From Actinomycetota bacterium (GTDB taxonomy: Bacteria > Actinomycetota > Coriobacteriia > Anaerosomatales > JAUXNU01): a stretch of DNA of 64,000 bases. The stretch spans positions 1 to 64,000 of the forward strand of contig JAUXNU010000160.1 in NCBI GenBank assembly GCA_030682655.1, given 5' to 3'. The notes under the pieces are model-generated. The model was not told the origin of the DNA, did not search any database, and worked only from the letters and a program-made list of their open reading frames with translations. Both the position numbers and the translations under genes were made by a program. Positions 1 to 64,000 of the stretch are shown here, one piece after another (position 1 is the first letter of the stretch; each line of letters begins with the position of its first letter).

Positions 1-96
1 GGGATCGCCGCACCGTTCGACTGGAAGTTCACCCGCGACGACCTCGCCGAACTCATGGCGAAGCTATCGGATACGGCGGTGCGGGCCGCGGCGTGA
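1..96 (+). pseudogene. 3' end of a transposase, probably IS630-type (partial at window edge)
   Basis: Frame 1 is open from the first base to a TGA at 94-96 and encodes about 31 residues. The peptide contains PFDWKFTRDDLAELMAKL, which resembles the usual C-terminal tail of IS630-family DDE transposases (aromatic-W-x-F-T-r-x-D-L). Only the tail is visible, so completeness of the upstream gene cannot be judged. It borders the toxin-antitoxin island, as expected of a mobile-element boundary. The family call rests on the tail motif alone. Confidence 0.5.
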
Positions 97-106
97 GGAG
101 GGACGG

Positions 107-1447
107 TTACGTGAGCGAACTTACGGTTTGGAGTACTAGCCGTAGATTCTTGCCTACGGTCTTGAGTAATGGAGCGGGCACGCTGTGTTCGGCGGCCAGG
201 TCGTTCCATCGCGACACATGCTCTGTTGTCTCGTCGATTGTCCGATCGATTGTCCGCTTGCTGAATAGGGGGCTCAACTTCTCAAGGCTATAGAAGTCTT
301 CTCGCACGAAGTCGTCTCGCTTCCCATTGAGCTTCATCCAGTGGCTGCTTACCCAATGGCTTCCAGGCCGGTAGCTGTAGGCCAAGTCGTAGGCAGGAGC
401 CAATCGCCAATCGTCTTTGTCATCGAGCATGAATGCGATGTTCTTTGAATGATCGTCATGATTGCGGGCAACAATATTGAACACCAAGCGTTTGAGTATC
501 TGCATTGCAGCATCGGAGCCCAGTCCCAGCTCTCTGGCGGTAGCGAACAGCTCGGCGTAGGAGTACGAGCCTGCTTGTCTGTAGCTGATGTGCGCGAGAC
601 CATTCAGTGTTTGTACATGGCGCTTCTCATTGCCATCTCTATCGAAGCGCTGGGTAATGAAGTGGCGTCGATCACCTTCATTGAGCAGGCGGCAAGGCAT
701 CATGTCTATCCCACAGGCGGTCGCCATCAGGTGATACACATACTCCATTGCTCCATAGCCCATCGGATCGCCAAAGGCTTCCTTGTCCCTGATGCGTTCG
801 CTGACGCCGTCGAACTTCATGATGAAATGAGTGAACCCATCCGGCACGTCTGCTTGCCCTGATCGCACTTGGGTGAAGTCATCGTTGAACGCGAGGACCG
901 CTTTCGGCCGAGCACCGCCTGCACTCACACCCACAGACAACAGCGCTAGCATGGCTTCCTCATCCTGTTGGCCCTGTTCGCCCAGGTGAACCCGGAACTG
1001 CGCTCGTTTATCCAGGATTTCCTGGGCAACAGAGACCAAAGACTCAATCTCAATAGGCTGTGAAGTGTTCAAGCCCTTTCTTCGGGCAGCGGGGTGATAA
1101 GTCAGTGCCCCCATGCCACGCTGTCCTGTGTACTTGAGGCGCTCTATTGGTGTGACGTCAGCTGTCGACCTGCCCTGGTTGGCCATCCAGGCGTCCAGCA
1201 CAGCATTGCCGAAATCATCGGGCAAAGAGTCCGCTATCATTCCAGGCAACCCATGGAACACTTCTGGATCAGCTTCTGGAAATGAATATATGCTCCGAGA
1301 CAGAGGCATCTTCAGGGGCGATAGCTCCACGCCTGTTCTGACAAAGCGAGGGTCGAACTCGAACGAACCGACACCCGTCTCGGTATCGAAACTGACAGCG
1401 CCGACATCCTGCTCTCTGTATTTCACGCTGGCGACATCCATCACCAC
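107..1447 (-). CDS. hipA: HipA-type serine/threonine kinase toxin
   Basis: HipA kinases phosphorylate cytosolic targets, classically glutamyl-tRNA synthetase, causing growth arrest. The 446-residue product has the HipA N-terminal subdomain (RGMGAL near residue 112) and the catalytic loop RNHDDHSKN followed by LAPAYDL, the metal-binding Asp segment. Length fits the family (about 420-450). GTG at 1447 is preceded by AAGGAGG at about 10 nt; an ATG at 1441 overlaps the hipB stop as TGATG and is the alternative start. It lies downstream of hipB and is cotranscribed. Base composition is visibly more AT-rich than in most of the window, suggesting acquisition with the adjacent transposase remnant. 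Confidence 0.93.
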   Translation of the reverse strand: MVMDVASVKYREQDVGAVSFDTETGVGSFEFDPRFVRTGVELSPLKMPLSRSIYSFPEADPEVFHGLPGMIADSLPDDFGNAVLDAWMANQGRSTADVTPIERLKYTGQRGMGALTYHPAARRKGLNTSQPIEIESLVSVAQEILDKRAQFRVHLGEQGQQDEEAMLALLSVGVSAGGARPKAVLAFNDDFTQVRSGQADVPDGFTHFIMKFDGVSERIRDKEAFGDPMGYGAMEYVYHLMATACGIDMMPCRLLNEGDRRHFITQRFDRDGNEKRHVQTLNGLAHISYRQAGSYSYAELFATARELGLGSDAAMQILKRLVFNIVARNHDDHSKNIAFMLDDKDDWRLAPAYDLAYSYRPGSHWVSSHWMKLNGKRDDFVREDFYSLEKLSPLFSKRTIDRTIDETTEHVSRWNDLAAEHSVPAPLLKTVGKNLRLVLQTVSSLT

Positions 1448-1791
1448 GAGGGTCTATCCTCCTTGGTTCGAGCCGCCTTCTTCTTTGTCTTCGATGCCCG
1501 CTGCCGTTCTTGACCTTTGAGTTTCGCCAACTGTATGGGTGATATCTCTTGCACGGGCAGAAACACATTCAGTTGGTTCACCATGTCCATTGAGACCAGT
1601 ATGGCGACCAGATTCTCCAGCTGAACTCTTCCCTTCTCAGCGTTGAGAACAGTCCTTCTACTCAGGCCCGCACGAGATGCCACCTCAGCTTGAGTCAGAT
1701 CAGCATTGAGCCTCGCTTGCTTGAGCCTATTGCCTAGTTCCTCGGCTATGGCAACTGGAGTCATCTTCTCAAGTCCCATAATGTTATCCAT
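1441..1791 (-). CDS. hipB: HipB-type XRE antitoxin and repressor
   Basis: This is a helix-turn-helix antitoxin that would bind HipA and repress the operon. The XRE fold is clear: ELGNRLKQARLNADLTQ, then AEVASRAGLSRRTVLNAEKG as recognition helix, then LENLVAILVSMDMV. The frame is open to 1953, but residues before the methionine at 1791 look non-coding. Methionines at 1791 and 1779 are both plausible; neither has a strong ribosome-binding site. The C-terminal tail is basic (KTKKKAARTK) and could contact DNA. The stop overlaps the start of hipA, indicating coupled translation. Confidence 0.88.
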   Translation of the reverse strand: MDNIMGLEKMTPVAIAEELGNRLKQARLNADLTQAEVASRAGLSRRTVLNAEKGRVQLENLVAILVSMDMVNQLNVFLPVQEISPIQLAKLKGQERQRASKTKKKAARTKEDRPSW

Positions 1792-1867
1792 TCTGCACAT
1801 TGAGTGGATATTGGGCTCGTAACGTGAGCGCATGTGTACATTGTAACCGATACATATTGCAGTGCAA
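1785..1867 (-). promoter_or_regulatory. Candidate hipBA promoter and operator
   Basis: On the minus strand a -35-like TTGCAC (1862-1867) and a -10-like TACAAT (1840-1845) are separated by 16 nt, about 50 nt upstream of hipB. An inverted repeat TATCCA-N14-TGGATA (1785-1790 and 1805-1810) overlaps the hipB start. Its half-site matches the TATCC...GGATA half-site of the E. coli HipB operator, but the spacing differs (N16 between TATCC and GGATA rather than N8). Promoter and operator functions are inferred. Confidence 0.45.
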
Positions 1868-2119
1868 ACCTCAGGATGCACGATTTGCAGCATCAAGCGC
1901 ACTGCTTGCATTTCACGTGCGCCGCCCAAGTGCGCTTTGCGATGCATAATCAAGTCGCACAGCTAGCGGATGATCGCCCACTTGAAGTTTGTCGTTGAAC
2001 AACATGCGGAGTGCTACGTTGCGTATCCCCTAGGGATGCGCGGCTCGGGTTCGAGGTGGTGCTCGACGCTCTCCGACGAATCGAGCTGCAGGCAACCTGA
2101 TACAGAATGCCCGTACGTA

Positions 2120-2146
2120 TTGACAATCGCGCTGTCACAAATGACA
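2120..2146 (+). promoter_or_regulatory. Candidate promoter/operator of the first AbiEi gene
   Basis: A consensus TTGACA (2120-2125) is followed by an inverted repeat TGTCA-CAAA-TGACA (2133-2146). The TGACA half-site therefore occurs at 2121-2125, 2133-2137 (inverted) and 2142-2146. AbiEi proteins autorepress through inverted repeats, so this is a reasonable operator. No convincing -10 box is visible at standard spacing. Confidence 0.35.
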
Positions 2147-2174
2147 CTCAAAATGTCTCCAGAAGACAGGATGA

Positions 2175-2978
2175 GTGATTGAAGTGACAGCAAGCCGTGA
2201 CATATCGCCCGCGCTGGCTCCCTTGGTGCAGCATCTGGAATTGGAGCAGCCGAGAGTGGTGAGCACCTCGGACTTGGCCGCGTACGCTGCTGAAGCTGGC
2301 CTTGACTGGCCCGTGCCGCTCATCGTCCGTCGTCTTCGCGACCGCGGATGGCTGCTCGATCTCACCACGCGCGGTGTGTGGGAGTTCGCACCCGGCGCAC
2401 GCGCGGGGGCCTTTGGTGCCGGCGACCCGCTCATCGAACTGAGGGCAACGCTCCGGCGCGACCCCTCAGCACCGTATGCTGTGGCCGCTGAGTCCTCGGC
2501 ATACCTGCTTGGCCTGTCGAGCAGGCGTCCGCAGCAGGATGTCATTTGCACGGTTGAGGGCGTCAGACCGCCTCAGGCTCTCGCCTCGTTCAGGGTGGTC
2601 AGGTGGGCGGCGGCGAGCCCGTTTGCTGTCAAAGACGGCCTGCCGACGTGGTCCGTGGAGACGCTCATCGCGTTCATGACCTCGAAACCGGGCGGTTATC
2701 GTGACTGGCCGAACGTGGGCGAGTGGATCGTCCAGGCCGCAGCGGACGTCTCGGTCGGCGTATTGATGGGCGAGCTCCAAGGTCAGGCGAGAAGCGCATG
2801 GGCGCGGGCGGCGTACCTGCTGGAGGAAGGGAAGAGGCCCGACCTCGCAGCCGATCTCCTCGAGGCCGCGCCACCGGGAAGTGGGCCGTACTACCTTGGC
2901 GCGCGGGAGGCGCCGGGAAGGTACAACTCCACGTACGGGGTCGTCGACTCGACCGGAATGAGCGTCGGGGGCGAGTGA
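2175..2978 (+). CDS. AbiEi-family type IV antitoxin, toxin partner decayed
   Basis: AbiEi proteins are winged-helix transcriptional autorepressors and antitoxins of AbiEii nucleotidyltransferases. The 267-residue product has an N-terminal HTH (residues 25-55: VSTSDLAAYAAEAGLDW, then IVRRLRDRGWLLDL) and a C-terminal region with the usual SAYLLGL and WSVETLIAFM segments. GTG at 2175 opens the frame; a GTG at 2184 is an alternative. The stop overlaps a GTG that begins an AbiEii-like reading frame (2975), which degenerates after about 40 codons. The antitoxin thus appears stranded without a functional toxin. Confidence 0.8.
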   Translation: MIEVTASRDISPALAPLVQHLELEQPRVVSTSDLAAYAAEAGLDWPVPLIVRRLRDRGWLLDLTTRGVWEFAPGARAGAFGAGDPLIELRATLRRDPSAPYAVAAESSAYLLGLSSRRPQQDVICTVEGVRPPQALASFRVVRWAAASPFAVKDGLPTWSVETLIAFMTSKPGGYRDWPNVGEWIVQAAADVSVGVLMGELQGQARSAWARAAYLLEEGKRPDLAADLLEAAPPGSGPYYLGAREAPGRYNSTYGVVDSTGMSVGGE

Positions 2979-3115
2979 TCACCGAGGGACATCTCGTACG
3001 CCATTTCCAGGGGCGCAAGGGTGGACGCGGTCCGGCGATCATAGACATCGCCCAGGATCATCTGCTCGGCGAACGCGATGAGCTTGGCTGCTCAAGGGTG
3101 GACTCACACAGGTCG
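2975..3115 (+). pseudogene. Truncated remnant of an AbiEii nucleotidyltransferase toxin
   Basis: The frame starts with GTG overlapping the AbiEi stop (GTGA), the standard abiE arrangement. It encodes VITEGHLVRHFQGR followed by AIIDIAQDHLL and DELG, which matches the start of AbiEii/AbiGii toxins. After that the similarity stops: the hydrophobic-GGTAL and S-D-x-D nucleotidyltransferase motifs are absent, and the frame runs into unrelated residues to a stop at 3244. I read this as a 3' deletion of the toxin gene. Confidence 0.65.
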
Positions 3116-3212
3116 GGGCCGTGCGTCGCCCGCAATCGAAGCTGGGGTCGGGCCCTGAGACCCTGCGCCCCTTCTTGGACAGCCGGGCGAAGTCCGCGGA
3201 GCTGTGAGTCGT

Positions 3213-3719
3213 CTATCCGAGCGTCTTGCGCACGTCCTTCATGAGCACCATGAGATGCAGTGGATCCGTCGGAGAAGCTTCGAAACCGTACCTGAGATAG
3301 AACGCCGTCACTGTCTCGTGAATGGCGTTCACCAGGACGACCCGCGCGCCGATGGTCTCTGCGGCGGCTGCCGCCTTGCGCAGCGCCTCGATCAACAACG
3401 CCTCTCCGATTCCTCGGCCTTGCTCGCCCCGATCGACGGCCAGTCGGCCGATGAGTATTCCCGGAATAGCCTGGGCGCCCTGGCCTTTCGCGGCTCGTGC
3501 GCTGGCACCCTGCGGTTCAATACTCGCCGCGGCCACGCTGAAGTATCCGACAACGCGGTTCTGCCGGGCTACAACGTATGTGCGTGACTTGTCGGCTTGT
3601 TGGTCCGAAAGGGCGCGCTTGATCAGGAACTCGTTGAGAGAGTCGGCGCCGCAGTCGAACTGGCTTGCGTCGTGATCGGGACCGAGTGGCTCGGGACCGA
3701 ACAGCTGATCATCGCTCAC
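3213..3719 (-). CDS. GNAT-family acetyltransferase toxin (TacT-like)
   Basis: TacT-type toxins acetylate the amino acid on charged tRNAs and stop translation. The 168-residue protein has the family signature: an N-terminal FDCGADSLNEFL segment, the acetyl-CoA-binding RLAVDRGEQGRGIGEAL (R/Q-x-x-G-x-G/A), and a C-terminal FYLRYGFEASPTDPLHLMV that carries the conserved tyrosine and the P-x-x-L-M motif. It overlaps the upstream DUF1778 antitoxin by 11 nt, the usual TacAT arrangement. Substrate is inferred from the family. Confidence 0.88.
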   Translation of the reverse strand: MSDDQLFGPEPLGPDHDASQFDCGADSLNEFLIKRALSDQQADKSRTYVVARQNRVVGYFSVAAASIEPQGASARAAKGQGAQAIPGILIGRLAVDRGEQGRGIGEALLIEALRKAAAAAETIGARVVLVNAIHETVTAFYLRYGFEASPTDPLHLMVLMKDVRKTLG

Positions 3720-4008
3720 TGAACGGACTCGGCTTCGACGCCGCGGCCTTCAGCTCGGAGATCTCACGGGCGGGTCGATCGAGCTCGGCGACAAACGCAC
3801 CCCAAGCATCGGGCGGGAGTACGAAACGCGTCTGCTCGGAGAGCACGTCCTCGGCAGAGCGCAGCGCGGCCTGCATCACGAACTGACTCGTGCTCACACG
3901 AGAGGCGCGAGCGGCCCGCTCGACGAACTCCTTTTCCTCACCGCGAGCGCGAATGTTGAGACGCTCGCTTTTCTTTGTCACCTCTGCCACTGGCGCAACT
4001 CGATTCAA
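3709..4008 (-). CDS. DUF1778 ribbon-helix-helix antitoxin (TacA-like)
   Basis: This 99-residue protein has the DUF1778 layout: an N-terminal strand RLNIRARGEEKEFVERAA, helices SRVSTSQFVMQAALRSAEDVL, and a C-terminal segment LPPDAWGAFVAELDRP that wraps the GNAT toxin. The start is a TTG at 4006-4008 with AGGGAG eight nucleotides upstream; internal GTGs lack such a site. It is cotranscribed with and overlaps the toxin gene. It would neutralise the acetyltransferase and repress the operon. Confidence 0.87.
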   Translation of the reverse strand: MNRVAPVAEVTKKSERLNIRARGEEKEFVERAARASRVSTSQFVMQAALRSAEDVLSEQTRFVLPPDAWGAFVAELDRPAREISELKAAASKPSPFSER

Positions 4009-4031
4009 TCAGATCGCTCCCTGCTGTCGCG

Positions 4032-4070
4032 ATGTACGTACATTGTACCCACACCGTCCCCCGGCGTCGA
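4032..4070 (-). promoter_or_regulatory. tacAT promoter with perfect 12-bp palindromic operator
   Basis: ATGTACGTACAT (4032-4043) is a perfect palindrome just upstream of tacA. It overlaps a -10-like TACAAT on the minus strand (4042-4047). A -35-like TCGACG lies 17 nt further up (4065-4070). The same ten bases GTACATTGTA occur in the hipBA promoter at 1836-1845. An operator overlapping the -10 box fits autorepression by the ribbon-helix-helix antitoxin; this role is inferred. Confidence 0.5.
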
Positions 4071-4148
4071 CCTAATCTCACCATCGTTCACGGTGCGGCC
4101 TGTCGTCATGATAGAACATATGTTCGTATATGCAAGACATCGGAGGCC

Positions 4149-4190
4149 TTGACTTCTCGGCCATTCCGGCGGTATGAACAAATGGTATGA
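4149..4190 (+). promoter_or_regulatory. vapBC promoter with direct GGTATGA repeats
   Basis: TTGACT (4149-4154) and TATGAA (4173-4178) are 18 nt apart and make a plausible promoter for the vapBC pair. The heptamer GGTATGA occurs twice in direct orientation, at 4171-4177 and 4184-4190, 13 bp apart, with the first copy overlapping the -10 box. The same heptamer forms the palindromic operator of the related vapBC at 17 kb, which supports its being the VapB-recognised half-site. Confidence 0.5.
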
Positions 4191-4212
4191 ATCCAACGCC
4201 CGGGGAGTCGCC

Positions 4213-4512
4213 ATGCCCAAACGGAAGGTCGCGGTCGCGCTGTCGGACTGGCTCCTCGACGAGCTGGACGACGCTGCCGGGCGGGCGCATCGGAGTCGCA
4301 GCGCGCTCGTGGAAGAAGCGGTCGCCGACTACGTCGTCCGGCGCCGCACCCACGAGGCGGACGCCGCGTTTCGCGCGGGGGCAACGCTGGCCCTCGAGGA
4401 CATGGAACGGTTCGCCTCGGAATACGAGGCAGATCCCGGCGCTGCCATTGAGCCATCGAGCCTGGAGAAGCTGCGCGCCTTGCGTGCCGAGGGGCGCGGA
4501 GTGGGCGAGTGA
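4213..4512 (+). CDS. vapB: VapB-type ribbon-helix-helix antitoxin
   Basis: The 99-residue product starts at the ATG at 4213, preceded by GGGGAG. An upstream in-frame ATG at 4174 lies inside the putative operator and is unlikely. The RHH fold is seen in KVAVALSDWLLDELDDAA, then RSRSALVEEAVADYV. A helical C-terminal part would occupy the toxin groove. The gene ends with GTGA shared with the downstream PIN toxin, so translation is coupled. It is paralogous in layout to the module at 17 kb. Confidence 0.82.
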   Translation: MPKRKVAVALSDWLLDELDDAAGRAHRSRSALVEEAVADYVVRRRTHEADAAFRAGATLALEDMERFASEYEADPGAAIEPSSLEKLRALRAEGRGVGE

Positions 4513-4913
4513 GCGTACCGGTTTGCGTTGTCGACGCGTCGGTCGGCGTGAAGTGGTTCCGCAACGAGCCGGGTTCGGCCGAGGCCCGAGAACTCGTGTC
4601 GCGCCATATCCTCGGCGAGATCGTCATCGCGGTCGACGCGCTGTTTGCCTGCGAGGTCCTGCGGGTCGCGTCGAGAAACGCGAACGCGGGGGACGTCCCG
4701 CGGGTGTGGAAGGACCTCGAGGCGCTTGAGTTGGTGACGGTCCCCCTTGGCGGCGAGCTGGTCGAGGCTGCGGCCGACGTGCGCGAGAAGTTCGGGTGCA
4801 CGCTCTACGACGGTTTCTCGGCAGGGCTGGCCGATCTGCTCGACGCCCCGCTCTACTCGGCCGACGCGCGAGTGCACGGGCGATACCCGCGGGTGCGGAT
4901 GGTGGGGGCGTAG
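4509..4913 (+). CDS. vapC: VapC-type PIN-domain ribonuclease toxin
   Basis: PIN toxins are Mg-dependent ribonucleases that cleave tRNA or rRNA. The 134-residue protein carries the acidic quartet: Asp9 in VVDASVGVKWF, Glu49 in FACEVL, and Asp residues in LYDGFSAGLA and YSADARVHGRYP. It starts at the GTG overlapping the vapB stop. Closely related in sequence (DASVGVKWFR...EPGS.EAR) to the VapC at 17333, suggesting duplication or repeated acquisition of one family. A fragment matching its 3' end persists at 9305-9354. Confidence 0.88.
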   Translation: MSVPVCVVDASVGVKWFRNEPGSAEARELVSRHILGEIVIAVDALFACEVLRVASRNANAGDVPRVWKDLEALELVTVPLGGELVEAAADVREKFGCTLYDGFSAGLADLLDAPLYSADARVHGRYPRVRMVGA

Positions 4914-4922
4914 GGGCCGGCA

Positions 4923-4949
4923 GATATTGCCGACAGCGTCGACAATATC
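4923..4949. promoter_or_regulatory. 27-bp interrupted palindrome between vapC and abiEi
   Basis: Two 12-bp arms separated by AGC pair with a single mismatch: GATATTG (4923-4929) with CAATATC (4943-4949), and nested CGAC (4931-4934) with GTCG (4938-4941). It lies 10 nt after the vapC stop and about 80 nt before the abiEi start. It could be an operator for the abiE pair or a hairpin terminator for vapBC. There is no T-tract, which favours the operator reading. Confidence 0.4.
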
Positions 4950-5029
4950 GGGCGGGAGCATCGTGAAACAGGTGAAACGGTGTTGTGATAGACTGCGAAT
5001 ACATAAAGAGATAGGTATTGGGAGTCACC

Positions 5030-5833
5030 ATGAACACCAAGACGTCATCGACACTTCGATACCTCGAGTCTCACGAGGTCTTCACTCTCGATGAGTTCCT
5101 GGCTGAGGTCGACCCCACTGTGGCGGAACGAACACGCTATCAGAATCTCCAGAACGCGGTGGCGCGAGAACAGGCCTACCGCCTGAAGAGGGGGTTGTAC
5201 GCATCTAACCTTGGCGTGTACCGGGACCGGGTGCCCAACGTTCATCTCGTTGCTGCGAAGGCGGCGCCGGATGCCGTGCTTTCACATCACTCGGCTCTGG
5301 AAGCACACGGTGTTGCGCATACGCCGCTGCGTACCGTGTACTTCGCATCCGCGTTCAAGGTGAGTGGCTTTCAGGTACGAGGCTACCGGTTTCGCCGAGT
5401 TGCTTCTCCCGCGGTGTCAGACCCGGACGCTAGGCTTGACGAGTTCGTGACACGACTGAGGGCGGGGGAGGCCATCGTGAGTGCGACCACCAAAGAGCGG
5501 ACGCTGGTCGACTGCGTGCACAATCTGCGTCTCGCGGGAGGACTCGAGGAACTGCTGCGCAGTCTCGGCGGCTTCACATCGATGTCGGCGACGCTCGTAG
5601 CGCGCTACGTCGACCTGCTGTCTTCACCGACTCTGACGGCTCGAGCGGGTTGGGTGCTGGAGCTCTTCGCGGATCGTTGGCACGTCGACGTGTCTGTGCT
5701 GAATCGTATGCAGGAGTCAGTTGGTCGGGGCACCTATCGGCTGCTCCCGAGCGCAATGGATCAGGAGTTTGTGTCCCGGTGGCGACTTTACGTGCCTGCC
5801 GACCTTCCGATAGACGAGTGGGTGCGAGGATGA
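5030..5833 (+). CDS. AbiEi-family type IV antitoxin
   Basis: This 267-residue protein has an N-terminal winged helix (residues about 10-60: HEVFTLDEFLAEV, RTRYQNLQNAVAREQAYRLKRGLYA) and the AbiEi core with VAAKAAPDAVLSHHSALEAHG and TTKERTLVDCV. ATG at 5030 follows GGGAG with normal spacing. An in-frame TTG at 5018 is an unlikely start. The stop overlaps the downstream AbiEii start (ATGA). AbiEi represses its own operon and counteracts the toxin without direct binding; this is the only complete abiE pair of the three loci in the window. Confidence 0.87.
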   Translation: MNTKTSSTLRYLESHEVFTLDEFLAEVDPTVAERTRYQNLQNAVAREQAYRLKRGLYASNLGVYRDRVPNVHLVAAKAAPDAVLSHHSALEAHGVAHTPLRTVYFASAFKVSGFQVRGYRFRRVASPAVSDPDARLDEFVTRLRAGEAIVSATTKERTLVDCVHNLRLAGGLEELLRSLGGFTSMSATLVARYVDLLSSPTLTARAGWVLELFADRWHVDVSVLNRMQESVGRGTYRLLPSAMDQEFVSRWRLYVPADLPIDEWVRG

Positions 5834-6921
5834 CGCGACCGATTCTCACGCTACCCATCGGCTTCGCACCTGCGGTTGTCGACAAGGTCGAGCGGATGCT
5901 GGAGGTGCTTTCGGCGCTCCGGGACGATCCGGTCTTGCGCGACGAGTTCGTGCTCCATGGCGGCACTGCCCTGAACATCTTCCATGCGCGTGCGCCGCGG
6001 CTCTCCGTTGATATCGACCTCATGTTCGTGGGGGCGATCGATGTGGGGAGAATGCAGGCCAAGCGGCCGGAGATCGATGGCCGATTCCGTGACGTAGTGA
6101 GTGCACTCGGGTATGCCGTCCAAGCGACGAACGATGAACACAGCGGTCAGACGTATCGCGTCAAATACCCTGGCGACTACCTCAAGGTCGACATCAGCTA
6201 CCTTGGCCGCGTCGCCCTGCTCGAGCCCGAACTCCGTGTGTGCGGTTTCGCGGACCCCCAGATGGTCTTCCCCGTGCTGCGACTTGAGGAGCTGGCTGCC
6301 GGCAAGGTGAAGGCGATGATGGCGCGGATGGCCGCGCGGGACCTGTATGACCTATTTCGGTTGTCCAGCTCTCGCCCGCGCCTGTTCGATGACCCGCTCG
6401 CCCGCGCACTCGCGATTAGGGCACTGTGTGCGGCGGATCCGTTTCCATTCCTAAGGGATCCGGTTGTCGCAGTCGAGAGATTCCGCGACCAATCACCCGA
6501 GTTCACGGAGCCGCTCCTCGCGACGCTGCCAGCTGACGAGGCTCTGGACTACGGAGCGATGCTGGATGCGATCGTTCACTGGCTGACACCGCTGAGTTCG
6601 CTGTCCAGCGCAGAGGCGACGTTCATGGAGCACCTGGAGAAGCGCGCGGAGTACCACCCCGAGCTGCTCTTTGATGACTGGCCGACGGTACTCGAGCGCG
6701 CCGCTGTCGATCCGGTGATGGCGTGGAAGACCTTGAACCTTCAGAAGTGGTTGACTGACTCGGCGGGCCTCGACCGGCGCGGGCTGGTGAAGCGTCCGCG
6801 AGAGGAGCGCAACGCGATCATCCGCACGCAAGCCGAGTCCGTCGCCGACGAGTACAACCGCCAAATCGACCACGAATGGCTCGATGCCGACTTGGGGGAG
6901 CGGGACAACGCTGATGAATGA
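5830..6921 (+). CDS. AbiEii-family nucleotidyltransferase toxin
   Basis: AbiEii toxins are nucleotidyltransferases; characterised relatives add nucleotides to tRNA acceptor ends. The 363-residue product shows the DUF1814/NTase signature HGGTALN near residue 39 and SVDIDLMF near residue 60, with LRLEELAAGKVKAMMARMAARDLYDLF downstream, the usual Lys and Asp region. ATG at 5830 overlaps the AbiEi stop. The frame is open upstream to 5650, but that part overlaps abiEi and is not coding. Probably active, as all expected motifs are present. Confidence 0.88.
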   Translation: MTRPILTLPIGFAPAVVDKVERMLEVLSALRDDPVLRDEFVLHGGTALNIFHARAPRLSVDIDLMFVGAIDVGRMQAKRPEIDGRFRDVVSALGYAVQATNDEHSGQTYRVKYPGDYLKVDISYLGRVALLEPELRVCGFADPQMVFPVLRLEELAAGKVKAMMARMAARDLYDLFRLSSSRPRLFDDPLARALAIRALCAADPFPFLRDPVVAVERFRDQSPEFTEPLLATLPADEALDYGAMLDAIVHWLTPLSSLSSAEATFMEHLEKRAEYHPELLFDDWPTVLERAAVDPVMAWKTLNLQKWLTDSAGLDRRGLVKRPREERNAIIRTQAESVADEYNRQIDHEWLDADLGERDNADE

Positions 6922-7026
6922 ATCCCGACCGCGACGGAGCGAAGTCTGGTGGGTCGACCTTGTTGCGGCCCACCTGGGAAGGCGGGGTGGTTTGAAGCGC
7001 TCGTGCGACCTGCAAACGCCAAGATG

Positions 7027-7063
7027 CTTGTGCAAAGTAACAGCCAGCGGTATATTACACAAG
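7027..7063 (+). promoter_or_regulatory. Promoter of the third AbiEi gene, near-leaderless
   Basis: TTGTGC (7028-7033) and TATATT (7051-7056) are spaced by exactly 17 nt. The predicted transcription start is about 5 nt before the ATG at 7068, and no ribosome-binding site is present, so translation may be effectively leaderless. CTTGTG (7027-7032) and CACAAG (7058-7063) form an inverted repeat flanking the core promoter, a candidate operator. Confidence 0.5.
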
Positions 7064-7067
7064 TGAA

Positions 7068-7880
7068 ATGGACAGTCTAGCCACTCAAAGGCCTGGAGAA
7101 GACGTCTCGACGTTCGTCGAGGAGCTTCAGGCAGCGGGCACGTACACGTTCTCCTTCGAGGACGTGCAGGCGATGCGCTCCGCGTCGGAGGTGGCAACCA
7201 TGGCCGCGCTCAGGCGTCTCAAGCGGCGCGGTCGGATCGTGGTGCCTCGGCGCGGCTTCTATGTCATCGTGCCCACGGAGTACCGCGCGGCAGGATCACC
7301 GCCGCCCTCGTGGTTTGTCGACGATCTCATGAGCTTCCTTGGCCAGCCGTACTATGTGGGCCTGTTGTCCGCGGCTGCGCTCCATGGCGCTTCGCATCAG
7401 CAGCCGATGGCCTTCCAGGTGATCACCGATCGACCGACGCGCGACGGTGTCGCCGGCCGCGCGAGGATCGAGTTCCACATGAGTGGCTCCGTCGGTGATA
7501 CGCCAGCGGCACGGGTTCGGACGGAGACGGGGACGATGCTCGTTTCGTCTCCGGAGGCCACGGCCTTCGACCTCGTTCGGTTTCCCGGCGCGGCCGGTGG
7601 CTGGAGTGGCATCGCCATGGTGCTGCAGGAACTCTCCGAGCGACTTGCACCCGACGCGCTCCAGGCTGCAGCCGCCTCACACAAGACCCCGGACATCCAG
7701 CGCCTGGGCTACGTGCTCGACCAGGTCGGGCAACCGCGTCTCGCCGAGCCCCTGCTGAGAGTCCTCGCATCGAGACGATACCGGCCTGTGGCTCTGGCGT
7801 CCGATGCCTCGGTGACCGGCAAGGTCGCCGAAAGCCCGTGGCGCGTGATCCCGAATGTCGACGTGGAGCTCGATCTGTGA
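7068..7880 (+). CDS. AbiEi-family type IV antitoxin, toxin partner decayed
   Basis: The 270-residue product matches the AbiEi layout: an N-terminal winged helix (FSFEDVQAMR, SEVATMAALRRLKRRGRIVVPRRGFYVIVPTEYR), then PPSWFVDDLMSFLGQPYYVGLLSAAALHGASHQQP and the SSPEATAFDLV region typical of the core. The stop overlaps a GTG that opens an AbiEii-like start (VIPRAQL) ending after about 20 codons. It is therefore a second stranded antitoxin in this island. It could still act as an anti-addiction or regulatory protein. Confidence 0.83.
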   Translation: MDSLATQRPGEDVSTFVEELQAAGTYTFSFEDVQAMRSASEVATMAALRRLKRRGRIVVPRRGFYVIVPTEYRAAGSPPPSWFVDDLMSFLGQPYYVGLLSAAALHGASHQQPMAFQVITDRPTRDGVAGRARIEFHMSGSVGDTPAARVRTETGTMLVSSPEATAFDLVRFPGAAGGWSGIAMVLQELSERLAPDALQAAAASHKTPDIQRLGYVLDQVGQPRLAEPLLRVLASRRYRPVALASDASVTGKVAESPWRVIPNVDVELDL

Positions 7881-7940
7881 TTCCTCGGGCGCAACTGCAT
7901 GGCGCACAGCGGCTGTGTGATTCCAAGACAAGCCTCTGAG
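7877..7940 (+). pseudogene. Start-codon remnant of an AbiEii toxin
   Basis: GTG at 7877 overlaps the AbiEi stop (GTGA) and encodes VIPRAQL, matching the usual beginning of one AbiEii subgroup (MIPRA...). The next residues do not continue the family and the frame soon stops. The rest of the toxin gene is missing, apparently replaced by the sequence carrying the 25-bp repeat at 7928. Evidence is only a few residues plus the diagnostic overlap. Confidence 0.45.
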
Positions 7941-7952
7941 CAGCAAGATCTC
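7928..7952 (+). repeat. 25-bp direct repeat, copy 1
   Basis: These 25 bases (beginning ACAAGCCTCTGAGC) recur identically at 10085-10109. Here they lie about 120 nt upstream of the Phd-HTH-MNT gene; at the second site they sit next to an eroded copy of that gene. The pair marks the left edge of a duplicated segment. Confidence 0.85.
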
Positions 7953-8007
7953 CCTTGACCTCACAGATTGTGATGTCAAGTTGCACTCTGTCTTGTGCTG
8001 ACTAGTA

Positions 8008-8075
8008 TTGACCGCGTCGGGGAGTCGTTCTACTATAACCTTAGTCAAGCGACTAAGGAGTTGAGTCATATGACT
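8008..8075 (+). promoter_or_regulatory. Promoter with two AGTC-N4-GACT operators 21 bp apart
   Basis: TTGACC (8008-8013) and TACTAT (8031-8036) are 17 nt apart. Downstream, CCTTAGTCAAGCGACTAAGG (8039-8058) is a perfect hyphenated palindrome, and AGTCATATGACT (8064-8075) is a second one that contains the start codon. Both share the AGTC-N4-GACT core, with centres at 8048.5 and 8069.5, i.e. two helical turns apart. The first also covers the ribosome-binding site AAGGAG. This strongly suggests cooperative autorepression by the Phd-like domain of the encoded protein. Confidence 0.6.
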
Positions 8076-8885
8076 TCGCAGAAAGCACACACGTCAATCT
8101 CGGTGAGTGAACTCGCCGGGCAGCTCAGTTCGGTCCTCGACGATGTCGAGGCCGGCACCACCGTGACTATCACGCGCCGCGGGAAGCCAGTTGCGACTCT
8201 CGGAAGTGCCGGTGACTCCGCGGCCGCGCGCGTCACCGAACCGCCCATGACGCATGAGGACCCGGTCGCCTACGCGACTGCGACGAAGGACCCTCGGAGA
8301 TTCGAGCCGCCGACTCCTCTGGCACGCCTCCTTGGCACGGGTGCGATGCGGGCCGTGCTGTCGGTCTTCCTGCAGGATCCGGCGGCGAGCCTCTACCAGC
8401 GCGAGATAGCGCGCAGGGCAGACGTCGGGCTGCGCTCGGCACAGATCGCGCTCGATCGCTTGGAGGGCCTGGGGCTCATCGCGTCCGAACGCAACGGCAA
8501 TCGACGCTACTACTCCGCGGTGCGCACCGATCGCTTCGAGGACCTGCGGTCACTGATGTCACGCGAGATGGGGATCGCCGAGGTCATCGCACGGCACCTC
8601 TCGGGGCTGAGGCAGCCGATCGCACGGGCTCTCATCTTTGGCTCCGCCGCGTCCGGTGAGGACATGATAGGCAGCGACATCGATCTGCTCGTCGTTGGCG
8701 AGGTATCCGACGATGCGCTCGTCGAGCCGATCGCTGCGGCGCAGCGCGAGCTTGGCCGTGAGGTCGACGTCGTCTCCTACCGGCCCGACGAGTTCGCGAA
8801 GAAGCGCGACGAGGGCAACCACTTCGTGCAGTCGGTGCTCGCCGGTCCGCGAATAGTTGTGATCGGCGGTTCCGATGACGCCTGA
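8070..8885 (+). CDS. Phd-HTH-MNT fusion: antitoxin DNA-binding domain joined to a minimal nucleotidyltransferase
   Basis: Three domains are visible in 271 residues. Residues 1-45 are a Phd/YefM-like fold (ISVSELAGQLSSVLDDVEAG, TVTITRRGKPVATL). Residues about 80-140 are a winged helix (YQREIARRADVGLRSAQIALDRLEGLGLIAS, then a wing with NRRYYS). Residues about 175-270 are an MNT nucleotidyltransferase with FGSAASGEDMIGSDIDLLVV, a full GS-x10-D-x-D motif. In HEPN/MNT systems the MNT protein inactivates the HEPN RNase by adding AMP. Start ATG at 8070 has AAGGAG upstream. The downstream HEPN gene overlaps by 11 nt. The added Phd domain is unusual and probably supplies operator binding. Confidence 0.85.
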   Translation: MTSQKAHTSISVSELAGQLSSVLDDVEAGTTVTITRRGKPVATLGSAGDSAAARVTEPPMTHEDPVAYATATKDPRRFEPPTPLARLLGTGAMRAVLSVFLQDPAASLYQREIARRADVGLRSAQIALDRLEGLGLIASERNGNRRYYSAVRTDRFEDLRSLMSREMGIAEVIARHLSGLRQPIARALIFGSAASGEDMIGSDIDLLVVGEVSDDALVEPIAAAQRELGREVDVVSYRPDEFAKKRDEGNHFVQSVLAGPRIVVIGGSDDA

Positions 8886-9300
8886 CGCACTCGAGCCCCG
8901 CGCGACGTCGCCTCAGGAGATCGCCGATCTGCTGGAGCGCTTCGAGGTTGCCATGAGCGACGCGCGCGTCCTCGGCCAGAGTGCGGACGGCCGCTACATG
9001 CACGCATACACCGCCGGCTTCTTGCTGGCGAAGGTAGTGATCAGGGCATCTGGGGTGCGCGCGAAAGGCGGCGAGAACCATCTGGACACCCTGCGCGCGG
9101 TTCCGTTCTACATGGGCTCGGGCGTGCAGCCGAGCGTGGACGCTCTCGATGCCGCTCGCAAACGGCGCAACTCCACGCAATACGACGCTGCCGGACTCGT
9201 GGATGACGACGACGTGCAGGCACTCCTTGGCAGGGTGGAGCAGTTCGAGGTGCTCATGCGCGGGTGGCTCGCGGAGAAGCACGCGGAGCTCCTCGGCTGA
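8875..9300 (+). CDS. HEPN-domain protein, partner of the Phd-HTH-MNT fusion
   Basis: The 141-residue helical protein overlaps the MNT gene by 11 nt and ends with a HEPN-like segment ALDAARKRRNSTQYDAAG. The canonical RX4-6H ribonuclease motif is not intact: Arg-Asn is followed by Gln-Tyr where His would be expected. A FLLAKVVIRASGVRAKGGENHLDTL segment fits the HEPN subgroup that pairs with MNT proteins. It could be a regulatory, non-catalytic HEPN protein, or one whose residues are shifted. Genetic linkage supports a toxin or toxin-like role. Confidence 0.75.
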   Translation: MTPDALEPRATSPQEIADLLERFEVAMSDARVLGQSADGRYMHAYTAGFLLAKVVIRASGVRAKGGENHLDTLRAVPFYMGSGVQPSVDALDAARKRRNSTQYDAAGLVDDDDVQALLGRVEQFEVLMRGWLAEKHAELLG

Positions 9301-9304
9301 CTCT

Positions 9305-9354
9305 GCGACGCGCGAGCGCACGGGCGACACCCGCAGGTGCGGATTGTGGCGGGC
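9305..9354 (+). pseudogene. Fragment of a vapC 3' end
   Basis: About 50 bases match the 3' end of vapC at 4862-4911 with only a handful of substitutions, covering the codons for ADARVHGRYPRVR. No start, promoter or remaining PIN domain is present. It is a scar of a deleted or recombined vapBC module in the same island. Confidence 0.5.
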
Positions 9355-9419
9355 CGGGCATAATCCCCTCACACGCTGTATCTCCCGCGCGCGCGGACAC
9401 GCCTGAGGGGGCGTCTCAC

Positions 9420-10055
9420 ATGTTCGACACCACCACAATCACCATCCCCATCGGTCCCGTCGGCCTCGAGGGTGACCTCATCGTTCCGGACACCGCGACC
9501 GGCATCGTCGTCTTCGCGCACGGAAGCGGCTCATCGCGCATGAGCCCGCGCAACCGGCGCGTCGCGGACGCCTTGCGCGCGTCGGAGCGCTTCGGCACGC
9601 TGCTCTTCGACCTGCTCACGTCGGAGGAAGACGCCAACTACGAGACCCGCTTCAACATCGGGCTGCTCGCCGGTCGGCTCGAAGCCGCCACGGAGTGGGT
9701 GCGCTCCCAGGAAGCCACGCGCGATCTCGCGGTCGGCTATTTCGGAGCAAGCACCGGGGCGGCTGCCGCACTCGTCTCGGCCTCGACGCGCTCTGACATC
9801 GCGGTGGTCGTCAGCCGGGGTGGCAGGCCGGACCTCGCAGGCCCGGCACTGCGCGGCGTCACCGCGCCGACGCTGCTGATCGTCGGAGGGGCGGACACGC
9901 AAGTCCTTGGCATGAATCGTCAGGCGATGCTTCAGATGCCGCGCACCGTCGAGCTGCAGATCGTGCCGGGGGCGACGCATCTGTTCGAGGAGTCGGGAGC
10001 GCTCGACCAGGTCGCGGCCCTTGCACGCGGCTGGTTCGAGACCTGGATGCCGTAG
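9420..10055 (+). CDS. Dienelactone-hydrolase-like alpha/beta hydrolase
   Basis: The 211-residue protein has an N-terminal strand, an oxyanion motif VVFAHGSGSS, a nucleophile elbow GYFGASTGAAA (G-x-S-x-G), an Asp in LLIVGGADTQV and a His in GATHLFEE, giving a complete Ser-Asp-His triad. Such short DLH-family hydrolases are often annotated as esterases with unknown substrate. ATG at 9420 is preceded by GAGGGGG; the frame opens earlier but overlaps the HEPN gene. It lies between the intact and eroded copies of the MNT/HEPN locus and may be cargo of that duplication. Confidence 0.82.
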   Translation: MFDTTTITIPIGPVGLEGDLIVPDTATGIVVFAHGSGSSRMSPRNRRVADALRASERFGTLLFDLLTSEEDANYETRFNIGLLAGRLEAATEWVRSQEATRDLAVGYFGASTGAAAALVSASTRSDIAVVVSRGGRPDLAGPALRGVTAPTLLIVGGADTQVLGMNRQAMLQMPRTVELQIVPGATHLFEESGALDQVAALARGWFETWMP

Positions 10056-10084
10056 CGCTGAGACGAGTAGTCGCGCCGCATAAA

Positions 10085-10109
10085 ACAAGCCTCTGAGCAG
10101 CAAGATCTC
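10085..10109 (+). repeat. 25-bp direct repeat, copy 2
   Basis: Identical over 25 bases to 7928-7952. It is followed one base later by sequence homologous to the 3' part of the MNT gene. Confidence 0.85.
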
Positions 10110-10110
10110 A

Positions 10111-10341
10111 CCGACGATGTGCTCGTCGAACCGATCGCGGCGCCGCAGCGCGAGCTCGGCCGTGAAATCGGCGTCGTCTCCTACCGGTCCGACGAGTCTG
10201 CGAAGAAGCGGGACGAAGGCAACCACTTCGTGCAATCGGTGCTCGCCGGTCCGCACATCGATGTGATTGGCGGTTCCGATGACGCCTGACGCGCTCGAGG
10301 CTTGCGCGACGTCGCCTCAGCATCCGGCGCTCCTCGGCTGA
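10111..10341 (+). pseudogene. Eroded duplicate of the Phd-HTH-MNT/HEPN locus
   Basis: Bases 10111-10320 align without gaps to 8707-8916 at about 89% identity, covering the last third of the MNT gene, its stop and the first 14 HEPN codons. The next few bases jump to GCTCCTCGGCTGA (10329-10341), identical to the last codons of HEPN (9288-9300). The Phd, HTH and catalytic parts and most of HEPN are deleted. Together with the 25-bp repeat this shows duplication of the whole locus followed by two internal deletions. This explains the otherwise gene-free 10056-10388. Confidence 0.85.
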
Positions 10342-10352
10342 CACGAACCCAC

Positions 10353-10390
10353 TTGCCCTCCTCGGCCAATATGACCATAATACTGGTCAT
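10353..10390 (+). promoter_or_regulatory. Leaderless promoter and operator of phd/relE
   Basis: TTGCCC (10353-10358) and CATAAT (10376-10381) are separated by 17 nt, placing the transcription start at about the ATG at 10389. No ribosome-binding site precedes that ATG, so the mRNA is probably leaderless. ATGACCA-TAATAC-TGGTCAT (10371-10390) is a perfect inverted repeat over the -10 box and start codon, an obvious operator for the Phd antitoxin. Confidence 0.6.
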
Positions 10391-10664
10391 GTCTGAGACA
10401 CGCTCACTTGCCGATGTCAAAGCGCACCTCTCCGAGATCGTCGATCTCGTGGAGGGCCAGCACGAGCGCGTGGTGATCACCCGCCACGGCCGGCCCGTCG
10501 CCGTGATCCTGAGCCCGGGCGACCTCGCGAGTCTCGAGGAGACGCTCGACATCCTCTCCACGCCCGGTGCGCTCGACGAGATTCGCGCTGCCGAGGGCGA
10601 GATCGACCGCGGCGAGTACCTCACGGCAGCCGAGCTGCGCGCCAAGTATCTGACGAAGGAGTAG
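10389..10664 (+). CDS. Phd/YefM-family antitoxin
   Basis: The 91-residue antitoxin begins MSETRSLADVKAHLSEIVDLVEG and continues HERVVITRHGRPVAVILSPGDLASLEETLDIL, the canonical Phd/YefM fold. The acidic C-terminal tail would bind the RelE toxin. ATG at 10389 coincides with the predicted transcription start; an upstream ATG at 10371 lies in the operator. The stop is 3 nt before the toxin start. Confidence 0.9.
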   Translation: MSETRSLADVKAHLSEIVDLVEGQHERVVITRHGRPVAVILSPGDLASLEETLDILSTPGALDEIRAAEGEIDRGEYLTAAELRAKYLTKE

Positions 10665-10667
10665 GCC

Positions 10668-10934
10668 GTGGAGGCCTACGAACTCCGGGTCGCCGCATCC
10701 GCCGAGCGCGCTCTCGCGCGCTTGCCGGAGGCCGCAGCTGCCGCCATCGTCGAGTTCCTGACCGGGCCGTTGCTCGCCAATCCGACGCGCGTCGGCAAGC
10801 CCCTGAAGCTCGAGCTCGAGGGCTATCGTGCGGCTCGTCGGGGTGCGTATCGCATCGTCTACCGCATCGAGGACACCTGCGTGGTTCGCGTGGTGCGGAT
10901 CGACCACCGGGCGGACGTGTACAGGAGGCGGTAG
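10668..10934 (+). CDS. RelE/ParE-family toxin
   Basis: RelE toxins cleave mRNA in the ribosomal A site. The 88-residue basic protein shows the fold: YELRVAASAERALARLPE, then PLKLELEGYRAARRGAYRIVYRIEDTCVVRVVRIDHRADVYRRR with the conserved G-x-x-R-x-R/A-Y-R-I-V-Y and H-R-x-D-V-Y strands. The start is GTG at 10668 with GGAG 6-9 nt upstream. Overlap-free but tightly linked to the Phd antitoxin. Confidence 0.9.
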   Translation: MEAYELRVAASAERALARLPEAAAAAIVEFLTGPLLANPTRVGKPLKLELEGYRAARRGAYRIVYRIEDTCVVRVVRIDHRADVYRRR

Positions 10935-11087
10935 CGCGTCTCGCGCGCCGGTGCGGAGCCGCGGCCGGTGCACTGCTGCTGCCACGCTCCGCCTTTGGGA
11001 ACAATCCAAGGACACACACGTCCTGCATCGGGACACCGATCGCGTCGCGCGGCTTGTCCGCAAGGCGCAGTCAGGAAGGGGTTGGAC

Positions 11088-11852
11088 ATGCGACTCGAGG
11101 GCAAGGTAGCGGTTATCACCGGCGCGGCTTCCGGCATGGGGCGCGCCATGGCAGACCTCTTCACCAAGGAAGGCGCCAAGGTCGTCGCGGCCGACTGGAA
11201 CCAGGAAGCGCTCGACGCGGCGGTTGCCGAAGTGAGCGCGGCCGGTGGCACGATCGTTGGCATCCAGGGCAACGTCGCCGACCAGGCGCAGGCCGAAGCC
11301 ATCATCGACAAGGCGGTTGAGACCTACGGCAAGATCGACATCCTCTGCAACAACGCCGGCGTCATGGACAACAACCAGGGCGCCGCCGAGGTCACGAACG
11401 AGATGTGGGAGCGCGTCCTTGGCATCAACCTGAACGGCCCGATGTACCTGACGCGCAAGGCGATTCCGGCGATGAAGGCCAGCGGCGGGGGCGCGATCGT
11501 CAACACCGCTTCGGTCGCCGGCGTTGGCGGCGGCGCGGCGGGCCTGGCCTACACGGTCTCCAAGCATGGGATCGTGGGCCTGACCAAGCAGACGGCGTTC
11601 CGGTACTGCCAGGAGGGCATCCGCTGCAACGCGATCGCGGCTGGCGCGGTCGAGACCAACATCATGGCAAGCGTCGATCCGACCAAGATGGACGAGGCGG
11701 GCTCGGCACGCTGCAACACCTACTACGCGGCGATCCCGGGCCAGCTCAAGGCTACCGACATCGCGAACCTGGCGCTGTTCCTGGTCTCCGATGAGTCATC
11801 GATGATCAACGGTGCAATCGTTCCGGCCGATGCAGGCTGGCTGAGCGCGTAG
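11088..11852 (+). CDS. SDR-family oxidoreductase (3-oxoacyl-ACP reductase-like)
   Basis: A classical short-chain dehydrogenase of 254 residues. It has the NAD(P)-binding motif TGAASGMG (residues 10-17), NNAGV, catalytic Ser in NTASV, and Y-x-x-x-K in AYTVSKHG. An acidic residue in AADWN at the end of strand 2 favours NAD(H). ATG at 11088 follows GGAAGGGG. It stands alone between the TA island and the cytochrome operon, so the physiological substrate is not indicated. Confidence 0.88.
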   Translation: MRLEGKVAVITGAASGMGRAMADLFTKEGAKVVAADWNQEALDAAVAEVSAAGGTIVGIQGNVADQAQAEAIIDKAVETYGKIDILCNNAGVMDNNQGAAEVTNEMWERVLGINLNGPMYLTRKAIPAMKASGGGAIVNTASVAGVGGGAAGLAYTVSKHGIVGLTKQTAFRYCQEGIRCNAIAAGAVETNIMASVDPTKMDEAGSARCNTYYAAIPGQLKATDIANLALFLVSDESSMINGAIVPADAGWLSA

Positions 11853-11869
11853 CGCGAGCCGCGTCGGCG

Positions 11870-13105
11870 CTACGGCGTCGGCGCGGGGGCTCCGCCTTCC
11901 GCTACGAGACCGGTTGCCGCAAGAGCTTGCCTGACTACGGCCTCCGAAGTCTCCGAATCGCAGAAGCCGACCTCGATGCTCGATGTCTTGATGTTGTAGG
12001 TGGCCGTGTTGAGCCCGACCATTGGCTTGAGCGCTGCAAACAGCGCGTCGGCGGTGGCCTGGGGGTCCGCACCGTCGGCCACGACCAGCGGGATCGTCGC
12101 GACGGTGCACGGCTCTCCGGGCGTGAACGTCTGGCTGATCGTGTCGCCGACCTGCTGGGGCTTCGTCGTCTGCGTCGCGATGACTACGGCCAGAATCACG
12201 ATGACCCCGATGATCGCTGCCGTGGCTTTCGTCCGGGCTGTCGCTCCGGTCCGGCTGTGCTCGGGCGTCGGGGCTTCTTCGTCGGCGGGGAGTTCTGGGG
12301 GGAGTCCGGCGCGCTCGACCACTTCGGCGTACTCGCCCAGAGCGACTGCGGGTGCCTCGGCATCGGGCGAACTCGCGGGTGTCTTGCGGCGCGTCATGAC
12401 CAGCAGCAGGACGGCCACTGCGATGCCGCCGAGCACCAGGATGATCGGCAGCGCCGGATTGGTGCCCGTGGTGGCGGGGGCCGCCGAACCGGCGGGAGCT
12501 GCCGGCACCGTGTAGCCCACGGTGAGACCCAGCGCGTCGCCGGCCTTCACGCCCCTCACGGTCTTGGTGTAGTAGTTGTACGTCTCGTCGCCGGGGGCGA
12601 GCGTGGCGCCTTCCGCTGTTGCCACGACCTGCGAGCCCTTTGGCAGCTGGATCGCGAGCCTGACCTCGGGCACATCCTGCGCTGACACCCAATTAAGCGT
12701 CGACGTGTAGGCGGTCCCGTCGAAAGCCGGGCCGTCGGCGGCCACGATCTCGACCTGGGCGACGCGCGACTTCGTCAGCGTGAAGCTGTAGACGTCCATA
12801 CCGTTGACGGTGGTCTTGGTGTAGGCCATGTTCGGGTCTTCTGCAGTCGGCCCGCCAAGGATTTCGCCGACCCACTGGATCTGGGAGCCTGCCGGGACGG
12901 CCAGCTCCCCTTCGGCCGGAAGCGATGCCGTGGTGGGCAGTTCGCCCGAGACGACCACGACCCCGCCGGTCTGCTGCGGGAATAGCATCACGTCGACCAT
13001 CTGCCACGCGGCGGGCGCGGCAAACGCGGGAGCTGCGACCATGGCCAGCAGCAACACCGCGGTGGCGACAAGAACGAAACGAGAAGAGAAACGCAAAGGG
13101 ATCAC
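11870..13105 (-). CDS. Exported membrane-anchored protein with C-terminal HMA-like domain, function unknown
   Basis: I do not recognise a family for the whole 411-residue protein. It begins at GTG 13105 with a signal peptide (residues 1-30, ending AFA), followed by an about 180-residue exported beta-rich domain, a membrane segment near 213-231 (LPIILVLGGIAVAVLLLVM), a charged linker, a second membrane segment near 288-305, and a C-terminal domain with CTVATIPLVV...ALFAALKPMVGLNTATYN..SSIEVGFCD. That C-terminus has the pattern of a ferredoxin-like heavy-metal-associated fold with two lone cysteines. It follows a multihaem cytochrome in the same orientation and may help its maturation or anchoring; this is inference. 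Confidence 0.7.
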   Translation of the reverse strand: MIPLRFSSRFVLVATAVLLLAMVAAPAFAAPAAWQMVDVMLFPQQTGGVVVVSGELPTTASLPAEGELAVPAGSQIQWVGEILGGPTAEDPNMAYTKTTVNGMDVYSFTLTKSRVAQVEIVAADGPAFDGTAYTSTLNWVSAQDVPEVRLAIQLPKGSQVVATAEGATLAPGDETYNYYTKTVRGVKAGDALGLTVGYTVPAAPAGSAAPATTGTNPALPIILVLGGIAVAVLLLVMTRRKTPASSPDAEAPAVALGEYAEVVERAGLPPELPADEEAPTPEHSRTGATARTKATAAIIGVIVILAVVIATQTTKPQQVGDTISQTFTPGEPCTVATIPLVVADGADPQATADALFAALKPMVGLNTATYNIKTSSIEVGFCDSETSEAVVRQALAATGLVAEGGAPAPTP

Positions 13106-13146
13106 CTGTCCTGAACTCGACGACGGTACGAACGGGGCGCCGAAGC

Positions 13147-13443
13147 TCAGATCCTGAGCGCCGAGACCCTCAGCAGCGCGGCACACGACGGGTCCGGGGC
13201 AAGGGCCGCGCGCGGTCCTTGGCATGCGAGCACTGACGATGCGCCCACAGGCGACGTCACACGAGCCAGCCCGCCAAGGAGCCCCCGCACCAGTCGCGCG
13301 AGAGGCCGCCTGGAGCGATCGGAACGGGTGTAGAAGACGCGCTCGCACGACGCGCACAAGCCATCGGCGCACGCTATCAGGGCGATCATGCTGACGATGA
13401 GCATCAGGGCGATCGCGGAGAACTTGTTTAAGTTGTTGTTCAT
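13147..13443 (-). CDS. Small exported protein, unknown
   Basis: The 98-residue product starts MNNNLNKFSAIALMLIVSMIALI, a signal-like hydrophobic N-terminus, then CADGLCASCERVF with a C-x4-C-x2-C arrangement and an Arg-rich second half. No ribosome-binding site is evident. It sits between the big cytochrome and the exported protein downstream, in the same orientation, so it may belong to that operon. The C-x2-C pair could bind haem or metal but no CXXCH motif is present. Confidence 0.45.
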   Translation of the reverse strand: MNNNLNKFSAIALMLIVSMIALIACADGLCASCERVFYTRSDRSRRPLARLVRGLLGGLARVTSPVGASSVLACQGPRAALAPDPSCAALLRVSALRI

Positions 13444-13492
13444 CACGCTGCATCAAAGCAAGGAGCGTGCCTTGCGGTCAAGGGCGGCGCAC

Positions 13493-16308
13493 CTAATACG
13501 ACAGCCGCACGACCTGGCCGTCGGTCGACAGGTAGATGTTCGGGAAGTACGTCTGGTCCCACTCGACGTACCAGTCCGGGTCGTCCCAGTCGACGGTGAC
13601 GAAATATGGCTGGTTGCTCACGGGCAGCACGACGTTGTTCACGCCGCTCCACGGGTAGGCGGCCGAGCCGGTAGACACGATCGTTCCACCCGGCGTGCCG
13701 CGGCGGATGGTCCAGGCCATTGCGGTGCCCGGGCCCGGTGGTGAGCCGGTGTCGCTGCTACCCCACACGAGACGGATGGTGCCGGTGCCGCCCGTCATGT
13801 CGAAGCTCACGCTGTGCTGGGACTCGACGTTGCCCGACCAGTCCACGGACCAGAACACGAGCGTGTGAGTCACCGTTCCGCTCGCGGGCTTTGCTATCGA
13901 GATGGACGTGCCCGTCTTGGTCGCTCCGCCGTCGAGGATGTAGTAGGTCGCCTTCACACCGAGCGTGCTCGCATCTGTCGCCGTCAGCGTGATAAGTGCG
14001 TTCGTCCAGTAGGCCGGCTGCGCGTTCGAAGTTGTTGACGGCGGGGTCGTGTCGGCCACGATCGTGTAGTTGGCCGTCTTGTGAATCGTCTCTGTGAGGC
14101 CGTTCTGGTCTACCGACCAGAACTCGAGAGTATGCGCGCCGGGTGCCGTCACGAGGACGCTCGAGCCCGTCGCGGTCGCTCCGCCATCGATCTTGTAGTA
14201 CGTCGTGCCGACGGCGACCTTGCCCGCCTTGGTTATCGAGAACCTGATGTTACCCGCGCCGTCGTAGGACGCGGCCGCGTCAGACGTCGTTACCGGTGGT
14301 GATGCGCTGGCAGGCGTCGCGTGGCAGTTCAGGCAGTCCTGCGGGCGGGGGTCCCATGAAACCGGATGACACTGGTTGCACTGGTTGGCGTCCTCGGCGT
14401 CCCAATGACCGAAGTACGGGCCGTCGTGATACGTCGTGTGGCATCCGCCCTGTTGGCAGCCGCCGGACCACGATCCGGAGAGTGTGTCGTACGGCGTCGG
14501 GTGACACGTCGAGCACTGGTTGCCGTGCACCGGACCGAGCTCGACGACGTGACAGGTGGTGCAGGCGGCGTCGATTCCGACACTGCCGGTGAGATAGTCG
14601 TGGCCGCTGTCGAATGCCTCGACGTAGCCGACGCCCGGTGTTGCGGTGTGCTGGGCGGCCTCGTATCAGTGCGCGACGAATTGTCGGGGTGGCACGTGCC
14701 GCAGTCACTGGTGAGCGTCGGTGCGTCGTGGCATGAGTAGCAGCCATCGGGAGCGGTCGCGTGGATGTCGGTCACGCCGCCGGCGTTGTGGCAGACGGTG
14801 CACGCGGCGTAGGCCGCCGGAACGTCGTGACCGGAGGCTCCCGTTTCCCCGGTGTCGTGATACTGCTGGGGAACCCAGTGGCAGCGCAAACACACGGCGT
14901 CCAGGTTGCCCGGACCGACCGTGACGGTCTCGTCGATCGTGGTCGGGTTCAGCCCGGCCACATCGACCGAGTAGCTGCCGAGCATCTTGTAGTCGCCGGC
15001 CTCGCCGGAGTGCGGGAAGTCGGAGTCCACATACTCGTAGTGAGTGGGGTCCTGGCGGTTCTTGGCGTAGTTGCCGGTGCCGTAGTGACACTGCGAGCAC
15101 GCGTCGCCCGTGGCGATACGCGGCAGATCGTTGCGGTGACAGCTGTAGCACTGGCCGGGTCCGCGGAACGCCCCCACGTACGGGGCCGGATGGGTGCGCT
15201 CGGTGTGGGCTTTGAAGCCGAGCTCGGGGGCCAAGGACGTCGAACCACCGATGTTGAGGTTGTGGCAGTCGGCGCACCAAACGGACAGCGCGGCGGTGTT
15301 GACGGTGTTGGCGTCGCGGCGGGAGCCAAGTTCCTGTCCGGCTGCGGGGCCGATCTGCTGTGCGATCCAGAGGGGCTGGGCGTAGGTGCCGGCGGGGAAG
15401 GCCGGGTCGGTGCTCACGTCCTCGGCAGATGCGGTCTGGCTGTAGTTGACGCCGGCCGTGAGCGTGGTCTCGGGGACAGCGACGACCTGGCCGGGCTCGT
15501 AGCTGTTGTAGGCGTTGGGGGTGCCGGTGGTCGAGCCGGAGGGGAAGAGCTTGAGCAGCTTGTAGCCGCTGCTCCGGGTGGTGGTCGTCTGGCTGGTGAC
15601 AGGGTCGATCGCGTAGGGACGCCAGATCTGCGCCGTGGCGTTGTGGGTCTGGTGACAGTTCATGCAGGTCAGGGCGACCGGGCCGATCTTCTGGTAGCCG
15701 TCGCGACCGGTGCCGAAGGCGCTTTGGCCGTGGTGGCGGGTGAAGCGGTACATCTCGAGCTTCTGGTCGCTGTAGCTGCGAACGTAGATCGTCTCCGTGA
15801 CAGTGTTTCCATCGGCGTCCGTGGTCGTGAGCGTCACGGCCTCGGCCGCCTGGGAGGTGGTCGAGTTCGGAATCTGAGCCTGCGCGCCGATGGTATGGCC
15901 GTTCTCGGTGTAGATGCCGTCGGGGTTGAGGTCGTAGACGACCTTGGATGAGTGCGCGGAACCGATGTGGCAGTAGGAGCAGGCATCGTCCTGGCTGTCG
16001 GCGCGCAGCAGGTGGTAGGCGCCCTCGGCACGGTGGACGGCGTGGCACACCTTGCACTTGTTGGTCGTGGTGTTGTAGCCGCCATGCGGGCTGGCCGAGT
16101 AGGTGGTCTCGCCGCTGTTGTCGAACTCGGCGTAGCCGCCTTCGTACTTGGTGCTCACGTCGTAGAGATCCTGGTACGTCCAGGTGGACGCACCGGTGGC
16201 GGGGTCGATGACGGTGGGGTCGGCAGCGCCTGCGAAAGCCGGGACTGCGATGATGAGGGCCATCGCAATGAGGACAGAGATGACTGCGGCCCGCGTTCTT
16301 TGGGTCAT
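13493..16308 (-). pseudogene. Large exported multihaem c-type cytochrome, interrupted by one frameshift
   Basis: Reading across one missing base gives a protein of about 938 residues. It has a signal peptide (residues 1-28), ten CXXCH motifs up to 14696 (first CKVCH, last CGTCH), then four more (CTTCH, CSTCH, CNQCH, CLNCH) and one CX4CH after the break, so 14-15 haems. The C-terminal third carries two Ig-like/OmpL47-type repeats (T-x-Y-x-x-D-G-G-A-T). The frameshift is near 14666-14668, where the second frame shows TGA just before YEAAQHTATPG. ATG at 16308 has GAGGTG upstream. The protein likely handles extracytoplasmic electron transfer. The break may be real or an assembly error. Confidence 0.85.
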
Positions 16309-16532
16309 GCAGTCACCTCACATGTCCTGCCATGGCGCCCAGCAAAGCGCCGACTATGAAACGTCCTTAACCGGTATACCCGCCAAGGACAGCAAATCGC
16401 GTGCCCAGAGCCTCATCCCAACGGCCGACGCCGAGTCCGTACCGCTCTCACCCCGTTGGGGGATACCGTCGGACCAGGTCAAAGCGGTAGGCTGCGACGC
16501 ACTGGAGGGACATCCCTGGGGAGGGAGATGCC

Positions 16533-16994
16533 ATGGGGCGCATCTCGATGTCCACGTTCGGCTTCGTGCTTACTGTGCTTGGGGTGGTGGCGATTTCCTC
16601 GGCGATTACGCTGGGGACGCTGCACTGCGTCAAGCCCTGGCAGGGCGACATCGCGCGTGCGGAGACAAAAGCGGAGCAGCTTGCATCGACAGGGGGGCCC
16701 GTCGTCCTGCGCTGGGACACGCCCGTACTACACGAGTGGCGCGACAGCGATGGCGAGCTGGTCGGGAGCTACACGACGACGCTGTACGACTACACGGACG
16801 ATGCCGCGCAACTTGCTGAGCTCAAGACGTTCGAGGACGAGATGTCGACGCTCGCTCATTGGCTGGTGACCGATCCGGAGATGCGGGGGCACCTCATCCG
16901 GCACGGCATGACGTCCGGGCAACTCGGCCGCATCGCGGCACGCTTCGAGGCAGAGCCCGAGATGGAGGCGTTCCTCGCCTATCACGCGAAGTAG
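16533..16994 (+). CDS. Small single-pass membrane protein, unknown
   Basis: The 153-residue protein starts at ATG 16533 with GGGAG upstream. Residues 7-30 (STFGFVLTVLGVVAISSAIT) are one membrane segment, followed by an extracytoplasmic or cytoplasmic domain of about 120 residues with WDTPVLHEWRDSDGELVGSY and a helical end (LGRIAARFEAEPEMEAFLAYH). No family recognised. It is divergent from the cytochrome gene and followed by a vapBC module. Confidence 0.65.
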   Translation: MGRISMSTFGFVLTVLGVVAISSAITLGTLHCVKPWQGDIARAETKAEQLASTGGPVVLRWDTPVLHEWRDSDGELVGSYTTTLYDYTDDAAQLAELKTFEDEMSTLAHWLVTDPEMRGHLIRHGMTSGQLGRIAARFEAEPEMEAFLAYHAK

Positions 16995-17001
16995 GCGGGT
17001 G

Positions 17002-17031
17002 TTGCACCGAGGTCATACCCAAAGGTATGAT
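17002..17031 (+). promoter_or_regulatory. vapBC promoter with palindromic GGTATGA operator
   Basis: TTGCAC (17002-17007) and TATGAT (17026-17031) are 18 nt apart. TCATACC-CAAA-GGTATGA (17013-17030) is a perfect inverted repeat lying in the spacer and overlapping the -10 box. Its half-site GGTATGA is the same heptamer found twice in direct orientation upstream of the vapBC pair at 4.2 kb. Confidence 0.6.
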
Positions 17032-17057
17032 ACTGAGTGTGACAAGGAGGCGCCGCC

Positions 17058-17336
17058 ATGGCCAGGTTCACGGTGTTCCTGCCCGATGAACTGCTTGCCC
17101 AGATCGACTCCGTTGCCGAGAGTGCGGATCGGTCCCGTAGCAGTGTGATTCGCGAGGCATCGGCGCACTACCTTGCTCATGCCCGGTCGGCCGAAGCCGA
17201 TGCGCGGCGCAAGTCGGCAGTCGAGGAGTCGCTCGAGCTGTTCGAGGAACTCGCGCAGAAGTCCAGCCTGGATGGCCGTCCGAGCCTTGAGATCCTGCGC
17301 GAGGCCAGAGGTCGACTCGACGAATATCCGCCATGA
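17058..17336 (+). CDS. vapB: VapB-type ribbon-helix-helix antitoxin
   Basis: A 92-residue RHH/CopG protein: FTVFLPDELLAQIDSVAES, RSRSSVIREASAHYL, then a long charged helix (EADARRKSAVEESLELFEELAQKS) for toxin binding. ATG at 17058 has AAGGAGG at 9 nt. The stop overlaps the toxin start (ATGA). It would bind the GGTATGA palindrome just upstream. Confidence 0.88.
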   Translation: MARFTVFLPDELLAQIDSVAESADRSRSSVIREASAHYLAHARSAEADARRKSAVEESLELFEELAQKSSLDGRPSLEILREARGRLDEYPP

Positions 17337-17737
17337 GCGGTCGGTTCGTGGTGCTGGACGCCTCGGTCGGCGTGAAGTGGTTCCGCGACGAGCCGGGGTC
17401 GGATGAGGCGCGCGACCTCTTGCGACAACATGCGGCGGGCACAGTGCGACTCGTCGTGCCGTCCCTCTTCCTGTATGAGGTTCTTGATGTCGCGCGTCGC
17501 CACTTCGGGGTAGACGGGGCGCGCCGTGTCTGGCGCAGCCTGGTCAGCGATGACCTCGTGGTCGCCGGTCCCGACGCTGAGCTTATGGGCCGAACCCTGG
17601 ACGTAGCCGGGGCCCTCGGATGCACTCTGTACGACGCAGCAGCTCCGGCGCTCGCGGAACACCTCGACTGCGAGCTGGTTTCTGCCGATGCGAGAGCGCA
17701 CGCACGTCATCCGGGAGTGAGGTTGTTGGGGGTCTGA
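17333..17737 (+). CDS. vapC: VapC-type PIN-domain toxin
   Basis: The 134-residue PIN ribonuclease has Asp9 in VLDASVGVKWF, Glu in LFLYEVLDVA, and Asp residues in LYDAAAPALAEHLDCELVSADARAH. The N-terminal DASVGVKWFRDEPGSDEAR is nearly the same as in the VapC at 4509, showing the two modules are close relatives. Coupled to vapB by ATGA. Confidence 0.9.
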   Translation: MSGRFVVLDASVGVKWFRDEPGSDEARDLLRQHAAGTVRLVVPSLFLYEVLDVARRHFGVDGARRVWRSLVSDDLVVAGPDAELMGRTLDVAGALGCTLYDAAAPALAEHLDCELVSADARAHARHPGVRLLGV

Positions 17738-17756
17738 GGGCCGCGGACCGTGGCCG

Positions 17757-18179
17757 CTACCCGAGCAACCGCACGTACGCCCCGAGTCCAGCCTCGCCGG
17801 CTGCTGCGGCCAGCTTCTGGTCGCACGTAACGAGCGGGCACTCGCACTCGAGCGCGAGTGCGAGATAGAAGCAGTCGTACGCCGAGTGTCCCAGGCGCAG
17901 TGCGAGCGTCAGTGCTTGGGCGTCGAGATCGCTCGCCGGCACCAGTGACGCGGGCAGGCTCCGCGCTTCGAGGCGCTTGAGATCGGCCTCCTCGGGCGAG
18001 ATGTCTCCTCGGCGGACGCGGGCGGCGAGCGCCGAGACGATCTCGTACGGCAGCAGGTCGGGCGCCCAGACCTCGGTGACGCCGGCGAGCACCGCGTGCG
18101 CCTCGGCGGAACTCACCTCGGGGAGTAGCGTGGCGAAGACCGTGCTCGCGTCCACCACGACGGAGCTTCGCCGGGTCAT
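17757..18179 (-). CDS. vapC: VapC-type PIN-domain toxin (FitB-like)
   Basis: 140 residues with SVVVDASTVFATLL (Asp), LLPYEIVSALAARV (Glu), HSAYDCFYLALALECECPLVTCDQKLA (two Asp). The YDCFYLALA signature is typical of FitB-like VapC proteins. Starts at ATG 18179, overlapping the antitoxin stop by 4 nt. Convergent with the vapC at 17333. Confidence 0.9.
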   Translation of the reverse strand: MTRRSSVVVDASTVFATLLPEVSSAEAHAVLAGVTEVWAPDLLPYEIVSALAARVRRGDISPEEADLKRLEARSLPASLVPASDLDAQALTLALRLGHSAYDCFYLALALECECPLVTCDQKLAAAAGEAGLGAYVRLLG

Positions 18180-18427
18180 GATTCGTCGCGACTCTCGCGT
18201 AGTTCGCGAATCAGATCCGCCGAGGACCCCGGGAGGACACCGCGCTGCGCTTCGATTCGCTCACGTGAGCGCTCGACGCGGTCGAGCCACTCGGCCATCG
18301 TCGGCTTGATGCCGCTCTCAATGATCGACGTGGCCTCGGCCTGCATCGACCGTCCGTTGCGTGCTGCTTGGGCCTTGAGGCGGTCAAGCGCCTCCGCGCT
18401 GAGTCCGCGTATGAGCAGGTCGGGCAT
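18176..18427 (-). CDS. vapB: FitA-like Arc/MetJ antitoxin
   Basis: The 83-residue antitoxin begins MPDLLIRGLSAEALDRLKAQAARNGRSMQAEATSII, the standard FitA-type RHH start. ATG at 18427 is preceded by GGAGG (18434-18438 on the complement), which decides this start over the longer frame opening at 18463. The C-terminal helix (RIEAQRGVLPGSSADLIRELR) matches toxin-binding tails. Stop overlaps the toxin start. Confidence 0.88.
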   Translation of the reverse strand: MPDLLIRGLSAEALDRLKAQAARNGRSMQAEATSIIESGIKPTMAEWLDRVERSRERIEAQRGVLPGSSADLIRELRESRDES

Positions 18428-18526
18428 GCGCTGCCTCCACGAAAGTGCCTTGGTCGCGCCCATGCTCGCTCCTCATGATGGCCGGTGAGTTCACACGGCC
18501 GAGCATCGCATGGTGCGCTTGCCGGG

Positions 18527-18567
18527 ATTGTACTAGGTTCTTACCGAAATGATATCAGAATGATATC
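18527..18567. promoter_or_regulatory. Divergent TA promoter region with ATGATATC direct repeats
   Basis: ATGATATC occurs at 18549-18556 and 18560-18567, 11 bp apart, about one helical turn. A -10-like TACAAT on the minus strand (18527-18532) faces the FitA-like antitoxin gene, while the second repeat contains the ATG of the rightward nucleotidyltransferase gene. The repeats could serve either module. Assignment is tentative. Confidence 0.35.
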
Positions 18568-19165
18568 GGAGGCGCAGCCGCAGCCGCCCATTGTCCCGTC
18601 GGGTAGAAGTAGCCGCTCATCTTCACGAGGCCTCCGGGTGTCCGGAGTCCAGCGCGAGGTCGATCGCCTGGAGACGATGGGTCTCGTGACGTCGGCTGTC
18701 GACGAGGGGGGTCGCCGCCAGCTGAGGCTCGTTGCAGAGCATCCCTTCGCGGACGCTTTGGCAGGGCTGGTCGCGGCCGAAGCGCGGGTAGCCTACGCAC
18801 CGGCTGGCTCCCGGGACTCAGCCGATCTCCCGACGGTCATCGCGGCGAGCCTCCTGAATCCTCGGGTGCGCGGACTCGCATCGGCGATCGTGGAGGCGAG
18901 CCGGGAGTTCGGGGTGACGCGACTCGCGCTGTTCGGCTCCGCGACCGAGAACGATCCCGCCGTAGTGCCGCGGGACCTCGACGTGTCGGTGCGGTTCGAC
19001 CCGCACGATTCCCGGTCGCGCGCGGACCTCTACTTCGGGTTCCGAGCCGCCCTGGAACGCGCAGCCGGGTTGTCGGTCGACGTTTTGGAGATCGACAGCG
19101 TCGACAACCCGTACCTTCTCCGCGAGCTGGCCGCGTCGGAAGTGGTGCTGTATGAAGCCACGTGA
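18560..19165 (+). CDS. HTH-MNT nucleotidyltransferase antitoxin, HTH apparently shortened
   Basis: The product (201 residues from ATG 18560) has a winged-helix remnant VSGVQREVDRLETMGLVTSAVDEGGRRQLRLV and an MNT domain ALFGSATENDPAVVPRDLDVSVRF. The GS-to-DxD spacing is 11 rather than the usual 10 residues. In related proteins the recognition helix is preceded by about 20 further HTH residues; here they are replaced by a Ser/Arg-rich stretch (GRSSRSSSRGLR), suggesting a small deletion or a shifted frame. It overlaps the HEPN toxin gene by 14 nt. It should AMPylate and neutralise the HEPN RNase. Confidence 0.75.
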   Translation: MISEAQPQPPIVPSGRSSRSSSRGLRVSGVQREVDRLETMGLVTSAVDEGGRRQLRLVAEHPFADALAGLVAAEARVAYAPAGSRDSADLPTVIAASLLNPRVRGLASAIVEASREFGVTRLALFGSATENDPAVVPRDLDVSVRFDPHDSRSRADLYFGFRAALERAAGLSVDVLEIDSVDNPYLLRELAASEVVLYEAT

Positions 19166-19499
19166 CGTGCGCGTGCCTCTCTACGACATGCTGCGCGCCG
19201 CCGATGCTATCGCGGAATTCACTGAGGGCCACACCTTCGAACAGTACGCCGAGGACCTCCTGCTGCGCTCCGCCGTAGAGCGCCAGTTCGAGATCCTCGG
19301 CGAGGCGATGGGGAAGGTGCTGCGAATCGAGCCCGATCTAGCGGCTGGGTTCGATGAGGCGCAGGGCGTCATCGACTTCCGCAACGTGATCGCACACGGC
19401 TACGACAAGGTTTCGGACCGCGTGGTGTGGGACGTTGCGACGGGGCGCCTGACGCGCCTGCGGCGTGAGATTGCGGCGCTGCTGCAGGAGCGGGGGTAG
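19152..19499 (+). CDS. hepT: HepT-like HEPN (DUF86) ribonuclease toxin
   Basis: The 115-residue protein has the DUF86 pattern: VPLYDMLRAADAIAEFTEG, LLLRSAVERQFEILGEAMGKV, and FRNVIAHGYDKVSDRVVW, which holds the RX4HXY active site (Arg, His and the Tyr AMPylated by MntA-type antitoxins). All catalytic residues are intact, unlike the other two HEPN proteins in the window. Coupled by overlap to the MNT gene upstream. Confidence 0.9.
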   Translation: MKPRDVRVPLYDMLRAADAIAEFTEGHTFEQYAEDLLLRSAVERQFEILGEAMGKVLRIEPDLAAGFDEAQGVIDFRNVIAHGYDKVSDRVVWDVATGRLTRLRREIAALLQERG

Positions 19500-19589
19500 C
19501 CGACCGGCACGCGGGTGAGTCGTCGGCAAGCTTCCAGACAGGGTTCGGTTGGACGGGTGTGGCATGGTGATGGCGCTGCCTGGCGATAC

Positions 19590-19617
19590 GCCTTACAATA
19601 CGTTCAGTAGGTAAGGC
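19590..19617 (+). promoter_or_regulatory. Operator-like inverted repeat upstream of the AbrB/PIN module
   Basis: GCCTTAC (19590-19596) and GTAAGGC (19611-19617) form perfect 7-bp arms with a 14-bp spacer. A -10-like TACAAT (19594-19599) overlaps the left arm. The -35 is weak. The site is about 35 nt before the antitoxin start and fits autorepression by an AbrB-fold antitoxin. Confidence 0.45.
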
Positions 19618-19650
19618 ATTCGCGGCGTCTTGGAGGCAGGTGGCATTTGA

Positions 19651-19887
19651 ATGATGGTGACCGTGTCTTCGAAGGGACAGCTCGTGTTGCCGGCCGAACT
19701 GCGCAGGAAGTACGGCATCGATGCCGGGTCGCGACTCGTGGTCGTTGATCTTGCGGGCTCGATCCACCTGGTGCCGGTTGCCGATGACCCCCTTGGCGAG
19801 CTGCGTGGCCTGTTGCAGGGAGTCGAGGGGTTCTCCTCGGCGGAGCTGATTGCGGAGCGACGTGACGAATCCGAGCGCGAGGGGTAA
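19651..19887 (+). CDS. vapB: SpoVT/AbrB-fold antitoxin (MazE/VapB type)
   Basis: 78 residues beginning MMVTVSSKGQLVLPAELRRKYGIDAGSRLVVVDLAGSIHLVPV, the swapped-hairpin AbrB fold. The C-terminus (LRGLLQGVEGFSSAELIAERRDES) is the toxin-binding tail. The adjacent ATGs at 19651 and 19654 are alternative starts. The toxin gene follows after 3 nt. Confidence 0.9.
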   Translation: MMVTVSSKGQLVLPAELRRKYGIDAGSRLVVVDLAGSIHLVPVADDPLGELRGLLQGVEGFSSAELIAERRDESEREG

Positions 19888-19890
19888 CGC

Positions 19891-20295
19891 GTGGGCGGGA
19901 GAGTCGTCGTGGATGCGCAGCCCCTCGTCGCGCTCATCGCGGGGGAGCCATGCGCCGGGCGGGTTCAGTCCAGACTTGCCGACGTGGCGGCTTCGGGGGA
20001 TTTGCTCGTGTCGGCAGTCAACTGGTGCGAGGTTGCGTACATGGCACGACGTCGGGCCGGGGAGCACATGGCCGCGCGAGTCGTTGCGATGCTCGAGAGC
20101 GTGCCGATCTCGGTTGTTGCAGTGGACGCGGATATCGCCGGCTTCGCAGCGGCGGTCAAGGCGGCGCACGGGCTCGGTCTGGGAGACGCGTTCGCCGCAG
20201 GATTGGCGATCGCACTCGATGCGCCTCTGCTGACCGGCGACCGCGACTTCCTGCCTCTCAGGGAGAGCGGGCTGCAGGTCGAGTGGCTGGGATAG
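19891..20295 (+). CDS. vapC: VapC-type PIN-domain toxin
   Basis: 134 residues with VVVDAQPLVALIAGEP (Asp), SAVNWCEVAYMARRR (Glu), LGLGDAFAAGLAIALDAPLLTGDRDFLPL (two Asp). GTG start at 19891. The NWCEV and LGLGDAFA segments are typical of the PIN group that partners AbrB antitoxins. It closes the main TA island. Confidence 0.9.
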   Translation: MGGRVVVDAQPLVALIAGEPCAGRVQSRLADVAASGDLLVSAVNWCEVAYMARRRAGEHMAARVVAMLESVPISVVAVDADIAGFAAAVKAAHGLGLGDAFAAGLAIALDAPLLTGDRDFLPLRESGLQVEWLG

Positions 20296-20308
20296 AGCGC
20301 GGGGCAGC

Positions 20309-21682
20309 CTACGCTCCCGGCTCCGTGAGCGCCGATGTCGCCGCGCCGATGATCGCGACGCCCGCAGCCGCGAGGTAGCTCGCACGTACGGCCGCGAAGA
20401 ACGCCGCATGTGGCCCCGGCTCGAGCCCGCCAAGGACGGTCGTGAGGACGGCGCCGGCGAGCCCGACGCCGAGCACCATGCCCACGTTGCGTGCTTCGAC
20501 GAGCACGCCTGAGGCGATGCCGAGGCGCGTGCGCGGCACCGCTCCCATGAGCGCGCTGTTGTTCGGCGAGATGAAGATGCCGGTGCCAAGGCCGACAAGT
20601 GCGAGCGCGGCTGCTACCTGCACGAGCGGAGCGTCTGCGCCGAGCGATGCCATCCACGCCATCGCGCCCGCGAGCACGACCATGCCGGTCACCGCCGGTT
20701 TGCGCGAACCGATTCGGTCCGACAGCGTGCCGGAAATCGGCGCGATCACCGCCATCACGATGGACTGCACGGCAAGCAGCAACCCCGCCCGCTGCGCGGT
20801 GAGACCCCGGCCCTGAATCAGGTAGAACGGCGTGATGAACACGACCGTGTAGACGGTGATGTAGTTGAGGAGCGCCGAAAGCGTCGTTCCCGAGAACGTG
20901 CGGCTCGCGAACAGTGAGAGGTCGAGCATCGGGTGTGCGGAGCGCCGTTCGATGGCGACGAACCCGACGAGCAGTGCCGCGGCGGCGCCGAGCGCGGCAA
21001 GCGTCCTTGGCGAGGCCCATCCCCAGTCGCTGCCGCGGTTGAGCGCGAGCAGGAGCAGCACGAGGCCGACGAGGAACGTCCCGGCACCGGCTACGTCGAA
21101 GCGCTCGCGGACGCCGCGCGACTCGGAAGCCGGGATGAAGCGCCACGACAGCCACATGGCCGCGAGCCCGATCGGGACGTTCACAAGGAAGATCGACGGC
21201 CACTCGAACGCGCCTGCCAGCCAGCCGCCGAGCGGGGGGCCGACCGTGAGTCCCAGGTACGTGAGCGTTGCCTGCAGGCCGAGGACCTTCCCCCGCTGCT
21301 CGGGCGGGTAGCACGCAGTGAGAATCGCGGGCGAGTTGGCGAACAGCATGGCTGCGCCGAAGGCCTGCACTCCTCGGAAGGTCGACAGCAGCGCCACGTC
21401 CCGTGAGACCGCGCACGCCACCGAGCCGCCCACGAAGAACCCGAATCCCCACATGTAGACGGTCTTGTGACCCTTGAGATCGCCGAGGCGACCGAAACCC
21501 AGCAGCGTCCCGCTCACGGTAAGCAGGTAGACCGTCACGACCCACTGGATCTGCGCCACACCCGCGCCGAGCGAGGTGCGCATGACCGGCAGCACTACGT
21601 TCACGATGCTCGAGTCGAGAGCGGACATGAAGGTGCCCGCACCGACCGCGGCGAGCACCAACCAGGAGGTCTTCCGGGACAT
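20309..21682 (-). CDS. DHA2-type MFS multidrug transporter
   Basis: Proton-driven drug export across the cytoplasmic membrane. The 457-residue protein has about 14 hydrophobic segments and the MFS motifs: ALDSSIVNVVLPVM in helix 1 (motif D1 of DHA families), GRLGDLKGHKTVYMWGF (motif A, G-R-x-x-D), and LGLTVGPPLGGWLAGAFEWPSIFLVNVPIG (motif C and the W-x-x-I-F-x-x-N-x-P-I-G DHA2 signature). ATG at 21682 has AGGA upstream. Longer upstream open frame is not supported. Substrate unknown. Confidence 0.9.
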   Translation of the reverse strand: MSRKTSWLVLAAVGAGTFMSALDSSIVNVVLPVMRTSLGAGVAQIQWVVTVYLLTVSGTLLGFGRLGDLKGHKTVYMWGFGFFVGGSVACAVSRDVALLSTFRGVQAFGAAMLFANSPAILTACYPPEQRGKVLGLQATLTYLGLTVGPPLGGWLAGAFEWPSIFLVNVPIGLAAMWLSWRFIPASESRGVRERFDVAGAGTFLVGLVLLLLALNRGSDWGWASPRTLAALGAAAALLVGFVAIERRSAHPMLDLSLFASRTFSGTTLSALLNYITVYTVVFITPFYLIQGRGLTAQRAGLLLAVQSIVMAVIAPISGTLSDRIGSRKPAVTGMVVLAGAMAWMASLGADAPLVQVAAALALVGLGTGIFISPNNSALMGAVPRTRLGIASGVLVEARNVGMVLGVGLAGAVLTTVLGGLEPGPHAAFFAAVRASYLAAAGVAIIGAATSALTEPGA

Positions 21683-21900
21683 CGTCGTGTGATCCTGTCG
21701 TTGGGGGGCGTGAGGTGGGCCGAGTGCTCGCGCCTGCACGTACATGATACGACTCGCGTGGGGGCGTGCACGGGGGGTGAGTCGAGGATATGCTCGCTTT
21801 CTCTGAGAATCATCCTCCTGGCCTCTGTTCGGTGTCGGTGCCTTGTGCCAGAATTCGGTCACAGCTCGAGTTCCGACGCTCTGAGCCTTGAGGGGGGCGC

Positions 21901-22485
21901 GTGGTCGAGGGGGATCTTGCGGGGGGCGGAATGCGCGATTCCGAATCTGCCCCCGGTGCCATGAGATTGCGACTTGCTGCGATACCACGCCGGTGGATCA
22001 TCGGCGTGGCTCTTCTGATTGTCGCGCTAGGTCTCCTCGGCGGCTCCATGCTCACGCAGGGATGGGGTCTTGGGCGCACCGCGCGGCCGGGCATGCAGGT
22101 CAAGGCCGGCGACCCCAATACCCTTGCCAGACCGGGAGCGCAGCTCGAGCGCGTAGTCGAGCCGCCTGACCAGACGCTTGCTGTCGTCGGCGCGCCGAAG
22201 GACGGCGAACTCCTCGTGTTTGATGTGGGATTCAGCCTCTACGGCATCGGTCCTGAGGGTGCCATCGTCGTGAAGCTCGATACTGTCGCACCTGGGAAGG
22301 GTGCGACCGACTCCTCCGCGAAGCTGGCCGAGGGGTTTGCTGGCAGGAACGCGCTTGTGTATCCGGACCAGGATGCCAGGCAGGCGCTCACTCGCGGTGG
22401 GTCCTTCTCCGGGATCATGCAGGTTGAGCCCGGCAAGCAAGGCGGAGTATTAGCGTTGAGGGAAGTGTCGTCGGAGTCGCAGTAG
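21901..22485 (+). CDS. Single-pass membrane-anchored protein, unknown
   Basis: 194 residues from GTG 21901, which has GAGGGGGG upstream. A basic N-terminus leads into one membrane segment (about residues 32-52: WIIGVALLIVALGLLGGSML), then an extracytoplasmic domain of about 140 residues with DGELLVFDVGFSLYGIGPEGAIVVKLDTVAPGKGAT. No family recognised. It is 27 nt upstream of the giant CWB2 protein and may be cotranscribed with it. Confidence 0.65.
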   Translation: MVEGDLAGGGMRDSESAPGAMRLRLAAIPRRWIIGVALLIVALGLLGGSMLTQGWGLGRTARPGMQVKAGDPNTLARPGAQLERVVEPPDQTLAVVGAPKDGELLVFDVGFSLYGIGPEGAIVVKLDTVAPGKGATDSSAKLAEGFAGRNALVYPDQDARQALTRGGSFSGIMQVEPGKQGGVLALREVSSESQ

Positions 22486-22512
22486 GAGGGCGGCTTCGGC
22501 GTAAGGGGGGCA

Positions 22513-25500
22513 ATGGGCCGATCGGCCCGAGGGGTGGGTCGGTTCGGCTCACGCGGAAGAGGGGGCATTATGGGTGGGTGTAGGTCCGCAAGGACAGCCG
22601 CTCGATGCAAGTCGGCGGGGATGTGGGTCACGATACTTGCGGTCGCGGTGCTCGTTGCGCTCGCTTGCCCCGTCTCGGCGGGGGCGGTGGCCCCGGATCT
22701 CTCCGGCACGGTAACGGATGCTGCGACGGGCGACCCCGTAGCGGGCGTCTGGATGGATCTCTACAGCTACAACACGGACTACGGGGGATGGGATTGGCAG
22801 GGCTACCTGGTCACGAACTCGTCGGGTGTATATTCGTTCGACGGTCTGACCAGCGGAGTGACAAACGCGCTGTCGGTCTACAGGACGGGATACGAGTACT
22901 ACTGGGTCGAGGACATCGTGTTCGCCGGAACGCCGCTGACGCTAGATATCGAGCTGACGGCCGTACCCAAGTCGATTCACGGTACCGTGACGGATAGTCG
23001 CACGGATGCCGCGATTGTCGACGCATCGGTTGAGCTGTACTACGACTCTGGTGGCGGCGACTGGTGGTGGTGGGACTGGGCGACATCCGACGAATCTGGC
23101 GACTACAGCTTCTATTCCTACATCGGCGCGGGCGATTTCTACGTTTCGGCCGAGGCGCCGGACTACTGGACGTCGTATTCGGACACGCTGTTCTACAACG
23201 GCTCCGATGAGATCCGGCAAGACTTCTCGATGGTCGCAATGTACGAGTCGACCGCGGATGCCTATGAGCCGGACAACCGCATTGTGGACGCGAAGCGCAT
23301 CGCGGTGGATGGGTCGGTCCAGGAGAGAACCATCGCGTGGAACGACCCCGACTACATCAAGGTTCCTGTGCGGGCCGGCAAGGCCTACCACGTTCAGGTC
23401 GGGTACAACGGCATGGGCTACGTTTGGGGCCGTCTCTCTGCCCGCGATGGCGCGAACGTGACCCTCGCTGAGGTCTGGATATCGGGTGGGGACTGCAGCC
23501 TGAGCTTCACGGCGGAGAAGACGGGCTGGGTCTACGTCGAACACCAGATCGAGTACGGGAGCAGCCGATACTCGATTTCTGTTGGAGAGGCCGAGCCTTC
23601 AGCTATCGTGGGCATTGTGAGCGACGAGGACACCGACGAGCCTATCGAAGACGTCTCGGTGGTCCTCTTGAAGGAGTACGCGACCCCCTATGAAGGCGAC
23701 ATATGGTGGGACTGGGCCGACTCGGTGGAGACCGACGGTGATGGAGCCTACGAGTTCTTGTCGTTGATTCCCGATACATATTCTGTGCTCTTCGATACCT
23801 GGTACACACCGGAGTATCTTTCGGAGTCCTGGAACAACAGTCAGGACTTCACCCTCGACCCGATCGTGCTCAATCCAGGTGACGTGTTCCAGGCTGATGC
23901 GCAACTTGGCCGCGGTGGAACCCTTGTCGGGCATGTGACTGACGAACTCTCGGGCGAGCCTCTTGCGGGGGTCTACGTCCAAGTGTTCGACATAGACGAC
24001 ATGTCCGGTGACAGCATGTCCGGGTACGAGACCATGAGCGGCTACGATTGGGCTGGGAGCGACTACACGGCGTCTGATGGATCATTCGCAGTCTCCTCGC
24101 TCCGACCCGGATCCCAGCTGGCGATTCTCTTCTGGGATGACTCCGGTGTCTACGACATCGAGTGGTACGACGATGCCGCGGACATCTCGGCTGCAACTCC
24201 CATCACTCTGGCCGCAGGTGAGACTCGTGTGGCCGACGGCCGGCTCCGAATCGATCCAGCATTCGGTGGGGTTCGAGGCGTCGTTTCGGACGAGGTCGAT
24301 GGCGTCCCGATTGCGGACATCTGGGTCGAGGCGCTGATGTCCGGGTACGACATGTCCGGGTACGACGTGTCCGGGTACGACATGTTTGGCCGCGGATTCT
24401 CCACCTACACCTATCCAGACGGAACATACCGACTGGGGCGGTTCTGGGCAGGCACCAAGGTCGCTCTGGGCTTCTCCGACCCCTTCGGAGGCTACCTCTC
24501 GGGGTACTACGACAATCCCGGGACTCCGGAGGAACTAGACTACGTTGAGGTGATCGGCGGGCAGATGGTTCGGGGCGACAAGGCCCTTGCACGGAACCCA
24601 GGGAGGGCGTTCCTCGAAGGGACGGTACTCGATGCCGAGACGGGCGAGCCGTTCCGACACGCGAGCGTGTACGTGGAGCAGATGTCCGGCTATGACATGT
24701 CCGGCTACGACGACCTGAGTGGCTACTCGTTCTGGAGCCGAACGGATTCCGACGGGCACTATCGGGTCCGTGGCCTCTTCCCGGACACGAAGTACATTGC
24801 TTCAGGTGATGTCTGGACCACCACCCACGTGACGCAGTACTTCGATCACAAGGCGTCATATCAGAAGGCTGACTTGCTGAGCTTCGCGCCTGGTGAGATC
24901 CGTGCGGCCGACTTCGACATTCACAAGCGTGCCAAGCTGAGCGGCGTCGTGACCGAGGAAGGCACAGGGGCGCCGATCGGCAACGTCCAAGTGCAGGTTC
25001 TCGAGCGAACGACCGACGGCATGAGTACGTATCGGATCCAGACCGGGTACACGGACCGAGCTGGTCGCTACAAGTTCGACTGGCTCAGCCCGGATGGAGA
25101 CTATGTACTGCGATTCGACACCCGAGCGGTGCGAGGCTATGTCTCCGAGTATCACGATGACGCCGAGACGGAAGCCTTGGCCAGCACCATCAAGCTCGTC
25201 TCCGGCCACAACACGCTCGACGCATCGCTCGCGATCGCGGCCGATGCCGGCTCGATCGGAGGCGTCGTGCTCGACGAGTACGGCCGAATCGCCTCCGATG
25301 TGGCCGTCGAGGTGTACTCGATGGACTTCATGAGCGGTTGCGAACTCGTGGCTACCGGTCTCACAGACGACTCCGGTGCCTGGAGTGTGCCCAGAATGCC
25401 GTCGAGCGGGCAGTACCTCGTGGGCTTCTCAGATCCGTTCGGACGATACGTTGACGAGTTCTTCGATGACGCACCGGACATAGGCGGAGCCACAATCGTG

Positions 25501-27810
25501 CCGGTTGTGGCTGGAGAGACCACTCCTGTGAGTGCGGTTCTCGCCATGCTCGCCCCCGACTTCGTTTCTCCCGAGATCTTCGATGATGCGGTGTCTTCGT
25601 ACGATGACGAGGCGTCGTTCTCCATCTGGGCGACCGATGACGATGCGGGCGTCTCTAAGCTGTTCTATCGTCTGAACGATGGTGACGAGGTAGAGGTACT
25701 CGGCGCAGGACCCGAGACCATCACGTCGACCAATGTCGGCGAGAACACCTTGGTCTACTGGGCCAAGGACCGTGCGGGCAACGTCTCCGTTCCGGCCATC
25801 GTCGAATTCACCGTGGTCGACACCATCGCGCCCGAGACTGGTGACGATGCGAAGGCGACCTATGACGACAGTGCCTCCATCGCGCTGTCGGCCAGCGACT
25901 CCGGTTCGGGCGTCGACTACATCGCATACCGACTCGACGGCGCTGCCACACAGACTGTCAGCGGAACCTCGGCTGTCATGGGCAGCGACCTCTACGGTGA
26001 TCACGAGCTCGTCTACTGGGCCGCTGACAACGCTGGAAACAAGAGCGACAAGACCACGCGCGAATTCACTGTCGGCGACACGATCGCTCCCGAGACGGAC
26101 GATGACGCGGAAGCGACCTACGATGACGGTGCGTCTATCACACTGTCGGCCAGCGACGCGGGTTCGGGCGTCGACTACATCGCATACCGCCTCGACGGCG
26201 CTGCCACGCAGACCGTCAGCGGAGACTCAGCCGTCGTGGACACCGACGAGTACGGCGACCACACGCTCGTCTACTGGGCCGCCGACAAGACCGGCAACAT
26301 GAGTTCCAAGACGACTCGCAACTTCACGGTCGGCGACACGATTGCTCCCGAAACGGACGATGACGCGAAGGCGACATACGACGACGGCGCATCCATCGCG
26401 CTTTCGGCAAGCGACGCTGGCTCCGGTGTCGACTACATCGCATACCGCCTCGACGGTGATGCCACACAGACCGTCAGTGGTGAGAACGCCGCCGTCAACG
26501 TCTACGCCTACGGCGACCACGATCTCGTCTACTGGGCCGCTGACAACGCAGGCAACGTGAGCTCCAAGACTACCCGCTACTTCACAGTCGGCGACTCAAT
26601 CGCACCTGAGACGGGCGACAACGCGAAGGCGACGTACTTCTCCTCGGCCACGATCACTCTTACGGCGAGTGATGCCGGGTCGGGTGTCGACTACATCGCG
26701 TACCGTTTGGACGGCGGGGCGACGCAGACAGTCGACGCCGTGTCGACTGCGGTCAGTACCTCAGCCGTCGGCAACCACAACCTGTCCTACTGGGCCGCTG
26801 ACAACGCTGGAAACAAGAGCGACAAGACACTGGCGAGTTTCGCGGTCCTTGCTCCCGCTCAGAATCACACTCCGGTGCAGGCACAGAACCGCTACGGCAT
26901 GGCCGTGGCCATCGCCAAGGAAGCCTTCCCTGGATGGGTGGGCGTCAAGCACGTGGTCATCGCCTCTGGCGAGGATCGCGCTGCGGCCGACCCGCTCGCA
27001 GCAGCCGGGCTCTGCGGTGTCTACGACGCGCCCCTCTTGCTGCTGCGTGGCGCCTCTCTGCCCTCCGAGGTAGCTGACGCCATTCGCGCCATGCCGGACG
27101 ACCTTGCTATTCACGTCGTCGGTGGGCCGAACAGCGTGCCGAAGAGCCTGCTCACGCAGCTCCGGGCCATTCCCGGAGTCAAGAGCGTCGAGCGTCTGCC
27201 GTATGGGGATCGCTACCAGACGGCTGCCGAAGTTGCGAAGCGCATGAAGACCGTGCTGGTGGCAGATGGCGGCTCGTTGCCGACCACGGCACTCATTGCC
27301 AACGGCGCGGACCCCAACAAGTTTGCGGATGCGCTCGCTCTCTCGCCGATCTCGACCAGCGAGCACTATCCGGTCTTGCTGGTGAAGGCGGATTCGATAC
27401 CCGGGCCCACGCAGGCAGCCCTCACAAGCCTCGGCTTGACCACCCGCATCATCGGGGGAGGTCCCGCGACCGTGAAGGATTCGGTCAAGAAGACCCTCGG
27501 TGCCGAGCGCTGGTCCGGCGATGATCGCTACGCCACCGCGCGTACGATCGCCACCAAGGCCATTGGCCGAGGATGGCTCGAGCCAAGGTGCACCGGAATC
27601 GCAGCCAAGCTGGCAGACGCGCTCACGGGTGGAAGCCTGGTGGGCCGCATGAACGGCGTGCTTCTCTTGACCCGTTCTGAGAGCCTGTCTGCCCCAACGG
27701 CGGAGTTCCTCAAGGCGAACAAGGCCGCCATCGAGGACTGTTATGTGTTTGGCGGTACCGCTAGCGTGTCCGCGAAGACGCGCTTGCAGATCGATGCGGC
27801 ACTCAAGTAG
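22513..27810 (+). CDS. Giant repetitive surface protein with CWB2 anchor
   Basis: A 1765-residue exported protein. Order: signal segment (about residues 37-59, start at 22513 or 22570), six to eight carboxypeptidase-regulatory/SdrD-like beta repeats (GTVTDAATGDPVAGV, SGVVTEEGTGAPIGNVQV), a pre-peptidase-like C-terminal domain around residues 255-360, four near-identical 86-residue OmpL47-like repeats (25825-26856), and three cell-wall-binding type 2 repeats at the C-terminus (RYGMAVAIAKEAFP, HVVIASGEDRAAADPLAAAGL, VVGGPNSVP). CWB2 binds secondary wall polymers. Several beta repeats carry inserted MSGYD pentapeptides. Likely an adhesin or stalk; ligand unknown. A strong terminator follows. Confidence 0.9.
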   Translation: MGRSARGVGRFGSRGRGGIMGGCRSARTAARCKSAGMWVTILAVAVLVALACPVSAGAVAPDLSGTVTDAATGDPVAGVWMDLYSYNTDYGGWDWQGYLVTNSSGVYSFDGLTSGVTNALSVYRTGYEYYWVEDIVFAGTPLTLDIELTAVPKSIHGTVTDSRTDAAIVDASVELYYDSGGGDWWWWDWATSDESGDYSFYSYIGAGDFYVSAEAPDYWTSYSDTLFYNGSDEIRQDFSMVAMYESTADAYEPDNRIVDAKRIAVDGSVQERTIAWNDPDYIKVPVRAGKAYHVQVGYNGMGYVWGRLSARDGANVTLAEVWISGGDCSLSFTAEKTGWVYVEHQIEYGSSRYSISVGEAEPSAIVGIVSDEDTDEPIEDVSVVLLKEYATPYEGDIWWDWADSVETDGDGAYEFLSLIPDTYSVLFDTWYTPEYLSESWNNSQDFTLDPIVLNPGDVFQADAQLGRGGTLVGHVTDELSGEPLAGVYVQVFDIDDMSGDSMSGYETMSGYDWAGSDYTASDGSFAVSSLRPGSQLAILFWDDSGVYDIEWYDDAADISAATPITLAAGETRVADGRLRIDPAFGGVRGVVSDEVDGVPIADIWVEALMSGYDMSGYDVSGYDMFGRGFSTYTYPDGTYRLGRFWAGTKVALGFSDPFGGYLSGYYDNPGTPEELDYVEVIGGQMVRGDKALARNPGRAFLEGTVLDAETGEPFRHASVYVEQMSGYDMSGYDDLSGYSFWSRTDSDGHYRVRGLFPDTKYIASGDVWTTTHVTQYFDHKASYQKADLLSFAPGEIRAADFDIHKRAKLSGVVTEEGTGAPIGNVQVQVLERTTDGMSTYRIQTGYTDRAGRYKFDWLSPDGDYVLRFDTRAVRGYVSEYHDDAETEALASTIKLVSGHNTLDASLAIAADAGSIGGVVLDEYGRIASDVAVEVYSMDFMSGCELVATGLTDDSGAWSVPRMPSSGQYLVGFSDPFGRYVDEFFDDAPDIGGATIVPVVAGETTPVSAVLAMLAPDFVSPEIFDDAVSSYDDEASFSIWATDDDAGVSKLFYRLNDGDEVEVLGAGPETITSTNVGENTLVYWAKDRAGNVSVPAIVEFTVVDTIAPETGDDAKATYDDSASIALSASDSGSGVDYIAYRLDGAATQTVSGTSAVMGSDLYGDHELVYWAADNAGNKSDKTTREFTVGDTIAPETDDDAEATYDDGASITLSASDAGSGVDYIAYRLDGAATQTVSGDSAVVDTDEYGDHTLVYWAADKTGNMSSKTTRNFTVGDTIAPETDDDAKATYDDGASIALSASDAGSGVDYIAYRLDGDATQTVSGENAAVNVYAYGDHDLVYWAADNAGNVSSKTTRYFTVGDSIAPETGDNAKATYFSSATITLTASDAGSGVDYIAYRLDGGATQTVDAVSTAVSTSAVGNHNLSYWAADNAGNKSDKTLASFAVLAPAQNHTPVQAQNRYGMAVAIAKEAFPGWVGVKHVVIASGEDRAAADPLAAAGLCGVYDAPLLLLRGASLPSEVADAIRAMPDDLAIHVVGGPNSVPKSLLTQLRAIPGVKSVERLPYGDRYQTAAEVAKRMKTVLVADGGSLPTTALIANGADPNKFADALALSPISTSEHYPVLLVKADSIPGPTQAALTSLGLTTRIIGGGPATVKDSVKKTLGAERWSGDDRYATARTIATKAIGRGWLEPRCTGIAAKLADALTGGSLVGRMNGVLLLTRSESLSAPTAEFLKANKAAIEDCYVFGGTASVSAKTRLQIDAALK
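24337..24381 (+). repeat. Three tandem 15-bp units encoding MSGYD
   Basis: ATGTCCGGGTACGAC is present twice in tandem, followed by a copy with GTG as first codon (VSGYD). Two further tandem MSGYD units lie at 24682-24711, and scattered variants at 24001-24050. All are in frame inside carboxypeptidase-regulatory repeats of the giant surface protein. Confidence 0.95.
25825..26856 (+). repeat. Four tandem 258-bp repeats (86-residue OmpL47-like domains)
   Basis: Units begin at 25825, 26083, 26341 and 26599, each exactly 258 bp. Each encodes IAPET.DDA.ATYDD, SASD.GSGVDYIAYRLDG and VYWAAD.AGN. A fifth, divergent unit precedes them (about 25560-25824). The first three are most alike, showing recent homogenisation. 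Copy number is likely to be hard to assemble from short reads. Confidence 0.95.
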
Positions 27811-27852
27811 CGTCGCTCGCCACGCTGGGCTCACGTAGCCCATAGGTGTTCA

Positions 27853-27891
27853 AGGGCGTCCGTCCCGGTTTCGCACCGGGGCGGACGCCCT
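27853..27891 (+). terminator. Hairpin terminator after the giant surface protein
   Basis: Two 17-base arms (27853-27869 and 27875-27891) pair completely if one G-U is allowed, with a five-base loop TTCGC. There is no clear T-tract afterwards. Position 42 nt after the stop and the strength of the stem support termination. Confidence 0.7.
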
Positions 27892-27900
27892 AGTGTCAGT

Positions 27901-29961
27901 ATGGTGTGCGGATGTTGTGCTCGTGCGGAAGACAGGAGACCCGCGCTGGCTCGCCAGAAGAACAATCGCTCGCAGGTCTCGATCGTGGGGGCGACCTTCA
28001 GCCGGATGGAGCGGTGGGGTCGCGCAACGCTTGTCGCGGGCCTCGCACTTGCGTGCGGCGGTGTTCCGCTCGCCATGGCGCGTCTTGGCGGAAGCCCGTT
28101 CGGGCCCGTGAAAGCCGTAGTGCTGAGCCTGGCGACGGTCATGATCGGTCTTGGCCTGGCACTCTCAGCACAGTCGAGCGCGTCGCTGTCTCGCATTGCT
28201 CGTCGGTCGACGCTGGCGTGGGCTGCCCTCGCTCTGGTGGGCGTGGCCTGTTTGTCGGCAGTCACCGCGATTGAGCCGCACCAGGCCATCCTTGGCAGCT
28301 ACCCGGACTACCGGGGGCTTGCGCTCGTGATTGCGTGCCTTGTGTCCGGGGCGGGAGCTGCGGCTCTTGCCTTCGGGGAAGTGGGCCTGCGCGTCGTCTC
28401 GAGGGCCACGGTCGCAGCAGGGCTTCTGGTAGGCCTGGCGGCCTTGGTGGAGCGTGTGGATACGGGTTCGAGCTTGCCGGATTGGCAGATGCTTCGCATC
28501 GCGTCGACGCTCGGCAATCCGTCGAACCTGGGTGTCTACTGCGTGATCGCTCTGCCCCTGGTTCTATTCGTGGTGCTTCGTGATGCCAGGAGGTTCTGGC
28601 GGATTCTTGCGGTCGTCACGTTCGGGCTGCTCGGTCTTGCGCTGCTGTGGTCGAGCTCCCGCGGAGCCTGGATAGGGCTGGTGGCGGCAATAGGGACGCT
28701 TGTGCTCGTCGTTGCCATGGGGCGTGCGCGCGGCGGCGGTGCCAGGAAGCTGGTACGCGTGGGACTTCTGCTCGCAGTGTGTGTTGCGGTCGGCGCGCTT
28801 GCGAACCCGTCCTTTGGCGAGCGCGTGACGTCTGTGTTCGACACGAAGTCCAAGACCGCGCGGTGGCGAGTCTCGGCGTGGAGTTCGTCTGTCGAGATGA
28901 TCAGCGACAGGCCGGTGCTTGGCTGGGGTCCGAACAGCTTCAGGTTCGTGTACTCCGACTATCAGGCGCCGAAGCAGATTGACGGGATGTTCGGGTACCA
29001 GATCGTTGAGGCGGCCCACAATGTGGTCCTCGATACCGGTGTGGCGTTCGGGATCCCGGGTCTGCTGGCGTTGCTTGCTATGACTGGGCTGGCGACGACC
29101 ACCATCGTCAGGGAGGCGCGCCGTGAAGATGCGGATTCGATCGAGGTCGCTGCTGTGGGAGCCTCGCTCGTGGGAGGCGTTTCGGGTCTGATGCTGCACT
29201 ACGTGACTATGGATACGGGACCGGTTCTGGCCGCAGTCGTCGGACTCGTGTGCGCGACGCAGGTGCGACGGATCGCTGCGGATGCATCAGACGCGGAGGC
29301 CGGTGCGCAGGCGCGGTGGCTGCGCATGGCTGCGATCAGCGGTGCGGCGGTCGCGTTCGTGGCGCTGGTTCTGTTCTCACGCGTGTTCACTGCGGACCTG
29401 ACAGCGGCTCGCGCCGTGTCTGCCGCGAAGTCGGGGGTGGATTGGCCTGTCGTGCGCGAGCGCGTCGAAGCGGCGCGCCGGAACGCACCCTTCGAACCGT
29501 TCTTCGCCCGCCAGGAGGGCAAGGCGGCAGCACTCTTCGTGCAGAAGCGTTTCGATGTCGATGCGCTCGAAGATGGCGCGCGCGCCTACGACGACGCCCT
29601 AGTCGCCATGCCAGACGACCCCACACTTGTCGCAGAACGTGCCAACCTCTACCTGGCAGCCGCGATGTCGAGCAAGGACGCGCGATACGCTACCGAGGCG
29701 CTCCGCGGATTCGAGAGGGCTACGCGCATGGATCCCAACACGGGAATACCTTGGGCCGGGAAGGGGTCGGCGCAAGCAGCGCTCGGGATGTGGGAGCAGT
29801 CAGCGGTCTCACTGGAGCGTGCGGTTGAGCTCTCGCCCCGGTACAGGGTGGCGTGGCGGAATCTGGCGACTGCCTACGATGCACTAGGGATGGACGCCAA
29901 GGCCAAGAACGCGCGGTTCCGGGCGGACGGCGTAGCCGAGCCGACGAAGGCACCGCAGTAG
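27901..29961 (+). CDS. O-antigen ligase/polymerase-like membrane protein with TPR tail
   Basis: A 686-residue integral membrane protein with about 12 hydrophobic segments. The Wzy_C/O-antigen-ligase region contains LLWSSSRGAWIGLVAAIG and, in the large external loop, RPVLGWGPNSFRFVYSDYQ with EAAHNVVLDTGVAFGIPGL, the conserved Arg and His-Asn features. The C-terminal 150 residues are TPR-like (AARRNAPFEPFFARQEGKA, ALRGFERATRMDPNTGIPWAGKG, LERAVELSPRYRVAWRNLATAYDALG). It probably joins or polymerises a surface glycan or glycosylates proteins. The start is uncertain: 27901 lacks a ribosome-binding site, and ATG 28006 would still include all membrane segments. Confidence 0.82.
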   Translation: MVCGCCARAEDRRPALARQKNNRSQVSIVGATFSRMERWGRATLVAGLALACGGVPLAMARLGGSPFGPVKAVVLSLATVMIGLGLALSAQSSASLSRIARRSTLAWAALALVGVACLSAVTAIEPHQAILGSYPDYRGLALVIACLVSGAGAAALAFGEVGLRVVSRATVAAGLLVGLAALVERVDTGSSLPDWQMLRIASTLGNPSNLGVYCVIALPLVLFVVLRDARRFWRILAVVTFGLLGLALLWSSSRGAWIGLVAAIGTLVLVVAMGRARGGGARKLVRVGLLLAVCVAVGALANPSFGERVTSVFDTKSKTARWRVSAWSSSVEMISDRPVLGWGPNSFRFVYSDYQAPKQIDGMFGYQIVEAAHNVVLDTGVAFGIPGLLALLAMTGLATTTIVREARREDADSIEVAAVGASLVGGVSGLMLHYVTMDTGPVLAAVVGLVCATQVRRIAADASDAEAGAQARWLRMAAISGAAVAFVALVLFSRVFTADLTAARAVSAAKSGVDWPVVRERVEAARRNAPFEPFFARQEGKAAALFVQKRFDVDALEDGARAYDDALVAMPDDPTLVAERANLYLAAAMSSKDARYATEALRGFERATRMDPNTGIPWAGKGSAQAALGMWEQSAVSLERAVELSPRYRVAWRNLATAYDALGMDAKAKNARFRADGVAEPTKAPQ

Positions 29962-30053
29962 CGCTCGATTGCCATCCCCATGCCTACGAGCCGCCGCCGG
30001 ACTCTGTCCTTGGCCGGTTCGGCAACGAGACCGAGGATCGGTCTCCCCCGACG

Positions 30054-30819
30054 CTACTCTCCTGAGCTGCTCGTGATGATCCGGCCGACTCCGCCGCAGT
30101 GGTGTGTCTCGTCGCCGATCTTGGCAGCCGGGCGTCCGTTGATGAGTACGGTGGGGCCCCCCGGTGATCTCGAAAGTGTTCGGACCCGCGCAACCGGCAT
30201 GCACGCCCCGGTCGCCTTTGCGTGCCGCGGGTTTGCCGTCGATGAACACGTTCGGACTCCCGCTTATGATGGGGCCCTGCACAGGCACTGGGTCAGCCGG
30301 ACTGCCGTGGTTGTCCGCGGTGCACTTCGCGAGGTCGCCGACTCTGGCGTAGCCAGCGGTTGAAACCGCCTCGATGTTGAACGTCCGCTTGTAGGTCTTG
30401 CCCTGGTACACGACCGAGAGGGTGATGGTGTTGCCGCCGGGTCCGTCGAATGTCGGCCGGACTCGCGTTCCGGTCTCAGGCTCGAACGATCCGCTCCCGC
30501 TCCACTTCACCTGGTCGGCGAGGTCGACCGTGTCGCCTTCCTTGTCGGTCGCGGTACACGTCGCGCCAAAGACCCAGCCCGACACGAAGACCTTGGGACT
30601 CCTGCCGACCGGGAACGTGAGCGCGAGCTGGACGGGTCCGGACTCCGGGTTCTCGGCGTCCTCGCTCTGCTGCTCGAGATACTCGAGCAGCTTCTCTTTG
30701 GCCATCTCGAGGAAGTCCTCATCGCTCATGCCGTTGCAGCCTGTGAGAAGGAGAGCGGAGCTGAGCAGCAGTCCCGCGAGAAGGATCGAGCCGAATCGCA
30801 CGAGGATGCGCCGCGTCAT
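30054..30819 (-). pseudogene. PAAR-motif lipoprotein, frameshifted in a G6C4 tract
   Basis: The reading begins with a lipoprotein signal (LLLSSALLLTGCNG, Cys about 28), an exported beta domain, then a PAAR domain: ARVGDLAKCTADNHG, IISGSPNVFIDGKPAARKGDRGVHAGC, FEITGG. At the GGGGGGCCCC run (about 30157-30166) the frame slips. Removing one base restores PTVLINGRPAAKIGDETHHC and GGVGRIITSSSGE followed by a stop at 30054, completing the second PAAR half. Unadjusted, the frame runs to 29884 and overlaps the convergent gene, so the shift is almost certainly an error or a phase-variable tract. Corrected length about 254. Follows the gene at 31569 by 1 nt. Confidence 0.82.
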
Positions 30820-30820
30820 C

Positions 30821-31569
30821 TCACTTCACCTCCGTCGTGTCGTTGCCTACGAGCTTGAGCCACGGTCCGTAGCTGGCGAGCGGGCGCGTGCCCTTCATCG
30901 AGACCGCGCCGTCGGCGATGGTGAGCGATTCGACCATGAAGCCGTTGCTGTCGAGGAGGTTGGTGATGTATGGCGTGCCTTGCGATTCCTTGCCCTGGTA
31001 CCACGAGCCCGGAACGCCGATTCGCGCGATCTCGACCTCAGAGAGCGAGAGCGCGACCGCGTTGTTCGTGACGCTGCACGTGCCCTTGACGTAGAAAGGT
31101 GCGCTGCCGGTGAGCTTGAGCGCGCTCGCGACCTTGTCCGCGTTCGCCTGCGAAACGCCGGCGGACAGCATGAACGGCACCGCCTGCGATGAGTTGAGGA
31201 TGCCAGAGGCCTCCGCCGTGCCATCGCCATTGAAGCGCAGCTGCACGATGGAGAGCGGCCAGTTGGGAATCCCGCTCTGGCCGATGAGTAGCATCGACGA
31301 GGCCTGGTCACTCGTCATGCCAGCGTCGAACTTCTTGGCCGCGTCCGTGTTGTCGAGGAGCGACTGGAGCTCCTTTGGCGTGCTCGGCACACCGGGATAT
31401 CCGCGCCGGCGTATGCATTCTCGACCGTGAGCTTCACGCCGAGGTCCCGGGGCTTGTTCGAGCCGAAGAGCCGCGACACCCACGGCACGACCCCGAAGTA
31501 GCCTCCGATGAGCAACACCGCTACAACCAACACCGCAAGAACTACGCCGGTGATCTTGAGCGCTTTCAC
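30821..31569 (-). pseudogene. Exported single-pass protein, interrupted by one frameshift
   Basis: The N-terminal frame starts at GTG 31569 with GGAGG upstream: a short basic head, one membrane segment (ITGVVLAVLVVAVLLIGGYFG), then KPRDLGVKLTVENAYAGADIP. The sequence continues in another frame from GVPSTPKELQSLLDN to the stop at 30821. One missing G at about 31398 (CCCGG before TG) reconciles both, giving about 249 residues. The external domain (GMTSDQASSMLLIGQSGIPNWPLSIVQLRFNGDGTAEASGIL, in pieces) has no family I recognise. Forms an operon with the PAAR lipoprotein. Confidence 0.72.
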
Positions 31570-31794
31570 GATGCCGCCTCCGTAAAGCCCAGTTTGCGAG
31601 TCGCCTCATGGTAGCGGCTTCGACCTCTCACGGGCTATCTCGGACGACGGTTCTCTGCCTACATTCGGTGAACGGCTGAGTAGGCTATGGCGCGGCAGAC
31701 ATTGCAAACCCTCCCAGCTGCGGTATGTTCGCATTGGAACGTCCACATTCTGCATAGCGCGTCGCCAGCGACGCGAGTCCAACAGGAGGTCTGC

Positions 31795-32805
31795 ATGATC
31801 AAGGTCGCGGTGTGGGGCACGGGGATGATGGGGCAGGGGCTCCTTGGCTATCTGCTCGATCGGCCACGGGACGTCGAACTCGTCGGAGCGATCGTCACGA
31901 ACCCCGCCAAGGAGGGCGTCACCGTCGGCGAGCTGCTCGGACGCGACTGTGACGTGCGGATGACGACCGACTTCGAGTCGGTGTTGGCGCTGGGTCCGGA
32001 TGTGGTCTGCATCAACACCCAGAGCTACCTGCACGAGATCGAGTCTCAGGTCGAGCCTTGCGTGCGGGCGGGGGCCAACGTGCTCTGCATCGCCGAGAAG
32101 CTTGCATATCCGTGGGCGAGTGACGTCGCGTGGGCCGAGCGATTCGACGCACTCGCGAAGGAGTTCGGCGTGAGCATCCTCGGCACGGGGGTCAATCCCG
32201 GCTTCGTGCTCGACGCGCTTGCGGTCATGTGGACGTCGGCGTGTTTGCGCGTCGATCGCATTGAGGCTCGGCGCGTGAACGACCTCTCGCCGTTCGGGCC
32301 GACCGTCATGCGCACCCAGGGCGTGGGGACTACCGTCGAGGAGTTCGAGCGGGGCGTGGCCGGGGGCACGATCGTCGGCCACATCGGGTTCCCCGAGTCG
32401 ATCGGGCTCATCTCACGCGCGCTCGGTTGGACGATCGACGAGGTTGTCGAGACACGCGAGCCGATCGTGAGCACCGTCGCCCGCGAGACGCCGCATGTGA
32501 AGGTTGCCCCCGGCGACGTGTGCGGTTGCCAACACACGGGCCGCGGCTACTCGGGCGGTGAACTCAAGATCGAGCTCATCCACCCGCAGCAGATCCATCC
32601 CGAGCTCGAGGGCGTCGAGACCGGCGACTACATTCGGGTCCACGGCGACCCGGAGGTCAACATGGTCAACAAGCCTGAAATGCCCGGTGGCAAGGGTACC
32701 TACGCGAGCACCGGCAACTACATCCCGCTCATCGGCCCGGCGCCGGCGGGATTATTGACCGTTGTGGACATGCAGATACCGCGATTCTGGGCACCATCTG
32801 TGTAG
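31795..32805 (+). CDS. ord: 2,4-diaminopentanoate dehydrogenase
   Basis: Ord oxidatively deaminates (2R,4S)-2,4-diaminopentanoate to 2-amino-4-oxopentanoate with NAD(P)+. The 336-residue protein has a Rossmann start KVAVWGTGMMGQGLLGYL, and family segments NTQSYLHEIESQV, AEKLAYPW, GTGVNPGFVLDAL and GNYIPLIGPAPAGLLTVVDM, as in clostridial Ord. ATG at 31795 follows AGGAGGT at the ideal distance; the longer frame is not coding. First gene of the ornithine cluster, in the canonical order ord-ortA-ortB-oraS-oraE. Confidence 0.92.
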   Translation: MIKVAVWGTGMMGQGLLGYLLDRPRDVELVGAIVTNPAKEGVTVGELLGRDCDVRMTTDFESVLALGPDVVCINTQSYLHEIESQVEPCVRAGANVLCIAEKLAYPWASDVAWAERFDALAKEFGVSILGTGVNPGFVLDALAVMWTSACLRVDRIEARRVNDLSPFGPTVMRTQGVGTTVEEFERGVAGGTIVGHIGFPESIGLISRALGWTIDEVVETREPIVSTVARETPHVKVAPGDVCGCQHTGRGYSGGELKIELIHPQQIHPELEGVETGDYIRVHGDPEVNMVNKPEMPGGKGTYASTGNYIPLIGPAPAGLLTVVDMQIPRFWAPSV

Positions 32806-32875
32806 TGGTCCGGGATGTGGCGGCAGGACCAGAAGGTGAGAGGAGCTGCTACGGTGCGTCGGGGGGTGTATTCCG

Positions 32876-33226
32876 ATGAGTGACCAGTGTGCTGCAGGCG
32901 ACTGGGTCGAGATCGAGAGCGTGTTGCTCGAGCCCGGTGACCGGTCACCAAGCTTGCCCGCCGAGACGGCCGACAAGCCGCTCGTGATGTGGGTGAAGGG
33001 CTTCGCGATGACCGCTGCCGATGTTGGCGCGCAGGTAGAGATAGAGACGATGACCGGTCGTCACATACGCGGCCGGCTGGTCACCGTCGACCCCGGCTAC
33101 ACGCACACGTTCGGCCCGCCGCCCCGCGAACTCGCGCGGGTCGGGCGCGACCTGCGCGGCCGCATCGCGGCGTGGCGCGCAAAGCACGGCGGCAGCGCGA
33201 GTGGCTCGAGCGGGGGTCCACGATGA
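32876..33226 (+). CDS. ortA: 2-amino-4-oxopentanoate thiolase, alpha subunit
   Basis: OrtAB cleaves 2-amino-4-oxopentanoate with CoA to acetyl-CoA and D-alanine. OrtA is the small subunit; this 116-residue product fits its usual length and shows DWVEIESVLLEPGDRSPSLPAET, PLVMWVKGF and VTVDPGYTHTFGPPPREL, which match OrtA-type proteins. It ends with ATGA shared with ortB, typical of obligate subunits. Assignment rests on these segments and position. Confidence 0.88.
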   Translation: MSDQCAAGDWVEIESVLLEPGDRSPSLPAETADKPLVMWVKGFAMTAADVGAQVEIETMTGRHIRGRLVTVDPGYTHTFGPPPRELARVGRDLRGRIAAWRAKHGGSASGSSGGPR

Positions 33227-34638
33227 GCAACCGCTTCGACGAGCTCATGGCCCGCCGCGGCGACATCATGGTGCGCGCTCTTGGCATGGACTACTCGCAG
33301 TTCGAGCGCAGCCCCATCGCCTTCGACTACGAGGGAATGATGGCCGCTCATGGATACTCGCTCGACGACATCATTGCCATCCAACGCGCGGCTGGCGTAG
33401 GCAGCACGCCGCTTCTGGAACTACGCAACATCACCGACCTGGTGCGCTCGTACGCCGATCCCGGTCGCGGCGCGCGCATCTTTGTGAAGGACGAGGCCGC
33501 CAACATGGCGGGCTCCTTCAAGGACCGCCGTGCCTCGATGAGCACTCACGTCGCTCGCGAGAAGGGCTACGCCGGCGTGATCGCCGCGACCTCCGGCAAC
33601 TACGGCGCCGCTGTCGCGAGCCAGGCCGCGCGAGCCGGACTTGCGTGCATCATCGTGCAGGAGGCGTTCGACTCCCGCCACATCGGCCAGCCCGAGATCA
33701 TCGAGAAGGCGCGCCTCTGCGAGGCGTTCGGGGCCGAGGTCGTGCAGCTCACGGTCGGTCCGGAGCTGTTCTTCCACATGCTCGAGCTTCTCGACACGAC
33801 CGGCTACTTCTCGGCGTCGCTCTACTCGAGCTTCGGCATCTCCGGCATCGAGACCCTCGGTGCGGAGCTGGCCGAGGACATGCGTGCGCTCACGGGCGCG
33901 CCGCCGACCCATGTTGTTATCACGCACGCCGGTGGCGGCAACACGACCGGCACCGCCCGCGGCCTGAGGCGCGTCGGCGCGACCGAGACGCAGATCGTGA
34001 GCGCAAGCGTGGACCTTTCCGGCTTGCACATGGCGAGCGATCGCGACTTCAACCGCAAGAGTTTCACGACCGGTCACACCGGTTTCGGTGTGCCCTTTGC
34101 GACCTGGCCTGACCGTGCCGACGTGCCGCGCAACGCCGCACGCTCGCTGCGCTACATGGACCGCTACCTCACGGTGACGCAGGGCGAGGTCTTCTACGTG
34201 ACCGAGGCGCTTGCCAAGCTCGAAGGCCTCGAGCGCGGGCCCGCCGGCAACACCGCGATGGCGGCTGCGGTCTCGCTCGCGCGCGAGCTGCCGCGCGACG
34301 CGACCGTGGTGGTGCAGGAGACCGAGTACACCGGCGCGGGCAAGCACCACTGGGCGCAGCTCGCCTTCGCGCGCGCCAACGGTGTGGAGGTGCGCGCGGG
34401 AGATCCGCGCGACAACGTGCCGGGGGAGGCGATCGTGATCCCGGAGTCACCCGAGCAGATCCACGCGGTCGACTTCGACCTGGCGAAGCTGCGCGTGAGC
34501 TATGTGCGCAACGCGCTCTCGCATGCGCCCGAGGGCTACGTGTCCACCGCCGCCGACATCGCGTTCCTTGCCGAGGACACGCGAAGCGACGCGGCGTGGG
34601 TCGAGCAGGTTGTCGCCGGGCTGCGGGAGAACGCGTGA
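33223..34638 (+). CDS. ortB: 2-amino-4-oxopentanoate thiolase, beta subunit (PLP)
   Basis: The catalytic, PLP-dependent subunit of the thiolase, a fold-type II enzyme related to threonine synthase. The 471-residue protein has the PLP lysine in NMAGSFKDRRAS, the phosphate-cup sequence AATSGNYGAAVASQAAR, and HAGGGNTTGTARGLRR. ATG at 33223 overlaps the ortA stop. The next gene of the pathway, oraS, is separated from it by an antisense vapBC pair. Confidence 0.93.
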   Translation: MSNRFDELMARRGDIMVRALGMDYSQFERSPIAFDYEGMMAAHGYSLDDIIAIQRAAGVGSTPLLELRNITDLVRSYADPGRGARIFVKDEAANMAGSFKDRRASMSTHVAREKGYAGVIAATSGNYGAAVASQAARAGLACIIVQEAFDSRHIGQPEIIEKARLCEAFGAEVVQLTVGPELFFHMLELLDTTGYFSASLYSSFGISGIETLGAELAEDMRALTGAPPTHVVITHAGGGNTTGTARGLRRVGATETQIVSASVDLSGLHMASDRDFNRKSFTTGHTGFGVPFATWPDRADVPRNAARSLRYMDRYLTVTQGEVFYVTEALAKLEGLERGPAGNTAMAAAVSLARELPRDATVVVQETEYTGAGKHHWAQLAFARANGVEVRAGDPRDNVPGEAIVIPESPEQIHAVDFDLAKLRVSYVRNALSHAPEGYVSTAADIAFLAEDTRSDAAWVEQVVAGLRENA

Positions 34639-34676
34639 TGCTCGCGACGTCCCGGGCAGCGCTCGCGCGCGCTGCG

Positions 34677-35096
34677 CTACAGCAGGCGGATCTCGACCGA
34701 CGTATCGATGTCGGCGAATGCACGACGGTCGGCCGTTACGAGCGGGCAGTCAAGCTCCTCGGCGAGCTGAAGGAAGAGCGCGTCGTAGACCGAGATATCG
34801 TGTCGGTACGAGAGGTTCAGCGCGGCCGACAGGCGCTTGGTCGTAGCGGGCACGAGTTCGACATGCAGCACGTCCAGTTCTTCGAGAAGTTCCACAACGG
34901 TCTCTTGGCCGAGACGTGTGTACCGCAGGGAGTTCGTGAGCTCGACGTGCATGTGAGCGGGCGCGGCAATCACGACGGTCCCGTCTCGGTGCGCGGTGAG
35001 CAGTTCGAGCGCGGTGTCGACGTTGCTCTCGCCGAACGGGTGGACCCACTTGAAGGCGACGGAACTGTCCACGACGACGGGATTCATCGCGTCCAT
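34677..35096 (-). CDS. vapC: VapC-type PIN-domain toxin inside the ornithine cluster
   Basis: A 139-residue PIN protein: VVVDSSVAFKWVHPFGES (Asp), HMHVELTNSLRY (Glu), ISVYDALFLQLAEELDCPLVTADRRAF (two Asp). It is antisense to the ornithine genes and overlaps its antitoxin gene by 13 nt. Only 38 nt separate its stop from ortB. Its placement splits an otherwise contiguous metabolic operon. Confidence 0.9.
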   Translation of the reverse strand: MDAMNPVVVDSSVAFKWVHPFGESNVDTALELLTAHRDGTVVIAAPAHMHVELTNSLRYTRLGQETVVELLEELDVLHVELVPATTKRLSAALNLSYRHDISVYDALFLQLAEELDCPLVTADRRAFADIDTSVEIRLL

Positions 35097-35377
35097 CCCT
35101 CAGGAATCCCGCGCTCCCGGTCCCGGCGCAGCTGGTCCATCATGCCCTGGATGTCCGTCTCGGTGAGCTTTGCTCCGATACGTCGCATCCCCGCGATAGC
35201 GCGATCGATGTCTCGACGACGCATCTCCTCGGCGGAGAGGTTCTTCACGTCGGCGACGTACCGCGCGCTGGCTTCGGCGATGAAGCCGCTGCGAGTCAGT
35301 CCGAGCTCTTCGGCGGTCTCGTCGATCTCGGCTACCAGATGCTCCGGCAGCGAGACGTTCACCTTGTATGCGGCCAT
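35084..35377 (-). CDS. vapB: VapB-type ribbon-helix-helix antitoxin
   Basis: The 97-residue antitoxin begins MAAYKVNVSLPEHLVAEIDETAEELGLTRSGFIAEA (split here by description: RHH strand, then helices), followed by a charged tail EEMRRRDIDRAIAGMRRIG. ATG at 35377 has GAGGTG upstream; an earlier in-frame ATG at 35386 is less well placed. It shares its upstream region with oraS on the other strand, so its operators could influence transcription of the aminomutase genes. Confidence 0.87.
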   Translation of the reverse strand: MAAYKVNVSLPEHLVAEIDETAEELGLTRSGFIAEASARYVADVKNLSAEEMRRRDIDRAIAGMRRIGAKLTETDIQGMMDQLRRDRERGIPEGWTR

Positions 35378-35397
35378 GCAGATCACCTCGGTCTATG

Positions 35398-35429
35398 GAT
35401 ACACCACGCGGATACACCAGCAGTGTATC
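35398..35429. promoter_or_regulatory. Three GATACAC half-sites between vapB and oraS
   Basis: GATACAC occurs at 35398-35404 and 35411-35417 in direct orientation, 13 bp apart, and inverted (GTGTATC) at 35423-35429. The last two form a perfect palindrome with spacer CAGCA. The 13-bp direct phasing is the same as for GGTATGA upstream of the vapBC at 4.2 kb. Binding by the VapB here is inferred. The site lies 40 nt upstream of oraS. Confidence 0.5.
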
Positions 35430-35467
35430 TACCCGCTCTGACACGCGTCAATCCGAAGGAGACACAA

Positions 35468-35830
35468 ATGGTCCGGCCCGACACCTTCCGCGAAGTCCGC
35501 AAGCATCTGGCGGATCTGACCGACGAGCAGCTCGAAGCCCGTTTCTGGGAGCTCTCGGACGAGACCGTGCGCCCGCTCGTCGAGCTCGCGCGCACGCACA
35601 CGTCGCCCTCGATCGAGCGCAGCGTGCTCATGCGGATGGGCGTGGACTCGGTGACCTGCAAGGCGGTCGTCGCGGAGTGCGAGACGCGCGGTCTCCTTGG
35701 CCATGGTGCGGGGCACGTCGTGCTGGTGGCGATGCGCGCATGGGACTGCGATGCGCCTGCTGCGGCTGCGAAGCTTGCCGCCGGCGAGGGCTGGGAGCTG
35801 GCCGAGGAGAAGTGGGGGGCTGGCCGATGA
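35468..35830 (+). CDS. oraS: D-ornithine 4,5-aminomutase, S subunit
   Basis: OraS is the small partner of the adenosylcobalamin/PLP-dependent aminomutase that turns D-ornithine into (2R,4S)-2,4-diaminopentanoate. The 120-residue length matches the family. Segments FREVRKHLADLTDEQLEARFWEL, THTSPSIERSVLMRMG and GLLGHGAGHVVLVAM are characteristic. ATG at 35468 has AAGGAG upstream. It ends in ATGA overlap with oraE. Confidence 0.92.
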   Translation: MVRPDTFREVRKHLADLTDEQLEARFWELSDETVRPLVELARTHTSPSIERSVLMRMGVDSVTCKAVVAECETRGLLGHGAGHVVLVAMRAWDCDAPAAAAKLAAGEGWELAEEKWGAGR

Positions 35831-38076
35831 GCGACGCGACTCGCGATCACGCCGCCCGACCCGCCGATGCGCCCCTGTCGCCGAACGCGAAGCTCGACAT
35901 CGGCGCGCTGCTCGACGGTCTCGATCGCTATCGGCCGCGTCGCCGTGGCTGGACATGGCGCACGCAAGTGCCCGGCCAGCGACTCTACGAGTTCACCTAC
36001 CACGAGACCGCCGAGTCGCTCGAGCGCAGTGTGCCGCTGCCTGCGGCGCACTACTTCGACGACATCGATCCGCAGCCCGACTGCGTGGTCACGACCGAGA
36101 TCGCCTCGGGCCGCCCCGAGGACGACATCCGCCGCATGCGCATGGCGGCCTGGCACGGCGCCGACCACATGATGGTCATCCGCACCGCCGGGCAGTCGCA
36201 CATCGACGGGCTGCTCGAGGGCACTCCCGAGGGTGTGGGCGGCATCGCGGTCACGCGCAAGCAGGTGCGCCTCACGCGCCGCGCGCTCGACCTCATCGAG
36301 GACGAGGTCGGCCGCCCGATCAATTTCCATAGCTACGTGAGCGGCGTCGCCGGTCCCGAGATCGCGGTCATGTTCGCCGAGGAAGGCGTGGCGGGCGCCC
36401 ACCAGGACCCGCAGTACAACGTGCTGTACCGCAATATCAACATGTACCGGAGCTTCGTCGATGCCGCCGAGGCCAAGCACGTGATGGCGGCTGCGGGCAT
36501 CCTGCAGATCGACGGCGCCCACAACGCGAATGCGACCGCCATCAAGGCGTGGAAGGTCATGCCCGAGCTGCTCGTCCAGCATGCGATCAACTGCGCCTAC
36601 TCGCGGGCGGTCGGGATGGCGGCCGAGTCGATCGCGCTCTCGACCGTGCCGCCGGACGCGGCGCCCGCGCCGTGCATGCGCATGGACCTGCCGTACGCGA
36701 TCGCGCTGCGCGACCTCTTTGGCGAGTACAAGATGCGGGCGCAGCAGAACACGCGCTACATGGAGTCTGACGGGCGCGAGGCGACCGTCGCGCACGTCAT
36801 GAACATCCTGATCTCGCGATTGACCAGCGCCGATATCCAGTCCACGATCACGCCTGACGAGGGGCGCAACGTACCCTGGCACTACAACAACGTTGCGGCG
36901 GTCGACACCGCCAAACAGTCGCTCGTGGGGATGGACGGCTTGCGCGAGATGGTGCACGTGGACCGCGAGAACCCCGAGCTTGCCACGCGCGTACGCGAGC
37001 TCAAGGAGCGCGCGGTGCTCTTCCTCGAGGCGATGCTCGCCGACGGCGGGTACTTCGCCGGTGTCGAGGAGGCGTACTTCGTCGATTCCGGCGAGTACCC
37101 CGAAACCAACGACGACGGCATCGCCCGCTGCTCGGACGGCGGCGTCGCGGCGGGCACGATCGTCCCGCGTGCGGATGACTACCTAGCGCCCGTGTGCCAT
37201 CACTTCGGCGAGAACCACCTGCCCGAGGGGTACGGAGATGGCGGTGCGTCGCCCTGCGACCTCATCGGCGGATGCACGCTGTGTGACGACAGCAAGGTTC
37301 CGTTCATAGATGAGTTGGACCCGACTGATAACGTCAGCGTGCGGCTCGGCGAGACAGCGGAGCTGCGCGAGAAAGGGCTCATCAAGCCCGAGGTGGAGTG
37401 GGCGGGCGACGGCATCGTGGTCGTCACGATGTTCCTGCCTGCCGAGGAGCGCGTCGCCGAGGCTGCGGCGCTCGAGCTCGGCCAAGCCATGAACCTTGCC
37501 GAGTGCGAGGTCATACATAGGCGCGTCATGCATCCTGCCGAGGGGACGCTCGTCGAGCTGCGCGGGCGGCTTGACGTCGCCATCGATCCGGCGACCCTGG
37601 TGATTCCGGAGCCGCCGGAGGTGCTGACGGACGAGGAGATCCGCGAGTTCGTGGCGGAGCGGAATCTGCGAGTGGTAGCCGCGACGGTCGGCGACGACGA
37701 GCACTCGGTCGGGATGCGGGAGATCCTTGACATAAAGCACGGCGGGCTCGAGAAGTGGAGTTTCGGCGTGACCTATCTGGGCACGTCGGTGCCGATCGAG
37801 AAGCTGCTGGATGCCGCCACCGAGCACGCCGCGAGCGCGGTGCTGATCTCGACGATCATCACGCACAACGACATGCACCGCGACAACATGCAGAAGCTCG
37901 CCGACCTTGCGGTAGAGAAGGGCGTGCGCGACCGGTTGCTGCTCATCTCGGGCGGCACGCAGGTCACCAACAAGCTCGCGAAGAGCTGGGGAATGGACGC
38001 AGGGTTCGGACGCGGCACGAAGGGCATCGATGTCGCGAGTTTCATCGTGCGCACGCTACGCGACCGAGGCATGTAG
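35827..38076 (+). CDS. oraE: D-ornithine 4,5-aminomutase, E subunit (B12 and PLP)
   Basis: The catalytic subunit, 749 residues, close to clostridial OraE. The N-terminal TIM-barrel part has EFTYHETAESLERSVPLPAA, RPINFHSYVSGVAGPEIAVM and HQDPQYNVLYRNINMYRS. The C-terminal Rossmann part binds adenosylcobalamin: the base-off motif D-x-H-x-x-G appears as DIKHGGLEKWSFGVTYLG. ATG at 35827 overlaps oraS. It requires cobalamin, and a cobalamin riboswitch with btuFCD lies 13 kb downstream. A reactivase-like gene follows after an intervening MNT/HEPN module. Confidence 0.95.
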   Translation: MSDATRDHAARPADAPLSPNAKLDIGALLDGLDRYRPRRRGWTWRTQVPGQRLYEFTYHETAESLERSVPLPAAHYFDDIDPQPDCVVTTEIASGRPEDDIRRMRMAAWHGADHMMVIRTAGQSHIDGLLEGTPEGVGGIAVTRKQVRLTRRALDLIEDEVGRPINFHSYVSGVAGPEIAVMFAEEGVAGAHQDPQYNVLYRNINMYRSFVDAAEAKHVMAAAGILQIDGAHNANATAIKAWKVMPELLVQHAINCAYSRAVGMAAESIALSTVPPDAAPAPCMRMDLPYAIALRDLFGEYKMRAQQNTRYMESDGREATVAHVMNILISRLTSADIQSTITPDEGRNVPWHYNNVAAVDTAKQSLVGMDGLREMVHVDRENPELATRVRELKERAVLFLEAMLADGGYFAGVEEAYFVDSGEYPETNDDGIARCSDGGVAAGTIVPRADDYLAPVCHHFGENHLPEGYGDGGASPCDLIGGCTLCDDSKVPFIDELDPTDNVSVRLGETAELREKGLIKPEVEWAGDGIVVVTMFLPAEERVAEAAALELGQAMNLAECEVIHRRVMHPAEGTLVELRGRLDVAIDPATLVIPEPPEVLTDEEIREFVAERNLRVVAATVGDDEHSVGMREILDIKHGGLEKWSFGVTYLGTSVPIEKLLDAATEHAASAVLISTIITHNDMHRDNMQKLADLAVEKGVRDRLLLISGGTQVTNKLAKSWGMDAGFGRGTKGIDVASFIVRTLRDRGM

Positions 38077-38083
38077 AAGCAAA

Positions 38084-38130
38084 ACTAGCCATATGGGCAG
38101 CTTTACTTTTGATATGGCGAGTTCTACTTT
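38084..38130 (+). promoter_or_regulatory. Leaderless promoter and 11-bp-arm operator of the MNT/HEPN module
   Basis: ACT-N-GCCATAT (38084-38094) and ATATGGC-N-AGT (38112-38122) form an inverted repeat with a 17-bp spacer. TTTACT (38102-38107) and TACTTT (38125-38130) are 17 nt apart, predicting transcription from about the ATG at 38137 with no ribosome-binding site. The module thus has its own promoter 8 nt after the oraE stop. Confidence 0.5.
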
Positions 38131-38136
38131 GGATAC

Positions 38137-38790
38137 ATGAGGGCAACGTACACAGCCGAGGACGTCCTTGGCACGCGCAGCAAGGTTCGCGTGCTGCGCG
38201 TGCTGCATGGCGTGAGAGTCCCGCTGAACGCATCGCAGATCGGATACCGGACCAAGCTCTCGCAGCCGGCGGTTTCTGCCGCGCTCGAAGCTCTGGCGGA
38301 CATGGGTCTTGTCGAGAGTGCATCAGCAGGACGCGCGCGGGTGCACTGGCTGGTGAGAGAGAACGTGTATGTCCGGGAGATGGTCGACCCGGTGTTCCAG
38401 ACCGAGGCAGCGGTGCCAGAGATGCTCGAAACGGACGTCAAGACCGCGTTCGGCCGGGAGACGGTCTCAATCGTTCTCTTTGGAAGCTATGCCAGGGGCG
38501 ACCAGGATGCGGAGAGCGACATCGACCTGGTGATGGTCGTGGCGGACGAGGCGTTGCGGGCGAGGTTGGACAACTTCCTCTCGGAGAGGCTGGGTGAGCT
38601 TGGTAGTCGCTGGGGAGCCCGGCTATCGGCAATCGTGTACTCGGCAGCCGAAGCTGCGGGTCTGCACAGCGGTTCCTCGGCGTTCTACGAGTCCTTGGCA
38701 AACGAGGGCGTGGTCGTGAGCGGCATGCGGCCGGGCGATTGGCGGAGACATGGCCAAGAAGAGGGTGACGCGTCCGGCTCCGGCGTCTGA
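38137..38790 (+). CDS. HTH-MNT nucleotidyltransferase (antitoxin type)
   Basis: 217 residues. The N-terminal winged helix is complete (VLGTRSKVRVLRVLHGVRVPLNASQIGYRTKL, SQPAVSAALEALADMGLVES, wing RARVHWLV). The MNT domain has IVLFGSYARGDQDAESDIDLVMVV with a full GS-x10-D-x-D motif. It overlaps the downstream HEPN-like gene by 41 nt. It should both repress the module and modify its HEPN partner. Lies between oraE and the reactivase gene. Confidence 0.83.
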   Translation: MRATYTAEDVLGTRSKVRVLRVLHGVRVPLNASQIGYRTKLSQPAVSAALEALADMGLVESASAGRARVHWLVRENVYVREMVDPVFQTEAAVPEMLETDVKTAFGRETVSIVLFGSYARGDQDAESDIDLVMVVADEALRARLDNFLSERLGELGSRWGARLSAIVYSAAEAAGLHSGSSAFYESLANEGVVVSGMRPGDWRRHGQEEGDASGSGV

Positions 38791-39163
38791 TGCGCGCAAC
38801 GCGATCCAGAAGGCGGTCGAGTTTCAGGCGGCAGCCTCTGCGGCGCTGGACGCGGAGCAGTGGAACGCCGCGGGGCTGGGCGCCATTCACGCCGGGATCG
38901 CCGCTGCGGATGCGGCTTCGATCGCCGCAGCGGGAGTCCGCAACGCGTCAAAGGATCACTCGGGCGCTGTCGAGGTGCTCGACGACGAAGTGGTGGAGTT
39001 CGGCACCTCGCAACGCCGACAACTGGCCGGGCTGCTCAAGATGAAGTACGCAGTCGCCTACGATCAGCGTTTGCTTGGCAGAGTCGAGGCGCGCAAGCTC
39101 GTCGACCATGGCGAGCGGTTCGTCGCATGGGCGCGACAGGTGGTGGAACGTCATGTCCAATGA
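38750..39163 (+). CDS. HEPN-domain protein, partner of the MNT protein
   Basis: A helical 137-residue protein: SDARNAIQKAVEFQAAASAALDAEQWNAAGLGAIHAGIAAADAAS, a typical HEPN substrate-binding-like helix pair, then QRRQLAGLLKMKYAVAYDQRLL. The RX4-6H motif is not seen; Lys-Tyr occupies the usual site. It belongs to the small HEPN proteins found next to HTH-MNT genes. Overlaps the reactivase start by 11 nt, so it may be co-translated with ornithine genes. Confidence 0.72.
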   Translation: MAKKRVTRPAPASDARNAIQKAVEFQAAASAALDAEQWNAAGLGAIHAGIAAADAASIAAAGVRNASKDHSGAVEVLDDEVVEFGTSQRRQLAGLLKMKYAVAYDQRLLGRVEARKLVDHGERFVAWARQVVERHVQ

Positions 39164-40502
39164 GCCCCGCGTCGTAGATGCGCTCGTCGCCGAGATCGGC
39201 TCGACAACCACTATCGTGTCGGCCTTCGACGGGCTCGCCGGTTGGCCAGACTCGCAGCCGCGGCTCCTTGGCCAGGGTGTTTCTGCGACCACTGTGCTCC
39301 AGGGCGACGTGCGTGTCGGCGTGGATGCCGCGCGCGCGGAGCTTGAGGCTGAAGTCGGCCCGCTCGCGCCGGAGGTAACGCTGGCGACCTCCTCGGCGGC
39401 GGGGGGTCTGCGCATGACCGTGCACGGGCTCACCGCCAAGATGACGGCGATGGCGGCGCGCGAGGCGGCGCTCGGGGCGGGCGGCGTCGTTGAGTACCAG
39501 ACCGCGGGGCTGCTGCGAGACGTGGACCTTGAGCGCATCGACGAAGCCGCGCCCGGGCTGATCCTGCTCGCGGGCGGCGTCGAGGGCGGCGACACAGAGA
39601 CGGTGCTCGCCAACGCCTGGCGTCTGACCGAACTCGAGTCACGCGCGATCGTCGTGTACGGCGGGAACTCGGCGGTAGCGAACGAGGCGCGCGAGCTTCT
39701 CGAGCGCGCGGGGTTCCGTGTGCGCGTCACGCCGAACGTCTACCCCGACGTGGACGAGCTCGACATCATCCCCGCGCGCGCCGTCATCCACGACGCGTTC
39801 GAAGAGCACATCACGCACGCTCCGGGCATGGAGCGCATCGGCGAGGTCGTGTCCGGACGCATCCTCCCGACGCCCGGTGCGGTGCTCATCGCCGCCGAGA
39901 TCCTGGCCGCCGAGATCGGCGACCTTGTCGTCGTCGACGTCGGGGGTGCCACGACCGACGTCCACTCGGTAACGGACGGTTCTCCCGAGATCGCGGCGCT
40001 ACAGACGGAGCCTCAGCCCCGGAGCAGGCGCACGGTAGAGGGCGACCTCGGCACCTTCGTGAGCGCCCGTCACGTTGCTGCGCTGCTTCCGGAGATCGAG
40101 CGGCCTGAGGTGTTGCCGCCGGCGCTTCCGAACACACTCGCGGAGATCGAGGCCGCGGTGGCGCTTGCCCAGGTGGCGGCCCGGGCAGCCGTCCATCGCC
40201 ACGCGGGCGCGCTCGCGCACCTCTACACACCCAAGGGGCGCCAGACTGTGGCCCGCGGCCGCGACCTGACGGCCTGCCGGTTCGTGATCGGAACGGGGGG
40301 CGCACTTACGTGGCTCTCTGGCGGCGAGACGATCCTCGAAGCTGTCCGGGCGAACCCGTCGGGCGACGAGCGACTGCTGCCGCCGTCAGACGCCCGCGTC
40401 GCGCTGGACGCCGACTATATCTTCGCGGCATGCGGCGCTCTCTCGGCCCACTTCGCCGCGGGTGCCGTGGCAGCGCTCATGCGCGAGAGCTCGGGACTCT
40501 AG
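39153..40502 (+). CDS. GlmL/MutL-type chaperone-like reactivase for ornithine aminomutase
   Basis: 449 residues of the GlmL/MutL family, an acetate/sugar kinase/Hsp70-fold group linked to B12 mutases. Features: ALVAEIGSTTTIVSAFDGL (phosphate 1), LATSSAAGGLRM, LLAGGVEGGDTE, DLVVVDVGGATTDVHSV (phosphate 2) and IGTGGALTWLSGG (adenosine motif). It probably exchanges damaged cobalamin in OraE using ATP, as inferred from the position and family. ATG at 39153 has GGTGG/GGAA upstream. Found in most oraSE clusters. Confidence 0.88.
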   Translation: MSNEPRVVDALVAEIGSTTTIVSAFDGLAGWPDSQPRLLGQGVSATTVLQGDVRVGVDAARAELEAEVGPLAPEVTLATSSAAGGLRMTVHGLTAKMTAMAAREAALGAGGVVEYQTAGLLRDVDLERIDEAAPGLILLAGGVEGGDTETVLANAWRLTELESRAIVVYGGNSAVANEARELLERAGFRVRVTPNVYPDVDELDIIPARAVIHDAFEEHITHAPGMERIGEVVSGRILPTPGAVLIAAEILAAEIGDLVVVDVGGATTDVHSVTDGSPEIAALQTEPQPRSRRTVEGDLGTFVSARHVAALLPEIERPEVLPPALPNTLAEIEAAVALAQVAARAAVHRHAGALAHLYTPKGRQTVARGRDLTACRFVIGTGGALTWLSGGETILEAVRANPSGDERLLPPSDARVALDADYIFAACGALSAHFAAGAVAALMRESSGL

Positions 40503-40594
40503 CAGGTGTTGTGGCCCCCACCGCCGCGCGCTACGCTCGCTGGTGGGGAAACGCGCAAGTGTAAGACGCAGTGATGCGGATGAAGGGGAGAGTC

Positions 40595-41326
40595 ATGAGC
40601 GGACGATCGGCTTCTCGAGGATGGCTCGCGCTGGTGCTGGCGATCGTGCTCCTGCTCGCACTCACGCTCGCCGCGGGCTGCGCGAGGGGCGACTCCGGCG
40701 GGGTCGACGAGCCCGGTGGGGTCCCCACCGAGGAGCAGGGGCAGGAGCAGGGGCAGGCCGGGGACGCCATCGTCGGCTCGAACACCGACCAGATTCCGCC
40801 CGGACGTGAGATCGCCGAAGGCGGCGGCGGGCCGCTCAGTTACACCTTCCGCGAAGAGTGGCGCCGCGCACTGGCCGAGGCCGAGTCATGGACCGCGGGT
40901 GCGTACCTCATATCGGCGTCAGGCGACATGATCAACAACGAGGGCGTCCCGAGCTACTGGTCGATGAACTTCCTGAACCCCGACGCCAGCGCGGTGCTCA
41001 TTGTGACCATCGACCCGTGGGGCGAGGTCACCGAGACGCGCGAGGTCACCGGTGATTCGCTGAAGTCCTTCGTCACCGAGTACACCAAGCCGATCCCCTA
41101 CGACGTCATCGACAGCGATGAGGTCGTAGTGAAAGGAAGCCTCACCCTGGGCGCCGAGTACGACCTCGTCAAGACCAAGGACCCCCGCGTCGGCCTCAAC
41201 TTCAGCGTGCTCGACGGCAGCGGTCCATACTGGCAGTACACGCTCTTCTACACGTCCTCGGCGGAGTACGTCAGCGCGCAGATGAACGCCCTCACCGGCG
41301 AAGCGAAGATCCTGGACAAGCCATGA
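40595..41326 (+). CDS. Lipoprotein of unknown function in the ornithine cluster
   Basis: The 243-residue product starts at ATG 40595 with AAGGGGAG upstream and has a lipobox LTLAAGC (Cys about 29). A Gln/Glu/Gly-rich linker (EEQGQEQGQ) leads to a globular domain with AEAESWTAGAYLISASGD, PSYWSMNFLNPD and WQYTLFYTSSAEYVS. I do not recognise the family. Its stop overlaps the orr start (ATGA), a tight coupling that suggests a linked role, for example at a transporter, but no direct evidence exists. Confidence 0.75.
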   Translation: MSGRSASRGWLALVLAIVLLLALTLAAGCARGDSGGVDEPGGVPTEEQGQEQGQAGDAIVGSNTDQIPPGREIAEGGGGPLSYTFREEWRRALAEAESWTAGAYLISASGDMINNEGVPSYWSMNFLNPDASAVLIVTIDPWGEVTETREVTGDSLKSFVTEYTKPIPYDVIDSDEVVVKGSLTLGAEYDLVKTKDPRVGLNFSVLDGSGPYWQYTLFYTSSAEYVSAQMNALTGEAKILDKP

Positions 41327-42387
41327 TGCCTGCGCGTGCGACCGTCACCGTCGACACGGCCAAGATCGCCGACAACACGCGGCGCGTCGTGGCGGCACTT
41401 GGGGACGTCGACGTCATCGGTGTCACGAAGGTCACCTGCGGCGCCCCCAAAGTCGCGCGTGCGATGCTTTCCGGCGGTGCCGTCGGCATCGCTGATTCGA
41501 GACTAGAGAACATCGCCGGAATGCGCGAGGCGGGAATCGATACCTCGTTCTGGCTCCTGCGCGCGCCTGTTCCCGCGCTGGCCGAGGAGACCGTCCGCCT
41601 GGCCGACGTGTCGCTCGAAAGCGAGATCGACACGCTCCTGGCGCTCGATGCCGCTGCTGCGCGGCTCGGTGTGCGGCATGCAGTGGTCGTGATGGTCGAC
41701 CTCGGCGACCTGCGCGAAGGCATGATGTCTGGCGCGCTCCCGGGCTTCCTCGAGCGGGCGGCGACGTTTGCGAACATCGACATCACCGGCGTCGGCGCGA
41801 GCCTGACCTGCTACGGAGCTATCGTTCCGACCGCCGAGAACCTCGGCGAGCTTGTCTCGCTTGCCGAGGCCGCGGAGCGGCAACTCGGTCACCCGCTCCT
41901 TGTGAGCGGCGGCATGTCGAGTTCGCTCGACGCGCTCGTCGCGGGAGAGCCTCCGCCTCGCATCGACAACCTGCGCATCGGTGAGAGCATCATCCTTGGC
42001 GTGAGCACGGTGACGCGGGAGCCGATCCTCGGCCTACATACGGACGCGGTGCGGGTCGCCGTGCCGGTCATCGAGTGCATGCGGAAGCCGTCGGCGCCGT
42101 GGGGCGTGATCGCGCAGGACGCGTTCGGGGGCAACCCGGACTTCGAGGACCGCGGCGAGCGACTCCGCGCGATCTGCGCCCTCGGCCGGCAGGACGCGCC
42201 GCCCGACGGTCTGCAGCCGATCGATGCACGCGTGCAGGTGCTCGGCGCATCGAGCGACCACCTGATACTCGACGTGGACGACCTGGCCGAGCCGCCCGCG
42301 ATCGGCGACACGATCGAGTTCGTGCCGACCTATGCGGCGACGCTGGCGCTCTTCACGTCGCCCTATGTCGAAAAGCGGTTTGTCTAG
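41323..42387 (+). CDS. orr: Ornithine racemase
   Basis: Orr interconverts L- and D-ornithine, the first step of the oxidative branch. The 354-residue PLP protein has the alanine-racemase N-terminal barrel: VDVIGVTKVTCGAPKVARAML with the PLP lysine, GIADSRLENIAGMREAG, VVMVDLGDLREGM, LLVSGGMSSSLDAL and NLRIGESIILG. These are hallmarks of ornithine racemase rather than alanine racemase. Coupled to the lipoprotein. Convergent with the CWB2 gene at 42418. Confidence 0.92.
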   Translation: MMPARATVTVDTAKIADNTRRVVAALGDVDVIGVTKVTCGAPKVARAMLSGGAVGIADSRLENIAGMREAGIDTSFWLLRAPVPALAEETVRLADVSLESEIDTLLALDAAAARLGVRHAVVVMVDLGDLREGMMSGALPGFLERAATFANIDITGVGASLTCYGAIVPTAENLGELVSLAEAAERQLGHPLLVSGGMSSSLDALVAGEPPPRIDNLRIGESIILGVSTVTREPILGLHTDAVRVAVPVIECMRKPSAPWGVIAQDAFGGNPDFEDRGERLRAICALGRQDAPPDGLQPIDARVQVLGASSDHLILDVDDLAEPPAIGDTIEFVPTYAATLALFTSPYVEKRFV

Positions 42388-42417
42388 CCGGACGCGGCGC
42401 GCGCGCCCGGCCGACGG

Positions 42418-44490
42418 CTACCGGTCGAGCTGCACTTGTATCGCGCTCTTGATGGAGTTCGGCACGCTCGCCGTTCCGCCAAGGACGTAGTAGTCCTGGA
42501 CCTTCATCCGGTTCGCATAGGTGTATGAAGCGGCCTCGGCACTGAGGCCCCGGCCGGACGTGACGAGCACGACGCCACCGAACCGCCCCACCATCGCTCC
42601 ACCCGCGAGCGCGTCTGGGATCTTCGCTGCAGTGCCGATCGTCCCCGGACCCGCGAAGTAGGCGTGTGTCGCGTTCTCGGCGATGACCTTGGCGGTCTCG
42701 TAGCGGTTGGCACCATACCAGCGGTGGTCTGCCGGAACGCCGAGCGTCGTTCGGGTCGCCTCGGAGATTGTCGCCGGCCCTCCACCGATCCACCTGCGTA
42801 GCGGCACTTCCATATGAACCGGCACGTGCGCGGCGAGAACCGCGAGTTCGTTGGCGGTCGCGCTCGGCACAGAGTCTTTCGACACGAGCAGGATCGGCGC
42901 GCCGCGGTGACGGGAGATTGCCGAGAGCGCGAGCGCGTCGAAGAACTTCGCGGGGTCGGCGCCGTTGGCGAACAAGACATCCGGCCCGACCTCGGCGGGG
43001 CGAACGGTTCGCATGCGTCTCGAGATAGCCGCCGCCATGTCGTACCGGCCACCGGTGCTCAGCAATCGCTCCACATTCGGTTTGCCGACGATCGCGGCGA
43101 GATCGCCCATGCGCGCTGCGGGCACCGACGTCGTGCCGCCGACGACGATGATCTTCAGACTCGGCTCGTCGAGCTTCATCGCCTTGAGCGTGTTGGCAGT
43201 GTCCGCGGGCAGACGCTTCTGCGCCGTGAGCAGCAGTGGCGCGTCGTAGGTCCAGCACAGTCCGGCCGCAGCCAGCGGGTCCGCCGCGGCCGCGTCCTCT
43301 CCGGATGCGATGATCACGTACTTCGTGCCCTTCCAGGAGTTGCTCTGGACCCAGTGCGACTTCTTCGCCATCGCGGCGGCGGTGCCGTATCGGTCGGTGA
43401 CGGTCGTGGGGATACGCTCGGCCACACAGCGGCGCTTGGCCGTGTAGATGTCGTTGCGACTGGCGCGGCCGTCGTTCCATGCGACGCGGCCGGCTTTGAT
43501 GTCGGCGAACGTGTTCACCGACTGCCACAGTGAGCCTGGGGCGACCCACCGCTTCATGTCTGTCGCGAATTCGTAGGTCCGGACGCACCCGTTCGCGCCC
43601 CCGTCCGAGGCGATCCACGCGACTGTGCCGTCGCCGATGCGCGCACCGACGTCGCCGGTCGAGTTGGCCGTAATGAGGAATCCGAATCCTCGGTTGAAGT
43701 CGTAGCAGTAGATCTCGTCGTCGTACCAGACGCCGTGAAGGAAGCTGTGCTCCCGGCCGTACCAGACAGCGATGCCGTCGTCGATGTCCGGGTTGTAGAA
43801 GTGGCCGTAGTCTGCCTGAAGCTCGTCGAGAAACGAGATCTCCTGCTGGTCGCTGCCGTCGTACTCGCAGGCCCAGATCTCGTTGTCGGTCGTCGTCTGG
43901 TACACGACATGTCCGCCGTCGAGTGAGGGGAACCTCTCGCTCACGGACGCCGTGTTAGTGATGTTGTTCGCGGTCGGAACGAGGTCGGAGATATCGACCA
44001 TGTACAGGTCCCAGATGCCGCCACCGGTATCTCCGGTGAACACGATGTGGTCGGAGTAGATGGCCGGGTCGTTCTGCTTCCACGGACCGCCGGCTACGAC
44101 GTGGTCGGCGTGAGTGGCAACGTCATACCAGTGGATGTGTCGCTCTCCGGTTCCCACGTTCCAGTCCGTGTATGTGATCACGCCATCATGGATGTCAGGC
44201 TCGACTTGATCGTGGGTCTCGTTCCCCGGGATGTTGTACGCGATTCTTGTGACGCCGTTGTCCGCGGAGTCGTAGACGAGCAGGTCCCTGCCTGTCGACC
44301 CTCCGGAGTCTATCTCTCACACGACGTAGCGGCCATCGGTCCTCGCGTGCCTCTCCGCCTGATCCGGCACGTCCACGACACCGATCTGGCGCTTGGTGTA
44401 GCTCACCGCCGCGTACGCCGGCGTGGCTGTTGCGAGCAGCACTACACAGAAGATCACGCACGACAGCGCGACGAGGACTCGGCGACTCAT
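42418..44490 (-). pseudogene. CWB2 beta-propeller surface protein with in-frame TGA
   Basis: The gene starts at ATG 44490 with GGGAGGGAG upstream and a signal peptide (LVALSCVIFCVVLLATATPAYA, in two hydrophobic halves). After 57 codons a TGA (44317-44319) interrupts HARTDGRYVV; the same frame continues EIDSGGSTGRDLLVYD to the end at 42418. Tryptophan (TGG) is expected there, as propeller blades often read VVWE. The rest has TolB/propeller-like blades and three CWB2 repeats (VIIASGEDAAAADPLAAAGL, IVVGGTTSVP, YVLGGTASVPNSI). Total 690 codons. A point nonsense mutation or sequencing error is likely. Confidence 0.85.
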
Positions 44491-44629
44491 GTGAATCTCC
44501 CTCCCGAAAGGTCGGCGCGCCCGCGCAACCGCGAACGCCCCCTATGCGAGTATATGCGCCTCCCGCCCCACGTGTCCCTTGTGGGTGCCTCGTGCGAGTG
44601 GGACGATTGCCCAAGGAAGGAGCCGCCCG

Positions 44630-45277
44630 GTGCTCGCCATCGCCATCCTCTCGCTGTTCGGGTCCGCTGCTATCGCGTACTTGATCGGCTACGCGTACGT
44701 CGCGCCGCGAGACGCATTCCTCCGCACGAAATGGGGCATCTGGCTGCTGATCGCGGGCGGCCTCTCTTTCATCTTCCTGCCGCCGCAGCTCACGGCAATG
44801 GACTCCCTCACGGGGTCGACGTCGGCGCAGCTCGGGTCGATGGCCAACATGTTCGCGTGGCCGTCGACCATCTCCAAAGGCGTCTACATCGGCCTCTGGA
44901 TCGTCACGACACTCATCGGCCTCCTCGCCGGGTTGCGCATCTGGAAAGCTGGACAGCCCGATTGGCGGGCGTCCGGCGGCTCGAACGCATGGGATTCCTC
45001 GGCGGCGGGCCGTGTTCGGGCGCTGCTCCCGATGGCCGACTCGCTCGATGAGGCGCTCGACGTGATTGCGCGCCAGAACCCCGATGCCCGATCGCTCGAG
45101 CGCGTGGCCGAGGACCTTCGGCACATCGGCACCCGATTCGTCGCGGATCTTCCAGCAGGGACCGGGGCGGTCTACGGGATGGTCACGGCCAAGCTCCCGC
45201 CTGCGCTGGCACAGGTCGTGACGGGCTTCCTGCTCGAAGGAGCGGGTCGCGGCGGCGAGATTGCCCGCGTGCGCTAG
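44630..45277 (+). CDS. Membrane protein, unknown
   Basis: The 215-residue protein begins at GTG 44630 with AAGGAAGGAG upstream. Three membrane segments lie at about 3-22, 33-50 and 85-105; the soluble C-terminus (about 110 residues) is helical (LPMADSLDEALDVIARQNPDARSLERVAEDLRHIG). No recognised family. Confidence 0.65.
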   Translation: MLAIAILSLFGSAAIAYLIGYAYVAPRDAFLRTKWGIWLLIAGGLSFIFLPPQLTAMDSLTGSTSAQLGSMANMFAWPSTISKGVYIGLWIVTTLIGLLAGLRIWKAGQPDWRASGGSNAWDSSAAGRVRALLPMADSLDEALDVIARQNPDARSLERVAEDLRHIGTRFVADLPAGTGAVYGMVTAKLPPALAQVVTGFLLEGAGRGGEIARVR

Positions 45278-45280
45278 CGC

Positions 45281-45667
45281 CTAAGCGCTGTCGTCCCCCT
45301 GCGCCATCCAGTACTCGGTGAATTCGCTCGCGCGGCCGTCCTTGGCGAGGTGGACGATCCAGACGTTCGCGTAGGTTGCGGCGCTCTTGTGGGTCGGTCC
45401 GACGCCCACGGGGTACTCGGTTATTCCGGCGATCACGAACGTGCCACCCTCATTCGCGACAACCTCGTACTCAAATGACCACTCGATCGAGGAATCTCCG
45501 GCCGCGATCCACTCCCGCACGATGGAGTCGCGTCCCTCCCAGGGCTCCTCAAAGGGGCCGGGGCGGTAGATCGCGTCCTCGGTGAAGAGCGCTGCGATGT
45601 CGTTCGGCGCGTCGGTCGACCATGCGAGCAGATAGCCGCGCATCCATGCTTCAGCCTGATCCTTCAT
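45281..45667 (-). CDS. SnoaL/NTF2-like protein
   Basis: 128 residues of the cone-shaped NTF2-like fold: an N-terminal helix MKDQAEAWMRGYLLAW, ALFTEDAIYRPGPFEEPWEGRDSIVREW and beta strands SIEWSFEYEVVANEGGTFVIAGITEYP, ANVWIVHLAKDGRASEFTEYWM. This is the polyketide-cyclase/SnoaL group whose members are mostly uncharacterised. Convergent with the previous gene. Confidence 0.82.
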   Translation of the reverse strand: MKDQAEAWMRGYLLAWSTDAPNDIAALFTEDAIYRPGPFEEPWEGRDSIVREWIAAGDSSIEWSFEYEVVANEGGTFVIAGITEYPVGVGPTHKSAATYANVWIVHLAKDGRASEFTEYWMAQGDDSA

Positions 45668-45699
45668 GCCGTCTCCGATTCGGTCAGTACGCGGGCCGA

Positions 45700-46479
45700 C
45701 TACTCCTTGGTGAGTTTGCCCAGGAAGGGGAAGAACTCCTCGTCAAGCACCGCGTAGCCCACGCCGTTGAGGTGTGAGTCCTCCGGGCTGACAGCGAGTC
45801 CCTTCGGCAGCGCTCCGCCCTGCGACACCAGTGTGCCGTAGAGGTCGAACACGTGCACGTTCTTGTTCCCCTCGGCGAGCTTGTCCAGTTCGGCGTTGTA
45901 CTTCTTGTGCAGGTCAACGAGCTCGCGAGTGGTTTCGCCCGTCACCCGCGGCAGTGCGTTGCCAAGGACGAGCGTGATGTCGCGCCCCTTGGTCGCCTTC
46001 ACCACCTGGCGCGCGTACCCGACGTTCTCCTTGAGCCTCGCGCTCACATCTGCCGAGGAGTTCGCTTCGAAGTCCACGAAGCACAGCTTGAAGAAGACGA
46101 CAGTGCCGTCCGGCACCTGTGCGATGTAGCCGGCCGCGCTCTTGCCGATGTCGGGAGGCGATGCGAGCTCGGCGTAGTAGAACGCGTAGTCCCTGTCGAG
46201 GACCGGGTCCTCACCGTCCCACTCCCAGTAGTCGAACCAGCCGCGCATGACCGATCTGCCGAGCATGAGAACCTGCTTGTTGTGGTGGCCGCTCCGCTCG
46301 CCGGGCAGCTTCCAGGGCGACGTCTGCTCCGGGGTCTCCTCGGCAGGTTGCTCCTGCTGCGTGACCTCGGTGGGCTTGGCCCAGTCGGGTACGTTGTCCG
46401 AAGTGAGCTCTACGCACCCGCTCGTGAGGGCGAGAGCGACCGTTACGGCGGTCAGGGCGATGAGGCGTTGGTGTCTCAA
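45700..46479 (-). CDS. SGNH-hydrolase-like lipoprotein
   Basis: 259 residues with a lipobox LALTSGC (Cys about 22) and a Pro/Glu/Gln-rich linker. The globular part resembles SGNH/GDSL esterases: VLMLGRSVMRG (block I, G-x-S), VVFFKLCFVDF, ITLVLGNALPRV, and SHLNGVGYAVLDE with the C-terminal His of block V. Acidic residue before that His is replaced by Ser in SPEDSHLN, though Asp lies one position earlier. Likely a cell-surface esterase. Confidence 0.68.
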   Translation of the reverse strand: MRHQRLIALTAVTVALALTSGCVELTSDNVPDWAKPTEVTQQEQPAEETPEQTSPWKLPGERSGHHNKQVLMLGRSVMRGWFDYWEWDGEDPVLDRDYAFYYAELASPPDIGKSAAGYIAQVPDGTVVFFKLCFVDFEANSSADVSARLKENVGYARQVVKATKGRDITLVLGNALPRVTGETTRELVDLHKKYNAELDKLAEGNKNVHVFDLYGTLVSQGGALPKGLAVSPEDSHLNGVGYAVLDEEFFPFLGKLTKE

Positions 46480-46649
46480 GCGGGAACCTCCCTGCTCTCC
46501 TCAGTCACAGAGTACCCCACGGGGTCGGGTGGGTGGAGTTGCACAGTGACTCAAATCACCCAGCCGGGGTAAGGACTGGTCGATAGACCTACAAGAAGAG
46601 CACATCGCCCGGCGGTTGTGCGCAGTCTGCGGTAGTGGAGGCTCTCCCG

Positions 46650-47279
46650 ATGAAACGTACACTCAGCGTTCTCGTTGTAGCTCTTCTCGTGGCGGTGTTG
46701 CTTGTTCCTGCGGCGGCGCTGGCGAAGGGCGGGGGCGACGCAGCCAAGGGTCGCGGCAAGAGCTCCGCACCCGGGCAAGTCAAGAAGGCCGGTGGCGGTG
46801 CGGCAGAAGCGGACGCCATGAGCTTGGCCGGGGAAGCGGAGTCGCTGGACGGCGAAGGCGCGGTCGAGGCCGACACTGACAGTGACACTGACGGCGCCGG
46901 TGCCGGCAAGGGCAAGGCGCTCGGCAAGACGAAAGAGAAGCACGTGCGTTCGCGCGAGGCGAGTGGCGCGGCCGAGTCGGAGGACGGCACACCAAAGCGC
47001 ACCGGGATAGAGAACGCCCTCGGCCGTATCCAGGCCAACATCGCGAAGGCCGAGGCAAAGGTCGAGGCGGGCACCAAGAAGCACGTTCCTCCCGGACTGC
47101 TGAGGGTACTCGAGAAGTTCCTTGGCTGGCTTGGGCTGGCCCCGGTGGCCACGGAACCCGTGCCGGACGAAGTGGGAGACGGTTCCGAGGAGACAAGCGT
47201 CACGCCCGAGCCCGGATCCGACGAAGATTCGAGCACCGTGATTCCTGAGGAGGGCGAGGAACCCCTCGCGACCCCGTAG
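46650..47279 (+). CDS. Exported low-complexity protein, unknown
   Basis: ATG at 46650 follows GGAGG. The 209-residue product has a signal peptide (LSVLVVALLVAVLLVPAAALA), a Lys/Gly-rich and then Glu/Asp-rich low-complexity middle, a helix (GIENALGRIQANIAKAEAKVEA) and an acidic tail. No conserved domain is visible. A clear terminator follows. Confidence 0.65.
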   Translation: MKRTLSVLVVALLVAVLLVPAAALAKGGGDAAKGRGKSSAPGQVKKAGGGAAEADAMSLAGEAESLDGEGAVEADTDSDTDGAGAGKGKALGKTKEKHVRSREASGAAESEDGTPKRTGIENALGRIQANIAKAEAKVEAGTKKHVPPGLLRVLEKFLGWLGLAPVATEPVPDEVGDGSEETSVTPEPGSDEDSSTVIPEEGEEPLATP

Positions 47280-47316
47280 TCAGGGGCGGTCGTGCGCGGG
47301 TAGCGCCACCTTGTCG

Positions 47317-47341
47317 GAAAGGGTCCCTCCGGGGCCCTTTC
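47317..47341 (+). terminator. Rho-independent terminator
   Basis: GAAAGGGTCCC (47317-47327) and GGGGCCCTTTC (47331-47341) pair with one G-U, with a three-base loop. A short T-rich run follows. Lies 38 nt after the stop at 47279. Confidence 0.72.
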
Positions 47342-47404
47342 TGCGTTCCCGGCGCGGGGATTGCTAGAATGTCGGCAGTCCGCACGCCAAGCACGGAGGT
47401 CCGC

Positions 47405-48109
47405 ATGTCAATCACAGCTTCGCCGACGAAACGATGGGCCGCCGTTGCCGCTGCAGTCGCGTTCGCAGTCGCGGGTGTCGCCCTCACCAGCGCCATCCCT
47501 GCAGTTGAGGGCCTGGGCGAGAAGGTGCGCCTGCCGATGTTTCACGGCGGCTCGACCTGGGTCAACATGGCGACCTTCACGCTGATGGGTGTCTTTGGCG
47601 CGATCTACTACATCACCGAGCACAAGGGCGCGTACGGGTGGATGGCCGGGTTCATGGCGATCTCGGCGCCACTGTGGCTGGCGAACACGGTCATGGGGGT
47701 CATCGCCGCGGCCAGCACGTGGGACTTCAGCGGGTCCAAGCAGTCGCCGATCGGCGTCATCTGGCAAGACCCGCGTCTGACCGCTCAGTTCTGGCTTCTC
47801 CTTGGCGTCGGGGGCCTGCTGATCGCGGTGCTGACGACCCAAAGTAGGCGCGTTCACGCCTTGGCTGCGATCGCGTACACCGCGCTCATGTGGGTGCTCC
47901 TTGGCACGGTCATGTGGGGTCCGGCGCGGGCGCTGCATCCTGATAACCCGGTGTTGAACTCGGGACTCGACATCCAAGTCCCGTTCTTCTCAATCGTCGC
48001 GTGTGTGTTTGCGGCGGCGGTCCTCGGCGCGTGGCTGGTGCGTGACAGGGTCGCGCATGCAGAGGTCGCGCGGCTGGCCGAGGAGAGCGAAACGGCGCCG
48101 GAGCGCTAG
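47405..48109 (+). CDS. Polytopic membrane protein with a CcmC-like WxDPRLT motif
   Basis: 234 residues from ATG 47405 (GGAGG upstream) with about six membrane helices. Between helices 3 and 4 lies IGVIWQDPRLTAQFWLLLG, reminiscent of the W-x-W-D-x-R-L-T motif in cytochrome c maturation protein CcmC. The tryptophan-rich WWV signature is not present, so it is at best a distant relative. Given two multihaem cytochromes in the window, a haem-handling role is possible but unproven. Confidence 0.6.
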   Translation: MSITASPTKRWAAVAAAVAFAVAGVALTSAIPAVEGLGEKVRLPMFHGGSTWVNMATFTLMGVFGAIYYITEHKGAYGWMAGFMAISAPLWLANTVMGVIAAASTWDFSGSKQSPIGVIWQDPRLTAQFWLLLGVGGLLIAVLTTQSRRVHALAAIAYTALMWVLLGTVMWGPARALHPDNPVLNSGLDIQVPFFSIVACVFAAAVLGAWLVRDRVAHAEVARLAEESETAPER

Positions 48110-48163
48110 ATCGCCCGCGCCAACGCGAGTCCGGCTGCAGCCGCGAGGACGTCCTTCATCGGC

Positions 48164-49003
48164 CTACCACGCCTCCGCGAACGCGGGCACTTCTCTGCGT
48201 TCGACGAGCGTGAGCGAGTTGCTCTTGCACCGGGCACGGCACACGCCGCAACCCCAGCACTTCTCGCTCGCGACGACCGGGCGCTTGGCCCCGCTCTCGG
48301 GCGAGATCGCGCCGAACGGGCACAACTCGAGGCACTCTCCGCACGCGGTGCATGTCTCCTCGGCGAAGTCGATGATGTGCTCGCCGCGCCACATGACCTT
48401 GAGGTCGTGGGTGACGGTCATGTCCATAGCCATGCAGCCGCTCTCGAGATCGCAGTTGCAGATGGCCCCGATCATCGGCGTGATGAAGGTCCACACGGAG
48501 TGCATGAGCCCCTCGCGTTCGCACCGGCGGAGGAGCTCGACGGCCTCATCCTTGGTCAGGCGCTCCAGTGCGGGGAGGTCGGGACCGTCTGCGAAGCCCG
48601 CGAAAGCCTCCGCGAGGGTGTCGTCGATCGGGTTCGCGGTGACCGCAAGGCAGTAGCCGCTCTCCGGCTTGCCGGCGGCGGAGCGGCAGACGCAGGGGAC
48701 CCGCACGATCGACGTGGCGATATCGAAGATGCGCTCGCACTCCTCGATCGGGACGGGCTGGCCGAAGTGGTGCTCCTGTTGGTTCCGATTGGTTCTCGCA
48801 CGGATCCGGTCGCCAAGGAGAGCCGGTGTTGCGTCGAGCAGCTCCGCCGCCACGTTCGCGCGCTTGCGCATCCGGTCGAATCCCTGCACGAAGTCGATCA
48901 TGTAGCCGCGGCGTGCGAGGTCGCTTTCGAGGTCGGTGATGTAGTTGCCGGCTTCGAGATACCATCGTTTGCCGTCGCCGTGCTGGACGCAGAACTGGCA
49001 CAT
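48164..49003 (-). CDS. Double [4Fe-4S] ferredoxin-type protein
   Basis: The 279-residue protein starts at ATG 49003 (GGAG upstream). It begins CQFCVQHGDGKRWYLEAGNY and contains VPCVCRSAAGKPESGYC and ICNCDLESGC, extra cysteines in the N-terminal domain. The C-terminus is a two-cluster ferredoxin (CTACGECLELCPFG, CWGCGVCRARCKS). This architecture matches uncharacterised iron-sulfur proteins of anaerobes. A redox carrier or regulatory function is likely. Confidence 0.8.
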   Translation of the reverse strand: MCQFCVQHGDGKRWYLEAGNYITDLESDLARRGYMIDFVQGFDRMRKRANVAAELLDATPALLGDRIRARTNRNQQEHHFGQPVPIEECERIFDIATSIVRVPCVCRSAAGKPESGYCLAVTANPIDDTLAEAFAGFADGPDLPALERLTKDEAVELLRRCEREGLMHSVWTFITPMIGAICNCDLESGCMAMDMTVTHDLKVMWRGEHIIDFAEETCTACGECLELCPFGAISPESGAKRPVVASEKCWGCGVCRARCKSNSLTLVERREVPAFAEAW

Positions 49004-49181
49004 CTGTTCTCCAAGAGCGGTTGTGCGGTGCAGGCACATCGTAGCTGAATAGTGCGCTGCGACACATGTTGCGGCTTGTGAGCACCGAATGTAGCCGTTC
49101 GTCGGACGAAAGTCACGACGAGCGGTAGCGATACCGATGTCATGAGCAAGGCAGAATGTACGGTCGGCACGATAGGAAAAT

Positions 49182-49763
49182 GTGAGCACGATGATTGCAC
49201 GCGGCCACGGCCCACTGACCGAGGACATCACGACCGGCACCGATGCCGAACTCGTCCGCGTGTTGCTCAGCGCCCGCTCTTCGACCGAAGCCAACCTTGC
49301 ATTCATCCTGTTGCGCGAATCCATGCCCGAGGAACCCGTAGTCCTCCTTGCGAACCTCCGCGAGATGCTCTCTGAGCTTCCGAGCCCGCCCTTCGCCGCC
49401 GGGACAGAGCTCTCGATTCTCGAGCGCGTTCTCGACTACGAGCATACGGGCCATTCCTACCGCTGCGAATTCGAGTCCGGCAAGGGCTTCTTCGGCCTGG
49501 AGTTCGTTGGCGACGGCAACCGTGTCGATGCCGTCGTGCTGCACGCCCCCGGCTACCGGACGGAGCTTCATGGCCGGGACGAGGACATGCTCGACCGCGG
49601 TGCGCTCGACTTGCTGCTCAAGCATGATGCGCTCGCCGACCGTCTCATCGAGGCGCTGCATACGCTCGGCCTGTCGTTCTCGCCGAAGTTCTACCTGAAC
49701 GCGTGCGACTACGTGCTCGAGAACGGCGCAAGTATTGCTGCTGGTCTCGACGTACTGTTCTAG
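49182..49763 (+). CDS. Protein of unknown function
   Basis: 193 residues from GTG 49182; an ATG at 49191 is an alternative start. Mixed alpha/beta composition with ILERVLDYEHTGHSYRCEFESGKGFFGLEFVGDGNRVDAVVLHAPGY and a helical end. No signal peptide or membrane segment. I do not recognise the family. Divergent from the ferredoxin-type gene and upstream of the histidine kinase. Confidence 0.6.
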   Translation: MSTMIARGHGPLTEDITTGTDAELVRVLLSARSSTEANLAFILLRESMPEEPVVLLANLREMLSELPSPPFAAGTELSILERVLDYEHTGHSYRCEFESGKGFFGLEFVGDGNRVDAVVLHAPGYRTELHGRDEDMLDRGALDLLLKHDALADRLIEALHTLGLSFSPKFYLNACDYVLENGASIAAGLDVLF

Positions 49764-49805
49764 CACACTGGGTCGGCGGACTGCGGCCGGCATACCGGAG
49801 GCGTC

Positions 49806-51584
49806 ATGCCGCTTCGCCTGCGCGTTTCTCTTGCGATTGTCGCGCTGCTTGCTATCGTTCTCGTGGTGGCGCTACCCCTCGCCGGGTGGTTGATGGAGCG
49901 GCGCGTCGCAGTCCTGGAGGATTATGAGGCGCGACACGAGTCGGAGATGGTTGAGCTCGCCCTGGACGCCAACCATGAGAACCTTGGGGGCATCGCGGAG
50001 GGCTGGGGCGCCTGGGATGACGCGTACCGGTACGTCACGGACCCGGCGTTTCGGCCGTCCTTCGAATCTACCGACTTCAACCGGGAGACGATTGAACCCG
50101 TTGACGTCGACGCGATGGCGTACTTCGATGCAGACGGGGCTCTCGTCGGCAGCGTGGTGATCGCCAGTCGCCCCGACGTGATCCCGGTGTTCGTCGCGAA
50201 TCTCGCAGCCTTCTCGGCGGCCTACCCCGAGTTCTTTGCGGATACGCAGCCGCTGAACCACACTGCAGGCTACGCCCTCGTCGGCGGCGCCCCGTTTCTC
50301 GTGGTCGTTCGTCCCGTTACCACGAACTCGTTCGAGGACTCCTCGGGCTTCATTCTCGTTGCCCGGGAGCTCAGTGAGTCGCTTGCCGAGGACATCGCCA
50401 CGCGCATTTCGTCGCGGGTCAGACTGCTTGAGACAGCCAACGCCCCCGCCGAGGCGATTCCCGTGGTCGCGGACTCGGCGACATCGGATCTGCGCATTGT
50501 TGCCGTTCGTTCGAACGACACTCTCACGACCTACTTGGGAGTGTCTGACATCAGCGGGAGACCGATCGGGGTTCTCGCGGTGGACCACTCCCGGCAGATG
50601 CTCGAGATGGCGCGAGACTGGTGGACGGTTCTGGTTGTCGGCTTCACTGGACTCCTGGTCTTCGTGGGCCTGGCCAGCTACGTCACATTCCAACAGCTGG
50701 TGCTCTCACGAATCTCGTCACTAGCCAGAGACGTTCGGCGCATAGGTGAAGAGGGTGAACACGGGAGACGGCTTGACATCAGCGGCTCAGACGAGGTCGC
50801 CGTTCTCGCGAACTCCATAGACGGCATGCTCACCGAGATTGACGCCAAGACCCAGGAGCTGTCGGCGACGGTCGAGGAGCTGGAAGACATCACGCACCGG
50901 CGTGACAGGCTGTTCGTGAACATGAGTCACGAGTTGAGGACGCCACTGAACTCGATCATCGGGTTCAGTGGTCTTCTTGCGTCCGGCGCGGTCGGGGAGC
51001 TCGCTCCGGAGCAGCATACACAGGTGCAGATGGTGAACCGGTCCGGCATGCACCTCCTGCGGCTCATCAACGATGTGCTCGATCTTGCCCGGTTGCGAGC
51101 GGTCGGCATGGGCATCGACCCGGAAGATGTGCCGGTTGGCCCGCTGCTCGAAGAGGTTGCCGACATGGTTCGCCCACTCGAGAACGGCGCGGGTGTGGAG
51201 GTGATTGTCGAAGCGCCCGCCTTGGACGTTTCGGTCCACACCGACAGGGGCCGGCTGCTTCAGGTCCTGCTCAACCTGGCGAGCAACGCGATGAAGTTCA
51301 CCACCGAGGGGAGTGTCGCACTGCGCGCTACGGCGACCGGAGATGTGGTCAACTTCAGCGTGGAGGACACGGGGTGTGGAATCGAGCCCGCCGATCTCGC
51401 ACGGGTCATGGATGAGTTCACCCGCGTGGGCATGGGCGATTCCATGACTGCAGCGGGAACCGGGCTCGGTCTTGCGATCAGCCGTGAGATCGTAGAGCGG
51501 CTAGGGGGCAACCTCCAGATTCGGAGCGCGGTCGGGCAGGGCACAAAGTTCACCTTCTCGCTGCCGCGAAATCCCGTCATCTGA
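49806..51584 (+). CDS. Sensor histidine kinase with CHASE4-like extracytoplasmic domain
   Basis: 592 residues: membrane helix 1 (about 8-28), a CHASE4-type sensor (WGAWDDAYRYVTDP, DVDAMAYFDADGALVGSVV), membrane helix 2 (about 275-297), HAMP (RISSLARDVRRIGEEGEHGRR), HisKA with His375 in NMSHELRTPLNSIIGF, and HATPase_c with N (LLNLASNAMKFT), G1 (VEDTGCGIEPADL) and G2 (GTGLGLAISREIVERLGG) boxes. No response regulator gene is adjacent, so it is an orphan kinase. The sensed signal is unknown. Confidence 0.95.
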   Translation: MPLRLRVSLAIVALLAIVLVVALPLAGWLMERRVAVLEDYEARHESEMVELALDANHENLGGIAEGWGAWDDAYRYVTDPAFRPSFESTDFNRETIEPVDVDAMAYFDADGALVGSVVIASRPDVIPVFVANLAAFSAAYPEFFADTQPLNHTAGYALVGGAPFLVVVRPVTTNSFEDSSGFILVARELSESLAEDIATRISSRVRLLETANAPAEAIPVVADSATSDLRIVAVRSNDTLTTYLGVSDISGRPIGVLAVDHSRQMLEMARDWWTVLVVGFTGLLVFVGLASYVTFQQLVLSRISSLARDVRRIGEEGEHGRRLDISGSDEVAVLANSIDGMLTEIDAKTQELSATVEELEDITHRRDRLFVNMSHELRTPLNSIIGFSGLLASGAVGELAPEQHTQVQMVNRSGMHLLRLINDVLDLARLRAVGMGIDPEDVPVGPLLEEVADMVRPLENGAGVEVIVEAPALDVSVHTDRGRLLQVLLNLASNAMKFTTEGSVALRATATGDVVNFSVEDTGCGIEPADLARVMDEFTRVGMGDSMTAAGTGLGLAISREIVERLGGNLQIRSAVGQGTKFTFSLPRNPVI

Positions 51585-51636
51585 GCCGCACTTCCCCTTC
51601 CGGCTTTCCGGCGCTATCATCACCCCACAACCGAAT

Positions 51637-51812
51637 AGGTGCGTCGCATGGTGCCCGCACTGCTCCTTGGCGAAATGCCGAAGGCGTAGCAAGTGGGCTA
51701 ACAGAGGGAAGCCGGTGAGAGACCGGCACGGATCCGCCACTGTGACGGGGGCTATCGGCCCGGCGAAACCCGCCGCGAGCCCCCGAAGTCAGGAGACCTG
51801 CCATGCGATGTG
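51637..51812 (+). ncRNA. Cobalamin (B12) riboswitch
   Basis: The conserved core is plain: GGTGC near the start, GGGAAGCCGGTG, GCCACTGTGACGGGG, CCCCGAAGTCAGGAGACC and CTGCC. P1 is closed by TCGCATGG (51644-51651) with CCATGCGA (51801-51808). It lies 150 nt before btuF, with an intrinsic terminator in between, so binding of adenosylcobalamin should favour premature termination. One of its loops contains the octamer TCCTTGGC. Confidence 0.95.
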
Positions 51813-51889
51813 CGATGCGGCCTTCGAGAAACAGGGCTTGATCGCGACGTCGCCAACGCGGCGTCCCTCATCAAGACGAAACCCCGAAG

Positions 51890-51916
51890 ACCCGGCCGGC
51901 AGCGGCCCGGGTTTTC
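51890..51916 (+). terminator. Riboswitch-controlled intrinsic terminator
   Basis: ACCCGG (51890-51895) pairs with CCGGGT (about 51907-51912), with additional GC pairs in the loop, and is followed by TTTT. It is between the riboswitch and btuF and is the probable expression platform. Confidence 0.7.
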
Positions 51917-51962
51917 TGCGTTTCGGCCGCAGGACCGTACCGATGCGTGAGAAAGGCATAAG

Positions 51963-52934
51963 ATGTTGTACAGGAATCGCAAGACCCCGGCCCTTACGAC
52001 CCTCGCCCTCGTCGCGGCGCTGCTGGTCGCGCTCGCGCTCCCGCTTGGCGGGTGCTCGAGTTCCGACGGCGCTTCCGGCGAACCTGCCGAGGAGACCGCG
52101 ACAACCACGACGGCGACCTTCCCGGTCACCGTCACCGATGACGCTGGACGCGAGGTCACCATCAAGGCCGCGCCCGAGCGCATCGTCTCGCTCGCACCCG
52201 CCAACACCGAGATCGTGGCCGCGCTCGGGATGATCGACGAGCTGGTTGGTGTCACGACGTTCGACGACTACCCACCCGAAGTGGTCGATCTGCCCAAGAT
52301 GGGTGATTTCGTGACGCCGAACATGGAGGCGATTGCCGCCGCCGAGCCCGACATCATCCTCGCGACGACCGGCGTGCAGGCCGATGTCATCACGAAGCTC
52401 GAGCAGACGGGCGCTGTCGTGGTGGCCGTCGATCCGCAGAATCTCGAGCAGCTGTACTCGTCCATCGGGATGCTGGGCAAGGTCCTTGGCGAACCCGACA
52501 AGGCGGCCAAGATCGTCGACGACATGCGCGCGGGCATCGACTACATCACGACGATCGTGTCCGCCGAGGAGTCGGCGACGTGCTTCATCGAGATCGCCCA
52601 GGACCCGCTTTTCACGGCTGGCAAGGGCACTCTTCTGGATGACCTCATCGCCGTTGCCGGCGGTGTGAACGTCGTGACACAGGACGGCTACATCGGGTAT
52701 TCGCTCGAGCAGCTGGTGACCGACAATCCGCAGGTCTACCTAGCAACGAAGGGCTCGATGAGTGACCCGGCCGACCTGGCGAAACGTCCCGGCTACGACA
52801 AGCTCGCCGCAGTCGCGGGTGAGCGCGTTGCCGTTCTTGACGACAATCTCATCAGCCGCCCCGGCCCCCGCGTGGTCGAGGGCGTGGGTGAGTTGGCGGT
52901 GGCACTTCACCCCGGCCTGTTCACCAAGAAGTAG
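51963..52934 (+). CDS. btuF: Cobalamin-binding lipoprotein of an ABC importer
   Basis: The 323-residue substrate-binding lipoprotein (lipobox LPLGGC, Cys about 31) has the BtuF/FhuD-type fold: RIVSLAPANTEIVAALGMIDELVGVTTFDDYPPEV, then EAIAAAEPDIILAT and the C-terminal VVEGVGELAVALHPGLF. B12 specificity is inferred from the riboswitch in front. First gene of a three-gene operon; btuC follows after 6 nt. Confidence 0.9.
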   Translation: MLYRNRKTPALTTLALVAALLVALALPLGGCSSSDGASGEPAEETATTTTATFPVTVTDDAGREVTIKAAPERIVSLAPANTEIVAALGMIDELVGVTTFDDYPPEVVDLPKMGDFVTPNMEAIAAAEPDIILATTGVQADVITKLEQTGAVVVAVDPQNLEQLYSSIGMLGKVLGEPDKAAKIVDDMRAGIDYITTIVSAEESATCFIEIAQDPLFTAGKGTLLDDLIAVAGGVNVVTQDGYIGYSLEQLVTDNPQVYLATKGSMSDPADLAKRPGYDKLAAVAGERVAVLDDNLISRPGPRVVEGVGELAVALHPGLFTKK

Positions 52935-52940
52935 CTGCCG

Positions 52941-53963
52941 ATGAGATCCGCGTCCCACACTCGCCCGGCCGTCGCAATCGCTGCGCTGCTCGCGCTTCTG
53001 GTGATCGCGATGCTGGCGGGTGTGGGGCTCGGCGCTGTCCGCGTGGCCCCTGTGGAGGTGGTCGCAGCGGTAGGCCGTGCGGTCACGGGTGCTGATGCTC
53101 CTACGGCCGATGCCGTGATCGTCGACATCCGGCTTCCGCGCGTGTTGCTGGCAGCGCTCGTTGGGGCGTGTCTCGCGACCGCCGGTGTGCTCTACCAGGC
53201 GCTATTCCGCAACCCGCTCGCCGACCCGTACATCCTTGGCATATCGTCCGGTGCCGGGCTCGGCGCGATCATCGCGATCGTCGGGACCGGGGGCGGGACC
53301 ATCATCCGATACGGTGCGGTTCCCGCTGGATCGTTCCTGGGAGCAACGCTGACCATCGGGCTCGTGGTGCGGCTCGCTTCGGCGCGCGGGAGGCTCGACA
53401 CCACGTCGTTGTTGCTCGCCGGCGTTGCGGTTTCATACACGCTTGCTGCGATGACCTCGTTCATCATGGTGTTCGCGCGCGAGTCGATGGCGTCGGTCGT
53501 GTTCTGGATGATGGGGGGGCTGACCTCGGCCTCGTGGCCCTACGTTGCGGCCGTCGCGCCGATGTTCGCCGTCGGCCTGATCGTCCCGCTCGCCAACACG
53601 CGGGCGCTCAACCTCATGCTGCTTGGCGACGAGCGCGCCGGGCAACTCGGTGTCGAGGTCGAGCGCTTCAAGCTGCTCGTGCTCGGCGCAGGATCGCTTC
53701 TCGTGGCGGCGGCCGTGTCGGTCTCAGGTCTGGTCGGCTTCGTGGGGCTCATGACGCCGCACATGGTGCGCCTGGTGCTCGGACCCGACCACCGGTTGCT
53801 CGTGCCTGCCTCGGCGATCGGCGGCGCGACGCTCATGGTGCTCGCCGACCTCGTTGCGCGCACCGTGCTGGCACCGGTGGAGATCCCGGTCGGTATCGTG
53901 ACCGCGCTGGCGGGTGGGCCGTTCTTCGTGTGGCTTCTGGTGCGAAGGGAAGCTCGCCGATGA
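52941..53963 (+). CDS. btuC: Cobalamin ABC importer permease (FecCD family)
   Basis: A 340-residue FecCD-type permease with about ten membrane helices, including VDIRLPRVLLAALVGACLATAGVLYQALFRNPLADPYILGISSGAGLGA and the cytoplasmic coupling region (VSGLVGFVGLMTPHMVRLVLGPDHRLLVPASAIGGA). ATG at 52941. Overlaps the ATPase gene by 4 nt. Confidence 0.93.
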   Translation: MRSASHTRPAVAIAALLALLVIAMLAGVGLGAVRVAPVEVVAAVGRAVTGADAPTADAVIVDIRLPRVLLAALVGACLATAGVLYQALFRNPLADPYILGISSGAGLGAIIAIVGTGGGTIIRYGAVPAGSFLGATLTIGLVVRLASARGRLDTTSLLLAGVAVSYTLAAMTSFIMVFARESMASVVFWMMGGLTSASWPYVAAVAPMFAVGLIVPLANTRALNLMLLGDERAGQLGVEVERFKLLVLGAGSLLVAAAVSVSGLVGFVGLMTPHMVRLVLGPDHRLLVPASAIGGATLMVLADLVARTVLAPVEIPVGIVTALAGGPFFVWLLVRREARR

Positions 53964-55207
53964 GTGGCCTGCGCTACGCGAACGCGACGGTCGGCTACGG
54001 TGTTGCTGCGATCGTTGCGGACGTGGCCCTGTCGGTCGCGCCAGGGGAACTCGTGGGGCTCATCGGGCCCAACGGCGCGGGCAAGTCCACGCTGCTCCGC
54101 GCGGTCACGGGCGTGGCCGATCTGATCGCGGGCTCGCTCGAGATCGATGGCGCGCCGGTCGCGCGGCTCGACGCTCGTCAACGCGCGCGGCTAGTGGGCG
54201 TCGTGCCGCAGACGTTCGCCGCGCCGTTCGCCTTCTCTTCGCGGGCCTACGTCGAGATGGGTCGCCATGCTCACCTCGGACGGCTCGAAGCGCCGGGGGA
54301 GACCGACGCGCACATCGTCGCCGAAGTCATGGAGGTCACCGACACCGCGCGGCTCGCCGACGACCCGGTCGACACGCTCTCCGGCGGCGACCTCCAGCGC
54401 CTGACGCTCGCGCAGGCGCTGGCGCAGCAGCCCCGCGTGCTGCTGCTCGACGAGCCGACAAGTCACCTCGACCTCAACCACCGGCTGCAGGTGCTCGACC
54501 TCGTTCGCGACCTTGCCGACTCCGGAATGGCGGTCCTTGGCGCGTTTCACGATCTCGACCTGGCGGCGCGTTACTCCGACCGGCTCGCCGTCGTGGCCGA
54601 CGGTGCCATGGCGCTCACCGGCGCTCCGGAGGAGGTTCTCACCCCGGAGACGCTGCGCGAGGTGTTCGCGGTGCGCGCGGTGGTCGGGACCGATGCGGTC
54701 ACCGGAAGCGTCAGCGTCACTCCGGTTCTGCGCGAGGCCACCAGCGTCCCGGCCGACGGGCCGCGCGTGTTCGTTGTCGGCGGCTCGGGCGCCGGTGCGC
54801 CTATCATGCGCCGGCTCGTGCTCGCTGGCTTCCGCGTGAGCGCCGGAGCGCTGAACCGAGGCGACGTCGACGCGGCGGTTGCCGACGCGCTCGGCATCGA
54901 GTTCGTGGAGTTGCCGCCGTTCGGGGAGATCGACCCACCAGCCGAGGACCGCGCCGCGCACCTCGCCGCGGCCGCCGATGTGCGCCTGGTCTGCGACGTG
55001 CCCTTCGGGCGCTCGAACCTGGGCAACCTGCGGGCGGTGGAGCGGGCCGGGACGCCGACCGTGCTCGTGGGCGAGATGACGCCGGAGCGCGACTTCGCGG
55101 GCGGCGAGGCCGCGGCGATCTGGGAGCGCATCGTGGGCTCCGGGGGCACCTGTGTGCAGGATGTCGATGCGGCGCTCGCGGCGGTGGAACGTCTCGCGCG
55201 TTCCTAG
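53960..55207 (+). CDS. btuD: Cobalamin ABC importer ATPase with extra C-terminal domain
   Basis: 415 residues. The first 255 are an iron/B12-type ATPase: Walker A GPNGAGKST, Q-loop VVPQTF, signature LSGGDLQRLTLAQAL, Walker B VLLLDEPTSHLDL, H-loop AFHDL. The last 150 residues (RVFVVGGSGAGAPIMRRLVLAGFRVSAGALNRGDVDAA onwards) form a Rossmann-like domain with LVCDVPFGRSNLGNLRAVERAG. This extra domain recurs in some B12/iron importers; its function is unknown and could be regulatory. Stop overlaps the convergent MBL gene by 4 nt. Confidence 0.92.
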   Translation: MSGLRYANATVGYGVAAIVADVALSVAPGELVGLIGPNGAGKSTLLRAVTGVADLIAGSLEIDGAPVARLDARQRARLVGVVPQTFAAPFAFSSRAYVEMGRHAHLGRLEAPGETDAHIVAEVMEVTDTARLADDPVDTLSGGDLQRLTLAQALAQQPRVLLLDEPTSHLDLNHRLQVLDLVRDLADSGMAVLGAFHDLDLAARYSDRLAVVADGAMALTGAPEEVLTPETLREVFAVRAVVGTDAVTGSVSVTPVLREATSVPADGPRVFVVGGSGAGAPIMRRLVLAGFRVSAGALNRGDVDAAVADALGIEFVELPPFGEIDPPAEDRAAHLAAAADVRLVCDVPFGRSNLGNLRAVERAGTPTVLVGEMTPERDFAGGEAAAIWERIVGSGGTCVQDVDAALAAVERLARS

Positions 55208-56004
55208 CGCGTGCAGGCGCAGGCGCAGTCCTGCGCCACGGGCGTCACGGGCACTTCGAGCCCGAGCTCGGCAAGCGCCTGGGTGACCGCAGACACCGCG
55301 AGGCCGGGAACGTTGTTCTGCCGCGAGATGTGCAGCGCGAACACCGACTCGAGCACGTCGTGCGCGAGCACGCGCACCGCGTCACCTGCGGCGTCGTTGG
55401 AGAGATGTCCGCGCGTGGACAGAATCCGCTGCTTGAGGAACCACGGGTACGGTCCACCCGTCAGCATCTCGACGTCATGATTGCATTCGATGCCAAGGAG
55501 ATTGCACCCGGACAGCGCTTCGGCTGCCTCCGGCGTCAGGTGTCCGGTGTCGGTGACCACGCCGAGGGTCACGCCGTCGGGGGAGCGGAACCGGAAGCCG
55601 ACCGGCTCGGTGGCGTCGTGCGACACCGCGAAGGTCGTGACCTCAAGGCTGTCTATCGCGATCTGCTCACCCGCGCACACTACGCGGGTGTCCGCCGCCT
55701 CGCGCTCCAGCCGCGACGCGTGCAGCGTCCCGCGGGTCGCATACACCGGCACGCCGAGGCGCGAGGCCAGTACGCGCACGCCGCGCACGTGGTCGCCGTG
55801 CTCGTGCGTGACCAGGATCGCGCGGATCTCCTCGGCGGGAATGGCGTGCTCGGCGAGGCGTCGCATCGTCTCGCGTGCCGAGAAGCCGCAGTCCAGCAGC
55901 ACCGTGCCGCCCGACCACCGCACGGCAGTCGCGTTGCCCGAGGAACCGGAGCCGAGAAAGACGACCGAGAGTGTCGTCGTGGGAGCGATGTCGTTGAGTG
56001 GCAT
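55204..56004 (-). CDS. Metallo-beta-lactamase-fold hydrolase (WalJ/YycJ-like)
   Basis: 266 residues with the MBL signature THEHGDHVRGV (H-x-H-x-D-H), a later SHD, DTGHL, GIECNHD and HLSNDAA. The order GSGSSGNATAV at the N-terminus is typical of the YycJ/WalJ group, thought to act in DNA or cell-wall homeostasis. A Cys-rich C-terminal tail (DCACACTR) is unusual for the family. Confidence 0.87.
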   Translation of the reverse strand: MPLNDIAPTTTLSVVFLGSGSSGNATAVRWSGGTVLLDCGFSARETMRRLAEHAIPAEEIRAILVTHEHGDHVRGVRVLASRLGVPVYATRGTLHASRLEREAADTRVVCAGEQIAIDSLEVTTFAVSHDATEPVGFRFRSPDGVTLGVVTDTGHLTPEAAEALSGCNLLGIECNHDVEMLTGGPYPWFLKQRILSTRGHLSNDAAGDAVRVLAHDVLESVFALHISRQNNVPGLAVSAVTQALAELGLEVPVTPVAQDCACACTR

Positions 56005-56071
56005 GGGGCGATTCTACTCCAGCGCGCCGACATCGCGAGTTGCCCTCGCCGCCCGCGCCCGCGCACCCGGC

Positions 56072-57346
56072 CTACCGCTGCATCGAGAGCATCTCGCGCG
56101 TGCGCTTCCATGCGAGGGGAACGCCGCCGATCTGCCACCAGTACAGTACGTACGTCAGCCGCTTCATAAAGATGGCGGGTATGCCGCTCAGATTGAGGCC
56201 GAACATCCACCCGACGCCCCAGCGCGGCCCAACGCTCACGAACTCGCCGTGCTGGTGAGGGTGGTAGGGCACGGGCTCGCGGTCGCGCAGCTCGCGCAAG
56301 ATGTTGCCGGCAGTGTGCTGTGCCTGGCGGATCGCGAACTGCGCCAGCATCGGCAGGGTGCGGTTGGTCTCCGAATCGCGGAACGACGACACGTCACCAA
56401 TGATGTAGACGTTCGGATGCTGAGTCGAGCGACAGGTCTCATCCACGACGAGTCGGCCGGCATTGTCGGCAGCGAGTCCCCAACCGATCGCGTCGGGATC
56501 GGCCTTCGCACCTCCGCAGAACACGAGAACGGAGGCGTCTATCTCGCGTCCGTCCTCGAGAAGGACGGCGTTTCTGGTGACCTCGCGAACCATCGACCCC
56601 AGGACGGTCTTGACACCCATGCGTTTCAGCCTCCGCATGGCCTTCGCCCGTTGCGCCTCACGCAGATCGTAGAGGATCTCCGAACGGCCTTCGACGAGTC
56701 GGACGCGCAGGTCGGCGGGATCGATGCCTGCCGCACGCGCCCGTATCGGCAACATCTGCCCGAGTGTCCCGATGATCTCGATGCCCGTCGCGCCTCCGCC
56801 GATGACCGTGAAGCTGAGTACGCGCTGGCGCTCCTCGGCGGTCGAAGCCATCACGGCCCGCTTGAACGCCGCCTCGACGCGCCGCTGTAGTTCCTGGGCG
56901 TTGGCGACCGACCACATCGTGACTGCGTGTTCCGACAGGCCCGGCACTGGCGGCACGAACGCGATCGCCCCGGTGGCGATCACCAGGCGCCAGAACGGGA
57001 CCTCCTTGCCCTTCTCGTCGCGAGGCCCGAGGACGACAACCCTGCGTGCCGCATCAACGCGATCCACGCGGTTGTAGCAGACGGTGACGGGTAGGTTCTT
57101 GAACACTGCCGGGTGCCATAGTTCGCAGAACTCCGGCCGAGGAGGTCCGACTGCGACCAGGTCGAGCTCGGAAAGCGCCTGCTGACACGGGTTGGGCTCC
57201 ACGAGCATGATTTCGACGTCGCTATTGGGACGCACGGCGCGCCCGAGATTCACGGCGAGCGTTGTGCCCGCGTATCCGCCCCCGGCGATGATTATCCTGC
57301 GAGTGCTTCTCTTCCCCGCACGACTCTCGGACGACCTGGTCTCCAT
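56072..57346 (-). CDS. ndh: Type II NADH dehydrogenase (NDH-2)
   Basis: 424 residues with two dinucleotide folds: IIIAGGGYAGTTLAVNLGR (FAD) and FTVIGGGATGIEIIGTLGQ (NADH), plus NVYIIGDVSSFRD for FAD. Family signatures VIATGA and an amphipathic C-terminus (FMKRLTYVLYWWQIGGVPLAWKRTREML) that attaches to the membrane. It oxidises NADH and reduces quinone without proton pumping. Confidence 0.9.
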   Translation of the reverse strand: METRSSESRAGKRSTRRIIIAGGGYAGTTLAVNLGRAVRPNSDVEIMLVEPNPCQQALSELDLVAVGPPRPEFCELWHPAVFKNLPVTVCYNRVDRVDAARRVVVLGPRDEKGKEVPFWRLVIATGAIAFVPPVPGLSEHAVTMWSVANAQELQRRVEAAFKRAVMASTAEERQRVLSFTVIGGGATGIEIIGTLGQMLPIRARAAGIDPADLRVRLVEGRSEILYDLREAQRAKAMRRLKRMGVKTVLGSMVREVTRNAVLLEDGREIDASVLVFCGGAKADPDAIGWGLAADNAGRLVVDETCRSTQHPNVYIIGDVSSFRDSETNRTLPMLAQFAIRQAQHTAGNILRELRDREPVPYHPHQHGEFVSVGPRWGVGWMFGLNLSGIPAIFMKRLTYVLYWWQIGGVPLAWKRTREMLSMQR

Positions 57347-57469
57347 ACTCCACCCCCTCGTGCTTTTCTACCCCTTTGTTGAGTCCACCAGCGAAAGTGG
57401 AACATACGGATTGAAGCATACCCGGCACGCCCAAGCCGGTCGTTCTCCCAGCCAAGGAGGTCGAAGAAG

Positions 57470-57715
57470 ATGTCGGTCGCCCTGTACTCGCTTTCGACAT
57501 GTCCATACTGCCGCATGACGCGGCGGTTTCTCGACGACAAGAACGTCGAGTACGAGCTGACCGAGGTGGACCTGCTCGAAGGCCAGGAGAAGGAGGACAC
57601 GGTCGCCAAGATTCGCGAGATTTCCGGCGGCGCATCGTTTCCAGTCGTCGTCATCGACCAGGAAGTGCTCGTGGGGTTCAACAAGAAGAGGATGAAGGAG
57701 CTGCTGGATCTGTGA
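57470..57715 (+). CDS. Glutaredoxin with CPYC active site
   Basis: 81 residues: LYSLSTCPYCRMTRRFLDDKNVEYELTEVDLLEGQ, then the cis-Pro loop GGASFPVVVIDQEVLVGFNKKRM. AAGGAGG lies 9-15 nt upstream. It overlaps the following FTR-Rieske gene by GTGA, so the two probably act in one thiol/disulfide pathway. Confidence 0.93.
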   Translation: MSVALYSLSTCPYCRMTRRFLDDKNVEYELTEVDLLEGQEKEDTVAKIREISGGASFPVVVIDQEVLVGFNKKRMKELLDL

Positions 57716-58374
57716 GCAGCGCCGAAGCCCCGAAGCGACGAATGTTCGAGCGGGGAACCACGATCGACGACCTCAAGTCCTTCATGACCCCCTTTGTCGA
57801 CCGACTCGGCTACAAGTTCAACACGGAAACGGAGTTCGTTGACGAGGTCCTGGAAAGCGAGCTCGAGATCCTCGAACTGACCGGCGACATCTACTGCCCC
57901 TGCCGGGTGCGCACAGGCGATCCCAAGCAGGACTACGCGATCGTGTGTCCATGCATCCCGTTCTTTCGTGATGAGTTTGCCGCCATCCGCAAGTGCTGGT
58001 GTGGCCTGTTTATCCTGAGAGACATCGAAGACGGCGCAGATCTCCTTGGTGTGGTCGACAAGCCCGAGGGCCCTGTCGAGGTCCCGGTCTTCCTGGCAAG
58101 CGATGTTCCACCCGGTCAGATCCGCCACATGAAGATCGGCAAGCGCGACATTGCCGTGGCCAACGTCGACGGCGAGTTCTTCGCGGTGTCCAACGTTTGT
58201 CGCCATGCCTTCGGCCCGCTCGCCGAGGGCTTCATGGATGGCCACTACGTGATGTGTCCCTGGCACGGCTGGCGCTATGACGTCCGGACCGGCACGACTG
58301 ATCACCCGAACGCCGACGTGAAGACCTCCCCGGTCACACTCCGCCAAGGAGAGGTGTTCGTCCGGATCGGGTGA
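57712..58374 (+). CDS. Fusion of ferredoxin-thioredoxin reductase catalytic chain and Rieske [2Fe-2S] domain
   Basis: 220 residues. Residues about 10-115 are an FTR beta chain: CPCRVR, VCPCIP, and CWCGLF supply the [4Fe-4S] and redox-active cysteines. Residues about 125-220 are a Rieske/ferredoxin domain: VCRHAFGPLAEGF and VMCPWHGWRYDVRTG (C-x-H...C-x-x-H). Start GTG at 57712 overlaps the glutaredoxin stop. FTR reduces disulfides by one-electron carriers; the fused Rieske could feed electrons in cis to reduce the neighbouring glutaredoxin. No variable (alpha) chain gene is nearby. Confidence 0.9.
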   Translation: MSSAEAPKRRMFERGTTIDDLKSFMTPFVDRLGYKFNTETEFVDEVLESELEILELTGDIYCPCRVRTGDPKQDYAIVCPCIPFFRDEFAAIRKCWCGLFILRDIEDGADLLGVVDKPEGPVEVPVFLASDVPPGQIRHMKIGKRDIAVANVDGEFFAVSNVCRHAFGPLAEGFMDGHYVMCPWHGWRYDVRTGTTDHPNADVKTSPVTLRQGEVFVRIG

Positions 58375-58458
58375 GGGCGGGCCCGGCCCCGCCATGTATC
58401 CTGTGATACCCTTAACTCGTCTGTATAGGGGTGTTCGCGGTTCTGGTGCACCCTCTTT

Positions 58459-59591
58459 GTGCTGCAAGTAGCGGAAGGCGAGATCGACTTGGCAAGAAGC
58501 GCGAGTTCAAGTCGCATATGGCTGCTGGTATTCATCGTCGTTGCGGCAGTGCTCACTCCGGGCATTGCCCTCGCTTGGAACGAGAACCTGCCCTCCTACC
58601 CGCCGATGGACCTTGAGGGTTACTGCTACCCCGAGTGTCACGACAACGGGGCGGGGGTCTTCAACGGCTTCGGGCCGCACGGGAACTACACAACCACCTC
58701 GGGCAAGTGCGACAACTGTCACACCGTGCACGCGGCTGCCGCAGGCAGTAAGAAGCTGCTCCCCAAGCCGACCATCCGGGCAACGTGCTTCACGTGTCAC
58801 GATGGGTCGGGCGGCCGTGGTGTCTATGGCGTGATCGCAGCGCGAGGACTCACTCCGGGAGGCAACGGTCATCGGATTGACAAGACCGATCAGATTCCAG
58901 GTGGCAACAGCCTGTCGGGTGAGACGTCGACCGCAGTGTTCAAGGGCGAGGATTCGTACCTGACGTGCACGGACTGCCACAGCGCTCATGGCGCCGACTG
59001 CGTCCAGCCCTTCCAGGGTGAACGGATGCGCAACGAACAGTTGCGGTGGCCGTACATCTCGAGCAAGCTACTCAAGCAGATTCCGACGAGTGGCGGCGCC
59101 AAGGTGACCATGTACGGGTCCGACTGGTGTCTTGCATGTCACAAAGGTCGCAACAGTTTCGGCCCTACGCACAATCATCCCGTCGAGACGAGCGCGACCG
59201 CCGCACCCGGAGCACCCTACACCTACGGTCGCGTGCCGGTGCTCGCGAGCGACCTGCCGACCTCCACTACCGTGCTCAGTAGCCTCGTAGGAACCGCTGG
59301 TGTGCGCTACAATCGCGGCTTCCTGATGCCGTATCCCCGCACCCCCTGCAGACCGGACACGCGCCAATCTGTCAGCAGTGTCACGAGGACTCGCGAGATG
59401 CCGGTCAACTCGTGGGCAATGGGAGCATCGGAGACGCCACCCCGACGGTGATCGCACAGCCCGACGGTCTTGCGGCGACGGACAACCCGCGATTCCAGAC
59501 CTTCCCGCACGAGTCGGTCAACAGGAGGCTTCTCGTCGAGACGTACGACAACCTGTGCATGAACTGCCATCCGACGACGAGTCTCCCGTGA
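58459..59591 (+). pseudogene. Exported multihaem c-type cytochrome, one frameshift in a C5 tract
   Basis: Initiation is at GTG 58459 or, more likely, TTG 58489 (GGAAGGCGAG upstream, which decides the start). A signal peptide (WLLVFIVVAAVLTPGIALA) precedes CYPECH (CX3CH), CDNCH, CFTCH, CTDCH and CLACH. A missing C in the CCCCC run (about 59341-59345) moves the frame; after adding it, CQQCH and CMNCH follow and the stop is at 59591. Total: six CXXCH plus one CX3CH, about 377 codons. Probably extracytoplasmic electron transfer. Downstream of the FTR-Rieske gene but with its own start region. Confidence 0.85.
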
Positions 59592-59605
59592 TGGCAGGCG
59601 GGTGA

Positions 59606-59719
59606 GAGCGGAGCCGAAGGGCACCCGTGCTCAGACAGTCCTCGACATCAGAAGAGGCGCCCGATGGGCGCCTCTTCTTCGTCTGCGGAAACTGCGCGCG
59701 GGACCCTTCGGCTCCGCTC
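59606..59719. repeat. 16-bp inverted repeat enclosing a terminator hairpin
   Basis: GAGCGGAGCCGAAGGG (59606-59621) is repeated exactly as its reverse complement at 59704-59719. Between them lies the 13-bp-stem hairpin at 59650-59678. The nested structure sits between convergent genes (cytochrome and SPFH protein). Confidence 0.85.
59650..59678 (+). terminator. Hairpin terminator between convergent genes
   Basis: AGAAGAGGCGCCC (59650-59662) and GGGCGCCTCTTCT (59666-59678) are perfect complements around GAT. The 3' side continues TCGTC, T-rich enough for termination on the plus strand; the stem may also terminate the minus-strand gene. Confidence 0.8.
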
Positions 59720-59721
59720 CA

Positions 59722-60669
59722 CTATCCCGCGGCAGGTGGCCGTGAGACACCCGTCCCAGTGTCGTCCTTGAACAGCTCAGCGATCCCGCCGAGGCTGCCG
59801 AGAATCCCGCTGACCTCCATGGGCAGGAAGACCTTGTTGGCCTGACCATTGGCGATCGAAGCGAGCGCATCGAGGTAGCGGATCGCGATCAGTTCGTTGT
59901 CCGGCTTGCCCGCGTGGATAGCCGTGAAGACGTTCGTGATGGCGCTCGCTTCACCCTCGGCAAGTGCGATCTTCTCGAACTTCTCGGCCTCAGCGACGGA
60001 CTTGATGGCCTGCGCCTTGCCTTCGGCTCCCAGGATATCGGCCTGCTTGGTGCCCTCGGCGCGGGTGATTGCCGCTTGCTTGTCGCCGTCGGCTTCGAGA
60101 ATCAGTGCGCGACGGGTGCGCTCGGCCTTCATCTGGCGGTGCATCGCTTCGGTGACGTCGACAGGCGGTTCGATGCGTTGCAGCTCGACACGCACGACGC
60201 GAACGCCCCACTTGTCGGTTGCGTCGTCGAGGATCTGGCGCAGAGCCGCGTTGATCTTCTCGCGGCTCGTGAGTGACTCATCGAGCTGCATCTCGCCGAT
60301 GACGTTGCGCAGGTTGGTTTGCGCGAGCTTGGTCGCGGCGAGATAGAAGTTCGCGACGTTGTAGATGAGTTTCACCGGGTCGGTGGCCTCGTAGTAGACG
60401 ACGGCGTCAACGGTGACCACGACGTTGTCCTTGGTGATGACCTCCTGCGGCGGCACGTCGACCACATTCTCGCGCATGTCGACCTTCGTGAGTCGGTCGA
60501 TGAACGGGATGATGAAGTGTAGGCCTGAGTCGAATGTCTTCTGGTACTTGCCGAAGCGCTCGACGATGCCCTTCTCGTAGGGCCGCACTATTCGGATGGC
60601 GCTCGCGACGTACACCACCGCCACGAATGCTATCGGGACAAGGGCCAGGATGATGACGAAATCGTTCAT
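59722..60669 (-). CDS. SPFH/stomatin-like membrane protein
   Basis: 315 residues from ATG 60669 with GGAGAAG upstream. One N-terminal membrane segment ([21 protein letters not shown]), then the SPFH domain: [55 protein letters not shown] and [17 protein letters not shown], then a coiled coil of [17 protein letters not shown] type. Paired with an NfeD gene, the common operon for membrane microdomain proteins. Confidence 0.92.
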
Positions 60670-60670
60670 T

Positions 60671-61162
60671 TCACTTCTCCATCTCGCCGGGGGTACGGTC
60701 GTGCGTCTGGTCGTCCTCGGCGGTGGCCGGGTGCACCATGAGATGGGCACCCACCACGCTGTCGACAACGACTGTCGTGCCTACGGGGATTACTTGATGC
60801 CCCGGAGTGTCCGCCCGCCATTCCTCGCGTTCGATCCTGACCTGCCCGACGGGGCTGTCAGGTACGAGCTCTTCGATGACGAGCCCGCGTTTGCCAATGA
60901 GCCGGTCAACGCCGGTCCTGACCGGCGGTTCGTGAGTCAGGCGGTCGACCACAGTGCGAAACGCCATGAAGGCGATTGCCGACACACCGATGAAGGCGAT
61001 CCACTGCCACACCGGTCCCACGCCCAAGAACTCAAGCACGGCTGCAGCCGACGCTCCGATGCCGAACGGCAGCATGAAGAAACCCGCGGTGAATATCTCG
61101 CCGATGAAGAGGGCCGCTGCCAGAACGATCCACGCCCAAAGCCACGGTCCGAACTCGTACAT
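60671..61162 (-). CDS. nfeD: NfeD-like membrane protein
   Basis: 163 residues from ATG 61162 with AGGAGGAAGC upstream. Two or three membrane helices at the N-terminus ([53 protein letters not shown]), then an OB-fold C-terminal domain ([30 protein letters not shown]). It is the short NfeD form without the protease domain, the usual partner of stomatin-like proteins. Gap of 1 nt to the SPFH gene. Confidence 0.9.
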
Positions 61163-61423
61163 GCTTCCTCCTCGGCTCAAGAACTGAGGTCCGGTCAGTA
61201 AGTGCTTTCCCCTTTTGCCACGGCAGCGCCACCCCGCCTGCCAACGATTCCAGCATATCCCAACCGGGTTGTGCCGCCACTGCACTACAACGGAGGACCG
61301 GTCGCATCCGATGCGCTCGGCCGTTCGCCCGCCTCTCCGGGCCTCCGGGAAAGCGCACCGAACAGGTGCCCGTTTCCTCCTAGGAATCCGTTGAGGAGTG
61401 GGTATAAAATGCACTAAGAACAT

Positions 61424-61436
61424 GCGCAATATGCGC
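61424..61436 (+). promoter_or_regulatory. Palindrome GCGCA-ATA-TGCGC upstream of cysK
   Basis: A 13-bp inverted repeat with 5-bp arms lies 23 nt before the cysK start. The region 61163-61458 otherwise holds no gene. Given the Rrf2 regulator gene directly downstream, it is a candidate operator. Tentative. Confidence 0.35.
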
Positions 61437-61458
61437 TTTACCCGAGGAGTGGTTCGTC

Positions 61459-62412
61459 ATGGGTATCTCTCCAAACGTCGGGGCGACCATCGGTCACACA
61501 CCGGTCGTGTTCCTGAACAGGCTGGCTGCAGGACTTCCGGCACGCGTCGCGGTCAAGCTGGAGTCCCGCAATCCGGGTGGCTCGGTCAAAGACCGCATCG
61601 GACTCGGGATGATCGATGCCGCCGAACGTGACGGTCGCATCGAGCGCGGAGTGACAACGATCGTGGAGCCGACCTCCGGCAACACGGGCATCGCGCTGGC
61701 GATGCTCGGTGCCGAGCGCGGATACCACGTCGTGCTCACGATGCCCGAGAGTATGAGCGTGGAGCGCCGTCGCCTGGTCGCCGCATTCGGGGCAGAGATC
61801 GTGCTCACGCCCGCGGGCGGGGGGATGCAGGGGGCCCTCGACGAGGCCGAGCGCATCCTTGGCGAACGTCCTGACGCATTCATTCCCGGGCAGTTCGACA
61901 ACCCGGCCAACCCTGCCGCCCACTACGCCACCACCGGTCCGGAGGTCGACGAGGGCCTCGCGGGACTGGCAATCGGCGCCTTCGTCGCGGGCGTGGGGAC
62001 AGGCGGCACCGTGTCCGGCGTCGGCCGATACCTGAAGGAGAATCGTCCAGGCACGCGAATCGTCGCCGTCGAGCCGGCGGAGTCACCGCTCATCAGCCAG
62101 ACACGCGCAGGCGAGGCGCTCAAGCCCGGCCCGCATCTCATTCAAGGCATCGGCGCCAACTTCATTCCCAGGACGCTCGACCTCGACGTCTTGGACGAGG
62201 TCCTCACCGTAGAGGGGCAGCAGGCGATCGCGGTGGCACGTCGTCTTGCCGCCGAGGAGGGACTGCTCGTAGGCATATCGAGTGGTGCCAACGTCGATGC
62301 GGCGCTGCGTATCGCCGCCCGGCCGGAGATGGCCGGCACGGTCATCGTGACCGTCGCCCCTTCCACTGGAGAGCGCTACTTGTCCACGGCGCTGTGGGAA
62401 GGCATCGGCTGA
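61459..62412 (+). CDS. cysK: Cysteine synthase (O-acetylserine sulfhydrylase)
   Basis: Makes cysteine from O-acetylserine and sulfide, PLP-dependent. 317 residues with the PLP lysine in NPGGSVKDRIGLGM, the substrate loop PTSGNTGIALAML, the phosphate loop GVGTGGTVSG, and SSGANVDAAL. The GAGG at 61444 precedes ATG 61459. Its last base overlaps the start of an Rrf2-family regulator (TGATG), pointing to a CymR/IscR-like control of cysteine synthesis. Confidence 0.93.
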   Translation: MGISPNVGATIGHTPVVFLNRLAAGLPARVAVKLESRNPGGSVKDRIGLGMIDAAERDGRIERGVTTIVEPTSGNTGIALAMLGAERGYHVVLTMPESMSVERRRLVAAFGAEIVLTPAGGGMQGALDEAERILGERPDAFIPGQFDNPANPAAHYATTGPEVDEGLAGLAIGAFVAGVGTGGTVSGVGRYLKENRPGTRIVAVEPAESPLISQTRAGEALKPGPHLIQGIGANFIPRTLDLDVLDEVLTVEGQQAIAVARRLAAEEGLLVGISSGANVDAALRIAARPEMAGTVIVTVAPSTGERYLSTALWEGIG

Positions 62413-62828
62413 TGCGCGTCTCGCAGCGGCTCGACTATGCGCTGCGCGCGGTTGTCGAGATCGCCAGGTCTCGCGATGGGTCGCCGGTGCCCGCCGGTGC
62501 CATCGCCGAGCGGCTCGGACTGCCTCGGCGTTTTGTCGAACAGCAAGTGAGCGCTCTCGCTCGCCGGGATATCGTCGCGTGTCAACGCGGGGCGAAAGGC
62601 GGGTGCGGGCTCGCGCGGCGAGCCTCGGAGATCACGATCGGCGATGTCGTTCGCGCAATCGAGGGCGAGGTTCTCGACGTGCCGGTCTCGGACGGGTCTG
62701 CGGTCGGCGATGCATGGGTGTCGCTGGCCGGCAGGTGGTATGAAGTGCTCGAAGAAGTCACCTTGGACGAGCTGGCGCACGCGCAGGATGAGTTGGAGAG
62801 GCGGTCCTCGGCCACGTACTACATCTAA
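62412..62828 (+). CDS. Rrf2-family transcriptional regulator
   Basis: 138 residues starting MRVSQRLDYALRAVVEIARS, then AGAIAERLGLPRRFVEQQVSALARRDIVACQRGAKGGCGLARRASEITIGDVVRAIEG, the Rrf2 winged helix. Only one cysteine pair is near the wing, not the three Cys of IscR, so it is more like CymR. Coupled to cysK. Confidence 0.92.
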   Translation: MRVSQRLDYALRAVVEIARSRDGSPVPAGAIAERLGLPRRFVEQQVSALARRDIVACQRGAKGGCGLARRASEITIGDVVRAIEGEVLDVPVSDGSAVGDAWVSLAGRWYEVLEEVTLDELAHAQDELERRSSATYYI

Positions 62829-62847
62829 TCTAGCTCCGAATGCATAT

Positions 62848-62864
62848 CCTGCTGTCTGAGCAGG
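62848..62864. other. Small inverted repeat in the rrf2 to binding-protein gap
   Basis: CCTGCT (62848-62853) and AGCAGG (62859-62864) with spacer GTCTG, 20 nt after the rrf2 stop. Could be a weak terminator, but has no T-tract. The rest of 62829-63014 shows nothing else clear. Confidence 0.3.
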
Positions 62865-63014
62865 GTATCCTATGCTTCCCGTGCCTACCCCAATCTGCTA
62901 TTCTCCTAAGGTCTTACGGTGCGCACCGCAGGGATTGCGGGGCGCACCATGCTCAGGGCACAAAATGGCTTGCAGGTATATTGCGGAAACGCACGGGAGC
63001 AAGAGGAGGTTCGC

Positions 63015-64000
63015 ATGACAGTAGGCAAGAGCAAGCTGCTTCTCGCCCTCGTCGCGGTGCTCGTTATGGTGGCCATGGTGGTTACCGGTTGCGGCACCAA
63101 GACCGAGGACGCGGACAGCGGTACGGGCGACGAGCTCGTCACCGTCAAGTTGGGTGTTGGAGCACCGCTCACGCAGGGCGCTGTTGCACTCGGAAAGGGC
63201 ATCGAGCGCGGTGCCATGCTCGCGATTGACGATGCAGCCGCCGAACTCGAGGCTGCCGGCATCAAGGTCGAGGCGTTCGTCGTCGACGACCAGGGCGACC
63301 CCAAGGTCGGCGTGAACGTCGCCAACCAGCTCGCCAGTGATCCGGCCGTCATCGGTGTCGATGGCCACCTGAACTCCGGTGTGTCCATCCCCGGTTCTGC
63401 CGTGTACAACCAGGCCGGCTTTGTCCAGATCTCGCCGGCTTCCACGAACCCGCAGCTCACCCTGCAGGGTTTCAAGAACGTCTTCCGCGTTTGCACCATC
63501 GACCCGGTTCAGGGTTCGTTCGCTGCCGACGCCGCGCTGAACCAGCTCGGCTTCAAGAGCGCGTTCGTCGTCGACGACTCCACCCCTTACGGTGAGGGTC
63601 TTGCCGATGAGTTCGCCAAGGCGTTTGAAGCCGCTGGCGGCAAGACGCTCGGTCGCGAGAAGACCGGCGACAAGGACACCGACTTCAACGCTCTGGTCAC
63701 CAAGATCAAGGCCGAGAAGCCGGACGCCATCTACTACGGCGGCATCTACAACGCTGGCGCGCTCTTCGCCAAGCAGGCTTCCGAGGGTGGCTTCGAGGGC
63801 TCGTTCTTCTCAGGCGACGGCATCTACAGCCCGGACTACATCTCCCTGGCTGGCGCTGCGAACGCCGAGGGCGACCTCTGCACGTCTGTCGGCCTGCCGC
63901 TCGACCAGCAGCCGAAGGGCGAGGAGTTCAAGACCAAGTTCGCCGCGAAGTACCCCGGCGAAGAGATCCAGGCGTACGACACCTACGCATATGATGCAGC
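63015..64000 (+). CDS. Branched-chain amino-acid ABC transporter binding lipoprotein (3' partial)
   Basis: An open frame from ATG 63015 (GAGGAGGT upstream) runs out of the window without a stop. It begins with a lipoprotein signal (LVMVAMVVTGCG, Cys about 26), then VKLGVGAPLTQGAVALGKGIERGAMLAIDD, VVDDQGDPKVGVNVANQLAS, and VIGVDGHLNSGVSIPGSAVYNQAGFVQISPASTNP, the LivK/periplasmic-binding type I pattern. The amino acid bound is unknown; with an ornithine-fermenting genome, branched-chain or similar amino acids are likely. Confidence 0.93.
   Translation, partial: MTVGKSKLLLALVAVLVMVAMVVTGCGTKTEDADSGTGDELVTVKLGVGAPLTQGAVALGKGIERGAMLAIDDAAAELEAAGIKVEAFVVDDQGDPKVGVNVANQLASDPAVIGVDGHLNSGVSIPGSAVYNQAGFVQISPASTNPQLTLQGFKNVFRVCTIDPVQGSFAADAALNQLGFKSAFVVDDSTPYGEGLADEFAKAFEAAGGKTLGREKTGDKDTDFNALVTKIKAEKPDAIYYGGIYNAGALFAKQASEGGFEGSFFSGDGIYSPDYISLAGAANAEGDLCTSVGLPLDQQPKGEEFKTKFAAKYPGEEIQAYDTYAYDA

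Follow-up and report, generated by a model that had tools for sequence, protein, structure and literature searches.

We found, in the 64,000-nucleotide stretch of DNA from an anaerobic-type Actinomycetota bacterium analysed here (the window), a two-gene unit in which a CPYC glutaredoxin (Grx) overlaps a protein that fuses the catalytic chain of ferredoxin:thioredoxin reductase (FTR) to a Rieske domain. This unit is conserved order-wide, and in distant bacteria its three modules recur as neighbouring but separate genes, suggesting a so far undescribed electron feed into the FTR family. From the sequences, we consider it probable that Grx and the FTR-Rieske protein form a disulfide-reducing relay, running from ferredoxin to Rieske, then to the [4Fe-4S]/disulfide site and finally to Grx, with Rieske in the role of rubredoxin. 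The fusion, the gene overlap and the synteny of the unfused genes argue that Rieske, FTR and Grx work together, and the conserved cysteines argue for FTR chemistry.

The locus spans 57470-58374 on the plus strand, exactly where the sequence-only reading had placed it, with Grx at 57470-57715 and the fusion at 57712-58374. The Grx gene is preceded by a strong Shine-Dalgarno sequence, AAGGAGGT, at 57454-57461 (plus strand) and encodes a glutaredoxin/NrdH-like redoxin of 81 aa (Pfam PF00462, E 8e-15), whose CPYC active site is invariant in 35/35 ortholog Grx sequences. The GSH-binding GG-x-D motif was not found in these 35 orthologs, which carry a VGFNKK-like motif in the C-terminal region; of the two marks of a GSH-dependent glutaredoxin, CPYC is thus present and GG-x-D absent. 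Among NCBIfam models the YruB-type ranks first, followed by UXX-star and NrdH, every score being below cut-off, and the nearest solved relatives in a sequence search of solved structures are 3ic4, 3nzn and the Grx half of 7pwe.

The fusion gene (plus strand, 220 aa) starts with a GTG that shares 4 bp (GTGA) with the TGA stop of Grx, and an SD-like AAGGAG lies within the Grx gene at 57695-57700 (plus strand), 11 nt before this start. The FTR catalytic domain covers residues 18-107 (57763-58032, plus strand; PF02943, E 1.3e-18, 67.4 bits for a curated cut-off of 22) and the Rieske [2Fe-2S] domain residues 124-198 (58081-58305, plus strand; PF00355, E 8e-19, 68 bits for a cut-off of 20). Both profiles therefore match in one 220-residue protein, confirming the fusion, and the worry that its two domains might be translated separately was laid to rest, as no stop codon separates them either in the window gene or in 37 aligned orthologs. 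Throughout those 37 sequences the six cysteines of the FTR domain (62, 64, 79, 81, 95 and 97, in the pattern CPC-x14-CPC-x13-CWC) are invariant, and so are the four Rieske ligands, C163-x-H165 and C182-x2-H185. The Rieske domain has no extra disulfide cysteines, and since the C-terminal domain is of the Rieske type (CxH...CxxH) and not a 4-Cys rubredoxin, the protein is distinct from the fusion that defines ferredoxin:disulfide reductase (FDR). An AlphaFold2 model based on the 37-sequence alignment reached a pLDDT of 85.6 and a pTM of 0.74, with low confidence in the cluster loop of the FTR domain (pLDDT about 61-70), and Foldseek matched the Rieske part of the predicted fold to dioxygenase Rieske ferredoxins. 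A start at 57499, inside Grx, that appears in the mechanical list of open reading frames was rejected, the stop/start overlap at GTG 57712 being conserved in orthologs; the antisense and alternative-frame ORFs around 57292-58467 were rejected as well, because the conserved proteins sit in plus-strand frames.

We also looked at the surrounding genome. In the window's assembly (2.94 Mb, 221 contigs, 97.4% complete) the fusion gene gives the only PF02943 match, and profile search found no match to the FTR variable chain PF02941 anywhere, so that the absence of a variable chain, noted earlier for the neighbourhood, holds genome-wide. The divergent neighbour at 56072-57346 (minus strand) encodes a type II NADH dehydrogenase (NDH-2; nearest solved relatives 4nwz and 5na1), which stands beside the fusion locus in a minority of orthologous loci and is therefore placed outside the core unit. 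It was also considered as a possible BphA4/HcaD-type reductase for Rieske, an idea rejected on its match to type II NADH dehydrogenases and on its lack of conservation beside the locus. Genes for CysK, SPFH, multiheme cytochrome, metallo-hydrolase and ABC proteins recur near some fusion loci, none of them constantly. The multiheme cytochrome gene downstream in the window (58459-59850) is seemingly frameshifted near 59345 when compared with locus L032, the matching reading resuming in another frame, possibly through an assembly error or as a pseudogene. Further on, 61459-62828 holds a cysteine synthase gene and then an Rrf2-like regulator; in several relatives a cysteine synthase gene is again present, some 1-2 kb downstream of the fusion.

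Comparison with 150 relatives showed that the fusion is matched in 57/68 sampled genomes of the window's order at 60-81% identity, a count that includes one genome (G009) in which a contig edge truncates the fusion and another (G003) with a single in-frame TGA, and no full-length fusion match was found outside the order among these relatives. Across 397 genomes of the window's phylum, fused matches were again confined to the order. A scan of one genome per species turned up substantial matches at 39 loci, whose titles nearly all name Coriobacteriia or other actinobacterial MAGs, and Grx lies directly upstream of the fusion in every one of them that has upstream DNA; the sole locus without such context (L042) opens only 46 bases ahead of the match. 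Most orthologous loci share the overlap of stop and start by 4 bp, which bears out the coupling of the CPYC glutaredoxin to the fusion that had been read from the window. Order-wide conservation and invariant cofactor ligands together exclude chance. No FTR-Rieske fusion was found in viral contigs, nor in plasmids, where nothing covered 80% of the query. Some genomes of the order (loci L076, L077 and L078) encode a second, distant FTR-like protein (CPC...CPC...CHC) with a very long branch and no Rieske domain.

The same modules also occur as separate genes. In a sample of 399 Bacillota genomes (the phylum of a Paenibacillus), eight had a strong FTR match, and gene-by-gene reading showed adjacent, same-strand Rieske, Grx and FTR catalytic chain (FTRc) genes, in that order, in 8/8. 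In the class of one of these eight, a Rieske match lies upstream of FTR on the same strand in 12/12 FTR-positive genomes, with a gap that fits one Grx gene, against 1/86 FTR-less genomes with any Rieske match (Fisher p 1.6e-14, an overstated value as the genomes are related). In a second, small class Rieske is upstream of FTRc in 3/3 genomes, as judged from match spacing. Taken together, these Bacillota samples give 16/16 distinct genomes in which the same FTR subfamily shares a cassette with Rieske, eight of them with the Rieske-Grx-FTR series read gene by gene. The stand-alone Bacillota Rieske polypeptide keeps its ligands, and in three loci (L117, L118 and L120) a two-[4Fe-4S] ferredoxin gene is directly upstream of Rieske. 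In two others (L116 and L119) the cassette adjoins a gene named from its sequence as a SulP-like anion transporter.

Elsewhere in the window's own phylum, one genome (G437) carries four adjacent unfused genes in the order Rieske-Grx-FTRc-Rieske, overlapping or abutting one another (L093: Rieske 1667-1990, Grx 1990-2244, FTRc 2237-2572, Rieske 2574-2909). In another (G153, locus L095), Grx overlaps an FTRc-rubredoxin fusion by ATGA, which is the layout of the window with rubredoxin replacing Rieske. At L094:1918-2373, divergent from a leucyl-tRNA synthetase-like gene, a rubredoxin-like domain was also seen N-terminal to an FTR domain, the reverse of the FDR order. A sample of 343 genomes from a further phylum, around G509, gave only Rieske matches at E <= 1e-18. 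Our sampling covered the window's phylum, Bacillota and this further phylum; other fusions may exist in Desulfobacterota and Archaea, two groups outside it that are known to contain FTR relatives.

Parts of the unit have solved counterparts. PDB 4TPU, a 173-residue chain deposited as 'Rubredoxin' in which sequence search of solved structures placed an FTR domain at 11-96, is the Methanosarcina FTR-rubredoxin enzyme FDR, whose rubredoxin centre probably passes electrons. Like the window protein, FDR carries an additional iron centre after its FTR catalytic domain and has no variable chain; unlike it, the extra module is a rubredoxin and the FTR domain falls outside the Rieske-associated FTR group. 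FDRs have been described as FTRc-related Fe-S enzymes of archaea and bacteria, one of which, from Methanosarcina, was reported to reduce a thioredoxin-like protein (PMC6262447). 7PWE ('Ferredoxin-thioredoxin reductase subunit B') is a single chain with Grx at 6-82 and then FTR at 86-175; it shows the same pair in the same order, but joined in one polypeptide and without Rieske. The FTR of plants and cyanobacteria (1DJ7, 2PU9) shares the CPC...CPC...CxC pattern of the catalytic chain, with marginal sequence similarity to the window domain (E about 0.005), and differs in being a heterodimer with a variable chain, in having a thioredoxin partner and in lacking a fused Fe-S module. The Rieske domain resembles in fold and ligand pattern the dioxygenase Rieske ferredoxins (3DQY, 1VCK, 1FQT), which feed ring-hydroxylating oxygenases, whereas here it is fused to an FTR catalytic domain.

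The earlier view that no enzyme of this architecture has been characterised consequently stands for the Rieske module and falls for the rest, considering that structures exist both for Grx-FTR (7PWE) and for FTR-rubredoxin (4TPU, FDR). A Grx/FTR pair without variable chain is already known, and the Rieske module is the only part without a characterised counterpart in the literature searched; in the open literature no published description of FTR with Rieske was found, only plant and cyanobacterial papers. FTR-type enzymes connect ferredoxin pools with protein thiol control in anaerobes. As for how bacteria without the plant variable chain supply them with electrons, an answer exists to our knowledge only for the rubredoxin-bearing enzyme of archaea. 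A Rieske module that is conserved, as part of a fusion in one phylum and as a separate neighbour gene in another, would offer a concrete second solution.

In the relay that we propose, the FTR domain would hold a [4Fe-4S] cluster with C62, C79, C81 and C95 as ligands by homology, and the adjacent redox-active disulfide, C64-C97 by the same homology, would reduce the CPYC disulfide of the co-translated Grx. The C-terminal Rieske [2Fe-2S] centre would be the point of electron entry, accepting electrons one at a time from a carrier of low potential, for which a 2[4Fe-4S] ferredoxin is the likeliest candidate, and handing them to the FTR cluster as the rubredoxin domain may do in Methanosarcina FDR. 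We infer in this way the cluster types and their potentials, the direction of flow, ferredoxin as donor and the substrates of the relay. The sequence-only reading had proposed a self-contained passage from Rieske through FTR to glutaredoxin; the unfused Rieske-Grx-FTR cassettes of Bacillota and G437 support the passage, but self-contained goes too far, since a primary donor is required and a ferredoxin gene adjoins three Bacillota cassettes. The reduced redoxin would serve cytosolic targets in parallel to the NADPH thioredoxin system. Next to the canonical NADPH thioredoxin reductase that the host genome also encodes, the relay would make a second thiol-reducing line; the genome has a class III ribonucleotide reductase (NrdD) too, which is one plausible candidate client of the redoxin.

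The weak point of the proposed relay, which is also the source of its interest, is the gap in potential between typical Rieske ferredoxins and FTR. Ferredoxins of the dioxygenase type lie near -150 mV and the plant FTR disulfide is far lower, at roughly -320 mV; therefore, the step from Rieske to FTR could be uphill unless the Rieske centre or the disulfide is shifted, and it would be unusual for disulfide reduction to be driven by a Rieske centre. These values would instead favour a flow from thiol to Rieske, in which the FTR site oxidises the dithiol of the redoxin and electrons exit via Rieske towards an acceptor, for instance the quinone pool. The NDH-2 gene that diverges from the locus in the window and some relatives fits such a reversed chain, but we think it improbable, considering that NDH-2 and cytochrome neighbours are not conserved and that characterised FTR relatives reduce disulfides.

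The relatively high potential generally known for Rieske domains of such sequence type is also compatible with a role in sensing redox state or oxygen, or with a safety valve: rather than supplying electrons, Rieske would gate or drain the FTR site, and might for instance shut down disulfide reduction in an oxidising cytosol. FDR and the Grx-FTR lineages work without Rieske, which is in line with such a role and shows that Rieske is not obligatory for FTR chemistry. On the contrary, the strict association with Grx and FTRc and the ferredoxin gene directly upstream in three loci resemble an electron chain, and we regard gating or draining as unlikely, if a little easier to entertain than the reversed flow. 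We give a lower chance still to a mainly structural Rieske, a beta-barrel that would replace the SH3-like FTR variable chain and keep its cluster off the electron path. The genome lacks that chain and the domain occupies the place of an accessory module, as this would predict, but the four ligands are invariant and are retained where the Bacillota Rieske is a polypeptide of its own.

Results of tree building placed the Rieske-associated FTR domains in one group, apart from FDR and Grx-FTR (support 94/91, on a short alignment with long branches). In the best tree the fusion's Rieske domains separate from those of the Bacillota cassette, and the motifs of the two differ (CRHAFG...CPWHGW in the fusion and CPHLGC...CPCHDW in Bacillota). 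Independent recruitment of two Rieske lineages is thus the best tree, with a single origin not rejected (AU p 0.138). We tentatively suggest, short of favouring it, that Rieske may be an undescribed third type of module for electron entry into FTR-type reductases, in addition to rubredoxin and the direct docking of ferredoxin, and that it may have been recruited more than once, giving rise in two phyla to a wire of the form ferredoxin-Rieske-[4Fe-4S]-redoxin. Recruitment would have given an upstream, stand-alone, disulfide-type Rieske in Bacillota and a C-terminal fusion of the dioxygenase type in the window's order, one genome having both positions.

A variant of the active site was also observed. 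FTR catalytic chains with Sec at an active-site cysteine are known as FtrB-family selenoproteins (NCBIfam NF041072; PMC2398784), from which the window protein differs by using Cys; the passages on that family do not mention Rieske fusions. In one further fusion ortholog (L068:6166-6168, on the contig shared with L074, G003:C9) an in-frame TGA takes the very place of active-site Cys64 (CP-TGA-R), comparable to the Sec of that family, and the frame is otherwise open to its end. The contig coverage is 1.6 and the hairpin downstream of the TGA is unexceptional (z -1.25). The genome of this organism encodes a strong tRNA-Sec (72 bits), and selenocysteine at the Cys64 position of this ortholog is plausible.
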